This document shows, piece by piece, positions 1-46,663 of a DNA stretch of 46,663 bases (position 1 is its first letter; each line of letters begins with the position of its first letter). Below the pieces are notes generated by a model. It saw only the letters and a list, made by a program, of their open reading frames with translations. It was not told the DNA's origin and did no database searches. The position numbers and the translations under genes are program-made. This stretch comes from Deltaproteobacteria bacterium (GTDB lineage Bacteria > Desulfobacterota > Desulfobulbia > Desulfobulbales > SURF-16), in assembly GCA_016219175.1 (NCBI GenBank), contig JACRCD010000061.1:1-46663 (forward strand). Direction: 5' to 3'.

Positions 1-141
1 GAGATGGTCATGCCTGGTGACAACGTCACCGTAGAAGGCAAGCTGATCACCCCGATTGCCATGGAAGTAGGTTTACGATTTGCGATCCGTGAGGGTGGGC
101 GCACAGTTGGCGCCGGTGTAATTAACGAGATTCTTGAATAA
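1..141 (+). CDS. tuf: Elongation factor Tu, C-terminal end (partial)
   Basis: The reading frame is open from the window edge and gives 46 residues before TAA. They form the last beta-barrel strands of EF-Tu domain 3, with the family-typical run MPGDNV, then [21 protein letters not shown] and a final ILE. EF-Tu is the GTPase that delivers aminoacyl-tRNA to the ribosome. The rest of the gene lies upstream of the window. It ends 10 bp before rpsJ, the usual tuf-rpsJ junction at the head of the S10 operon, so the two are probably co-transcribed. Confidence 0.97.
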
Positions 142-151
142 GGGAACAAGC

Positions 152-463
152 ATGATACAAACACAGAAAATCCGTATCAGGCTGAAAGGCTATGATCATA
201 AATTGTTGGATCAATCAACGCATGAAATAGTTGATACGGCAAAAAGAACAGGGGCCATAGTCGCAGGTCCGATTCCGTTACCAACCAGTATCAATAAGTA
301 CTGTGTACTTCGATCTCCTCATGTCGATAAAAAATCCCGTGAGCAATTTGAGATGAGAACGCATCGACGCTTGCTTGACATACTTGAACCTACACAGCAG
401 ACAATAGATGCTTTGATGAAGCTTGAGCTTTCTGCTGGCGTTGATGTTGAAATCAAGTTGTAA
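152..463 (+). CDS. rpsJ: 30S ribosomal protein S10
   Basis: The product is 103 residues, exactly the usual S10 length. It begins [20 protein letters not shown] and carries the family's PIPLPT and RTHRRLLDI segments. S10 sits in the 30S head and, as NusE, also joins transcription antitermination complexes. An in-frame upstream start at 134 would overlap tuf and add six residues. I prefer the ATG at 152, which follows AGGGAACAAG and gives the canonical N-terminus. It is the first gene of the S10 operon, and rplC follows after 32 bp. Confidence 0.97.
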
Positions 464-495
464 TTTTACCTCATCTTTTAGCAAGGATATAGATT

Positions 496-1125
496 ATGCC
501 TAGGACACTTGGTATATTAGGAAAAAAGATCGGAATGACACGCGTTTACACTGAAGGTGGAGATGCGGTAGGCGTTACTGTCGTTGAGGCAGGTCCTTGT
601 GTTGTTCTGCAGAAAAAGACGGAAAACAAAGAGGGATATAATGCTATCCAGATAGGTTTTGCGCCTAAAAAGGAATCTCGAATCAATAAGCCCATGGCTG
701 GTCATTTCGCTAACGCCGGAAAAGGTGGCTTTTATCATATTAAAGAGTTTCGAGTAGACAATCCCGATAAATTTGAAATCGGACAGCAGATATTAATTAG
801 TGATTTTTTTAAAATCGGGGATATCATTGATGTCTCGGGCAAGGTGAAAGGCCGCGGTTTTCAGGGTGTTGTGCGACGTCATGGTTTTAAGGGCGGCCGC
901 AAAACCCATGGTTCCATGTTCCATCGTGCCCCAGGATCTATTGGCTGCAGTGCCTGGCCGAGCAGAGTTATTAAAGGCAGGAAGTTGCCTGGCCGGATGG
1001 GAAATAATATTGTGACTAAAAAGAATGTTACAATTCTTGATATTCGAGATCAAGAAAATGTTATGGTCATCAAAGGTTCCCTTCCTGGCACGAATAACGA
1101 ATTGCTTCAGATTTTTACAAAGTAA
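496..1125 (+). CDS. rplC: 50S ribosomal protein L3
   Basis: The product is 209 residues and starts with the family signature LGILGKKIGMTRVY. The central loop that reaches towards the peptidyl-transferase centre is intact (GRKTHGSMFHRAPGSIG, about residues 132-148), followed by KGRKLPGRMG. L3 is an early-assembly protein that nucleates 50S formation. An AAGGA Shine-Dalgarno sequence lies 8 bases before the ATG. rplD follows after 21 bp. Confidence 0.98.
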   Translation: MPRTLGILGKKIGMTRVYTEGGDAVGVTVVEAGPCVVLQKKTENKEGYNAIQIGFAPKKESRINKPMAGHFANAGKGGFYHIKEFRVDNPDKFEIGQQILISDFFKIGDIIDVSGKVKGRGFQGVVRRHGFKGGRKTHGSMFHRAPGSIGCSAWPSRVIKGRKLPGRMGNNIVTKKNVTILDIRDQENVMVIKGSLPGTNNELLQIFTK

Positions 1126-1146
1126 CCGATAAAGAGGTGCCAGAAA

Positions 1147-1770
1147 ATGGCTGTAACAGGCATAGTGAATATAAAGAATGAAAAGGTTGGCGAAATTGAG
1201 CTTAACGACAATCTTTTTAGCGTAGAGGTAAAACCTTACATCATTCATGATGTTGTCAGGATGCAACTGGCTGGCAGGAGAGCTGGGAATGCTTGCACAA
1301 AAACGCGGGCAGAGGTAAGCGGCAGCAATGCAAAACCTTGGCGGCAAAAAGGTACCGGACGTGCCCGGTCGGGAAGCAAACGCTCTCCTGTTTGGCGAGG
1401 AGGCGGCACTGTATTTGGTCCCAAGCCACGCAGCTATAGTTTTAAATTATCCAAGAAAGTTCGCAAGCTTGGGCTGAGAATGGCATTGAGTTCCAGGTTT
1501 TCAGAAAACCGGCTTGTAGTTCTTGATGCTTTCGATATGGATGAAATTAAGACAAAAAATTTCGTCAATGTTATGGGAACGCTCAAACTTGATAATGCAC
1601 TTATCGTGATCCCTGAAAATGATGAAAAATTGGAAAGGTCATCACGTAACGTGCCCGGTTACAAGGTTATTCCCACCGCAGGAGTTAACGTATATGACGT
1701 GCTTCTGCATAAAAACATTATATTACTGCAGTCCTGTGTTGACCAGCTTGAAAAGAGGTTGCTTTCATGA
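1147..1770 (+). CDS. rplD: 50S ribosomal protein L4
   Basis: The product is 207 residues. The extended internal loop that lines the exit tunnel is present (KPWRQKGTGRARSGSKRSPVWRGGG, about residues 60-84, with the following GPKPRSY). In some bacteria L4 autoregulates the S10 operon through the leader of rpsJ. That leader lies outside or within the tuf-rpsJ junction here and I see no obvious structure there. The stop codon overlaps the rplW start (ATGA), implying translational coupling. Confidence 0.97.
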   Translation: MAVTGIVNIKNEKVGEIELNDNLFSVEVKPYIIHDVVRMQLAGRRAGNACTKTRAEVSGSNAKPWRQKGTGRARSGSKRSPVWRGGGTVFGPKPRSYSFKLSKKVRKLGLRMALSSRFSENRLVVLDAFDMDEIKTKNFVNVMGTLKLDNALIVIPENDEKLERSSRNVPGYKVIPTAGVNVYDVLLHKNIILLQSCVDQLEKRLLS

Positions 1771-2057
1771 TCGATCTATATAATGTCATAAAAAAACCAT
1801 GCCTTACTGAAAAAGGTATGATTTTGCAGGAAGAACACAATCAGGTTGTCATGAAGGTGCATGTAAAGGCAAACAAGATACAAATCAAGAATGCTGTTGA
1901 ACATCTCTTCAAGGTAAAGGTTGATAATGTTCGAACTGCTAACATGCATGGGAAAAAGAAACGTATTGGCACCCATTCTGGCACACGATCAGACTGGAAG
2001 AAAGCTGTTATCACCCTGGCTGAGGGGCATAAGATTGATTTTCTTGAACAGCTGTAG
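1767..2057 (+). CDS. rplW: 50S ribosomal protein L23
   Basis: The product is 96 residues, a normal bacterial L23 length. It opens with the conserved VIKKPCLTEKG block and contains FKVKVDNVRTANMHGKKKR, the loop that contacts 23S rRNA domain III. L23 lies at the tunnel exit and docks trigger factor and SRP; the usual acidic contact residue sits in the VEHLF region. Its start overlaps the rplD stop by 4 bp, and rplB follows after 45 bp. Confidence 0.96.
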   Translation: MIDLYNVIKKPCLTEKGMILQEEHNQVVMKVHVKANKIQIKNAVEHLFKVKVDNVRTANMHGKKKRIGTHSGTRSDWKKAVITLAEGHKIDFLEQL

Positions 2058-2102
2058 TCTTGCTTAACTGCTTATCGTATAATTAAATAATCGGGGTAAG
2101 AA

Positions 2103-2927
2103 ATGGCAACAATGAAGACCTATAAACCGACATCACCGGGCAGAAGAAACTATGTTTCGATTGTCAACCCGGAATTGTCAAAAGCCAGGCCTGAAAAAGG
2201 TCTGGTGCAACCGCTGCAAAAATCTGGAGGCCGTAATAATTATGGTCGGGTTACAGCCAGACATATAGGTGGTGGCCATAAGCGCAAATATAGGGTGATT
2301 GATTTTAAACGGGATAAGGTTAATATTCCCGCCAAGGTAGCGGCAATTGAATATGATCCGAACAGATCAGCCAATATAGCTCTTATTTTTTATGCTGACG
2401 GTGAAAAGAGATACATTATATCACCCTTAGGGATAAAGGTAGGTGATGTTGTAGAAGCCGGCGAGAAAGTAGATATTAAGGTTGGCAACTGTCTACCCAT
2501 GGCCAACATTCCTCTTGGCAGCATCATTCATAACTTGGAGATGCGTATTGGCAAAGGCGCGCAGATGGTACGAAGTGCCGGTGCCTCTGCTCAGCTTATG
2601 GCTAAGGAAGGCGAGCATGTCCTGGTCAAACTTCCTTCGGGTGAGGTTCGTAGATTTCATCGGCAATGCCGTGCTTGTATAGGTCAGATTGGTAATATTG
2701 AGCACGAAAGTGAAAAAGTCGGCAAAGCAGGACGTAGTCGTTGGAATGGCCATAGGCCAAAGGTTCGTGGTGTTGCCATGAATCCCCATGATCATCCAAT
2801 GGGCGGTGGTGAAGGAAAAAGCTCTGGTGGCCGTCATCCCTGTACGCCTTGGGGTATACCTACCAAAGGATACAAGACGAGAAAGAAGAAGCCATCCGAT
2901 AAGGATATCGTCAAGAAACGGTCATAA
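2103..2927 (+). CDS. rplB: 50S ribosomal protein L2
   Basis: The product is 274 residues, full length. [12 protein letters not shown] at the start, [23 protein letters not shown] near residue 50 and a C-terminal [12 protein letters not shown] motif identify L2. The first His of the DHP motif, important for peptidyl-transferase function, is kept; the second His, seen in E. coli (DHPHGGG), is Met here. The basic C-terminal tail ends KKRS. The rpsS start lies 14 bp downstream. Confidence 0.98.
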
Positions 2928-2941
2928 TAGGGAGATAAAGC

Positions 2942-3217
2942 ATGGGACGATCAATTAAAAAAGGTCCGTTTGTAGATGACCATTTAATGAACAAAGTTAC
3001 AAGCGCAAAGGATACAGGATCAAGAAAGGTCATTAAAACCTGGTCCAGGCGTTCAGATATACTTCCTGAAATGGTAGGCCTCACCTTTGCAGTTCATAAT
3101 GGGAAAAAATTTATTCCCGTATTTGTCACTGAGAATATGGTAGGCCACAAGTTCGGGGAATTTTCTCCAACACGGACATTCTATAGCCATGCCGGTGACA
3201 GGAAAGGCAAAAAGTAA
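2942..3217 (+). CDS. rpsS: 30S ribosomal protein S19
   Basis: The product is 91 residues, with the S19 N-terminus [14 protein letters not shown] and the core [15 protein letters not shown] followed by [11 protein letters not shown] and the [13 protein letters not shown] block. S19 sits at the top of the 30S head near S13 and contacts the A-site finger bridge. A GGGAGATAAAGC ribosome-binding region precedes the ATG. rplV follows after 33 bp. Confidence 0.97.
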
Positions 3218-3250
3218 TTTTGCTGTCACCTGAAAAGGAGTCATTATCTA

Positions 3251-3583
3251 ATGGAAGCAAAGGCTGTTGTAAAAAATATTAGAATTTCGCCTCAAAAAGC
3301 GCGGCTGGTCGCCGATATGATACGAGGCCAGCATATTGGTACAGCACTTAACACCTTGAAATTCTCCATGAAAAAAGGTGCGCGGATTATACGTAAAGTT
3401 GTTGAATCCGCGGTGGCTAACGCCAGCCAGAATGAGGCAATAGACGTTGATACGTTATATGTGAAAACAATATACGTAGATGGAGGGCCGATGCTGAAAC
3501 GCATTCGTCCCAGGGCAATGGGAAGAGCGACCCGGATATTGAAAAGATCAAGCAGCATTACTGTTGTTCTTGATGAAGTTTGA
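3251..3583 (+). CDS. rplV: 50S ribosomal protein L22
   Basis: The product is 110 residues. It has the N-terminal [15 protein letters not shown] helix and the C-terminal beta-hairpin that lines the exit tunnel near the macrolide site ([18 protein letters not shown], about residues 79-96). AAAAGGAG precedes the ATG. The next gene, rpsC, begins 84 bp downstream after an AT-rich gap without visible structure. Confidence 0.97.
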
Positions 3584-3667
3584 TTTTTGCCAAATTGCTA
3601 AATATACACATTTAAGCTAAACTCAGGCAGTTGATTTAACATAATTCTTATGTGATGGAGGAAGGTT

Positions 3668-4315
3668 TTGGGCCAGAAAGTTAATCCAATAGGTTTGCGC
3701 CTCAATATAGTGCGATCATGGGAATCAACATGGTACGCAGACCGTGATTATGCGAAATATTTACTTGAAGATCAGAAGATCAGAAAGTACTTAAAGAAAA
3801 GGCTTTATCATGCCGGAATTTCTAAAATCAATATTGCCCGGACCGGTGAAAAACTTAAACTGAAACTCCACACAGCAAGACCCGGCATAGTGATCGGTCA
3901 AAAGGGTACCGAGATTGAAGCACTTAAAAGCGATCTCGATAAACTGACAAACCGGCAATGTGTGGTTGACATACAGGAAGTCAGAAGACCTGAGGCAGAT
4001 GCTCAACTTGTGGCTGAAAATGTTGCCCTTCAACTTGAACGGCGTATCGCTTTTCGCCGGGCAATGAAAAAGGCTGTTAATATCGCCTTGAAGTTCGGAG
4101 CAAAAGGTATTAAAATTGCCTGCTCTGGTCGATTAGGTGGCGCAGAGATGGCTCGGCGCGAGTGGACCCGTGAAGGACGTGTTCCTCTTCACACGCTAAG
4201 GGCTGATATAGATTACGGATTTGCCGAGGCGAATACAACCTATGGCATTATCGGGGTAAAAGTTTGGATCTTTAAGGGAGAAGTCCTTTCTGATTTGGAA
4301 CAGGTCAGTGAATAA
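3668..4315 (+). CDS. rpsC: 30S ribosomal protein S3 (TTG start)
   Basis: The product is 215 residues. It begins [14 protein letters not shown] when the TTG at 3668 is read as the start; GGAGGAAGG lies just upstream and no ATG is available at the family's N-terminus. The KH domain carries [15 protein letters not shown], and the C-terminal half has RAMKKA and [14 protein letters not shown]3 lines the mRNA entry channel of the 30S head. It is one of five TTG-initiated ribosomal protein genes in this block. rplP follows after a 117-bp gap. Confidence 0.96.
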
Positions 4316-4432
4316 ATAGACACGGACTGTTCTGAAAAAATAAGGGGCATAATAAGCGCTCCGTATTTAATTCAATGTAAATTTAAGCAGATTTCTTTTG
4401 ATATGCTTAAAATTGATTAGGGTAATGTAGCC

Positions 4433-4849
4433 ATGCTGAGTCCAAAGAAAGTTAAACATAGAAAACAGATGAAGGGCCGCATGAAAGGCGCAGCGCTTCG
4501 CGGTTCATCCTTGGTATTTGGTGAGTATGCTTTGAAAGCTACTGAGTGCGGAAAGATGACAGCTCAACAGATAGAAGCAGCTCGTATAGCGATTAACAGA
4601 ACTGTTAAACGTGGCGGAAAAATGTGGATTCGTATATTTCCGGATAAGCCGATCACCAAGAAGCCTGCTGAAACCAGGATGGGAAAAGGTAAAGGCGCGC
4701 CTGAGTTGTGGGTTGCCCCGATAAAGCCTGGTAGAATATTATACGAAATAATCGGCGTTGAAGAAAGTCTTGCAATTAAAGCACTTAAGTTGGCAGGTAA
4801 TAAGCTTCCTTTTGCAACGAAAGTTATTTCAAAAAGGACCACCATATGA
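4433..4849 (+). CDS. rplP: 50S ribosomal protein L16
   Basis: The product is 138 residues and opens [19 protein letters not shown], the standard L16 N-terminus. The [19 protein letters not shown] segment includes the conserved stretch near the A site, where E. coli carries a hydroxylated Arg. L16 binds late in 50S assembly. Its TGA overlaps the ATG of rpmC (ATGA), the usual coupling of these two genes. Confidence 0.97.
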
Positions 4850-5040
4850 AAGCAAAGGAAATCAGGGTATTATCTATTGAAGACCTGAAAGTTAAATGCA
4901 TAGATTTGGCTGAAGAGCTGAATAAGTTGAAATTCCAGCATGGAATAAGACCGCTTGAAAATACAGCTAAACTGAAAGATTTGCGCAGGCAGATTTCAGT
5001 AATTAAAACTGTTATGACAGAAAAATTACAGTCAAATTAA
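4846..5040 (+). CDS. rpmC: 50S ribosomal protein L29
   Basis: The product is 64 residues, forming the two-helix L29 fold with a conserved LKFQ segment (about residues 28-31) and a final helix starting [15 protein letters not shown]29 sits beside L23 at the tunnel exit. It overlaps rplP by 4 bp. The next gene, rpsQ, begins after 50 bp. Confidence 0.95.
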
Positions 5041-5090
5041 TCTATAGAGATACATACTGTCACAAAAAAAGTGTATCGCAGGATAAGAAG

Positions 5091-5357
5091 ATGGTTGATA
5101 AGAAAGCACATAAAAAGACAAAAATCGGCATTGTTATCAGTGATAAAATGGACAAAAGTGTTGTCATCCGGACTGAACGTCTGGTGCGACATAAACTTTA
5201 CGGAAAGTTTATTCGTCGCCAAGTGAAATACATGGCTGATGACCCTGAAAGCCTTTGTAGCGTCGGCGATCGTGTTATGATAGAAGAATGTCGTCCTATG
5301 AGCAAAAGAAAACGGTGGCGGTTGCGTAAAGTTGTTGAGAAGGCCGTGATTGTATAA
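5091..5357 (+). CDS. rpsQ: 30S ribosomal protein S17
   Basis: The product is 88 residues with the S17 OB-fold core GIVISDKMDKSVVI, then VRHKLYGKFIRR and GDRVMIEECRPMSKRKRWRL. S17 is a primary 16S rRNA binding protein. The start is the ATG after GCAGGATAAGAAG. It lies in the usual rpmC-rpsQ-rplN order, with a 94-bp gap before rplN. Confidence 0.96.
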   Translation: MVDKKAHKKTKIGIVISDKMDKSVVIRTERLVRHKLYGKFIRRQVKYMADDPESLCSVGDRVMIEECRPMSKRKRWRLRKVVEKAVIV

Positions 5358-5451
5358 GGCTTACAGCACTGCTTTACACTTTTAATTCTTTGTTTACATA
5401 CACATTTATTACTCAATAATATTCACTGAATGGTGGATAGTTGGTGAAGAT

Positions 5452-5820
5452 ATGATACAGACAGAAACCGTTCTAAATGTTGCTGATAACTCCGGGGCGA
5501 AGAAAGTTCTCTGCATCCGAGTACTTGGAGGAACCAGACGAAGATATGCCCGTGTGGGTGACGTCATTGTCGTTTCCGTAAAAGAGGCTATCCCGAATGC
5601 CAAGGTCAAAAAAGGTGATGTACTCAAAGCAGTAATTGTTCGCACCGTTAAACAAATAAAACGTAAAGATGACACTTCCGTTCGTTTTGACGAGAATTCG
5701 GCAGTGCTTCTTTCAGGTTCTGGAGAGCCTATCGGCACCAGGATCTTTGGGCCTGTTGCCCGTGAGCTGCGACTTAAAGGTTTTATGAAAATTATTTCAC
5801 TTGCCCCTGAAGTGCTTTAG
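5452..5820 (+). CDS. rplN: 50S ribosomal protein L14
   Basis: The product is 122 residues, exactly the common L14 length. It begins [17 protein letters not shown], the family signature, and ends with the [19 protein letters not shown] tail. L14 lies at the subunit interface, forms bridges with 16S rRNA and is the target of the silencing factor RsfS. A GGTGAAGAT sequence precedes the ATG. Confidence 0.97.
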
Positions 5821-5894
5821 GCTTCAATTATTACTTGGCTCAATTACTGCGAACTTTCAGTAACGGTTTTAAAATTTTTTATGAGGATACATTA

Positions 5895-6230
5895 ATGGGT
5901 GCAGTGGGTAATTATCTAAAACTTAATGATAAGGTAGAGGTTATTGCCGGAAAGGATAAAGGCCGTGTTGGTAAAATTATAAAGGTTTATCCTGCCACTA
6001 ATAAGGCAAAAGTAGAAAAAATCAACATGATCAAACGCCACACGAAGCCGAGTATGAAAAATCAGCAGGGTGGCATTATCGAAATGGAGGCAGCTATTCA
6101 TGTTTCCAATCTCATGCTGATTTGCTCCAAGTGTGCAAAAACCGTTCGCATAAAAACCTCTCTTTTGGATGATGGGACAAAAGTCCGCATTTGTAAGAAA
6201 TGTGGTGAATCAATAGAATCAAATGCTTAA
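5895..6230 (+). CDS. rplX: 50S ribosomal protein L24
   Basis: The product is 111 residues from the ATG at 5895. The frame stays open upstream to a TTG at 5835, but that would add 20 residues unlike L24 and lacks a ribosome-binding site. ATGAGGA before 5895 fits. The KOW motif reads [17 protein letters not shown]. The C-terminus carries two CxxC pairs (CSKC and CKKC), the zinc-ribbon-like tail found in many bacterial L24 proteins. Confidence 0.94.
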
Positions 6231-6256
6231 CCGTATTTGGTTTATTGGAGGCTATG

Positions 6257-6796
6257 ATGGTAAGTTTAAAAGAGTATTATGAAAAAGAATGTGTGCCCAT
6301 GCTCATCAAAGAGTTCGGGTACAAAAATATGATGCAGGTCCCCAAAATAGAGAAAATTGTTTTGAATATGGGATTAGGCGAAGCCGTGCAGAATCCAAAA
6401 ATTGTTGAGGGAGCTGCCAATGAACTGACGCTTATCGCCGGTCAGAAGGCTGTTGTAACCAAAGCCAAAAAATCTATTGCCGGTTTTAAGCTCAGGGAAG
6501 GTATGTCAATTGGCTGCAAGGTGACACTCCGCAAAGAAAAAATGTATGACTTTTACAGTAAGCTCGTGCATATTGCTCTTCCCAGGGTTCGCGATTTCAG
6601 AGGGATTAAACCCACAGGATTTGATGGACGGGGTAATTTTTCATTCGGGGTTAAAGAGCATATTATTTTCCCTGAGATTGACTATGATAAAATTGATAAA
6701 ATTAAAGGGTTTAATGTAACTATTACAACCAATGCAAAGACTGATGAAGAAGGGCGTTTTCTTTTAAGGGCTTTAGGGATGCCTTTCCGTAAATAG
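6257..6796 (+). CDS. rplE: 50S ribosomal protein L5
   Basis: The product is 179 residues from the ATG at 6257, the exact E. coli length. TTGGAGG immediately upstream serves as the Shine-Dalgarno sequence, so the upstream TTG (6245) and ATG (6254) are less likely starts. Family blocks include [15 protein letters not shown], the [14 protein letters not shown] loop and [20 protein letters not shown]5 binds 5S rRNA and contacts the P-site tRNA elbow. rpsZ follows 20 bp downstream. Confidence 0.95.
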
Positions 6797-6816
6797 TTCT
6801 ATTCAGGAGGAAGAGG

Positions 6817-7002
6817 TTGGCTAAGAAATCTTTAATAGCAAAAAGTGAGCGTAAGGCAAAATTTTCCGTACGCGCTTATAATCGCTGTCCACTCTGTGGT
6901 AGACCACGAGCTTTTATACGCAAATTTGGTATTTGCCGTATTTGTTTTCGGAATCTTGCATCCCGGGGTGAGATAACAGGCGTGACGAAGTCGAGCTGGT
7001 AA
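6817..7002 (+). CDS. rpsZ: 30S ribosomal protein S14, zinc-binding short form (TTG start)
   Basis: The product is 61 residues, the short type Z form rather than the 101-residue zinc-free form. A full zinc ribbon is present: Cys24, Cys27, Cys40 and Cys43. The TTG start at 6817 follows GGAGGAAGAGG, and the translation [15 protein letters not shown] matches the usual N-terminus. S14 joins the 30S head late. The C-terminal end ITGVTKSSW is the family signature. Confidence 0.96.
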
Positions 7003-7049
7003 CAGTTTTTTCTTTGTCTGTTTTGATTGACTGCAAAAGGAGTTGTTCA

Positions 7050-7448
7050 ATGTCTATAAGTGATCCTCTGGCAGATATGCTGACCAGAATCAGAAATGCC
7101 AAAATGGTAAAGTTTGAAAGCCTTGAGATGCCTAATTCCAAAATAAAACGGGGTGTGGCGGAAATCTTAAAAAAAGAAGGCTATATCAGCGATTATCAAG
7201 TAATTACTGATAGTAAACAGGGCATTTTGAAAATTGGCTTGAAATATGACCAGAATAGAAACAGTGTTATATCTGGTTTAAAAAGTGTGAGCAAGCCCGG
7301 ATGCCGTGTTTATGTGAAATCAGATGCGATACCTAAGGTAATGAGTGGCCTTGGAATTGCCATTATTTCGACATCTACTGGCATTCTTACTGACAGGGAA
7401 GCTCGAAAGGCCCGGATTGGTGGGGAGTTGCTCTGCACCGTCTGGTAA
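7050..7448 (+). CDS. rpsH: 30S ribosomal protein S8
   Basis: The product is 132 residues from the ATG at 7050, preceded by AAAAGGAG. A frame extension to 7014 is unlikely because [17 protein letters not shown] is the canonical N-terminus. The C-terminal [26 protein letters not shown] block is conserved S8. In E. coli S8 represses the spc operon by binding near rplE; I cannot recognise that site here by eye. A 90-bp gap precedes rplF. Confidence 0.96.
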
Positions 7449-7538
7449 TATTACCATATGATATGGCAGTCTGTAAATTATACAGGCTTCTCTTAATTAA
7501 GTAAACGTGAAGTAAGTAAGACACAGTGGAGATGACCA

Positions 7539-8075
7539 ATGTCAAGGATTGGCAATCAACCCATACAGGTACCAGCTGGGGTAAAAGTTGATATTAATGG
7601 TACACATGTCAAGGTTACCGGACCCAAGGGAACTTTGGAAAGAAATATACGGCCCGAGATCGGCCTTGATCAGGCTGATGGAGTCATTAAGGTAAAATGC
7701 CTCGATAACAGCAAACGAACAAGTGCCTTTAGCGGGCTTACTCGTACGCTTGTTAATAACATGATTCTCGGCACTGAAAAAATGTTCAGCAAGAAACTGG
7801 TCATAGAAGGTGTCGGGTATAAGGTTGATTTGCAAACTGATGTACTGACCCTCAACCTCGGGTTTTCGAACCCCGTAATTTTCAATCTTCCTGCCGGGGT
7901 TTCCGGTAAAGTAGACAAAACAACCATAACTCTGGAGTCGATAGACAAAGAGCTTCTTGGTCTTACTGCCGCGAAAATTCGTGATATTAGAAAGCCCGAA
8001 CCTTATAAGGGTAAAGGTATACGATATGAAGGTGAACATATCGTCAGAAAGGCCGGCAAGTCAGCGTCGAAGTAA
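7539..8075 (+). CDS. rplF: 50S ribosomal protein L6
   Basis: The product is 178 residues with two tandem L6 folds. The first opens MSRIGNQPIQVPAGVKV; the second ends with the signature IRDIRKPEPYKGKGIRYEGEHI near the C-terminus. L6 lies at the base of the L7/L12 stalk near the sarcin-ricin loop. GTGGAGATG provides the ribosome-binding site. Confidence 0.97.
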   Translation: MSRIGNQPIQVPAGVKVDINGTHVKVTGPKGTLERNIRPEIGLDQADGVIKVKCLDNSKRTSAFSGLTRTLVNNMILGTEKMFSKKLVIEGVGYKVDLQTDVLTLNLGFSNPVIFNLPAGVSGKVDKTTITLESIDKELLGLTAAKIRDIRKPEPYKGKGIRYEGEHIVRKAGKSASK

Positions 8076-8113
8076 CAAACAGAGTAACATTTGAATTTAT
8101 TTAGGTTAAAACA

Positions 8114-8479
8114 ATGGCGAGAACAAATCAAAAAACTGTTGCACGTGGCAAGCGTATCAAGAGAATAAGAAAGAAAATTTTGGGTACTGCTGAAAGACCG
8201 CGCCTGCGTGTTTTTAAAAGTTCTAAACATATATATGCCCAAGTCATTGATGATGTTGCGGGTCACACCATGTGTGCGATGTCCACATGTGATAAGTCCT
8301 ATACCCCTGTTGATGAAAAAGGCAAAACAGCAACAGCTCATCAAGTAGGAATTCTTTTGGCACAGAAAGCAAAAGAAAAAGGCATCAACAAAGTAGTTTT
8401 CGACAGGGGCGGCTATATATATCACGGCCGAGTAAAGGCTTTTTCAGATGGTGCTCGTGAAGGCGGGCTTGAATTTTAG
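8114..8479 (+). CDS. rplR: 50S ribosomal protein L18
   Basis: The product is 121 residues, with a basic N-terminal tail ([31 protein letters not shown]) and the C-terminal [28 protein letters not shown] block. L18 binds 5S rRNA with L5. It follows rplF by 38 bp, and rpsE begins 55 bp downstream. Confidence 0.97.
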
Positions 8480-8534
8480 TAATTTTTTTCAAGCGTGAAT
8501 CATATAAATTATTTGTAATTGTTGGGGGTGCAAG

Positions 8535-9041
8535 TTGGCCGATTTTAAAAGCGATAAGATTGATGATCAGCTTATTGAAAAGATTGTATACATCAACAGG
8601 GTAGCTAAAGTTGTTAAAGGTGGTCGGCGTTTCAGCTTTAGTGCGATTGTAGTAGTAGGTGATGGTAAAGGTAATGTCGGTTATGGACTTGGCAAGGCAA
8701 ATCAAGTGCCTGAAGCAATCCGGAAGGGCGTAGAGAAAGCTCGTAAAGACATGAAGCCTGTTGCTATCAATGAAATTAGCATCCCCCATGAGACGAATGG
8801 CAGATTTGGTGCAGGCAAGGTAATGCTAAAACCCGCTTCTGCAGGTACTGGCGTAATTGCCGGTGGCGCAGTACGTGCGGTCCTTGAAGCAGCAGGGATT
8901 CAGAATATTCTGACCAAATGCCTTGGTTCCCACAACCCTCATAATCTTGTTAAGGCGACTCTCGATGGTCTGAGAAAACTGCGCAGCGTTGAAAAAATTG
9001 CAGCTCAGCGCGGGATGACAGCTGAAGAGATACTTTCATAA
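8535..9041 (+). CDS. rpsE: 30S ribosomal protein S5 (TTG start)
   Basis: The product is 168 residues. The TTG at 8535 follows GGGGGTGCAAG, and the N-terminal region reaches the double-stranded RNA-binding S5 domain ([20 protein letters not shown]). The C-terminal domain has APASAGTGV-like [21 protein letters not shown]5 supports decoding fidelity and mRNA unwinding at the entry tunnel. The sequence has no obvious deviations from the family. Confidence 0.96.
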
Positions 9042-9144
9042 TTTTTTATACATTTGCATTATGCTTCAAGGCAAATGTTCAACAGTTTAATTTCCGGATA
9101 ATTATTTCGTATATGAATGCGATGAGTTATTGATAGGTACGGTC

Positions 9145-9327
9145 ATGGCGAATGAGCTTAAAATTACTTTGAAAAAAAGCGTGATAGGCTGCACGGATAA
9201 AATCCGTGCAACAGCCATAGGTCTTGGTTTGACCAAAACGAACAAAACGATTGTTCGGAAGGACACTCCTGAAATCAGGGGAATGATAAGCAAGGTTCAA
9301 CATCTTGTGCAAGTGGAGGAAGTATAA
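9145..9327 (+). CDS. rpmD: 50S ribosomal protein L30
   Basis: The product is 60 residues from the ATG at 9145. The upstream TTG at 9130 would add five residues not usual for L30. The family core is ELKITLKKSVIGCTDKIRATAIGLGL, followed by the RKDTPEIRGMISKVQHLV helix. The final A of its TAA stop is the first base of the rplO ATG, so the two genes are tightly coupled. Confidence 0.95.
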   Translation: MANELKITLKKSVIGCTDKIRATAIGLGLTKTNKTIVRKDTPEIRGMISKVQHLVQVEEV

Positions 9328-9767
9328 TGTTGTCATTAGCAAATTTATCTCCGCAGAAAGGTTCAACCAAGCAGAGGAAACGTTTAGGCAGAGGCCCTGG
9401 TTCAGGCCATGGTAAAACCTCAGGCCGTGGTCATAAGGGTTTCAAGGCACGTTCAGGCAGCGGTATTAAGCTTGGTTTTGAGGGCGGTCAGATGCCTTTG
9501 CAACGGCGCTTGCCCAAACGTGGCTTTAACAACATATTCCGGAAGGAATACGCTGTTGTCAATGTTAAGGATCTTGAGAAATTCGAAGCTGGTACAAAAG
9601 TTGACAGGCAGCTTTTGATTGAGGCCGGGCTTGTGCGTGCAAAGGATAATTTTGTTAAGGTTCTCGGAGACGGCGAGCTTACCAAAAAGGTTACTGTCGC
9701 GGTTGATAAAGTCAGTTTAAGCGCCCGCAAAAAAATTGAAAATGTCGGCGGCTCTGTCGAGGAATAA
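9327..9767 (+). CDS. rplO: 50S ribosomal protein L15
   Basis: The product is 146 residues. The glycine-rich basic N-terminal half (KRLGRGPGSGHGKTSGRGHKG, then GFEGGQMPLQRRLPKRGF) threads into 23S rRNA, while the C-terminal globular half ends KIENVGGSVEE. It overlaps rpmD by one base and precedes secY by 12 bp. Confidence 0.97.
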   Translation: MLSLANLSPQKGSTKQRKRLGRGPGSGHGKTSGRGHKGFKARSGSGIKLGFEGGQMPLQRRLPKRGFNNIFRKEYAVVNVKDLEKFEAGTKVDRQLLIEAGLVRAKDNFVKVLGDGELTKKVTVAVDKVSLSARKKIENVGGSVEE

Positions 9768-9779
9768 AAAGAGGACTTT

Positions 9780-11090
9780 ATGGCCGGTGCCCTGCAAAGC
9801 GCAGCAAATATACCAGAATTAAGAAGGCGTATAACCTTTACCCTTATTATGCTTGCCGTTTATAGGGCCGGGGTGCAGATCCCAACTCCTGGAATTAACG
9901 GAGAAGCTCTTGCTTCTTTTTTTGAAAAAAATGCCAGTACCCTTTTTGGCATGTTTAATATGTTTTCCGGCGGCGCCTTAGAAAATTTTTCTATTTTTGC
10001 CCTGGGCATCATGCCCTACATCAGTGCTTCGATCATATTCCAGCTTTTAACCGTTGTCGTTCCCCAGCTTTCCGCTTTATCCAAGGAGGGCGAAGCCGGG
10101 CGCAGAAAAATAACACAATATACCCGTTATGCAACTGTCGGATTAAGTCTGATTCAGGGCATGATGATAAGTGTCGGCCTTGAAGGCATGGTTGCCCCCG
10201 TTGGCAGTGAAATGATCGTTATAAATCCTGGTTGGGCTTTTCGCCTCATGACAATGCTGACCTTGACTTCGGGCACCGCTTTTATCATGTGGCTTGGCGA
10301 GCAGATGACCGAACGCGGCATAGGCAATGGCATTTCCATGATTATTTTTGCGGGTATTGTCGCCAGGATGCCTGCCGCCGTGATTAATACATTTAAGATG
10401 GTTGGCGCTGGTGAAATGACTCTCATATTTTTGCCTATTTTGTTGGCAATGATGGCGGCAGTTGTTTCTATTATTATATTTTTTGAAACCGCTCAGCGTA
10501 GAATCCCAATACAATATGCAAAACGGATGATCGGCAGGCAGATGTATGGAGGACAGAGATCGCATCTCCCTCTTAAAATTAATATTTCCGGTGTTATTCC
10601 TCCTATTTTTGCCTCTTCAATCATGATGTTTCCGGCAACAATTGGCGGATTTATTAAAATCGACTGGGTTCAGCAATTAACCTCACAACTGGCCTGGGGT
10701 AGTCCCCTGCATACCCTTCTGTATGTTGCGTTGATTGTTTTTTTCTGTTTTTTTTATACTGCGGTGACGTTTAACCCCATAGATGTCTCCGAGAATCTTA
10801 AAAAACATGGTGGATTTGTCCCTGGCGTCCGGCCGGGGAAAAAAACTGCTGAATTTATAGATAAGATTATTACTCGGATAACAGTTATAGGCGCTTGTTA
10901 TATAAGTATTGTCTGTATTTTGCCTACAATATTGATCAGTAAGCTCAATGTACCGTTTTATTTCGGGGGTACTGCTCTTTTGATCGTTGTTGGTGTTTCC
11001 CTCGACACTCTGTCGCAGATAGAATCGCATTCAATCTCTCGCAATTATGATGGTTTTTTAAAGACTGGCCGCATCAAGGGCAGAAGATAG
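9780..11090 (+). CDS. secY: Protein translocase subunit SecY
   Basis: The product is 436 residues with ten hydrophobic segments, the full SecY channel. Recognisable blocks are RRRITFTLIMLAVYRAGVQIPTPG at the first helix, GIMPYISASIIFQLL in the second (plug and pore region), and GMYGGQRSHLPLKINISGVIPPIF before helix 7. KKHGGFVPGVRPGKKT forms part of the cytosolic loop that binds SecA and the ribosome. It forms the general secretion channel with SecE and SecG in the inner membrane. Adenylate kinase, often found next, is absent here; map follows after 16 bp. Confidence 0.98.
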   Translation: MAGALQSAANIPELRRRITFTLIMLAVYRAGVQIPTPGINGEALASFFEKNASTLFGMFNMFSGGALENFSIFALGIMPYISASIIFQLLTVVVPQLSALSKEGEAGRRKITQYTRYATVGLSLIQGMMISVGLEGMVAPVGSEMIVINPGWAFRLMTMLTLTSGTAFIMWLGEQMTERGIGNGISMIIFAGIVARMPAAVINTFKMVGAGEMTLIFLPILLAMMAAVVSIIIFFETAQRRIPIQYAKRMIGRQMYGGQRSHLPLKINISGVIPPIFASSIMMFPATIGGFIKIDWVQQLTSQLAWGSPLHTLLYVALIVFFCFFYTAVTFNPIDVSENLKKHGGFVPGVRPGKKTAEFIDKIITRITVIGACYISIVCILPTILISKLNVPFYFGGTALLIVVGVSLDTLSQIESHSISRNYDGFLKTGRIKGRR

Positions 11091-11106
11091 TTCAGGCGCT
11101 TAATGT

Positions 11107-11874
11107 ATGTCCACCGCGATTGTATTGAAGTCTGCTTCAGAGTTAAAAATCATGGAAGAGGCAAACCAGATTGTTGCAGAAACTCTGTCCATGTTAAAAG
11201 GACATATCGCTGCTGGCATCACAACATTAGAACTTGATAAACTGGCGGAGAAATTCGCCCGTAAAAACAATGCAGTCCCTGCCTTTAAAGGTTATCGTGG
11301 TTTCCCCGCTAGCCTTTGTGTTTCTCTTAATGAGCAGGTTGTGCATGGTATCCCTTCTAGGAAAGTAGTTTTACAGGAAGGTGATATTTTGAGTATTGAT
11401 TTTGGTGTCTTGTATAAAGGTTATTATGGTGACGCCGCCGTCACGATTCCAGTTGGAACTGTCGCATCTGAAGCCGTAAATCTGCTGAATGTAACCCGTG
11501 AATCCTTACACAAAGCAATAGAACAAGTACAAGTTGGTAATAGAATAGCAGATATTTCCCAGGCTGTGCAAAAATATGTCGAAGAAAAAGGGTTTTCTGT
11601 TGTTCGTCAGTTTGTTGGGCACGGTATTGGTCAGGATTTGCATGAACCACCTGAGATCCCAAATTATATACGTGCCGGTAGATCCCCCAAATTGATTGCT
11701 GGCATGGTTTTAGCCATTGAGCCCATGGTCAATGCCGGAGCCAACGGGGTAAAGGTCTTGAAGGACGGTTGGACGGTCGTGACATGCGACAAGAGTTTGT
11801 CGGCCCATTTTGAACACTCTGTTGCAGTAACTGAAAATGGTCCTCTTGTTTTAAGCCGTGGCGCTGAAAATTAA
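11107..11874 (+). CDS. map: Methionine aminopeptidase, type I
   Basis: The product is 255 residues with the pita-bread fold. All five metal ligands can be placed: Asp98 and Asp109 (SIDFG and GDAAVTI), His172 (FVGHGIG), Glu205 (AIEPM) and Glu236 (HFEHSVAVTE). His80 in VVHGIP matches the substrate-binding His. It removes the initiator Met from nascent proteins in the cytosol. The ribosome-binding site is weak. A 162-bp gap without clear structure separates it from infA. Confidence 0.97.
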   Translation: MSTAIVLKSASELKIMEEANQIVAETLSMLKGHIAAGITTLELDKLAEKFARKNNAVPAFKGYRGFPASLCVSLNEQVVHGIPSRKVVLQEGDILSIDFGVLYKGYYGDAAVTIPVGTVASEAVNLLNVTRESLHKAIEQVQVGNRIADISQAVQKYVEEKGFSVVRQFVGHGIGQDLHEPPEIPNYIRAGRSPKLIAGMVLAIEPMVNAGANGVKVLKDGWTVVTCDKSLSAHFEHSVAVTENGPLVLSRGAEN

Positions 11875-12036
11875 TTTATTACTAATTAGCTGGAAATTGA
11901 GAAGTAAATAGGTTATAATAAAAAATTGTTTTGTGTTTTTTTGCCTGGTCGGTTGTGCTTTTTGTTCTTTGCCTGCAGTTAATCAACCCCAGCAATGAAA
12001 TGGATCCGTAATTATTTGAGAGGATGACATAAATTT

Positions 12037-12270
12037 ATGGCTAAGGAAGAGGCCATTACAGTTGAAGGGACAATTATAGAACCATTACCTAACGCCATGT
12101 TCAGGGTTGAACTTGATAACGGGCATAAAATTCTCGCGCATATTTCGGGAAAGATGCGAATGCATTTCATAAAAATTTTGCCTGGTGACCGAGTGACAGT
12201 TGAACTCTCCCCCTATGATTTGACAAGAGGTCGGGTTACATTTAGGGCAAAAAGTCAAAAAAAGAAATAA
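12037..12270 (+). CDS. infA: Translation initiation factor IF-1
   Basis: The product is 77 residues of S1-like OB fold: [33 protein letters not shown] is the family core, followed by [26 protein letters not shown]-1 occupies the 30S A site during initiation. It is about five residues longer than the 72-residue norm because of a lysine-rich tail (KSQKKK). It is placed between map and rpmJ, as in many bacteria. Confidence 0.97.
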
Positions 12271-12286
12271 TTTGTAGGTGAATTAA

Positions 12287-12400
12287 ATGAAAGTACGGAC
12301 ATCTGTTAAGAAAATATGCAGTGATTGTAAAGTGTTCAAACGTAAAGGTGTGGTGCGAGTTTCTTGTAAGATTAAGAAGCATAAGCAACGGCAAGGATAG
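12287..12400 (+). CDS. rpmJ: 50S ribosomal protein L36
   Basis: This small 37-residue gene reads [20 protein letters not shown] and ends KHKQRQG. The four zinc ligands of the C+ form are present: Cys11, Cys14, Cys27 and His32. L36 binds 23S rRNA late in assembly. It begins 16 bp after the infA stop, with TAGGTG as a modest ribosome-binding site, and precedes rpsM by 26 bp. Confidence 0.96.
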
Positions 12401-12426
12401 TTGAAATTATAATGAGGAGGTAGACC

Positions 12427-12795
12427 TTGGCTCGCATAGCAGGCGTTGATTTGCCCAAAAATAAGCACATGGAAATAGCCCTTACTTACATTTATGGTAT
12501 TGGGCGTACGACAGCACGTAAAATTCTGGATAAGGCTAACTTGTCGTATACGTATAATAGCGATAATGTTACTGATGACGATGCTGTACGTATCAGGAAG
12601 ATACTTGATGACAATTATTCTGTTGAGGGCGATAAAAGACGTGAAATTGCCCTTGATATTAAACGATTGATGGATCTTGGCTGTTATCGTGGCATAAGGC
12701 ATCGTCGTGGACTTCCCTGCAGAGGGCAGCGCACTAAAACAAATTCTCGGACACGCAAGGGCCCTCGCAGAAGTGCTGGTGCGCGGAAAAAATAA
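12427..12795 (+). CDS. rpsM: 30S ribosomal protein S13 (TTG start)
   Basis: The product is 122 residues. The TTG at 12427 follows GAGGAGGTAGACC and gives the canonical [21 protein letters not shown]. The helix-two-turn-helix DNA/RNA-binding fold is followed by [31 protein letters not shown]. The C-terminal tail reaches tRNA in the P site and S13 makes intersubunit bridges. Confidence 0.97.
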
Positions 12796-12839
12796 TTTTT
12801 TGATTTGAGAATATTAACGGACCTGAACAGGAGATATAA

Positions 12840-13229
12840 ATGGCCAGTCCGAAGAAGAAGACAAAACGTAAAGAAAAAAAGAATGTGCCCGAAGGTATTG
12901 TTCATATCAAGTCCACATTCAATAACACTTTAATTTCCATAACCGATAGAATGGGGAATGTGATATCTTGGTGCAGTTCCGGTGTTCTCGGTTTTAAGGG
13001 GTCCAGAAAAAGCACCCCTTTTGCTGCTCAAAATGCTGTTGAAACTGCCGCAAAGGTAGCGATGGATCATGGGATGCGCAAGGTTGAAATCAATGTGAAT
13101 GGACCCGGACCAGGACGTGAATCTGCAATACGAGCTCTGCAGGTTGTCGGTTTTGAAGTAAGCAGGATTTGTGATGTTACTCCCGTTCCTCACAATGGCT
13201 GCAAGCCTCCCAAGAGAAGAAGAGTTTAA
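12840..13229 (+). CDS. rpsK: 30S ribosomal protein S11
   Basis: The product is 129 residues with a lysine-rich N-terminus and the S11 core [36 protein letters not shown] and the C-terminal block [15 protein letters not shown], then [18 protein letters not shown], are typical. S11 lies on the 30S platform near the mRNA exit. It is preceded by CAGGAGATATAA. Confidence 0.97.
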
Positions 13230-13290
13230 GTAATTTTAATATAAATTTGCGACCTGCAACGTTATTGAAAAGTGATAACGGAGGTATAAA

Positions 13291-13920
13291 TTGGCCAGAT
13301 ATACAGATGCTGTCTGCCGGCAGTGCCGGCGAGAAAAATTAAAGCTGTTTCTCAAGGGAGACAGGTGTTATTCAGATAAATGTTCTGTTGATAAGAGAGC
13401 ATTTCCCCCCGGACAACATGGGCAGTCGAGGATGCGTAAGGTGTCTGACTATTCTATTCAGCTGAGGGAGAAGCAGAAGGTTCGTCGTATTTATGGAATG
13501 CTTGAAGGGCAATTCAGAAGATACTTTGAGATGGCTGAACGTGCGAAAGGTGTGACAGGTGAAAATCTCCTTGTCTTTCTTGAGCGTCGACTGGATAATG
13601 CTATATTTAGGCTTGGATATGCTTCTTCGCGTTCACAAGCACGCCAATTGGTTAAACATAAGCACATTATAGTTAATGGTAAAACCGTTAATGTCCCTTC
13701 ATTTCTCGTTTCTGTAAATGATGTGATAACTATCCGTGAAAAAAGCCGTAAAATCGAAACTATAAATGATAGTCTTGAGGCTGTTGCCAGGCGAGGTGTA
13801 CCGAACTGGCTTGAACTGGATCAGAAAAATTACACTGGTAAGGTAAAAGCTCTCCCCGATCGGCAGGAAATTACCATGCCGATACAGGAACAGCTGATTG
13901 TTGAACTTTATTCTAAGTAA
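13291..13920 (+). CDS. rpsD: 30S ribosomal protein S4 (TTG start, zinc-binding form)
   Basis: The product is 209 residues. The TTG at 13291 follows ACGGAGGTATAAA and opens [22 protein letters not shown]. Cys9, Cys12, Cys26 and Cys31 form the zinc site of the C+ version. The S4 RNA-binding domain ([27 protein letters not shown]) starts near residue 93. S4 is a primary assembly protein and, in some bacteria, the repressor of the alpha operon. Confidence 0.97.
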
Positions 13921-13967
13921 TATATTCTGTTGTTCTTATATTATTTAGATTTTACAGCAAGAGAAAT

Positions 13968-15032
13968 ATGATGGCAAATGAGGAAATCTTGACACTAGAG
14001 TCAACTCCATTTTATCGTAATTGGCATGATCTCATTACCCCGAATCCTTTGGAAATAGATCATGAAACCCATACAGCAGATTATGGAAAATTTGTTTGCC
14101 AGCCCTTGGAAAGAGGATTTGCGACAACCATCGGTAATGGTTTGCGGCGCATTCTTTTATCCTCCATACAGGGGGCTGCCATCACATCTGTAAAAATTGA
14201 TGGGGCACTGCATGAATTTTCTACACTTCCGGGCATCCTTGAAGATGTCACCGAGATTATTCTCAATTTAAAGGAAGTACGTTTAAAGTTGAATACTGAC
14301 GAGACCGCAATAGTCAGAATAGAAAAACGAGAAAAAGGGAAGGTCACGGCGGCAGACATCATTACCCGGAATGCCGTTGAGGTCATGAATCCTGAAAAGC
14401 ATATCTGCACTATTTCCGGTGACGGAAATTTTATTGCTGAATTAGAGGTGAAATGGGGTAAGGGATACTCACCAGCCGAAAAAAACAAATCCGAAGAGCA
14501 GGCTGTTGGTGTTATACCTATTGATGCTATATTCACACCAATAAAAAAAGTTAATACGCTTGTTAGTCAAGCACGTGTTGGTCAACGTACTGACTACGAT
14601 AAGTTAACAATGGAAATTCTTACGGATGGTAGCGTAAAACCTGAAGATGCCCTTGCCTTTGCTGCCAAGATTCTTAAGGAACAAATGACTGTTTTCATTA
14701 ACTTCGATGAGGAGCAGATTGAGCAGTCTGAAGAAATTAAATATGATGTGAAAGAAGTTAAAGAGAGCAATGTAAATCTTTATAAAAGCGTTGAAGATTT
14801 AGAGCTTTCCGTTAGATCAGCTAACTGTTTACGTAATGCGCAAATTAACTATATAGGTGAACTTGTTCAGAAAACTGAAGCAGAAATGCTTAAAACAAAG
14901 AATTTTGGGCGCAAATCTTTGAATGAAATTAAGCAACTTCTTTCACAAATGGACCTTTCACTTGGTATGAAGATTGATAAATGGGATCCCCCTGCATCGT
15001 CTTCTTCTTCGATAGATGATCAGGATGAATAA
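13968..15032 (+). CDS. rpoA: DNA-directed RNA polymerase subunit alpha
   Basis: The product is 354 residues, slightly longer than the roughly 330 of E. coli because of an acidic linker and a serine-rich tail. The N-terminal assembly domain carries [20 protein letters not shown] (about residue 50) and [19 protein letters not shown]. The C-terminal domain, which contacts UP elements and activators, is seen as [19 protein letters not shown] and [15 protein letters not shown]. Two adjacent ATGs (13968 and 13971) are possible starts. rplQ follows 12 bp downstream. Confidence 0.97.
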
Positions 15033-15044
15033 AGAGGCATAGGA

Positions 15045-15431
15045 ATGAGGCATAAAAGGACAGGAAGAAGGCTAGGCCGGACCACTTCTCATCGCATTGC
15101 AATGGTACGTAACATGGTTACTTCCTTGCTTGAGCATGAACGCATAGTAACAACAACACCTAAAGCAAAGGAAGTGCGGAAGGTTGCTGATAAAATGATA
15201 ACTTTAGCAAAACGTGGTGATTTGCATGCCCGTAGACAGGCTTTGGCCTTTATACGTGATCAGAAAGTAGTTGCTAAACTTTTTGATAAACTCCGCGCTG
15301 ATTATATGGACCGCAATGGGGGATATACCCGGATTATTCAAACCGGCAACAGAATCGGTGACGCTGCCCCTATGGCAATACTTGAGCTGGTTAATTATCA
15401 GTTGACCGTTGAGGCCGCGACTAATAATTAA
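15045..15431 (+). CDS. rplQ: 50S ribosomal protein L17
   Basis: The product is 128 residues and begins [20 protein letters not shown], the L17 signature. It continues with [11 protein letters not shown]-like [24 protein letters not shown] and ends in a hydrophobic strand ([12 protein letters not shown]). L17 is at the polypeptide tunnel exit. It is the last gene of the superoperon; the terminator begins 29 bp after its stop codon. Confidence 0.97.
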
Positions 15432-15460
15432 GTCTGCTACCCAATCTAAATTGCAGTCTA

Positions 15461-15499
15461 AAAAACCCGGAACATTTAATTAATGTTCCGGGTTTTTTT
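15461..15499 (+). terminator. Intrinsic terminator of the ribosomal superoperon
   Basis: A perfect inverted repeat has arms at 15461-15476 and 15482-15497, with core CCCGGAACATT. It is closed by a five-base loop and flanked by A and T tracts, so it can act in both directions. It lies directly after rplQ, where the operon should end. Confidence 0.95.
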
Positions 15500-15728
15500 A
15501 TGCGGATTTTCGATACCGCCTGTGCTAACCTGTAACAATTAGTTATTTGCACTGTGTTATGAAGCCGCTCAAAAAAAATTGGGTTTGTGGTTAAAATGTA
15601 ACGTCGTGAGATACCTCACTTTCCAGCTGAATCACCCCCAATGCTGGCTTACGCCCTGGCCGCAGCTCTTTTTTGTCGAGCCCGTTAACCATATGAATTG
15701 CAGGTGTCTGATAGCAAAGGATAAAAAG

Positions 15729-15941
15729 ATGAACGATGAGAAAGTGTATAAATTTGTTGAGTTTGTTGGGACAAGCAAAATTTCCTGGGAGGATGCTGCC
15801 ATGAATGCAGTTAATACCGCCAGCAAGAAATACAGCGATTTGCGCATAGGTGAGATTATTAAGCAGGACTTGACAATAGAGGGAGGCAAGATCTTTTTAT
15901 ATCGGGTTCGCATAAATATTTCCTATCGATTTCATTTATAA
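15729..15941 (+). CDS. Dodecin-family small protein
   Basis: The product is 70 residues from the ATG at 15729, with AAAGGA 7-8 bases upstream; the frame is open further upstream but without family similarity. The order of one helix between strands fits dodecin: VYKFVEFVGTSKISWEDAAMNAV, then a C-terminal strand with GKIFLYRVRINISYRF. Dodecins are dodecameric shells that store flavins or CoA. The tryptophan normally in the NLxWFEV segment, which stacks on flavin, is replaced here (DLRIGEI), so flavin binding is doubtful. It appears monocistronic, after the ribosomal terminator. Confidence 0.8.
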   Translation: MNDEKVYKFVEFVGTSKISWEDAAMNAVNTASKKYSDLRIGEIIKQDLTIEGGKIFLYRVRINISYRFHL

Positions 15942-16126
15942 TAGTCAGTTCCGTACAGGGTGGGAAATCTCCTTTAACCTATTGCCGGTGGTTTTTTCTA
16001 TAAAGTTCCTTTCGCCCCTGCCGTTCCCGGAGAAAAATTATTTTTTCGTCTTTTTTTATGGATTAAAAGAAAATATTTGCCTTGATCTCGTTCATTTGTT
16101 ATTTCTTAAGATAGTTAGTGGTACAG

Positions 16127-16253
16127 TTTTTTTTAGTCAGAGTTCTAGGTCGATTCCTCACTAAAAAAGGATAGTCAAACTGTGTGACTATGAGAAATCT
16201 GTAAACGTTAATTATTTTTTTAAGTGATTCCTCATAGGAATGAAGGAGCAGTA
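16127..16253 (+). promoter_or_regulatory. Structured 5' leader of the cold-shock gene
   Basis: This is part of the 312-bp gene-free stretch 15942-16253. Three inverted repeats precede the start codon: 16129-16137 with 16160-16168 (TTTTTTAGT arm), 16171-16177 with 16185-16191 (ATAGTCA arm, 7-base loop), and 16227-16232 with 16236-16241 (ATTCCT/AGGAAT, 3-base loop). The last lies one base before the GAAGGAG Shine-Dalgarno. A 9-base direct repeat GATTCCTCA occurs at 16152 and 16226. Cold-shock mRNAs commonly have long folded leaders. A weak promoter candidate is TTGATC at 16082 with TAAGAT at 16107. Nothing else is recognised in the stretch. Confidence 0.45.
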
Positions 16254-16454
16254 ATGGTGCAAGGCAAAGTGAAATGGTTTAATGAATCCAAAGGATTTGG
16301 TTTCATTGAGCGCGAAGATGGCGATGACGTTTTTGTGCATTTTTCTGCAATTAAAGAGGAAGGGTTTAAAACCTTAAACGAAGGACAACGGGTGGAATTT
16401 GAGATTGTTGATGGCCAGAAAGGCCCAGCCGCTGCAAATGTGAAAAAGATATAA
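16254..16454 (+). CDS. Cold-shock domain protein (CspA family)
   Basis: The product is 66 residues, the standard Csp length, from the ATG at 16254 with GAAGGAG upstream. The RNP1-like motif [10 protein letters not shown] and RNP2-like DVFVHFSAI are both intact, with [12 protein letters not shown] at the start. It is a single-strand nucleic-acid binding chaperone that melts RNA structure. It is monocistronic, with a folded leader upstream and a terminator 41 bp downstream. I cannot tell from sequence whether it is cold-induced or constitutive. Confidence 0.96.
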
Positions 16455-16494
16455 TAAAAAATATAATTGAGCTATTTCAGTCATAATTTATACT

Positions 16495-16529
16495 AAAAGC
16501 CCATCCGTCTTCCAGGTGGGCTTTTTTTT
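16495..16529 (+). terminator. Shared bidirectional terminator between csp and paaK
   Basis: The arms AAAAGCCCA (16495-16503) and TGGGCTTTT (16517-16525) enclose a 13-base loop and are followed on the plus strand by eight T residues. The minus-strand copy ends the converging paaK operon and has a shorter T tract. The paaK stop codon (16528-16530) overlaps its edge. Confidence 0.88.
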
Positions 16530-17826
16530 ACAGCCTGCGTCTGTCAACAACCCGTACCGCCTTTCCTTCAAAACGTTCCAGGGTTTTTTCCTCAACGAGT
16601 TTCACGTCAACGCCTATGCCAAGTTCAGTGGCCAGCCTTTTTTTAATGTGTTCCATCAGTTGCCGTTGTTTCTTCATCTGATCGAAGAAGATGGATTCCA
16701 CCACCTCCACGAGGACAGTCACCTTGTCCATGCGGCCCTCGCGTTCGACGATGATTTGGTAATGGGGCTCCGTTCCTTCAATGTCAAAAAGAATTGATTC
16801 TATCTGCATCGGGTAAACATTAACACCTTTAATGATGAGCATGTCATCGGTTCTGCCTATCACCCTGGACATACGGCGCAAGGTTCTGCCACATGAACAT
16901 GGCTCGGCAAGCAACCGGGCCAGATCCCTGGTGCGGTAACGAATGACGGGAAAAGCCTCTTTGGTGATGGTGGTGAACACCAGCTCTCCCAGTTCGCCCG
17001 GGGCAACCGGTTCAAGGGATTGCGGATCGATGACTTCAACGATAAAATGGTCTTCATTGATGTGCAGGCCGTTGCATTCCCGGCATTCGCCCGCCACCCC
17101 AGGCCCCATCACCTCACTTAAGCCGTAGTTGTCCGTGGCGATTATCCCGAGTTTGTTCTTAATTTCCGTCCGCATTTCCTCTGACCACGGCTCCCCGCCG
17201 AAAAGACCATATTTCAGCGACAGGGCGTTGATGTTGATATCCATTTCCATCATGGTATCCGCAAGAAGAAGGGCGTAACTCGGGGTACAGACAAGAGTGG
17301 TGGTTTTAAAATCCTGTAAAATTTGAATCTGGCGCTTGGTGTTGCCGCTGGAAATTGGAATGACAGAGGCGCCGATCCGTTCCGCCCCGTAATGGAGACC
17401 GAAACCGCCGGTGAAAAGCCCGTAGCCGAAGGCAATCTGCACGACGTCATCGGCTCCCACGCCGGTAGCCGTCAAAATCCTGGCCACCATATCAGCCCAG
17501 TTTTTGATATCGTTTTTCGTATAGCCCACCACAGTGGCCATGCCCGTAGTGCCTGATGAAGCATGCACACGCACGACATCGCGCAGGGGCACGGCAAAAA
17601 GGCCGTACGGATAGTTGTCACGCAGATCATCCTTGGTGGTGAAGGGCAAGGATCGCATTTCGTCCAGAGCGGAGAATCCATCTGGATTGATGCCTGATTC
17701 CTTGAATTTTTTCCGGTAAAAGGGGACATGAGTTGCAACGCGATACAGGGTTGATTGAAGCCGCTCCAGCTGGAGTTGCTCGAGATCTTCCCTTGACATG
17801 CATTCTTTTGCCTTATCCCAGTACAT
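16528..17826 (-). CDS. paaK: Phenylacetate-CoA ligase family protein, copy 1
   Basis: The product is 432 residues. I start at the ATG at 17826 because GGAGG lies five bases before it; a further ATG at 17838 would put that sequence inside the gene. The adenylate-forming motif SSGTTGMAT is at about residues 90-98, with [11 protein letters not shown] near 236 and the C-terminal domain [16 protein letters not shown]. The enzyme activates aryl- or arylalkyl-carboxylates with ATP and CoA in the cytosol. It is the last gene of a ten-gene operon whose first genes make aryl-acyl-CoA from 2-oxo acids. Exact substrate is inferred. Confidence 0.92.
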
Positions 17827-17856
17827 TTCAGCCTCCATGGATTTTATAAAGAACTA

Positions 17857-18603
17857 TCAGTCCAGATCACAGCGAGCGCCTTCATTGCAGACCTCTCGCC
17901 CCAGATAGGCCCGTTGCACATCCTTGTTGACGAGAAGATCTTCAGCCGGACCCTGCAGGATGATTTTGCCGGTCTCGAGAACATACCCTCTGTCAGCTAT
18001 ACCAAGCGCCGCTTTGGCATTCTGTTCGATCAGAAGAACCGTGTTCCCCGCTGCCCTGAGTTTTAAGATAATCTGGAAAATATTTTTGACAATGAGCGGA
18101 GCAAGGCCGGTGGATGGTTCATCAAGCATAATGAGTTGCGGTTTGGCCATCAGCGCCCGGCCCATGGCGAGCATTTGCTGTTCGCCTCCGGAAAGGGTGC
18201 CGGCCAACTGACTTTCACGGTCCTGCAAAACAGGGAAAATATCGTAAATAAACCGCAGTTCCTGATCCGGCTGAAATTTTTTTCTTTTATATTGCACGTA
18301 GCCGCCGAGGATGAGATTTTCGCGCACGGACAGGGTGGCAAAGACCTGCCTGCCCTCGGGCACAAGAGAACAGCCGGCGGCGACAATTTTTTCGGGTTTT
18401 GTCCGGATGATCGGAGCCCCTAAAAGTTGAATCTCACCCGCGCCAGCCTTGATAATACCAGCGATGGTATAGAGCAGGGTGGTTTTCCCCGCCCCGTTTG
18501 CCCCGATGATGGTGACAATCTCGCCACTGTCCACATGCATGGAGATACGCTTCAAAACCCGCAGCTTGCCGTAACCTGCTTCAAGATTTTTGATTCTAAG
18601 CAT
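17857..18603 (-). CDS. livF: Branched-chain amino acid ABC transporter ATP-binding protein LivF
   Basis: The product is 248 residues from the ATG at 18603, which overlaps the livG stop by 8 bp; a GTG at 18612 is an alternative. Walker A is GANGAGKT (residues 34-41), the signature is LSGGEQQMLAMGRALM, and Walker B is LIMLDEPSTGLAP. It pairs with LivG to power the LivHM channel on the cytosolic face of the inner membrane. The short length and NLEAGYGKLRVLK opening separate it from LivG. Confidence 0.95.
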   Translation of the reverse strand: MLRIKNLEAGYGKLRVLKRISMHVDSGEIVTIIGANGAGKTTLLYTIAGIIKAGAGEIQLLGAPIIRTKPEKIVAAGCSLVPEGRQVFATLSVRENLILGGYVQYKRKKFQPDQELRFIYDIFPVLQDRESQLAGTLSGGEQQMLAMGRALMAKPQLIMLDEPSTGLAPLIVKNIFQIILKLRAAGNTVLLIEQNAKAALGIADRGYVLETGKIILQGPAEDLLVNKDVQRAYLGREVCNEGARCDLD

Positions 18604-19360
18604 CGGCGCCACCCAGATAGATCTCTATCACTTCCTTGTTGAGTTGAATGGCGCTTGGGGTATCCTCGGCGATTTTCTGGCCGAAGCTCAGGACAACGAT
18701 TTCATCGGAAATATCCATGACCAGCGACATGTCATGTTCAACAAGGAGAACCGTGATGCCATGAGACTGTATTTTGGTGATAAGCCGGGCAATTTCAGCG
18801 GTTTCATAAATATTGAGTCCGGCAGCCGGTTCATCGAGCAGGAGAAGTTGCGGTTCCGAGGCCAGGGCCCTGGCAAACTCAACGGCCCGCTGCTGCCCAA
18901 AGGCGAGGCTGGTTGCTTCGACCTGGGCGAATTGCCTTATTTCGAGAAGTTCCAGCAGTTCATAGGATTTCGTTTTTATTTCATTTTCTTCCCGGCGGGT
19001 CGCGGGAAAGGGGACCATGCCCGCCATAAATCCTGATCTGCTGCGGGTATGGCGGCCAAGCATGACATTTTCCAGGGCGGTCATGCCGGGGAAAAGCTTT
19101 ATATTCTGAAAGGTGCGGGAAATACCCTGCCGGGCAATCTGATAGGGCCTGAGCCCGTGGATCGGTCTGTCCTCAAAAAAAATTGTTCCCGAGCCGAGAG
19201 GCAGATTGCCGGAGATAAGGTTAAACAGGGTGGTCTTCCCGGCGCCATTGGGACCGATAACCGACTTGATCATCCCTTTTCGCACGGCAAAGCTTACATC
19301 GCTTACGGCCTGCAAACCGCCGAAATGTTTGTTCACATTTTTAATATCTAACAGCGTCAT
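18596..19360 (-). CDS. livG: Branched-chain amino acid ABC transporter ATP-binding protein LivG
   Basis: The product is 254 residues from the ATG at 19360, giving MTLLDIKNVNKHFGGLQAVS; the longer open frame upstream overlaps livM and is rejected. Walker A is GPNGAGKT (36-43). The LivG-specific features are the long insert before the signature (RHTRSRSGFMAGMV) and the C-terminal ELNKEVIEIYLG. The family signature reads LAFGQQRAVEFARAL, lacking the usual Gly-Gly of LSGGQ, as is common in LivG. Confidence 0.95.
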   Translation of the reverse strand: MTLLDIKNVNKHFGGLQAVSDVSFAVRKGMIKSVIGPNGAGKTTLFNLISGNLPLGSGTIFFEDRPIHGLRPYQIARQGISRTFQNIKLFPGMTALENVMLGRHTRSRSGFMAGMVPFPATRREENEIKTKSYELLELLEIRQFAQVEATSLAFGQQRAVEFARALASEPQLLLLDEPAAGLNIYETAEIARLITKIQSHGITVLLVEHDMSLVMDISDEIVVLSFGQKIAEDTPSAIQLNKEVIEIYLGGADA

Positions 19361-19382
19361 GTTGGCTAACCTTGCGCGCCTT

Positions 19383-20447
19383 CTATTTGCCGGCAGGAGA
19401 TTTCTTGAAAAATTGCCAGATAGGCAGGCGCAGCAGTCCGTTCGGGGCAAAAAGCATGATAATGATGAGAATTGAGCCGAAAACGGCATCATCGTAGGAG
19501 CCGAACATCCCCCGCAGGGAAAGGAAATTCAGAATGGCCGCCATGGTGAGCGCGCCCCACAGATTCGCCATGCCGCCTATGGCGACAATGGCGACATAGC
19601 GGACAGACTTCATGATGCCAGCCTCGGAAGGGCCGATGCCGCCATTGTAATGGGTGAGAAGAATGCCGGCCAGGGCGGCGAAAACGGCGCTGAGAACAAA
19701 GGTATACAGTTTGTAGCGGGTGGTATTGACCCCCATGGCGTTGGCCGCCTCCTCCGAGCCGTGGATGGCCCGCAGCGCGCGGCCGACGCGGGAGTCAATC
19801 AGGTTTTGCAGCAGGAGAAAGCCGATAATCAAGGTGGAGCAGGCTATGTAATAGTTTTGCACCCGGTTGTTGAAATCGCCGCTGACAATGAGGTCAGGAA
19901 GCAAGACGAATCCGGGAACAGCGGAGATCCCGTCAGCCTGCCCGAAAATTTCCGAGGCGAGGGCGACCCGGTAAATGATAATACCGAAACCAAGGGTGGC
20001 CATGGCAAGATAATGACCTTTCAATTTCAAGACCGGGATGCCGATCAGAAAGGCAATGGCGGTGGCCAGGATTAAGGCGACAATACAGGCAGGCCACGGG
20101 TGCACGGAAAGCAGGGTCTGGCCGTAGAGGCTCTGCCTGGTAACCAGGACGCCACTGGCCTGCATAAAACTGATGAGAACGTTGCCCTTTTCCAGCAAGG
20201 GGGTGAGGTTGTAAGTGGTCAGCACCGCGGAGGTATAGCCGCCTATGGCGAAGAACCCCGCGTGTCCGAGCGAGATCTGGCCCGCGTAACCCATGACGAG
20301 GCAAAGGCCAATGACAAGCAGGGCATAATAAGCCGTCATGGTCATCTGGGTGAGATAATAAACCGTGCCTGTCATCTGGGTCAGCTGTTGAATGCCGATC
20401 AGGACAAGCGCCAGCAGGGCGACGGGAATATATTTTCCGGCCTTCAT
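19383..20447 (-). CDS. livM: Branched-chain amino acid ABC transporter permease LivM
   Basis: The product is 354 residues with about nine to ten hydrophobic segments. The family block GYAGQISLGHAGFFAIGGYTSA is near residue 55 and LRAIHGSEEAANAMGVNTTRYKL, the coupling segment facing the ATPase, is in the second half. An extra loop between helices 3 and 4 (LLEKGNVLISFMQASG) is usual in LivM of this group. Its ATG shares one base with the livH stop, and 22 bp separate it from livG. Confidence 0.94.
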   Translation of the reverse strand: MKAGKYIPVALLALVLIGIQQLTQMTGTVYYLTQMTMTAYYALLVIGLCLVMGYAGQISLGHAGFFAIGGYTSAVLTTYNLTPLLEKGNVLISFMQASGVLVTRQSLYGQTLLSVHPWPACIVALILATAIAFLIGIPVLKLKGHYLAMATLGFGIIIYRVALASEIFGQADGISAVPGFVLLPDLIVSGDFNNRVQNYYIACSTLIIGFLLLQNLIDSRVGRALRAIHGSEEAANAMGVNTTRYKLYTFVLSAVFAALAGILLTHYNGGIGPSEAGIMKSVRYVAIVAIGGMANLWGALTMAAILNFLSLRGMFGSYDDAVFGSILIIIMLFAPNGLLRLPIWQFFKKSPAGK

Positions 20448-21337
20448 CAGAAATCCTTTAAACCTGCTGCTTCCTTGCTGCCAAACAAGCCATGCGGCCG
20501 GATAAAGAGGATGAGCAGCAGAAGGGCAATGGAAATCGCGTCCTGGAAGGCAAGGGGGACAACAGAGACGCTGAAGGCTTCAATAATGCCGAGAAGAATT
20601 CCCGCGGCAACGGCGGCCATGCTGTTGCCCAGGCCCCCAAGCACGGCCACGGTAAAACCCTTGATGGCCAGACCAGTGCCGCTGTCATACTGGGTATAGG
20701 TTATGGGAGAAACGACACAACCGGCCAGGGCCCCGATTCCCGCGCTGAGCATGAAGGAAAACGTCACCATGTTCTTCGTGCTGATGCCGCAGAGCGTGGC
20801 GGCAAGGCGGTTTGCCGCGCACGCCCTCATTTCCTGGCCCAGCGAAGTGTATTTGAAAAAAATACTGAGGAGCAGGACAATGATCGAACAGACGGAGATC
20901 ACCCACAGCACCTGGGGCGAGATGTTCGTGCCCCAGAGCTGAATCGTGGTGATTTCATTGCCGTTAAAATAGGGCAGCGAACGGACCCCCTCACCCCAGA
21001 CATGCAGTGCTGCCTCCCTGATGAGAATGGAGATGCCGATGGTGATGATGATCATGCGGAGAATGGAGGGACTTTTCAGCCAGCGGATAAAGATTATTTC
21101 AATGAGGGCGCCAATGAGCATGGTGATGAGCACCGCCAGCCCGATGGCAAGGGGCAATGGCAGCATGGAATGCAGCGAGATGGCAAGCATGCCGCCCAGC
21201 ATGACAAACTCTCCCTGGGCGAAATTAATAATGCCGGTGGTATTGTATATGATATTAAAGCCAATGGCGACGATGGCATAGATGCTGCCATAGGTTATAC
21301 CGGCAACGAGATATTGAAAAAAAAGTTGTGATGTCAT
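20447..21337 (-). CDS. livH: Branched-chain amino acid ABC transporter permease LivH
   Basis: The product is 296 residues, with about eight membrane segments. It opens with the LivH block AGITYGSIYAIVAIGFNIIYNTTGIINFAQGEFVMLGG, and the coupling helix MRACAANRLAATLCGIS is seen near residue 175. It forms the inner-membrane channel with LivM. The 108-bp gap from the binding-protein gene contains a strong hairpin (21388-21428). Confidence 0.94.
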   Translation of the reverse strand: MTSQLFFQYLVAGITYGSIYAIVAIGFNIIYNTTGIINFAQGEFVMLGGMLAISLHSMLPLPLAIGLAVLITMLIGALIEIIFIRWLKSPSILRMIIITIGISILIREAALHVWGEGVRSLPYFNGNEITTIQLWGTNISPQVLWVISVCSIIVLLLSIFFKYTSLGQEMRACAANRLAATLCGISTKNMVTFSFMLSAGIGALAGCVVSPITYTQYDSGTGLAIKGFTVAVLGGLGNSMAAVAAGILLGIIEAFSVSVVPLAFQDAISIALLLLILFIRPHGLFGSKEAAGLKDF

Positions 21338-21387
21338 TGGTGCGTGATCAGGCAGGAGAAAATCGCGTCTGTTTCAGGTCAGCAGGC

Positions 21388-21428
21388 AGAGAAAGGGGTG
21401 CTCAGGCAGCCGGTACCCCCCTTTCTCT
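21388..21428 (-). promoter_or_regulatory. Intercistronic hairpin between binding-protein gene and livH
   Basis: An 11-bp perfect inverted repeat, arms 21388-21398 and 21418-21428 (AGAGAAAGGGG/CCCCTTTCTCT), has a 19-base loop. It lies 17 bp after the binding-protein stop and has no T tract on the minus strand, so it is more likely an mRNA-stabilising or attenuating structure than a terminator. Such hairpins often keep solute-binding protein mRNA in excess of the permease message. Confidence 0.6.
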
Positions 21429-21445
21429 CTATAAAATTATGTTAT

Positions 21446-22645
21446 TTATTTAACGACGGAAATTGTTTTTAGCACGGGTGGCTCATTGTACTGGACGAAT
21501 TTACCGTCTTTGACGGTCAGCATGGCGAAAGACTCGATGTCAAGGCCGTTATGATCGGCGGGGCTGAAGTTGAAGATGCCGGCGGTACCGACAAAACCCT
21601 GCAGGTTCTCGATGGCATTCCGCACCTTTTCGCTGTCAGAGCTGCCGGCCTTCTTCATGGCTTCGGCCAGGATCATGATCGCGTCATAGCCATGGCCGCC
21701 AAAGGTGCTGGCAGGCTCCTGGAATTTGGTCTGATACTCGGTGCTGTACTGGGTAAGGATGTTTTTCTGCTGGTGGTCAGCAGGCAGGGTATCGGCAATA
21801 AGCAGACGGCCGGCCGGGAAGATAAGGCCTTCTGCTGCCGCGCCGGCAGCCTCGACATACTTGAGGTTGCCGAAACCGTGGCTCTGGAAGATCGGTACAT
21901 TCCAGCCGGCCTGGCGAATGTTTTTGACAACAATGGCCTGGGCGGGCACGATGGACCAGTTGACCACGGCCTGGATCTCGGTATTGGCCTTGATTTTGGC
22001 CACAACAGCGCTCAGGTCGGTGGCGCCCTTGTCGTATACCTCGGCGGCAACGATCTGGATGCCCATTTCAGGGGCAATGGCCTCAAGCTGTTCCTTGCCG
22101 GCCATGCCGAAACCGTCATTGCCCGCCAGAACGGCGATTTTGGCAATGCCCATCTTCTGCATTTCCATGTAGATTTTTTTGACGGCATAGCTGTCTTTCT
22201 GGGGAGTTTTGAAGACGTACTTGGCAACGGGATTAACGATCTTCTCAGCCGCGGCGCAGGAGAGAAGGATGGTCTTGCCGTCCTCGCAGATCTGCTTGAT
22301 GGCCATGGTTTCACCACTGGTGGACGGCCCGAGGATGGCCAGCACTTTTTCCTCTTCTATGAGCTGTTTGGCAAAGGAGATGGCCTTTTCAGGCGTGCTG
22401 CCCGAGTCCTTGACAATGAGTTCGATGGTGTCGCCATTGATGCCGCCCTTGGCGTTGATCTGTTCCACCTGCATTTTGATGGTCCTTGCTTCGGGACCGC
22501 CAAGGTTCGAGGCGCCACCGGTTTCCGCCAGGATGGCCCCCACCTTGATGGATTTCGCCTGGGCAACGGCAGTCGGCAGGGCAATGAAAATTGCCATGGC
22601 CCACAGAGCAAGAACGGTAACGGCTGAAAGAAAAAATCGTCTCAT
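21446..22645 (-). CDS. livJ: Periplasmic branched-chain amino acid (or aryl acid) binding protein
   Basis: The product is 399 residues from the ATG at 22645, with AAGGAGACCGAT upstream. An N-terminal signal peptide ends at about AVAQA (residue 29-30). The mature part has the type I periplasmic-binding fold: IKVGAILAETGGASNLGGPEA, AILGPSTSGETMAI and VLAGNDGFGMAGKEQLE. It delivers ligand to LivHM. The ligand is not provable from sequence; the operon context points to aromatic or branched amino acids or their 2-oxo acids. The symbol is by family, not orthology. Confidence 0.9.
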   Translation of the reverse strand: MRRFFLSAVTVLALWAMAIFIALPTAVAQAKSIKVGAILAETGGASNLGGPEARTIKMQVEQINAKGGINGDTIELIVKDSGSTPEKAISFAKQLIEEEKVLAILGPSTSGETMAIKQICEDGKTILLSCAAAEKIVNPVAKYVFKTPQKDSYAVKKIYMEMQKMGIAKIAVLAGNDGFGMAGKEQLEAIAPEMGIQIVAAEVYDKGATDLSAVVAKIKANTEIQAVVNWSIVPAQAIVVKNIRQAGWNVPIFQSHGFGNLKYVEAAGAAAEGLIFPAGRLLIADTLPADHQQKNILTQYSTEYQTKFQEPASTFGGHGYDAIMILAEAMKKAGSSDSEKVRNAIENLQGFVGTAGIFNFSPADHNGLDIESFAMLTVKDGKFVQYNEPPVLKTISVVK

Positions 22646-22715
22646 ATCGGTCTCCTTTTCCATTTGAATAATTGCGGGAACCTTATTTTGCAGGGCGCCC
22701 TTGTGCTATTGCGGA

Positions 22716-23147
22716 TCAAATAGCATAAACCTCTTCACCGGACAGCAGCCTGATGCCGCCATTGACCAAGGCATTGATGGCGGCATCGAGTTTTTCAAAG
22801 CGGAAAATAATCAGCCCCGTTTCTCCGCTCTTTTGCGTAAAAGCATACATATATTCAATATTTAAATCGGCTTTCTTGATAATCTGCAGGACGTTGGCCA
22901 GACCGCCCGGTTTATCCTGCACTTCCGCCACCACCACCTCGGTGGTGCCCACGGTAAAGCCTTTCTCTTTCAAGACTTTGCAAGCGCTTTCCGTATCGTT
23001 GACAATCAGGCGCAGAATGCCGAAATCCGAGGTGTCGGCCAGGGACATGGCGCGGATGTTTATCCCTTTTTCCGCCAGAATGCCGGTGATTTCCGCCAGC
23101 CGGCCGGATCTGTTTTCTAAAAAAATAGCAATTTGTTCAACTTTCAT
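22716..23147 (-). CDS. Double ACT-domain protein
   Basis: The product is 143 residues made of two ACT domains, at about 1-70 (VEQIAIFLENRSGRLAEITGILAEKGINIRA) and 70-143 (EVVVAEVQDKPGGLANVLQIIKKADLNIEYMY). The Gly of each RSGRL and KPGGL ligand-binding turn is present. There is no catalytic domain, so it probably senses an amino acid, perhaps regulating the neighbouring ligase or oxidoreductase. Such genes often stand beside paaK in anaerobes. GAGAGAGGGACCT gives a good ribosome-binding site. Confidence 0.85.
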   Translation of the reverse strand: MKVEQIAIFLENRSGRLAEITGILAEKGINIRAMSLADTSDFGILRLIVNDTESACKVLKEKGFTVGTTEVVVAEVQDKPGGLANVLQIIKKADLNIEYMYAFTQKSGETGLIIFRFEKLDAAINALVNGGIRLLSGEEVYAI

Positions 23148-23211
23148 AGGTCCCTCTCTCTAATAGAAGATGCCGTAAACGCACATAGAGATACATACTT
23201 CGACAATGGCA

Positions 23212-24513
23212 TTAGATCTTGCGTTTGTCAATTACCCTCTTGGCCTTGCCCTCACTGCGCTGGATGGATTTAGGTTCAACAAGTTTGACCCGGCAGCTCA
23301 CGCCGAGCAGATCCTTGATCTCATTTTGGATTTTTTTGGGGAGACCTTCCAGCTTTTTCACCTCGTCGGAAAAGATCGTGTCACTGACCTCAACCTGGAC
23401 CTCCAGGGTATCCAGGGTCCCTTCCCGGTCAACAATGATCTGGTAATGGGGTTCCACCCCTTCGATGCTGATCAGCACATGCTCGATCTGGGAAGGAAAG
23501 ACATTCACCCCGCGGATGATCAGCATGTCGTCGGAGCGGCCGGTCACCTTTTCCATGCGGTGGAAGGTCCTGCCGCAGGCGCAGGGGGCGGTGATCAGCC
23601 GGGAGAAATCCTTGGTGCGGTAACGGATGACCGGAAAGGCCTCTTTGGTTAGGGTGGTGAAAACCAATTCTCCCTTCTCGCCCAGGGGCAGAGGGGCAAA
23701 TGTCTCGGGATGCACGATTTCCGGCAGGAAGTGGTCCTCCATGACATGCAGACCCTTCTGCTCTTCCGCGCACTCAACAGCAACCCCTGGTCCGATTATC
23801 TCACTTAAGCCATAAATGTCAATGGCTTTCAAGCCAAGCTGTTTTTCGATCTCCTCGCGCATGTTCTCACTCCAGGGTTCGGCTCCGAAGACTCCGACCT
23901 TAAGCGCCATCTCCTTGGGATCAATGCCCATGTCCACCATGGCCTCGGCCAGATTCAGGGCATAGGAGGGGGTGCAGAGCAGGACGGTGGAGCGGAAATC
24001 ACGCATGAGCATGATCTGGCGTTTGGTGTTGCCCCCGGAAACGGGGATAACGGTGGCCCCGAGGGTTTCGGCCCCGTAATGGGCGCCGAGGCCTCCGGTG
24101 AAGAGGCCGTAGCCATAGGCGTTATGGATAACGTCCCGGGGGGTGGCCCCTGCCGCGGTAAGACAGCGCGCCATCAACTCGGACCAGATAGCGATATCCC
24201 GCTTGGTATAGCCGACCACCGTGGGTTGGCCGGTGGTGCCGGAGGAGGCGTGGATACGCACCACCCTTTCCAGCGGCACGGTGAAAAGGCCGAAGGGGTA
24301 GTTTTTGCGTAGATCCTCCTTGGTGGTAAAAGGGAGCTTGCCGATGTCGGCGAGCGTCTTTATGTCGCCGGGGGCAACTCCCGCCTCATCCATCTTGGCC
24401 CGATAGTATGGTACTCTGGCATGGATCCTTTCAATCTGGGACCGCAGTCTTTTCAGCTGCAGGGCCTCCAGCGCCTCCCTCGGCAATGTTTCATATTCTT
24501 CGTTATAAATCAT
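23212..24513 (-). CDS. paaK: Phenylacetate-CoA ligase family protein, copy 2
   Basis: The product is 433 residues from the ATG at 24513, preceded by GGAGAGGGAAC. An upstream ATG at 24540 would abut iorB but has no ribosome-binding site. It shares layout with the copy at 16528: SSGTTGQPT at 90-98, [11 protein letters not shown], and [23 protein letters not shown] near the C-terminus. The two copies differ across most of their length, so they are old paralogues rather than a recent duplication. It lies directly after iorB, consistent with arylacetate activation or the reverse energy-yielding step. Confidence 0.93.
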
Positions 24514-24540
24514 TGTTCCCTCTCCAAAAATGCGGTGCAT

Positions 24541-25119
24541 CTAGGCCGTTATCTTGCGGCCCTCTTTGAAAGCGGCAATATTTTCCTCAAGTTTTTTGGG
24601 AATTCTTTTTTTGAGTACATCAAGAAAAACTTCTTCCGTGACCGGCAGAAAGGTTGAGAGGGCCCCAACCAGCACCAGGTTTGCCGTTCTCACTTCTCCC
24701 ACACCCTTGGCAATGCTGAAACCATCCAGGGGGTAGACAGTTATGCCCCGGCTGGTCAGTTCGGCAAGCAGATCGGCCGGATAGACCATTTTTCCGGTGG
24801 CCACGATGGGCGGGGGGATCTGGTGGGTATTGACGATGACTTTGCTCCCCTTATGCAGAAAGGGAAGATAGCGCACGGCCTCCATGGTCTCAAAGGCCAC
24901 GGAAAAATCGGCCTGGCCGGGATCGATGAGGGGTGAATAGACCTTTTTGCCGTAGCGCAGATGGGCGACAACCGAGCCGCCGCGCTGGGCCATGCCGTGC
25001 ACCTCGCTTTTTTTGGCGTCCAGACCGCTCGCAAGCAGGGCAAAGGCGGTGATTTCGCTGGCCAGCAGAATACCCTGGCCGCCAACCCCGCAAAAAAGGA
25101 TGTTTCCGCTTGGTTTCAT
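24541..25119 (-). CDS. iorB: Indolepyruvate:ferredoxin oxidoreductase subunit beta
   Basis: The product is 192 residues of the gamma-type pyruvate oxidoreductase domain: NILFCGVGGQGILLASEITA at the start, then KSEVHGMAQRGGSVVAHLRYG. It pairs with IorA to convert aryl 2-oxo acids (indolepyruvate, phenylpyruvate) and CoA to aryl-acyl-CoA, reducing ferredoxin. Its ATG overlaps the iorA stop (ATGA), supporting stoichiometric expression. It is an oxygen-sensitive anaerobic enzyme by family. Confidence 0.95.
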   Translation of the reverse strand: MKPSGNILFCGVGGQGILLASEITAFALLASGLDAKKSEVHGMAQRGGSVVAHLRYGKKVYSPLIDPGQADFSVAFETMEAVRYLPFLHKGSKVIVNTHQIPPPIVATGKMVYPADLLAELTSRGITVYPLDGFSIAKGVGEVRTANLVLVGALSTFLPVTEEVFLDVLKKRIPKKLEENIAAFKEGRKITA

Positions 25120-26930
25120 TTATTGTCCTCCGCTTTGCCGATGGCCTTGAATTTACAGACCGCCAGACATTGCCCGCAGCCGTTGCACATCTCCAGGCTG
25201 ATGCGGCTATAGCCTTTTTGTTTTTCCTTTTTGCCCAGCTTTTTTGCCTCAGCGGCTGTCAAGGGCACCCAGCTGATGGCAGGGCAACCCAATCGGAGGC
25301 AGCTCGTGCAGCCGGTACATTTATCCAGGGCGACGGCCAGCGGCGTTTTGGGCCGTCTCCGTTCCTCGGGCAGGAGAATGCAGGGCGCCTGGGCGATGAT
25401 GACGGAGGTTTCCGGGCGCTCTATTTCTTCCTGTAAAACCTTTTTTGATTCCTTGATGTCGTGCGGATTGACGGTGCGCACGTGCTTGACCCCGATTGCC
25501 CGGCACAGTTCCTCAAGGTTGATGGTATTGGCGGGCTCGCCCATGAGGGTGTTGCCGGAGGCCGGGTTCGGCTGGTGGCCGGTCATGGCGGTAATGCGGT
25601 TGTCGAGGATGATGACGGTGGACACGGATTTATTGTAGACCATGTTGATCAAGCCCGTGATGCCCGAGTGCATGAAGGTTGAATCGCCGATCACCGCCAC
25701 GGTTTTGCCCTTGCCCTGCTCGCCCAGGGCCTTGTCCATGCCGTGGGCCACGCCGATGCTGGCCCCCATGCAGACGCAGGAGTCCATGGCTGACAGCGGA
25801 GGCAGGAAACCCAGGGTGTAGCAGCCGATATCCCCGGAAATAAAGACATCAAGTTGAGCCAGGCTGTAGAAAAAACCGCGGTGAGGGCAGCCCGGGCACA
25901 GGTTGGGGGGGCGGGGCGGTATATCCACCGGCGCAAAAACCTCTCCGCTCTCCAGGCCCAGGGCTTTTTTGATGATAAAGGGGTTGAGTTCCCCCATGGC
26001 CGGAATTTTCTCCTTGCCGGTGCAGGCAATGCCTTTGGCCTTGATATGGATTTCGAGAAAGGGATCAAGCTCCTCGACGATAATGAGTTCATCAACCTGG
26101 CCGGCAAAATCACGGATCAGGTTAAACGGCAGGGGCCAGGTGGTGGCGATTTTCAGCACCGAGGCCTTGGGAAAGGCCTCTTTTACGTAAAGATAGGAGA
26201 TGCCGCCGGTGATGAAGCCCAGCTTTTTATCGCCTTTTTCCACGCGGTTGCCGGAAAATGATTCGACATAGGTTGAAAGCCTTGCCATACGTTCGGCAAT
26301 GGCCCGGCGCCGCACCCTGGCGTTGCCGGGCAGCATGACAAATTTGGCCGGCATCTTTTCAATTGCCACGGCTACCGGGCCTTTCTTCCTTTTTCCCGTC
26401 GGTACCATTCCTTTGACATGGGCCACCCTGGTGGTGGTCCGCAACAGCACCGGGGTGTCGAATTCCTCGCTGATGGCAAAGGCTTCTTTCAGCATCTCCA
26501 GGGCCTCGGCCGGATCGGAGGGCTCCAGCATGGGCAGCTTGGCGGCAAAGGCATAATTGCGGTTGTCCTGCTCGTTCTGGGAACTGTGCATCTCAGGGTC
26601 GTCAGCGGTGATGATGACAATCCCGCCCCTGACCCCGGTGTAGGCGGCGGTAAAAAGCGGATCGGCGGCCACGTTAAGTCCCACATGCTTCATGGTGACC
26701 AGCACCCGGGCCCCGGCAAAGGAGGCCCCCAAACCAACCTCCAGGGCGACTTTTTCATTGGGCGCCCATTCGGTGTAAACATCATCATACGTGCAGAGAT
26801 TCTCCAGGATTTCCGTGGAGGGCGTGCCCGGATAGCCGGAAGCGACCGTCACTCCCGCCTCCCAGGCCCCGCGGGCAATCGCCTCATTGCCCGACAACCA
26901 TTGTTTATTTTTTGCACTGACTTTCGTCAC
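25116..26930 (-). CDS. iorA: Indolepyruvate:ferredoxin oxidoreductase subunit alpha
   Basis: The product is 604 residues from a GTG at 26930, with AAGGAG seven bases upstream. The order is the pyruvate-ferredoxin oxidoreductase domain (WLSGNEAIARGAWEAGVTVASGYPGTPSTE), the TPP-binding half (GDIGCYTLGFLPPL, then GDSTFMHSGITGL) and a C-terminal ferredoxin domain with two cysteine clusters (Cys538, 541, 544, 549 and Cys582, 585, 588, 592). It catalyses oxidative decarboxylation of aromatic 2-oxo acids. It is the first gene of the operon; no convincing promoter was found upstream. Confidence 0.96.
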   Translation of the reverse strand: MTKVSAKNKQWLSGNEAIARGAWEAGVTVASGYPGTPSTEILENLCTYDDVYTEWAPNEKVALEVGLGASFAGARVLVTMKHVGLNVAADPLFTAAYTGVRGGIVIITADDPEMHSSQNEQDNRNYAFAAKLPMLEPSDPAEALEMLKEAFAISEEFDTPVLLRTTTRVAHVKGMVPTGKRKKGPVAVAIEKMPAKFVMLPGNARVRRRAIAERMARLSTYVESFSGNRVEKGDKKLGFITGGISYLYVKEAFPKASVLKIATTWPLPFNLIRDFAGQVDELIIVEELDPFLEIHIKAKGIACTGKEKIPAMGELNPFIIKKALGLESGEVFAPVDIPPRPPNLCPGCPHRGFFYSLAQLDVFISGDIGCYTLGFLPPLSAMDSCVCMGASIGVAHGMDKALGEQGKGKTVAVIGDSTFMHSGITGLINMVYNKSVSTVIILDNRITAMTGHQPNPASGNTLMGEPANTINLEELCRAIGVKHVRTVNPHDIKESKKVLQEEIERPETSVIIAQAPCILLPEERRRPKTPLAVALDKCTGCTSCLRLGCPAISWVPLTAAEAKKLGKKEKQKGYSRISLEMCNGCGQCLAVCKFKAIGKAEDNK

Positions 26931-27311
26931 GGGATTCTCCTTGCCGCAAGTTTCAATCGGCAGTGTCCGGGTAGGCGGACACGGTCATTTTTTACTTTGC
27001 CATGCTACTTATCATGTCTATAAAGGAAGTTCAAGCAAATGAACGGGGAGAAAGAGGTGAAAGTGCATTTTCCCAGCGATCAAAAGGGGCAAAATTGTGC
27101 TTGATTATCCAGGGAAAAGCTGTCAAAATTGAAAAAGATTATTGTCAACATTGATGGCCGCCGGAGAATTTTCCGCGCTCGCCGTACCGCGCGGGTATTT
27201 TTGTGCTCTATCGTCACGAAAATCAGGCGGCAAGCCTTTGCCCCAAGCCATCAACATTAACATGATGTTTTATTTGTAATTCTTTCAATCCCCCTGACCG
27301 GGAGGTCTGAA
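26931..27311. other. Divergent intergenic region without a gene
   Basis: This 381-bp gap separates the divergent iorA and the sensor kinase gene. It holds a hairpin with arms 27173-27178 and 27189-27194 (CCGCGC/GCGCGG) followed by GTATTTTTG, and a small palindrome AACATGATGTT at 27259-27269. The 8-mer TCAACATT occurs twice (about 27145 and 27251). Promoters for both directions should be here, but I cannot pick one confidently. No small ORF with a ribosome-binding site was seen. Confidence 0.5.
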
Positions 27312-29612
27312 GTGGCCGTTCGATTTACCCAGAACCCGCGACCAGACGGCGGCGAAACGCTTGTTCCGGCCGGAATACTGCCGGTCGTCCTGATCTATGC
27401 CGTTTTTTCCGCCCTGTGGATTATCTCCTCCGATAAGGCGGTGGAACTGCTGTTCAGTGATCCGGCTCACATCACTCTGGCCAGTACCCTTAAGGGCTGG
27501 CTCTTCGTTGTGGTGACCTCAATCATGCTTTACGGGCTGATGCGGCGGCTGGTGATCGGTTGTGATCAACCGGCCACGCCATCTCCCGCCGCTCCTCGTC
27601 CTCTCCTTCTGCCCATGGTTCTGCTCATCGCGGCCATCGTCTTGATAACGGCAGGCGAAATCACTCATTCGGTTATTCATCAAAAAGAGAGTGAAGAGGC
27701 TGTCCTGCACACGGTTGCCGACCTCAAGGCAAGTCAGGTAACCGACTGGCTGGCCGAACGTCACGCCGATGCCCAGTTTGTGCAGCTCAGCATGTCCTGG
27801 TTCGATCTCTATCGCCGCTGGCGCGAGACGGGAGATCCTGCCAGTCTTGAACAGCTGCAAGGCCAGCTCCTGCGGTTCCGGCACAGTAATGAATTCCAGG
27901 GCATTCTCTTGCTGGACGAGGATGGTAAACCCCTGTGGAATTCGGAAAGCGCTGAACTCTCCGTTGATCCGGCCCTGGCCGCCCCCCTTGAACAGAGCGG
28001 CGCCACCGGCGGGATAATCCGTCTCGGACCGTACCGGGACCAAGGCGGCCGTCTCCATATTGATTTTATCGTGCCTCTGTCTGGCGGAGACAGGAAACCA
28101 CCGCCGGTGGTCGTCCTCTATGCCGACCCGGCGCACTATCTGCTCCCGACCCTGCAGGCTTGGCCAACCCCCAGCTCCACCGGCGAAATCATGCTGTTCC
28201 GGGCGGAGGGGGGGCAGGTGTTCTGCCTTAAAGAGCAGTGCGCGCGCGCCATCGCTGCCAAGCCGCCGGGGCTGCCAGAAAAAAGACTGCTCACCGCCCA
28301 GGTGCTGAGCGGTGAGGCCAGGCTTGACAGCCTGATCGAAGGTGTGGATTACCGGGGCGTGCCGGTCATGGGGGTGGCGCTGTCTATCCCGGATACGGAC
28401 TGGTTTCTGGTGGCGAAGCTGGATAAAAGTGAATTTTATCAGAAATGTTATCTCAGCGTTTTTTGGATCGCCCTGACCGGCATGCTGGCCCTGTTCATGG
28501 CGGTGGCCGGCATTCTCATTTTCCGCCAGCGCCAGGAGTTGGCCGCCTCTCTCTGTTTAGGCGAAATCCAGGCGGACAGGCTGCGCGCCCTGGCTCTGCT
28601 CGACTCCATTGCCGAGGGTTCCGAAGACGCTATTTTCGCCAAGGATACCGAGGGGCGCTATCTGCTGTTTAACCAGGCGGCGGTGCGGGTCACCGGCAAG
28701 AAGGTGGAGGAGGTGCTGGGCCGGGATGACAGGGCCATCTTCCCGCCGGAGGAGGCCGAGATGCTGATGGCCCTCGGCCGCCGGGTGATGGACGAGGACA
28801 GGACGATGACCGATGAGGAGTATCTGACCACCGTTGACGGCAAATTTACCTTTCTCGCCACCAAGGGGCCGCTGCATGATGTTGACGGCAAGGTTACCGG
28901 CCTGTTCGGCATTTCCCGCGACATCACCGAGCGCAAAAAGATGGAAGACGACCTGAGGGATTCGCTGGCAGAGAAGGTCGCCCTGCTCAAGGAGGTGCAT
29001 CACCGGGTCAAGAATAACCTGCAGATCGTGGCGAGCCTGCTGACCCTGCAGGCAGACCGGACACCAGACCCGAATGTGGTGGACGTGCTGCACGATACCC
29101 GTAACCGGGTACGGTCCATTGCCCTGCTGCACGAGGTGCTGTACCGTTCCGGCAATCTGGCCCGGATCGATTTTCCCGCCTACGTGCGGGAGATATGCAC
29201 CCAGCTGCAGCGTTCCTTCGGCCAGGCGGGGGCGCGGGTCCGGCTGGAGGAGAATGTCGCCGCCATCGGTTTGTCCCTGGAGCAGGCCATGCCATGCGGT
29301 CTGATCATCAGCGAGCTTGTCACCAATGCCCTGAAGCACGGTTTTCCCGGCGGACGTTCCGGCAGGGTGACGGTGGAGTTAGACCATGCCGCGGGGCAGC
29401 AGCTCGTTCTCTGTGTCCGTGACGATGGCGTGGGGCTGCCCCCTGATTTTGATCCGGCGGCCACCACCACCCTGGGTCTGCAACTGGTGGTAAACCTGTC
29501 TGGTCAATTGGGCGGCAGTATGGAAACAAGCCGGGGGCCTGAAGGCGGGGCTGTTTTCAGGGTTCTTTTTCCGGAATTACCCAAAGAAATTCCGCCCGGA
29601 GGAAAATTGTGA
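27312..29612 (+). CDS. Membrane sensor histidine kinase, HisKA_2 type
   Basis: The product is 766 residues from a GTG at 27312, right after GGAGGTCTGAA. Membrane segments are at about 21-38, 62-76, 100-117 and 383-403. The stretch 118-380 is a large periplasmic sensor. A PAS domain covers about 425-540. The dimerisation and phosphoacceptor region reads EVHHRVKNNLQI (His563/564), typical of the HisKA_2 family rather than classical HisKA. The ATPase domain has the N box SELVTNALKHG (Asn672) and G1 box DDGVGLP (704-710). It overlaps the next gene (GTGA), so the two probably form one signalling pair. Confidence 0.92.
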   Translation: MAVRFTQNPRPDGGETLVPAGILPVVLIYAVFSALWIISSDKAVELLFSDPAHITLASTLKGWLFVVVTSIMLYGLMRRLVIGCDQPATPSPAAPRPLLLPMVLLIAAIVLITAGEITHSVIHQKESEEAVLHTVADLKASQVTDWLAERHADAQFVQLSMSWFDLYRRWRETGDPASLEQLQGQLLRFRHSNEFQGILLLDEDGKPLWNSESAELSVDPALAAPLEQSGATGGIIRLGPYRDQGGRLHIDFIVPLSGGDRKPPPVVVLYADPAHYLLPTLQAWPTPSSTGEIMLFRAEGGQVFCLKEQCARAIAAKPPGLPEKRLLTAQVLSGEARLDSLIEGVDYRGVPVMGVALSIPDTDWFLVAKLDKSEFYQKCYLSVFWIALTGMLALFMAVAGILIFRQRQELAASLCLGEIQADRLRALALLDSIAEGSEDAIFAKDTEGRYLLFNQAAVRVTGKKVEEVLGRDDRAIFPPEEAEMLMALGRRVMDEDRTMTDEEYLTTVDGKFTFLATKGPLHDVDGKVTGLFGISRDITERKKMEDDLRDSLAEKVALLKEVHHRVKNNLQIVASLLTLQADRTPDPNVVDVLHDTRNRVRSIALLHEVLYRSGNLARIDFPAYVREICTQLQRSFGQAGARVRLEENVAAIGLSLEQAMPCGLIISELVTNALKHGFPGGRSGRVTVELDHAAGQQLVLCVRDDGVGLPPDFDPAATTTLGLQLVVNLSGQLGGSMETSRGPEGGAVFRVLFPELPKEIPPGGKL

Positions 29613-32600
29613 ATTCTTATCGCATTCTGGTTGTTGAGGACGAAGCCATCGTGGCCATGGATATCGAGGCTCGGCTGGCTGCCATGGGTTATGATCTGGC
29701 CGGCCGCGGGTCGAGCGGCGAGCAGGCCCTGGCGCTTACGGCGGAGAAACGCCCCGACCTTGTCCTGATGGATATCCGCCTCCAGGGGGGGATGGACGGC
29801 ATTGTCGCGGCTGAGGAGATCCGCCGCGGATTCCATATTCCCGTCATCTTTCTCACCGCCTATTCCGAGGATGATACGCTGGAACGCGCCAAGCTTGCCG
29901 AGCCCTTTGGCTACATCTTGAAACCCTTTGACGACCGGGAGCTTAAATCGGCCATCGAGATCGCCCTCTACCGGCATCAAATGGAAAAAGAGCTCCTGCG
30001 CATGAATCGCCTGTACGATGTGCTGAGCCATGTGAACCAGGCCATTGTCCGCCTTCGTTCACAAGATGAGTTGCTGCCGGCCATATGCCGCCTGGTGGTT
30101 GAACATGGCGGCCTGGATCTGGCCTGGATCGGCTGGCTCGATGCCGCCACCTCCCGGATCCATTCGCTGGCCCATGCCGGCAATCGCTGCGAGATACTGG
30201 ATAAGGCGGAATTCATTGCCGGCCAATGGGAGGAAGGCTATGGTGATCCCGGCAGGGCCATCCGGGAGGGCAAACCTTTTGTGTGCAACGAGTGTGACAG
30301 CGGGCGATGTCTCTACCCGGACGGCATGTCGCCCGCCCGCTTCGGTTTTCAATCCTGCGCCTCCTTTCCCCTGCGTTTTCAAGGGCGGCTGACAGGGGTT
30401 TTAAATCTCTGCGTAACGGCGCCGGGCTTCTTTCAGAAGAAAGAGATCGATCTGCTGGAGGAAGTAGCCTTTGATATCTCATTTGCCCTCGACATGCTTG
30501 AAGATGACAGGCAGCGCAGGCGGCTGGAAGAAGAGAGGAAACTCACCTCGGAGGTGCTGGGGCTGATCAACAACGCCCGAGACAGAGGCGAGCTGCTGAA
30601 AGCGGTGCTGCCGCGCCTCAAGAGGTGGTCCGGCTGCGAGGCGGCCGGCATCCGTCTGCGTGATGGAGATGATTTTCCCTATTATGAGACTTCCGGTTTC
30701 CCGGAAAGATTCGTGCGGCTGGAAAGGAGCCTTTGTTCCCTCGACGCCCGGGGGGAGGTGCTGCGTGATGCCGGGGGCAAGCCGGTGCTGGATTGCATGT
30801 GCGGCAATGTCATTCAGGGGCGGGTTGATCCGGCCAAGTCCTTTTTTACCACGGACGGCAGTTTCTGGTCGAACTGCACCACCGAGCTGCTGGCCGCCAC
30901 CAGCGAGGCCGACCGGCAGTCCCGGACCCGCAACCGCTGCAACGGCGAAGGATACGAATCCGTGGCCCTCATCCCCTTGCGCTCCGGTAACGAAACTTTC
31001 GGCCTGATCCAGCTCAATGATAAGCGGAAAGGACAGTTTACCCTTGAAAAAATTACCCTTTTTGAACGGCTGGCAGCGCAGGTCGCTAATTTCCTGGCAA
31101 AAATACAGATGCAGGAAAAACTGAAAGAGAGCGAGACGCAGCTGCGCTCCATCGGCGATAACCTGCCCAACGGTTATGTCTACCAGTATACCCATGGGCC
31201 TGACGGGAAGCCAAAATTTCTGTATGTCAGCGCCGGAGCGGCCCGGGTTCACGGGGTAAGCCCGGAAGCGGCGGTGCGTGATGCAACTTTCTTGCTGAGA
31301 CAGATCGACCCGGAACAGGTTGAAGAGTTCAGGCAGGCGGAAGAAAGCAGCGCTGCCGGACTGACTGACTTCAGCATGGATCTGCACATGCGCCGGCCCG
31401 ACGGTAATTGGCGGTGGCTGCAGGCCTGCGCGCGTCCCCGTAAAAAGCCCGATGGCCAGATAATCTGGGATGGCTTGGTCATCGACATCAGCGAACGCAG
31501 AGAGGCGGAGACCCAGCTGCGTAAACTTTCCGCGGCGGTGGAACAGAGTCCGGTGGCGGTTGTCATCACGGACCTGCTGGGCAACATCGAATACGTGAAT
31601 CCCGAATTCACCAGGATCAGCGGCTACACGAGGGAGGACGCCCTGGGCAGGAACCCCCGCATCCTCCAGGCAGGTGAAACTCCGGTCGAGGTCTACCGTG
31701 ATCTCTGGGAGACCATCACCGCCGGCCGCGAATGGCGAGGGGTATTTCATAACCGGCGCAAGGACGGGACACTTTTCTGGGAACGGGCCTCCATCTCGTC
31801 GATCCGAGACGCAGCCGGAACCATTACCCATTTCATCGCCGTCAAAGAGGACATTACGGCCCAGAAATCCCTGGAAGAGCAGTTCCATCAGGCCCAGAAA
31901 ATGGAATTTATCGGCCGTCTGGCCGGTGGTGTGGCCCATGACTTCAACAACATGCTGATGGTGATCAGCGGCCATACGGAACTGGTCATGGAGCAGACCG
32001 GCCAAGACAGTCCCGTCTACCGGGACCTGCAGGAGATCAAACGCGCCGCCAAACGTTCAGAGGGGCTTACCCGCCAATTGCTGGCCTTTGCCCGCAAACA
32101 GACGATCAACCCGGTCATGCTGAACTTGAACGACACCCTGACAGGCATGCTGAAAATGCTGCAGAGACTGATCGGCGAGGATATCGAATTGAGTTGGCTT
32201 CCGGGCCGTGAGCTGTGGAGCGTTAAAATTGATCCCTCCCAGATCGATCAACTGCTGGCCAATCTGGCGGTCAACGCCCGCGACGCCATCGCCGGCAATG
32301 GCAAGGTCACCATTGAAACGGGCAATACGGTGCTCAATGAGCAACTCGATGATCTGCATTGCGCCGGGCAGCAGGAATGTGTTGCCGGCCAGTATATCAT
32401 GCTTGCGGTCAGCGACACCGGCTGCGGGATGACGAGGGAGGTGCTCGACCATATCTTCGAGCCGTTCTTCACCACCAAGGAAAAGGGCAAGGGAACAGGT
32501 CTGGGGCTGGCCACCGTCTATGGCATCGTCAAGCAGAACAACGGTTTTATCACGGTTTGCAGCGAACCGGGGCAGGGAACGAGATTCCGGATCTATCTGC

Positions 32601-33037
32601 CCCGCTATGATGCCCAAGCCATGGATGTCCAGCCGGAAATCATGACTGAAACCCCGCCCAGGGGCACGGAAACCGTGCTGATCGTTGAGGACGAGAAGGC
32701 GATTCTGGACCTGGGCAGGAGGATTCTTGAGCGGCTGGGCTACAGGGTCCTGACCGCTGACACCCCGGAGGAGGCGATCAGGATGGCCAAGGAATATGCC
32801 GGACCCATCCATCTGCTGATCACGGACGTGGTGATGCCGCAGATGAACGGCAAGGAGCTGGCTGAGCGGTTGAAGACCATCATCCCCGGCCTGAAATGTT
32901 TGTACATGTCCGGCTACACCGCCAATGTCATCGCCAGGCACGGCATCCTTGACAAAGGCGTCATCTTTCTGCAGAAGCCCTTTTCCGCCAAGGAAACAGC
33001 CATCAAGGTGCGCCAGGCGCTGGAACAGAACTCTTGA
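29609..33037 (+). CDS. Hybrid histidine kinase, REC-GAF-GAF-PAS-PAS-HisKA-HATPase-REC
   Basis: The product is 1142 residues from a GTG overlapping the upstream kinase. The domains run: receiver 5-120 (phosphoacceptor Asp55, LVLMDIRL); GAF about 135-300; a cysteine-rich GAF about 305-505 (Cys376, 396, 398, 423, 444); PAS about 515-635; PAS about 640-760; HisKA with His777 (GGVAHDFNN); ATPase about 870-990 ([18 protein letters not shown]); and a C-terminal receiver with Asp1073. No membrane segment is seen, so it is cytosolic. The N-terminal receiver probably takes phosphate from the overlapping membrane kinase. There is no DNA-binding output, so the final target is unknown. Confidence 0.92.
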
Positions 33038-33065
33038 TTCCTGTTTATCGTGATATTTCAACCGC

Positions 33066-33091
33066 GTGCGCAACAAACGGCTGTTGCGCAC
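33066..33091 (+). terminator. Stem-loop after the hybrid kinase, possible terminator
   Basis: A perfect 10-bp inverted repeat has arms 33066-33075 and 33082-33091 (GTGCGCAACA/TGTTGCGCAC) and a 6-base loop, starting 28 bp after the kinase stop codon. It lacks a T tract directly after the stem, so intrinsic termination is uncertain. A second weaker stem is at 33112-33117 with 33126-33131. Confidence 0.45.
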
Positions 33092-33158
33092 CGCCGCCCC
33101 TTGATTCTTTTCCGGCATGGCATTTTGCCGGGAACCTGGTATAACATGCAAAAAAAAT

Positions 33159-33164
33159 TATAAT
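33159..33164 (+). promoter_or_regulatory. Candidate -10 element for the thi operon
   Basis: A perfect TATAAT lies about 60 bases upstream of thiF in an A-rich stretch. No good -35 element is found at 16-18 bases distance, so this is tentative. No CTGAGA-type thiamine (THI) element is visible between here and thiF. Confidence 0.35.
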
Positions 33165-33226
33165 ACGCTAGACTCGGGCAAAAGTCGAAAAAAGCCGTCA
33201 TGGATGTTTAAGCTGGAGGAGAGAAA

Positions 33227-33868
33227 TTGCCGGACCGGAAAGATATTGCCGCGATCCTCGCCGAGCGGCACGGGCCGGAAATCCAGGCCCGCATAGAGCA
33301 GGGGGTGGTGGGCGTCATGGGCCTTGGCGGGCTTGGCTCCTCCGTTGCCGCCGCCTTGGTCAGAATAGGTATTGGCAAGTTGCTTCTCGCCGATTATGAT
33401 ACGGTGGAACTGAGCAATTTGAATCGCCAGTATTATTTTGCCGATCAGATCGGTTTGCCGAAGACTGTGGCTCTGCGGGACACCCTCCTCCGCATCAATC
33501 CCTATGTCTGCCTGGAAACAATTCATGAACGTCTCACCGAGGAACGCATCCCTTTGCTGTTTAAGGGGGTTGATGTTCTGGTGGAATGCTTTGACGACCC
33601 GGCGATGAAGCCTGCCGCCTTGCGCGCGGCTCGCGGCAGCCTGCGAGGGATCGGTTATGTGGGGGCCTCGGGCATGGCCGGTTTCGGGGACAATAATCGC
33701 ATTGTCACCCGCAGGATCTATCCCCGCGTTTACCTGGTGGGCGACAGCGAGGCCGAGGTCGGCCCCAATCAAGGGTTGATGGCGCCCAGGGTGGGGATAG
33801 CCGCCCATCATCAGGCCAACCAGGCGCTGCGTTTGCTGCTTGGTGTGGATGAGGATACCGGAAGCTGA
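33227..33868 (+). CDS. thiF: ThiS adenylyltransferase ThiF (TTG start)
   Basis: The product is 213 residues from a TTG at 33227 preceded by GGAGGAGAG. The E1-like Rossmann motif GLGGLGS is at residues 32-38, with NLNRQ (64-68, ATP-binding Arg) and an Asp pair CFDDP near 121-125. The zinc-binding CxxC pairs of E. coli ThiF are absent, as in the short variant found in many anaerobes. It adenylates the C-terminal Gly of ThiS so that sulfur can be loaded. It is the first gene of the thiazole operon, separated from thiS by an inserted cassette. Confidence 0.92.
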   Translation: MPDRKDIAAILAERHGPEIQARIEQGVVGVMGLGGLGSSVAAALVRIGIGKLLLADYDTVELSNLNRQYYFADQIGLPKTVALRDTLLRINPYVCLETIHERLTEERIPLLFKGVDVLVECFDDPAMKPAALRAARGSLRGIGYVGASGMAGFGDNNRIVTRRIYPRVYLVGDSEAEVGPNQGLMAPRVGIAAHHQANQALRLLLGVDEDTGS

Positions 33869-33883
33869 TGAGTTGTTGAGCTG

Positions 33884-34398
33884 TTAAATTTTTTGAGATC
33901 CTCGTATGGACGAACGACAAAAAGCGCTAGAAGAAGTCCGCAATCTGAGTCCAGATGCGACCAACTTTCATATAGTGAATCTCCATCCCGATTTTTTTGA
34001 TGGGACACTTTATGTGGTTGGCTTTGAAGAAGGCGATAAAATATTCCACAACTATGTATTCGTAAACTCGAGCGGGTGTCATCTGAGTAAGAACGAAGCG
34101 CTTCTGCTCTCGATGGTTGCGAAAAAGTCAAAGAAAAGTCATGTAATCGAGTTGCTTGGCGGTATCTCAGGGATTATCGGCCTAATAGTCACCCTGACTA
34201 TTGTCTATATAGTAGTACGCGACCCTAAGGCCGAAATTCCACAAATTTTATCGACAGCACTCACAGCTATATTGGGGTTTTATTTTGGCAGTAAATCATC
34301 AAGGTAATCCGAAATTTTAACAAGGTGCTCAACCGGACAGCAAAAATGATGCGCTTTTTGTTTCCTCCGATGTGCTCCGGCTGTCCGTTAGCTTTGCG
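33884..34398 (+). mobile_element. Integron gene cassette inserted between thiF and thiS
   Basis: The 515-bp unit lies between two integrase core sites fitting GTTRRRY: GTTAAAT at 33883-33889 and GTTAAGT at 34398-34404, with exchange after the G. It contains one promoterless-looking ORF starting 22 bp inside the boundary and an attC site behind it, the standard cassette plan. The cassette gene points the same way as the thi operon. No attI, integrase gene or second cassette is in the window, so this looks like a cassette at a secondary site. The identification rests on sequence structure alone. Confidence 0.85.
33906..34307 (+). CDS. Cassette-borne hypothetical membrane protein
   Basis: The product is 133 residues and I recognise no family. 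Residues 1-75 are soluble and hydrophilic (VNLHPDFFDGTLYVVGFEEG), followed by a lysine cluster KKSKKS. Two likely membrane helices lie at about 81-104 (IELLGGISGIIGLIVTLTIV) and 112-128 (PQILSTALTAILGFYFG), ending GSKSSR. A short two-helix hairpin is common in small cassette proteins and in toxins or holins, but no function can be claimed. The ribosome-binding site is weak (TGAGAT). It is more AT-rich than thiG and thiH next to it. Confidence 0.8.
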   Translation: MDERQKALEEVRNLSPDATNFHIVNLHPDFFDGTLYVVGFEEGDKIFHNYVFVNSSGCHLSKNEALLLSMVAKKSKKSHVIELLGGISGIIGLIVTLTIVYIVVRDPKAEIPQILSTALTAILGFYFGSKSSR

Positions 34399-34404
34399 TT
34401 AAGT
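34315..34404 (+). other. attC recombination site
   Basis: This 90-bp imperfect palindrome has R'' TTTTAAC (34315-34321) and R' GTTAAGT (34398-34404). Two 5-base unpaired spacers follow (34322-34326 and 34393-34397). Inner arms pair GCT/AGC, AAC/GTT and GGACAGC/GCTGTCC (34327-34341 with 34380-34392), leaving two unpaired bases, C34330 and C34334, on one side. These are the hallmarks of attC sites folded for IntI recognition. The central part is 38 bases (34342-34379). The flanks resemble the general AAC-AA...TCAA and GCGTTA pattern of known attC ends. Confidence 0.88.
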
Positions 34405-34460
34405 TGATAAGCTGACGAGCTGATAAGCCAATAGCCATGAGCCAAATGCCAAGAGCTACT

Positions 34461-34661
34461 ATGCGGATAATCTGTAACGATGAAAAAAAAGAGATCCGGC
34501 CCGGCACGACGCTCGGCGGTTTTCTCGGCGAGCTGGGCGTTAATGTTGATACGGTTTTTATTGAATGTGACGGCGTCATCATTAAAAAAAATGAATATGA
34601 CACCTTCGTGCTGCCCGATGGCGCCAAGGTGGAACTGATACGTTTTGTGGGAGGCGGATGA
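34461..34661 (+). CDS. thiS: Sulfur carrier protein ThiS
   Basis: The product is 66 residues from the ATG at 34461, which gives the usual [12 protein letters not shown] start; an upstream in-frame ATG at 34437 would add eight residues out of the repeat spacer. The ubiquitin-like fold ends in the required Gly-Gly tail (RFVGGG). ThiF adenylates that terminus and it then carries the thiocarboxylate sulfur for thiazole formation. One base separates its stop codon from the thiG start. Without the cassette it would lie about 77 bp after thiF. Confidence 0.9.
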
Positions 34662-34662
34662 C

Positions 34663-35430
34663 ATGTTAACCATTGCCGGCCGGGTTTTCAGATCCCGGCT
34701 GTTCGGAGGCACGGGCAAGTTTTCATCCCCCGGGGTGATGAAGGAGGCCCTTGACGCCTCGGGCTGCGAGATGGTCACCGTGGCCCTGCGCCGGGTCGAT
34801 CTGGCCAATCCCCAGGATGACATCATGAGCGTGCTGGACCGGCGGAAATATCTTTTTCTGCCCAATACCTCAGGCGCTCGCGACGCGGATGAGGCGGTGC
34901 GTCTGGCCAGGCTGGCCAGGGCCGCCGGCGGCGGGGAGTGGCTCAAGCTTGAGGTGACCCCGGACCCGCGCACCCTGCTGCCCGATCCGGTGGAAACCCT
35001 GAAGGCCACCGAGATCCTGGTTAGGGAGGGCTTCATCGTTCTGCCCTATATCAACGCCGATCCGGTGCTGGCCCTGCGGCTGCAGGATGTCGGGGCGGCC
35101 GCGGTCATGCCGCTCGGCTCACCCATCGGCACCAATCAGGGCATTCTTACCGCCTTCCAGATCAGTATTATCATTGAGCAGGCCCGGGTGCCGGTGGTGG
35201 TGGACGCGGGCCTCGGCGCCCCGTCCCATGCGGCCCAGGCCATGGAGATGGGGGCTGATGCGGTGCTGGTCAATACGGCCATCGCCGTGGCCGGTGATCC
35301 GGTGCGCATGGCCCGCGCCTTTGCCATGGCGGTGGAGGCCGGCCGCGAGGCGTATGAGGCGGGCCTGGGCGAAAAACGGCTGGAGGCGGATGCCTCGTCC
35401 CCGGCCGGCGGGCTTGATTTTCTGCGCTGA
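34663..35430 (+). CDS. thiG: Thiazole synthase ThiG
   Basis: The product is 255 residues from the ATG at 34663, with GGGAGGCGG upstream inside thiS. The Schiff-base lysine is Lys95 in EWLKLEV, and the substrate loops [31 protein letters not shown] and [26 protein letters not shown] are complete. It joins deoxyxylulose phosphate, dehydroglycine from ThiH and sulfur from ThiS to build the thiazole of thiamine. Base composition is markedly GC-rich compared with the cassette upstream. Confidence 0.96.
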
Positions 35431-35446
35431 ATTTTTTTAAACGAAA

Positions 35447-36592
35447 ATGACCCAGGAAACATTCAACATCCCTGATTTCAGCAAGCTGCGGCAGCTCATT
35501 GACGCCTCGACAGAGGCGGACGTCCAGCGCGCCCTGCACAACGACAGGATCGATATCGCAGGCCTGGCCGCCCTGCTGTCGCCGGTAGCCGACGCCCTGC
35601 TGCCCCGGCTGGCCGCCCGTTCCGCCCATATAACCGCCCAACGTTTCGGCCGCACCATTCAGCTCTATGCCCCGCTCTATCTGTCCAATTTCTGCACCAA
35701 CCGCTGCGCCTACTGCGGCTTTGCGGCCAATAACACAATAGAACGGAGGGTGCTGACCCTGGCCGAGGCGGAACAGGAGGCCATGATTCTGCAAGGCCGG
35801 GGTTTCAACCATATCCTGCTGGTGGCGGGCGAGGCCCCGGCCCGGCTGGGTGTTGATTATCTGGCCGAACTGGCCCTGCGCCTGCGAGACCGCTTCGCCG
35901 CCATTTCCATTGAGGTGCAGCCCCTGGAAGAGAAGCAGTACGCTCGTCTCTTTGCCGCGGGCATCACCAGCGTGGCCGTCTATCAGGAGACCTATGACCG
36001 CACGGTTTACCGGCAGGTGCATCATGCCGGCAAAAAATGCGATTTTGACTACCGGCTGGCCACTCCGGCCCGGGCCGCTGGGGCCGGCATGCGGGAAATC
36101 GGCATCGGCGCCCTGCTGGGTCTGGCTGACTGGCGGCTGGAGGGTCTGGCCCTGGGGCTGCATCTGGCCTGGCTGCGCAAACATTACTGGCGCACGGCGC
36201 TGACTGTTTCTTTTCCCCGGCTCCGTCCGGCGGAAGGCGGGTTTCAGCCCCTGGTTGCGGTTACCGAGCGCATGCTGAGCCAGTTGCTTTTTGCCCTGCG
36301 TATTTTTGACCCTGATGCGGGGCTTCTGCTGTCAACCAGGGAGGAGGCCCGCTTCCGGGACGGCATGATCGGCCTCGGTCCCACCCGCTATTCCGCGGGC
36401 TCCTGCACGGCTCCGGGCGGCTATGCCCATCCCGAGTTGACGGGCGAGCAATTTTCCGTCGGCGATCATCGTTCCCTGGGGGAGGTGTGCGCCGATATCT
36501 GCCACAGAGGATATGACCCGGTCCGCAAGGATTGGGATGCAACGTTCCAGAGAAAGGAAGCGAGCCGGGAGCCGGCCGCCGCTTCCCGATGA
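35447..36592 (+). CDS. thiH: 2-iminoacetate synthase ThiH (radical SAM)
   Basis: The product is 381 residues. The radical SAM cluster motif is CTNRCAYC with Cys83, Cys87 and Cys90. GEAPARLGVDYL and EIGIGALLGLADWRLE are typical of ThiH, as is the tail with GYDPVRKDWD. It cleaves tyrosine to p-cresol and dehydroglycine for ThiG, an oxygen-sensitive reaction that fits an anaerobe (aerobes often use ThiO instead). It follows thiG by 16 bp and precedes the AICAR formyltransferase by 19 bp. Confidence 0.95.
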   Translation: MTQETFNIPDFSKLRQLIDASTEADVQRALHNDRIDIAGLAALLSPVADALLPRLAARSAHITAQRFGRTIQLYAPLYLSNFCTNRCAYCGFAANNTIERRVLTLAEAEQEAMILQGRGFNHILLVAGEAPARLGVDYLAELALRLRDRFAAISIEVQPLEEKQYARLFAAGITSVAVYQETYDRTVYRQVHHAGKKCDFDYRLATPARAAGAGMREIGIGALLGLADWRLEGLALGLHLAWLRKHYWRTALTVSFPRLRPAEGGFQPLVAVTERMLSQLLFALRIFDPDAGLLLSTREEARFRDGMIGLGPTRYSAGSCTAPGGYAHPELTGEQFSVGDHRSLGEVCADICHRGYDPVRKDWDATFQRKEASREPAAASR

Positions 36593-36611
36593 TTCCAGAG
36601 AGAGGAGAGTT

Positions 36612-37907
36612 ATGGCTGCACAGGATTTGAAAAAAATGTACACCACGATTTTAGGCGATCATTTCCCCATGGAGATGAAGATTTCCTTTGGCGATCAGAC
36701 CCTGGTTTATCGCAAGAGGACCTGGAAAATCCCCATGGAGGACGGCACCATTGATGAACGCGGGGTGCGCTACGGCGAGAACCCGGACCAGGAGGCCGCC
36801 CTCTACGAGCTGGTCAACGGCAACCTGGCGCTGGGCGACTGCAAATTTATCGAACCGGGCCACGGCCTGGTGAGCGGCATCAGCGTGGAAGACATGCTGC
36901 AGGTGGGCAAACATCCGGGCAAGATCAATCTCACCGACATCGACAACGGCCTCAATATCCTCAAATATCTCATGGACCGGCCGGCCGCTGTCATTTTGAA
37001 GCATAACAACCCCTGCGGCGCGGCCTACGGCAAGACCCTGGCCGATGCCTATAACCGGGCCAACCGGGCCGACCGCATCGCCGCCTTCGGCGGGGCCGTG
37101 ATCATGAGCCGTGCCGTTGACCGGGAAACGGCGGAGCTGCTCAGCGGCAATTATCTGGAGGTGGTCTGCGCCCCGGATTTTGAGGAGGGCGCCTTGGATA
37201 TCCTCAAGACCCGCAAGAACCTGCGGGTCATCAAGATGGGTCGCATCGACCGGCTGGCCGACTTTGAAAAGTACCGTTACGTTGATTTCAAGAGCCTGAT
37301 CGACGGCGGCATCATCGCCCAGCAGTCCGCGGTCAACTCCATCCGCAAACCCGAGCATTTGAAGGACGCGGTCACCACCTACAAGGGCCGGGAATACCGC
37401 TGTGAGCGGCAGCCCACCGCGGCCGAGATCGACGACATGCTGTTCGGCTGGGCCGTGGAGCATGGCGTCACTTCAAACTCGGTCATCTATGTCAAGGATG
37501 GCTGCACCGTAGGCATCGGCACCGGCGAGCAGGACCGGGTGGGAGTGGCCGAGATCGCCGTGCACAAGGCCTATATCAAGTATGCCGATATCATCTGCTT
37601 TGATAAGCTGGGCATCCCCTATGCCGACATGGTGCTGCAGATCGAGCAGGGCAAGCGCGACAAGGCGGACCAGGAAATGATCGACGCCCAGACCAAAAAA
37701 GACCGGGCCGGTCTGCCCGGCTCGGTGATGATCTCCGATGCCTTTTTCCCTTACCGTGACGGGGCGGACGTCGGCATCCGCCAGGGGGTGGGCGCCATTC
37801 TGCAGGCGGGCGGCTCCATGCGCGACTTTGAAACCATCGAGGCGTGCAACGAGGCCAAGCCCCAGGTGGCCATGAAGTTTACCGGGCAGCGCTCCTTCAA
37901 GCATTAA
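36612..37907 (+). CDS. Stand-alone AICAR formyltransferase (PurH C-domain-like)
   Basis: The product is 431 residues from the ATG at 36612 after AGAGGAGAG. It matches the formyltransferase half of PurH: RYGENPDQEAALYE, KHNNPCGAAYG (the catalytic KHxNPCG), AFGGAVIMSRAV, GIGTGEQDRVGVAEIA and the C-terminal SDAFFPYRDG, AGGSMRDFE and FTGQRSFKH. The N-terminal IMP cyclohydrolase domain of ordinary PurH (about 200 residues) is missing, so inosine ring closure must be done elsewhere. It ends the thi operon. A link to thiamine is possible because AIR is shared by purine and thiamine synthesis, but this is inference. Confidence 0.85.
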   Translation: MAAQDLKKMYTTILGDHFPMEMKISFGDQTLVYRKRTWKIPMEDGTIDERGVRYGENPDQEAALYELVNGNLALGDCKFIEPGHGLVSGISVEDMLQVGKHPGKINLTDIDNGLNILKYLMDRPAAVILKHNNPCGAAYGKTLADAYNRANRADRIAAFGGAVIMSRAVDRETAELLSGNYLEVVCAPDFEEGALDILKTRKNLRVIKMGRIDRLADFEKYRYVDFKSLIDGGIIAQQSAVNSIRKPEHLKDAVTTYKGREYRCERQPTAAEIDDMLFGWAVEHGVTSNSVIYVKDGCTVGIGTGEQDRVGVAEIAVHKAYIKYADIICFDKLGIPYADMVLQIEQGKRDKADQEMIDAQTKKDRAGLPGSVMISDAFFPYRDGADVGIRQGVGAILQAGGSMRDFETIEACNEAKPQVAMKFTGQRSFKH

Positions 37908-37914
37908 GCGGGAG

Positions 37915-37946
37915 TTGACAAACGGTTCCTTTTCCGCTGTTATATT
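37915..37946 (+). promoter_or_regulatory. Possible promoter before the LolA-like gene
   Basis: TTGACA at 37915-37920 is a perfect -35 box and TATATT at 37941-37946 resembles a -10 box. The spacing of 20 bases is longer than the ideal 17, though TTATAT one base earlier gives 19. It sits right after the formyltransferase stop codon, where a new transcription unit may begin. Confidence 0.4.
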
Positions 37947-37950
37947 CAGT

Positions 37951-38754
37951 ATGAATGGAGCAGCGGCAAGAGACAGGGCACGGGACACACCACGACATGG
38001 TCGGGTGTTGTTTTGCGCCCTTTTTTTGTTGAGTTTCTTTTTGGTCTTTCCGCCCCGGCTCGCGCGGGCGGATGAAGCGGCGGAGATCATCAAAAAGGTG
38101 GAGGACAACCTGAACGGCAGGTCCGCGGTGCTCAAGATCGCCATGATCATCAAGACCAGCCGCGCCACCCGCACCATGAAGATGGAGAGCTTTTCCGTGG
38201 GCAGCGAGAAAAGTTTCATCAAGATCACCTATCCGGGCAAGGATTACGGCATCACCTTTCTCAAGATCAACGACGCCATGTGGCAGTATGTGCCGCGCAT
38301 TGAAAAGATCATCAAAATTCCCGCCTCCATGATGCTGCAGAGCTGGATGGGCACCGATTTCTCCAATGACGACCTGGTGCGGGAGAGTTCCATCAGCCGC
38401 GATTATACGGCGAAAATTCTCAGCCAAAGCGACACGGCATATGAAATTGAACTGCTGCCGCAGCCCGAGGCAGCCGTGGTCTGGGGCAAGCTGGTCATGG
38501 GGGTGGCGAAGCCGGAGCTGCTGCCGCAAAGCGTCCGCTATTATGACGAAGAGGGGGTGCTGGTGCGGATTCTCGAATACACGGAGGTGAAGCGGCTGGG
38601 CGACCGCCTCTATCCCTCCCGCTGGGTGATGCTGCCCCAGGACAAGGAAAAGTACGGCAACCAGACCATCATCGAAATCACCGAGGCAACCTTTGACGTG
38701 GAAATCGATGAGGAGTATTTCAGCAAACGGGCCCTGCAGCGCTTTTCGGAATAA
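37951..38754 (+). CDS. LolA-like outer-membrane lipoprotein-sorting protein
   Basis: The product is 267 residues from the ATG at 37951; a TTG at 37915 and a GTG at 38005 are alternatives and none has a good ribosome-binding site. A signal peptide (VLFCALFLLSFFLVFPPRLARA) ends before DEAAEII. The mature part forms the LolA/LppX-type half-barrel: SRATRTMKMESFSVGSEKSFIKI, MWQYVPRIEKIIKIPASMMLQSWMGTDFSNDDL. That fold carries lipids or lipidated proteins across the periplasm. It heads an operon with two FtsX permeases, an ATPase and an OM barrel. Confidence 0.82.
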   Translation: MNGAAARDRARDTPRHGRVLFCALFLLSFFLVFPPRLARADEAAEIIKKVEDNLNGRSAVLKIAMIIKTSRATRTMKMESFSVGSEKSFIKITYPGKDYGITFLKINDAMWQYVPRIEKIIKIPASMMLQSWMGTDFSNDDLVRESSISRDYTAKILSQSDTAYEIELLPQPEAAVVWGKLVMGVAKPELLPQSVRYYDEEGVLVRILEYTEVKRLGDRLYPSRWVMLPQDKEKYGNQTIIEITEATFDVEIDEEYFSKRALQRFSE

Positions 38755-38917
38755 AGAAGCGTTCCAACGGGCAAGCGTTTCAGCGATCAAGCGATCAAAC
38801 GCTGAAACGTTTGTACGCTGAAACGCTGAAACGCTGAGGCGCTGGAACGCTTAAACGTTGACTGGAACGCTTAAACGTTGAAACGATGGAACCGTTGTTC
38901 ACTGGAACGTTGGAACT
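38755..38917 (+). repeat. 8-bp-periodic intergenic repeat tract
   Basis: Between the LolA-like gene and the first permease the DNA is almost wholly built of degenerate octamers of the type AACGCTGA, about twenty units, with one 4-base half-unit (CTGG). A perfect 20-bp tandem duplication covers 38842-38861 and 38862-38881. It reaches within a few bases of the permease ATG and supplies the only weak ribosome-binding bases (GGAAC). The same octamer style is seen at the thiF-thiS spacer. Confidence 0.85.
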
Positions 38918-40138
38918 ATGTTTTTCAAAATCGCTGTCCGCAATATCCGCGCCTACAAAAAGCGCAGCATCATCACCGTGATTCTGCTGGCCTGCACCAC
39001 CGCGCTGCTGGTTTTCGCCACGGCCTACATGGATGGCTCCCATGAGCGCATGATCCGGAGCAGCGTGGAGATTTACCCCGGCTACGTGCAGATCACCCAC
39101 CGCGATTTCCGTGATAGCCCGAGCCTGGAGAATCTGATCTTTGACGCCGGGCAGGTGACGGCCGCCCTGGCGGACCTGCCCGGCATTGCGGTCCTCACCC
39201 CCCGCTATGAATCATTTGTCCTCTTTGCCGCGGGCAACAAGGCCGTGGGCGGCATGCTCACCGGTATCGATCCGGCCAAAGAGGGCAGGGTCTCCCGGCT
39301 GTGGGAGTCCCGCAAGCAGGGGGAGTATCTGGAGGAAACGGACTCCGCCCTGGTCTACATGGGCAGTGAGCTGGCCCGACGTCTCAAGGTGGGGGTGAAT
39401 GACGAGGTGGCCTTTGTCGGCACTGGGGCCGACTATTCCTTTAGTGCCGACACCCTGCGGGTCAAGGGCATTTTCCGGACCGGCCTCTTTGATTTTGATA
39501 ACCGGGCCGCCTTTGTGGCTAAATCCTATCTTGACCGGGTGATGGGTGCGGAAAATTACGCCACCCATTTCATTGTGCTGCCGGCGCGGCCGGAGGAGGC
39601 GGCGGAACTGGCCGCGGCCATTGGCGAACGGCTCGGGCCGGAATACGAGGCGGCCAGCTGGCGGCAGACCATGGCCGGGCTGGTGCAGGCCATGCGGGTT
39701 GATACCATTTTCGGCTACATCACCCTGGGTATCATCTTCATCGTCATCTTTTTTGTCGTCATGATCTACACCATGCTGGCCGTCTCTGCCCGGCTGCGGG
39801 AAATCGGCATCCTGCGGGCCGTGGGCACCGAACCCGGCCAGGTATGGCGCATGCTGGTCATGGAGAGCGTGCTGCTCGCCCTGGTGAGCGTTGTGGCGGG
39901 CGGCCTGATCGGCGGCAGCCTCGCCTATTATTTCAAGCTTCATCCCATTGTCTTCTCAGGTTTTGAGGAGCAGTTCAAGCAGTACGGCCTGGCCATGACC
40001 GACATGCCCACCGCCTTTGCGCCGCTGGTCATTGTCCGTGACATGGCGCTGATGTTTGTCCTCTCTGTCGCCGCCACCCTCTATCCGATCCACAAGGTGA
40101 ACGGCTACCGTCCCATCGAGGCGATGCACCATGTTTAG
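38918..40138 (+). CDS. FtsX/LolC-type ABC transporter permease, first
   Basis: The product is 406 residues with the four-helix LolC/MacB topology. Helix 1 is at about 17-37 (RSIITVILLACTTALLVFATAY), a large periplasmic domain spans 40-265, and helices at about 268-290, 313-341 and 372-392 follow. The helix after the periplasmic domain reads GYITLGIIFIVIFFVVMIYTM, and LREIGILRAVGTEPGQVWRM is the coupling segment for the ATPase. It probably works as a heterodimer with the next gene, whose start overlaps its end by 8 bp. Confidence 0.88.
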   Translation: MFFKIAVRNIRAYKKRSIITVILLACTTALLVFATAYMDGSHERMIRSSVEIYPGYVQITHRDFRDSPSLENLIFDAGQVTAALADLPGIAVLTPRYESFVLFAAGNKAVGGMLTGIDPAKEGRVSRLWESRKQGEYLEETDSALVYMGSELARRLKVGVNDEVAFVGTGADYSFSADTLRVKGIFRTGLFDFDNRAAFVAKSYLDRVMGAENYATHFIVLPARPEEAAELAAAIGERLGPEYEAASWRQTMAGLVQAMRVDTIFGYITLGIIFIVIFFVVMIYTMLAVSARLREIGILRAVGTEPGQVWRMLVMESVLLALVSVVAGGLIGGSLAYYFKLHPIVFSGFEEQFKQYGLAMTDMPTAFAPLVIVRDMALMFVLSVAATLYPIHKVNGYRPIEAMHHV

Positions 40139-41354
40139 GATAACCTGCCGCATTGCCTGGGCCTCCCTGGCCCGGCGCGGTTCGCGCTCGCTGCTGGTAG
40201 TGCTGATGATTGCCATGAGTTTGTGGGGGCTGCTCTTCCTTGAAGGCATCTATGACGGCATGACCGAGCAGATGATCAGCAACGCCATCCGCAGCGACAG
40301 CGGCCAGATCTCGCTTTTTGCCGCCGGTTACCGCCAGGATCCTGATCTTGACCGGCTGATCAGCCAGACGGAGGAGGTTGGCCGGCTGCTTGACAATGAC
40401 CGGAGGGTGCGGAGCCATGTGCAGCGGCTCAGGCAGGATGGCCTGGCTGCCACGGCGCACTATGCGCGTAGCGTGACGGTGTTTGGGGTGGATCTGGGTG
40501 CTGAACGGGCGCACGGAAGGCTGGACCGGTACCTGATCGCGGGCGCCTATGATTTCGGTGACAGGAAAAAGGGGGTGCTGCTCGGGGCGAGGCTGGCGGA
40601 CAAGCTGAAGGTGAAGATCGGCGGCAAACTCATTGTCTCGGCCCAGAACAGCGCACAGGAGGTGGCAGGTGTCGCCCTGACGATCACCGGCATCGTGCGC
40701 GCCAACAATATGGCCCTTGATGAAGCGGCCGTTTTTATCGATATGGACAAGGCCAGGGAGCTGTTCATGACGCCAACCGGGGTAAGCCAGATCTGTGTCA
40801 TTCTCCAGGACGAGCAGGACATTGCCGCCCTGCGGCAGGAGCTGCAACAGCGCTTTCCCGATCTGGAGGTTCTGCGCTGGGACGAGATCTATCCCGCCCT
40901 GCTGCAGGGCAGGGTGATGATGAAGGGCTTTAATCTGGTCATGAGTCTGCTGATCTTCGGCGTCGCCGGGCTTGGCATTTTCGGGGTCATGGTGGTGTCG
41001 GTGCTGGAGCGGTTGCGGGAGTTCGGCATCATGCTGGCCATCGGCACCTCCTTTAGCCGGGTGCGGCAGATCATTTTCACCGAATCCTTCATCCTGGGCG
41101 CCACGGGCTATCTGGCCGGCTCCCTGCTGGGCGGGGCGACCCTGGTCTATTTTTATCACCATGGCCTTGATCTGACCGTGTTCAGTCAAGGGCTGCAGGA
41201 GTTCGGCATGGACGCCATCACCTATGCCGTCATCCGGCCCCAATATTTTTTGACTGCCTTTGGCGCGGTCATGCTGGCCACCTTGGTCAGTGTGCTGATC
41301 CCCCTGCGGCTTTTAAAAAAGTCCAACCCCATTGAGGCGATCAATAAGGTATAA
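40131..41354 (+). CDS. FtsX/LolE-type ABC transporter permease, second
   Basis: The product is 407 residues with the same plan as its neighbour: a first helix near 20-40 (RSLLVVLMIAMSLWGLLFLEG), a periplasmic domain to about 260 and three C-terminal helices, with LREFGIMLAIGTSFSRVRQI as the coupling segment. Sequence identity to the first permease looks modest. The two are probably LolC/LolE-like partners extracting a substrate from the inner-membrane outer leaflet. Its stop codon shares a base with the ATPase start. Confidence 0.88.
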   Translation: MFRITCRIAWASLARRGSRSLLVVLMIAMSLWGLLFLEGIYDGMTEQMISNAIRSDSGQISLFAAGYRQDPDLDRLISQTEEVGRLLDNDRRVRSHVQRLRQDGLAATAHYARSVTVFGVDLGAERAHGRLDRYLIAGAYDFGDRKKGVLLGARLADKLKVKIGGKLIVSAQNSAQEVAGVALTITGIVRANNMALDEAAVFIDMDKARELFMTPTGVSQICVILQDEQDIAALRQELQQRFPDLEVLRWDEIYPALLQGRVMMKGFNLVMSLLIFGVAGLGIFGVMVVSVLERLREFGIMLAIGTSFSRVRQIIFTESFILGATGYLAGSLLGGATLVYFYHHGLDLTVFSQGLQEFGMDAITYAVIRPQYFLTAFGAVMLATLVSVLIPLRLLKKSNPIEAINKV

Positions 41355-42049
41355 TGAATTCCTCCTTTCTTGAAGTCAAAAACATCAGCAAAACCTTTCA
41401 GCCGGGCCGTGATGTGCAGGTGGCCGCCTTGGCCGATATCACCCTTTCCTTCAACCGGGGCGAGTTCGTGGTCATTCACGGCCCGTCCGGCAGCGGCAAG
41501 ACGACCCTGCTCAATATCATGGGCGGCCTTGACTCCCCCACCTCGGGCGATGTAATCCTGGACGGCGAAAAGGTGACCGGCGTCCCGGAAAAACAGCTCT
41601 CCCGGCTGCGGCGCGACCATATCGGTTTTGTCTTCCAGGCCTACAACCTCATTCCCGTGCTCACCGCCCGGGAAAATATCGAGTATGTCATGCAGCTCCA
41701 AGGCCGCGGCCGGCTGGAATGCACCAACCGCACCCAGCAGGTGGCGGAAAAGCTGGCCATTGACAAGCTGCTCGACAAATTGCCGAACCAGCTCTCCGGC
41801 GGCCAGCAGCAGCGGGTCGCCGTGGCCCGGGCCGTGGCCTCGAGCCCCAAGCTGATCCTGGCCGATGAACCCACGGCCAATCTCGATTCAAAAAGCGCGG
41901 CTGGGCTGATGGACATGATGCAGGCCTTAAACGAGGACGAGGGGATCACCATTATTTTTTCCTCCCATGACCCCCTGGTGATAGGCAAGGCCAAACATTC
42001 GGTGCTGTTGCGGGACGGCATGGTGGCCTCGGATGAGTTTTTTGGTTAG
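41354..42049 (+). CDS. LolD/MacB-type ABC transporter ATP-binding protein
   Basis: The product is 231 residues. Walker A is GPSGSGKT (43-50), the Q-loop region has FVFQAYNLIPVLTARENIEY, the signature is LSGGQQQRVAVARAVA and Walker B is LILADEPTANLDS. These match the LolD/FtsE/MacB subfamily that drives FtsX-type permeases by mechanotransmission. It starts at the last base of the permease stop and overlaps the outer-membrane gene by 17 bp. Confidence 0.93.
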   Translation: MNSSFLEVKNISKTFQPGRDVQVAALADITLSFNRGEFVVIHGPSGSGKTTLLNIMGGLDSPTSGDVILDGEKVTGVPEKQLSRLRRDHIGFVFQAYNLIPVLTARENIEYVMQLQGRGRLECTNRTQQVAEKLAIDKLLDKLPNQLSGGQQQRVAVARAVASSPKLILADEPTANLDSKSAAGLMDMMQALNEDEGITIIFSSHDPLVIGKAKHSVLLRDGMVASDEFFG

Positions 42050-42995
42050 CCTGCTGGCCGGGGCGGGGTTGCTGGCCCTGCCGCCGCGGGTGGCCCTGGA
42101 GAATACCAGCATCGCTGGCTTTGCCGACGATTTCCGCTTCACCGGCCTGAACCGGCTGCGGGCCGATATCAGTGTTGCCCAGGCAGAGCATGGTGGCTTT
42201 GCCGCCAGACTACAGATTGACAACAAGACGTTGTATGTGGAGCAGCCGTTTGATTTCACAAGCGATACCTCCATCTATCGCGGCTTTCTCGAATACCGAG
42301 GGGCCAGCCATTTCTGGACCCTGGGCCGCCAGCGTATCCCCCTGGGCGTGGGGAGGGTCTGGAATCCCATTGACATCTTCAACCCCATTGATGTCCAGGC
42401 CACGGAACCGGAGGAGCGCATCGGCACCGAGGCGTTGCACTACGAATATGCCACGAGCCGGCTGGCCAACCTGGATCTGACCCTGTCCCGGGACAAGGGG
42501 GAGGGGAGAATCAAGGGGTATCTCGATGTGGCGGATGTGGCCCTGGTCACCCTGTACGATACTGAGGCGCGGCTCGATATCATCGGCTGGGAGCTGGAAG
42601 GGGAGCTTTTTGATACCGGCCTCGAACTGCGCAGCGAAGGGGGCAGCTTTCATGACCGGGAGGCGGACAGCCGCCGTACTGCCTTTATTGGAGGGGCTGA
42701 GTATGGCTTTGCCAATTCCCTTACATTGCTTACGGAATACCTTTATGACGGCGAGAGCAAGAGGGACAACATGGCGGTCAGCGTCAGCTTCCAGCCGCGC
42801 ATCCTGTGGACCGTGCGTTGTCTTGCCGTGCAGGACCTTGATGATCATTCCTTTTTTATCAGTCCGGCCGTGGAATACAGCGCCGGCGATGAAATGACCA
42901 TCAGCGCCGGGGCCTTTCTCTATCACGGCAGCGGCGCTGATGCCTATGGCGGCTTTGCCGACCGCATCCATGTGCGCTGGTTTGTCCATTTTTGA
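42033..42995 (+). CDS. Putative outer-membrane beta-barrel protein
   Basis: The product is 320 residues with a short N-terminal hydrophobic stretch (MSFLVSLLAGAGLLALPP) that can serve as a signal peptide. Alternating polar/hydrophobic strands follow, such as FHDREADSRRTAFIGGAEYGFANS and DHSFFISPAVEYSAGDEMTISAG. It ends in VHF with terminal Phe, the OM assembly signature. I do not recognise a named family. It overlaps the ATPase gene by 17 bp, so it is translationally coupled and probably the outer-membrane end of the same pathway. Confidence 0.75.
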   Translation: MSFLVSLLAGAGLLALPPRVALENTSIAGFADDFRFTGLNRLRADISVAQAEHGGFAARLQIDNKTLYVEQPFDFTSDTSIYRGFLEYRGASHFWTLGRQRIPLGVGRVWNPIDIFNPIDVQATEPEERIGTEALHYEYATSRLANLDLTLSRDKGEGRIKGYLDVADVALVTLYDTEARLDIIGWELEGELFDTGLELRSEGGSFHDREADSRRTAFIGGAEYGFANSLTLLTEYLYDGESKRDNMAVSVSFQPRILWTVRCLAVQDLDDHSFFISPAVEYSAGDEMTISAGAFLYHGSGADAYGGFADRIHVRWFVHF

Positions 42996-43099
42996 ATGGC
43001 AGGGGCGCCCCTCGTGATCACCCACAGACGGGGCAACCACAAAGGATTGGCCCCACGCGGGCGGCGCGGCGGAGGCATTGCCATCATTGACCGCCGATT

Positions 43100-43810
43100 T
43101 CAGTGATCAAAGACATACCCCACCGAACGGCAGGTTTTGAAATAAACGGGGTGCTTCGGATCCTCTTCAAAATATTTCCGGAAGCGGACAATGAAATTAT
43201 CCACGGTCCTGGTCCGGATGCTGCCGTCATAGCCCCAGACCATTTCGATCAGCTGCCGCCGGGAAATCGGTTTGCCGCGATTAACGATGAAGAGCTTCAG
43301 CAACTTCTCCTCAATCCCGGTGAGGGCAAGCGGACCGCTGGTCCCTTGGGCCGTATGAGTGACGAAATTAATGCTGTTCTTGCCGAAACCGTAGCTTGGC
43401 CCGATTGGGGCAAAATCCCCGTCCCCCTCATGATGCTCCTCCCAGGCATACCGGGTGAGCAGCCGTTTGACGCGCAGGAGAAACTCCTCCAGATTAAAGG
43501 GTTTGGTCAGGTAGTCATCAACCCCGAGCGCCAGCCCCTTGATTTTGTCCTCGTCCATGGCCTTGGCTGACAGGATCAGCACCGGCAGCCGTTCATCCTC
43601 CAGCCGGATATTTTGCAGCACATCCAGACCGTCAAGGCCGGGCAGCATGATATCAAGAACGATCAGCTGGGGCCGCCACTCTTCCCAGCGCCGCAGACCT
43701 GTCAAGCCATCCGGCGCCACCTGGACCTCATAGCCCTGCATGCTCAGATTAAGCTGCAAGCCCTCGGCGATATGGCGGTCGTCTTCGATGATCAGCACGC
43801 GCTTTTTCAT
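43100..43810 (-). CDS. OmpR-family response regulator
   Basis: The product is 236 residues. The receiver has acidic pocket Asp10/Asp11 and phosphoacceptor Asp53 (LIVLDIMLPGLDG), with Lys in YLTKPFN. After a linker of about 25 residues, the winged-helix output domain shows LTGIEEKLLKLFIVNRGKPISRRQLIEMVWGYDGSIRTRTVDNFIVRFRKYFE and ends in SVGYVFDH. It is a DNA-binding transcription factor. Its ATG overlaps the kinase gene's TGA (ATGA). It converges on the outer-membrane gene upstream. Confidence 0.95.
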   Translation of the reverse strand: MKKRVLIIEDDRHIAEGLQLNLSMQGYEVQVAPDGLTGLRRWEEWRPQLIVLDIMLPGLDGLDVLQNIRLEDERLPVLILSAKAMDEDKIKGLALGVDDYLTKPFNLEEFLLRVKRLLTRYAWEEHHEGDGDFAPIGPSYGFGKNSINFVTHTAQGTSGPLALTGIEEKLLKLFIVNRGKPISRRQLIEMVWGYDGSIRTRTVDNFIVRFRKYFEEDPKHPVYFKTCRSVGYVFDH

Positions 43811-44811
43811 GGCGTCTCCCTTGCTTCCGGCTGCGGCGTTGCGGGAGAAGAGCTGCTCTCCCCGTCAAGCTTAAACCTGATGATCATGGTCGTGCCCTGG
43901 CCCGGACCAGCGCTTTCCGCCTTGATCCGGCCATGATGGATCCGCACGATGTGGTCGGCAAAGTAGAGCCCCAGGCCGCTGCCCTCCCCTTGGGGCTGAT
44001 CCGTTCCCTGCACCCGGTAGAATTTTTTGAAGATTTTTTTTCTCTCCCGCCTCTTAAGTCCCAGGCCGTTATCCCTGATGCTGATGGTGAGCTGCCCGTC
44101 CAGCTGGGTGAAAAGGATATCAACGGCCGGCTCCCTGGCATCATTATATTTTATGGCATTGGTCAGCAGGTTCATCAACAGCATCTCAAAAAGAGGCGGG
44201 TCCACCGCATAATAAAAGGGGCGGTGGCCGGGATTGTGAATGGTGATCACGGTCCCTTGAAAAAGGTGGCTGTTCTGGCGGCAAAATTCCTCAACCGTCC
44301 TGACCAGATCGACCCGGACCGGACTGAGTTTGTAGAGTTTGCTCTCCAGCTTGGCCAGACTGAGGATGCTGTTGATATTGTCTGTCAGCCGCGCGACATC
44401 GGCCAGCATGTAGCCGAGGTATTTCAGCTGCATGGGCCGCTCCAGTTCATGCTTCTGAAAGGTCTCCAGATAAAGCTTGAGCGAAGTGACGGGGGTTTTC
44501 AGTTCATGGGTGAAGTTGTTGATGAAATTGTGCTGCAGCTGGTAGAGGCGCTGCAGTTTGATATTAAAGGCAAAGATAATGAAGATGCCGACCAGGATGA
44601 TCGCCACCAGAATGGACAGCACAACAATGACCACCCAGGTTTCCAGCTCCAGAAACTGGCCCGGATCAAGATTGAAACTCTTGACCACCCCCTGCAGCCT
44701 GGCGCTGACCTCGACGTACCAGTAGATGTAAAGAAACAGGGACAGCCCCAGGGCCACAACGGAAAAGATGAAGATGAGGACAGGGTGGAGATACCATCTT
44801 ATCTGTCGCAT
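43807..44811 (-). CDS. Sensor histidine kinase partner of the OmpR-family regulator
   Basis: The product is 334 residues with two membrane helices (about 10-32 and 59-82) and a very short periplasmic loop of about 26 residues. This suggests membrane-internal or protein-mediated sensing. HisKA follows directly, without a clear HAMP, with His102 in NFTHELKTPV. The ATPase domain has the N box NLLTNAIKYN, then DNGLGLKRRERKKIFKKFYR and GSGLGLYFAD. The C-terminus is low-complexity (SSSSPATPQPEARETP). Confidence 0.93.
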   Translation of the reverse strand: MRQIRWYLHPVLIFIFSVVALGLSLFLYIYWYVEVSARLQGVVKSFNLDPGQFLELETWVVIVVLSILVAIILVGIFIIFAFNIKLQRLYQLQHNFINNFTHELKTPVTSLKLYLETFQKHELERPMQLKYLGYMLADVARLTDNINSILSLAKLESKLYKLSPVRVDLVRTVEEFCRQNSHLFQGTVITIHNPGHRPFYYAVDPPLFEMLLMNLLTNAIKYNDAREPAVDILFTQLDGQLTISIRDNGLGLKRRERKKIFKKFYRVQGTDQPQGEGSGLGLYFADHIVRIHHGRIKAESAGPGQGTTMIIRFKLDGESSSSPATPQPEARETP

Positions 44812-44882
44812 AGCGCATCACCACGTCAGAGGAAGGTTTGGCCCGGGAGCTGGTTGGCGAACCCGGATCTTTTATCGGTAAT

Positions 44883-44925
44883 ATTCTAATCCATCTTTGC
44901 GGGGAATTGTAAAACATTTGTAAAA
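44883..44925 (-). promoter_or_regulatory. GTAAA direct repeat and possible promoter of the regulator/kinase operon
   Basis: TTGTAAAA is repeated exactly at 44907-44914 and 44918-44925, an 11-bp period, giving GTAAA-N6-GTAAA on the plus strand. This is the half-site spacing bound by OmpR-family regulators such as CpxR. On the minus strand it overlaps a -35 position 17 bases before TAGAAT (44888-44883), a near-consensus -10 box. The layout fits autoregulation by the adjacent response regulator. Confidence 0.5.
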
Positions 44926-45067
44926 CCAGCCCCACCCCCGTATCGCCTGTTGCTCGGATCCGGTACACTGGTGCCAGTAATTTGAAACACGCACTCAAGA
45001 GGTCATTGCGGGCAAGCAAAACGCGACCCGTAACACCTTGATATTTCAGGAAGGAGTACTCCCCATC

Positions 45068-46663
45068 ATGCAAGACAATCACCCCCGCCACCCCCTTAAA
45101 ACAATAGCAAAGGTGCTGCTGACCAGCGTCTTCGGCCCCTTTGCCCAGGACGACGCTTACGGCGGCAGACAGATCAATCCCATGGAACTCTATCATAATC
45201 AGGTGACCCGGGCCCAGGGCGTCTTTTCCCTGCGCATGTTCCACCGCTCCTTCGGATTGCTGATGATCCAGGCCAATATCGACGCGCCCTCGACCTTGCT
45301 GGATTTCCCGGATCTGGAGCGCTTTGAAGCCGAGATCCGGGACAACGGCTACGATATCGTCGGCATCAGCGCCATTATTCCCAATGTGGGCAAGGTCAAA
45401 AAGATGTGTGAACTGGTGCGCCGCCATCTGCCCCGCGCCACAATCGTCATCGGCGGCCATGTGGCCAATCTGCCGGACCTGGCGGAGCGGATCTCCGCCG
45501 ATCACATTGTCAGGGGCGACGGCATTGGCTGGTTCCGCCGCTATCTGGGCCAGGATGACAAGAAGTCCATCCGCCATCCCCAGGTGCTGTCCGCCCACGG
45601 CGCCAGAATCCTGGGCCATGCCCTGGGCGAAAAACCAGGTGATACGGCGGCCATTGTCGTGCCCTCGGTGGGCTGTCCCATGGGCTGTAATTTCTGCTCA
45701 ACCTCCCATCTCTTTGGCGGCAAGGGTCATTTTATCAACTTTTACGAGACCGGTGACGAACTCTTTGCCATCATGCGCGAGCTTGAGGAAAAACTGCGGG
45801 TCTCTTCCTTCTTCATGATGGATGAGAATTTTCTCCTGCACCGGAAAAGGGCGCTCAGGCTGTTGGAGCTGGTGCAGCAGCACAACAAAAGCTGGTCGCT
45901 GTACATTTTCAGTTCCGCCCGGGTCCTGCAGTCATACACGATGGACCAGCTGGTCAGCCTCGGGGTCTCCTGGGTCTGGATGGGGCTGGAAGGCAAAAAA
46001 AGCAGATACCGGAAACTAAACGGCATAGATACCCTGGCCCTGGTCAAGGGACTGCAGGCCCATGGCATCCGGGTGCTCGGTTCTTCCATCATCGGCCTGG
46101 AAAATCACACCCTGGAAAATATTGACCAGGTCATTGATTATGCGGTCAGCCATGACACGGATTTCCACCAGTTCATGCTCTATACCGCCCTGCCCGGCAC
46201 GCCGCTGCACCGGGAGTTGCGGGAAAAGGAGCTGCTGCTGCCGGAAGCAGAAATGGCCCATGCCGACAGCCATGGCCAGTATCGCTTTAATCATCGTCAT
46301 CCGCACATCCATGATCATCAGGAGGAAAAACTTATCCAGCAGGCGTTCCGGCGTGATTTTGAAAGGAATGGGCCAAGCCTTTATCGTTTGATCAGGACCA
46401 TGCTTCAGGGCTGGCTCCGTTACCGGGACCACGAGGACCCGCGCATCAGGCAACGTTTTGTTGCGGAGATGCAGCCGCTGCGCACCACCTATGCCGCCGC
46501 GGTCTGGGCCATGCGGAAATGGTACAGCAACAGCAACCCAACGCTTGCGGCAAAACTGCGCCTGCTGCTGCAACAGCTCTACCGGAGCTTTGGCTGGCAA
46601 ACCAGACTCTATGCGCCCACGGTGGGCCGTTATATCCATTTTGCCATGCAGCGGGAGGAAAAA
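45068..46663 (+). CDS. B12-binding-type radical SAM protein (partial, runs off the window)
   Basis: The frame is open from ATG 45068 to the window end, 532 residues with no stop. AGGAAGGAG lies about 10 bases upstream. An N-terminal Rossmann-like cobalamin-type domain lies at about 60-175 (NGYDIVGISAIIPNVGKVKKM, IVIGGHVANLP). The radical SAM motif CPMGCNFC has Cys203, Cys207 and Cys210, followed by FFMMDENFLLHRKRA and the GLEGKKSRYRKLNG strand. The classical DxHxxG B12-binding His motif is not visible, so cobalamin use is uncertain. Substrate unknown. It is divergent from the kinase operon. Confidence 0.88.
   Translation, partial: MQDNHPRHPLKTIAKVLLTSVFGPFAQDDAYGGRQINPMELYHNQVTRAQGVFSLRMFHRSFGLLMIQANIDAPSTLLDFPDLERFEAEIRDNGYDIVGISAIIPNVGKVKKMCELVRRHLPRATIVIGGHVANLPDLAERISADHIVRGDGIGWFRRYLGQDDKKSIRHPQVLSAHGARILGHALGEKPGDTAAIVVPSVGCPMGCNFCSTSHLFGGKGHFINFYETGDELFAIMRELEEKLRVSSFFMMDENFLLHRKRALRLLELVQQHNKSWSLYIFSSARVLQSYTMDQLVSLGVSWVWMGLEGKKSRYRKLNGIDTLALVKGLQAHGIRVLGSSIIGLENHTLENIDQVIDYAVSHDTDFHQFMLYTALPGTPLHRELREKELLLPEAEMAHADSHGQYRFNHRHPHIHDHQEEKLIQQAFRRDFERNGPSLYRLIRTMLQGWLRYRDHEDPRIRQRFVAEMQPLRTTYAAAVWAMRKWYSNSNPTLAAKLRLLLQQLYRSFGWQTRLYAPTVGRYIHFAMQREEK

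Follow-up and report, generated by a model that had tools for sequence, protein, structure and literature searches.

A conserved five-gene operon pairing a LolA-like protein and an outer-membrane barrel with a two-permease ABC transporter: a candidate trans-envelope exporter

The window, by which we mean the whole 46,663-nucleotide stretch of DNA analysed, is contig C34 of a 4.2-Mb genome that is 98.4% complete and has Desulfurivibrio and Desulfobulbaceae assemblies among its nearest named relatives. Five open reading frames (ORFs), all on the forward strand, form the operon described here (Table 1): a LolA-like protein (hereafter the carrier), two FtsX-type permeases (A and B), an ABC ATPase and an outer-membrane barrel. 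An earlier note on this DNA had read the same gene set, with overlaps of 8, 1 and 17 bp between the last four genes; Pfam families for four of the products, an AlphaFold2 (AF2) model of the barrel and a re-reading of the ORFs agree with it on these points. The carrier gene, which has an alternative in-frame TTG at 37915, is separated from permease A by a 163-bp spacer carrying a repeat array; elsewhere this distance is at most 89 bp in 22 of 23 complete close named loci and 316 bp in the remaining one. Permeases A and B overlap in 23/23 of those loci, as do ATPase and barrel (23/23), frequencies that are overstated because gene starts were taken mechanically as the longest-ORF starts.

Table 1 Features of the operon, in window coordinates.
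Feature	Position	Strand	Evidence
LolA-like carrier, PF17131	37951..38754	+	Pfam 2.5e-44; AF2 pLDDT 86.6; Z 24-27 to 4z48, 9tp6, 3bk5, 3buu
Spacer with degenerate AAACGCTG / CTGGAACGCTTAAACGTTGA tandem repeats	38755..38917	.	Tandem Repeats Finder rows at 38757-38881
Permease A, FtsX-type	38918..40138	+	Pfam FtsX 3.7e-15; closest solved chains LolF, then LolC; TIGR02212 111 bits vs cut-off 362
Permease A residues GTGADYSFSAD at the LolC/LolF Hook position	39419..39451	+	Alignments; 5 residues shorter than own LolCE
Permease B, FtsX-type with MacB_PCD	40131..41354	+	Pfam 1.4e-15 and 1.2e-12; closest solved chains LolF, then LolE; TIGR02212 86 bits
ABC ATPase	41354..42049	+	Pfam ABC_tran 3.2e-36; LolD model 195.9 bits vs cut-off 307.75
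18-stranded outer-membrane barrel, C-terminal F, without Pfam or NCBIfam family	42033..42995	+	AF2 model; Z about 22-23 to OprD/Occ and AlgE
Barrel residues 101-131, sole long strand-free segment, highly conserved (QRIPLGVGRxWNPIDxFNPID...ERxGTE region)	42333..42425	+	DSSP; conservation

Whether this gene order is kept in relatives had been put forward as a check, and it is: the order is complete in 23 of the 33 named loci classed as close and in 18 of the 20 loci examined from Bacteroidota, and because it recurs in this way the arrangement is not due to chance. Searching 97 relatives for the barrel gave 16 matches at E ≤ 0.001, one of them weak. Twelve of 14 orthologous loci hold the five genes in order (the barrel of L048 being cut by the contig end), the other two being L036, which has the five genes with broken frames, and L047, which is cut by a contig end. 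A scan of named genomes yielded 55 loci, 33 close (L055-L087) and 22 distant (L088-L109), in a set that overlaps in organisms with the 14 orthologous loci, and the two sets of counts are not additive. Beyond the complete loci, the close set contains one with broken frames (L055), seven truncated by contig ends and two from Candidatus Electrothrix (L073 and L081) in which permeases and carrier are absent despite upstream sequence being present. The same order occurs in five of the distant loci and a variant order, with the carrier beside the barrel, in two (L089 and L096); 11 run from carrier to barrel to an RND gene, a label confirmed as MMPL by Pfam for L108 and for a gene on contig C81 of the window's own genome and assigned elsewhere by BLAST to those two; and four are truncated or unclear (L092, L099, L105 and L106). 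The 768-aa gene of L092, considered as an RND candidate, carries a spermine synthase domain. Across the class, 109 of 257 genomes gave a match to the barrel profile at E ≤ 1e-5, in a patchy distribution; by best match, 33 are of window type (<1e-60), 37 fall between 6e-30 and 2.4e-15 (second tier) and the remaining 39 are weaker. All five genes were present in nine of 13 second-tier loci (L134-L146; the second permease of L134 was seen only in a later set of further permease rows), two loci being truncated and two (L138 and L144) missing the partner genes. Among Bacteroidota, 49 of 198 genomes matched at E ≤ 1e-8 and 47 of 198 below 1e-30; the 18 five-gene loci there (15 at first, and three more once hidden ATPase ORFs had been found) leave L211, without partners, and L218, labelled RND. 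The two-permease ABC branch was seen in Thermodesulfobacteriota, Campylobacterota, Bacteroidota, Calditrichota and Neomarinimicrobiota, and a plasmid search returned one distant record, from Persicobacter sp. JZB09, with all five genes present. Alignment A1 omitted the fragments L036 and L048; alignment A3 comprised the window and 34 of the 55 loci (leaving out L055, L066, L077, L081, L087 and 16 distant loci) and alignment A4 the window and 27 loci.

The carrier scores 151.6 bits against PF17131 (curated cut-off 30 bits) over positions 1-184 of 184, and this is its only Pfam family at E ≤ 1, with no match to PF03548 (LolA). A signal-peptide-like segment lies at its N-terminus, and no lipobox was seen there by eye. 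LolA/LolB folds compare with its AF2 model at Z of about 10-14; judged from that model and its closest structural matches (Table 1), the carrier is a member of the LolA3/DUF1329 structural branch.

That shared fold, together with LolF, LolC and LolE as the closest solved relatives of the permeases, would fit a Lol-like route for lipoproteins, as the authors of a Borrelia study suggest for their own cluster, BBJ23-29, in the available part of that work (PMC13078400). Several observations make such a route improbable here. Neither permease reaches the cut-off of TIGR02212 for LolC/E (111.1 bits for A and 86 for B against 362.45), and the ATPase, whose translation contains Walker A GPSGSGKT, signature LSGGQQQ and Walker B LILADEP, stays below that of TIGR02211 for LolD (195.9 against 307.75 bits). 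Canonical Lol, for which the earlier note had advised looking elsewhere in the genome, is indeed there: PF03548 LolA proteins occur on contigs C8 and C88, and contig C21 carries a LolCE above the curated TIGR02212 cut-off (412.6 bits) whose neighbours are an ABC ATPase, a class II D/K/N tRNA synthetase and an Omp85/POTRA protein, presumably LolD, lysS and bamA. PF03550 (LolB) was not found in the genome, an absence that is usual outside beta- and gamma-proteobacteria. With its own LolA and LolCE locus in place, general lipoprotein sorting is served elsewhere and not by the operon. The LolCE on C21 also has the motif PSGPLTPMG at the Hook, the LolC/LolF segment that binds LolA. This motif is missing, with a 5-residue gap, from 13/13 permease A and 15/15 permease B rows, permease A carrying a conserved GTGADYSFAAD-like segment in its place, and the Hook segment is missing as well from 59/59 further permease rows, one of which (L096_11413) comes from a neighbouring system. 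The carrier, if it docks at the permeases, must do so differently. Evidence from LolA3 proteins points the same way, although LolA3 looks nearer the RND branch discussed below: in the accessible parts of the two papers, Porphyromonas gingivalis LolA3 binds LolB weakly, with the LolA arginine and LolB leucine absent (PMC13103446), and deletion of lolA3 in Flavobacterium johnsoniae leaves gliding and amylase secretion intact (PMC11885536).

Membership of the operon among Lol systems was rejected on the cut-offs, the missing Hook and the intact canonical locus. The idea that it represents a Lol pathway with a barrel replacing LolB is not supported, given the separate LolA and LolCE, the Hook-less permeases and the carrier's different branch. 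The accompanying suggestion of a self-contained lipid or lipoprotein export route fared better in one half than in the other: the route does span inner membrane, periplasm and outer membrane, as a five-gene unit found in several phyla, and a lipid-like cargo is plausible, but a lipoprotein cargo is disfavoured, and it is probably not the general pool of lipoproteins that is carried.

The barrel had been described in the earlier note as of no recognised family, and searches of Pfam (E ≤ 1) and NCBIfam gave no match, nor did a PDB sequence search with the barrel profile. Its alignment-based AF2 model has 18 strands (mean pLDDT 93.9, pTM 0.85) and matches known folds over nearly its whole length, with OprD/Occ (Z about 23, 7-9% identity) and AlgE (Z about 22, rmsd about 3.0, 272-278 residues aligned, 14-15% identity) tied as the closest and Wzi at Z 20; absences from the fold tables were not counted against any family. 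Whether the barrel is simply an unrelated porin, raised earlier as an objection, has a divided answer: its general fold is that of OprD/AlgE, yet its sequence belongs to none of the Pfam or NCBIfam families. An Omp85-type assembly was set aside as its identity, Pfam finding neither Omp85 nor POTRA in it. When the less hydrophobic parity of each strand is taken as facing inward, 20 acidic and 19 basic residues occupy the 106 inward positions, compared with five and one at the 97 outward positions, a contrast that the parity rule partly builds in; by the same assigned parity, 15 invariant charged residues face inward and none outward, their invariance being independent of the rule. In the model, the lumen looks like a specific polar channel and not a greasy seam, and the long segment of residues 101-131 probably folds into it.

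The operon is one of several arrangements in which a PF17131 protein and a barrel accompany an engine. All four PF17131 genes of the genome lie in clusters with an engine (ABC or MMPL/RND) and a barrel: the window operon with two permeases; a cluster on C28 with one permease and a 531-aa barrel ORF; one on C85 with a fused 862-aa permease, a 593-aa barrel ORF and a PadR gene; and one on C81 with an MMPL gene and a 424-aa barrel. The C85 barrel was placed by separate examination of the locus, because the extended ORFs overlap too far for the automatic neighbour test, which missed it. Across the class, PF17131 had 82 matches in 40 of 58 genomes searched. Among 20 of these loci, chosen by hand so as to cover a range of genomes and to lie apart from the window type, and hence not random, a same-strand engine is present in 18 (RND in 14, ABC in 4) and a downstream barrel-like ORF (at least 280 aa, ending in F or W) in 19, with L221 doubtful; the control figure, for other such ORFs in those 20 and four further loci, was 4/96. 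Profile comparison joins the window barrel to the barrels of the 11 named RND loci (Prob 99.7, E 6e-26, 298 columns), to 14 from class RND loci (97.9, 5e-13) and to five from single-permease loci (96.7, 3.5e-10), and gave no link to three from fused-permease loci (13%). DUF1302 (PF06980) matches of the C81 and C85 barrels are weak (0.0027 and 0.044) and below cut-off, and Pfam found neither a DUF1302 barrel nor a DUF1329 carrier in the window at E ≤ 1. A tree of 102 carriers, built with a quick method and midpoint root, carrying long-branch warnings and excluding 16 loci without a carrier match, requires at least two engine changes; on it, the two-permease systems, apart from L089 and L096 with their variant gene order, fall on one side of a branch (60 rows, SH-aLRT 98), and the window lies inside a set of 28 (100).

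The relatedness of these RND-system carriers and barrels to those of the window counts in favour of an exporter, an analogy that holds only if carrier and barrel have kept their role. It also bears on an inward, retrograde route, in which lipid would leave the outer membrane and return to the inner membrane. Mla-type systems have the same three-compartment anatomy, and direction is unreadable from sequence; the exchange of engine with MMPL/RND, however, points outward, and the known activity of type VII ABC and MMPL engines is export or extraction, which leaves the retrograde route very improbable.

Genes around the operon vary, including radical SAM and AICARFT-like genes, U32 peptidases, cytochromes, a LUD protein, NfeD and serine dehydratase, and no recurring biosynthesis gene that might indicate the cargo was seen across the neighbourhoods of the window and its relatives. 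Genes of 780-800 aa beside the operon in L134 and L137, considered as RND pumps, are U32 peptidases. Downstream of the window operon, on the opposite strand, lie a response regulator, which recurs in three of four genus-mates, and a histidine kinase, seen in two. Upstream of the carriers in relatives, 13 of the 17 genes tested, picked by size and position, encode TetR regulators (5/5, 8/10 and 0/2 by set), the others being one MarR, two glutamine amidotransferases and one without a family. Regulators of the TetR and MarR types are common beside efflux pumps. Their recurrence would suit broad or defensive efflux of toxic hydrophobic compounds by a MacB-like pump in which the LolA-like protein replaces MacA and the barrel replaces TolC, as would the MacB_PCD match of permease B and the link of the AmeABCD system of Castellaniella defragrans to monoterpenes and dye efflux, as given in the accessible text of PMC6394551. 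We nevertheless regard such efflux as unlikely: by the ORFs and Pfam matches of the window, no TetR/MarR-type regulator adjoins its operon, and carrier and long barrel segment are both strongly conserved, which suggests a specific cargo.

We favour, at a probability of about 0.58, the reading that the operon encodes an ATP-driven trans-envelope exporter of an amphipathic, lipid-like molecule, which the LolA-like protein would carry to an AlgE-like barrel of its own. Permeases A and B with their ATPase, a type VII ABC transporter of the MacB/LolCDE kind, would lift the cargo from the outer leaflet of the inner membrane through ATP-driven conformational change. The hydrophobic part of the cargo may then enter the half-barrel groove of the PF17131 carrier, which would ferry it across the periplasm and dock on the 18-stranded barrel, whose charged lumen and conserved long loop could pass the cargo or present it at the cell surface. 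Combined with a protein of lipid-carrier type, the charged lumen suggests a cargo with acyl chains and a polar head. Against this exporter, the polar lumen is no obvious fit for a plain lipid, the variable neighbours include no linked cargo gene, the fused-permease barrels are unlinked by profile, five loci (L138, L144, L211, L073 and L081) lack partners, and carrier docking is putative, with permeases that have no Hook.

More broadly, we give even odds to a general class of trans-envelope exporters whose constant core is a PF17131 LolA-like protein with a barrel of an AlgE/DUF1302-like superfamily. In evolution this core would have been coupled to varied engines (a single FtsX permease, two of them, a fused pair or MMPL/RND), and one genome, such as the present one, could run four in parallel; the window would then represent the two-permease ABC branch, which takes its carrier without the LolC Hook. 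The passage of lipids and other amphipathic molecules through the periplasm to the cell surface has been worked out mainly in a few model systems. If true, a portable carrier-plus-barrel core with an ABC or RND engine would be a unifying scheme; it would assign a role to the orphan LolA3 of Bacteroidota and also to those PF17131 proteins whose current label is outer membrane lipoprotein-sorting protein. The question would then be testable in culturable bacteria, given the 47 Bacteroidota genomes with strong barrel matches.

In the openly licensed literature searched, as far as its available text goes, we found neither the two-permease ABC version nor the class as a whole described, single cases only being in print. 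Canonical Lol (LolA with LolCDE or LolF) likewise combines a type VII ABC transporter with a LolA-fold periplasmic carrier; the window operon differs in scoring below Lol cut-offs, in lacking the Hook, in its other LolA branch, in its added barrel and in coexisting with a canonical Lol. MacAB-TolC was considered and rejected, Pfam finding neither an HlyD-type adaptor nor a TolC-type duct among the five genes. The alginate exporter AlgE has an 18-stranded barrel, as does the model of the window barrel, but its chains are longer (403-466 residues), the window barrel has no Pfam match and alginate machinery was not seen here. The Borrelia BBJ23-29 cluster, as far as described in the available part of PMC13078400, also unites a MacB/LolCDE-like ABC transporter, a LolA-like protein and an outer-membrane barrel; its barrel is of the Omp85 type, unlike that of the window by Pfam, and it has a single (homodimeric) permease and two extra chaperones. 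P. gingivalis LolA3 (PDB 9tp6) shares the LolA-like branch of the window carrier (Z 25.8, 26% identity) but is nearest by BLAST to RND-linked carriers (39% to L236), and so probably belongs to the RND branch. In the same species, a run of TetR, MMPL, lipoprotein-sorting protein and hypothetical genes forms the first four rows of a table of genes raised in limited hemin, in the accessible part of PMC10470040, and the hypothetical gene presumably encodes a barrel. AmeABCD resembles the operon in that an inner-membrane engine is encoded together with a periplasmic protein of the LolA superfamily and a DUF1302 barrel of the outer membrane; according to the available text, that engine is an HAE3 RND pump, a type absent among the window's five genes, which have an ABC engine instead, DUF1329 is the family of the periplasmic protein, AmeC is present as a second protein of the periplasm and the barrel is larger (605 aa) (PMC6394551). 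In Thalassolituus, the pair TOL_3187/3188, comprising an MMPL protein that contains a LolA-like domain and its porin-like neighbour, is raised on the n-C28 alkane, as reported in the accessible part of PMC6304351. As published RND relatives that deal with hydrophobic compounds, AmeABCD and TOL_3187/3188 count in favour of an exporter of amphipathic cargo.

Two genes upstream of the operon, one of the radical SAM/BATS type and one AICARFT-like, again adjoin it in 7 of the 14 orthologous loci. A complete five-gene set is carried on an 859-kb plasmid in Persicobacter sp. JZB09. In one Desulfocapsa assembly, an RND-type cluster that includes a LolA-like gene of its own is situated only a few kb away from the ABC-type one. 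The 163-bp spacer separating the carrier gene from permease A contains degenerate tandem repeats, and AAACG occurs 9 times within it, counted on both strands, versus 90 times across the entire window.

Features of the operon, its surroundings and related loci (L numbers)
Feature	Coordinates	Remarks
Radical SAM/BATS and AICARFT-like genes	35447-37907	window, upstream of operon
Degenerate tandem repeats, carrier/permease A spacer	38757-38881	AAACGCTG and a perfect 20-bp doublet
Insert, permease B/ATPase junction	L035:8421-9010	genus-mate
Insert, permease B/ATPase junction	L038:7819-8622	genus-mate
Insert, permease B/ATPase junction	L036:2007-3173	genus-mate
RND-type cluster	L069:6373-10674	Desulfocapsa
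Complete five-gene set	L239:1693-6813	Persicobacter

Matches to PF17131, the Pfam LolA_like family of the carrier, extend among the control genomes to Methanosarcina, Methanocaldococcus and Haloferax, archaea that have no Gram-negative outer membrane; the family cut-off was passed in 4 of the 6 matching control genomes, counted over the control set as a whole.

Some copies are damaged or partial. In genome G002 (loci L036 and L055) the barrel is interrupted by a stop and permease A is split, reflecting either a decayed gene or assembly errors. Two Candidatus Electrothrix loci (L073 and L081), and likewise L151, which is genome G146's second copy, retain the ATPase and barrel with no permeases or carrier close by, and look to be decaying.

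The inserts of the three genus-mates, absent from the window, are mutually related (79-86% identity across 338-555 bp), and one of them, judged by eye, resembles a REP-associated transposase accompanied by REP-like palindromes.
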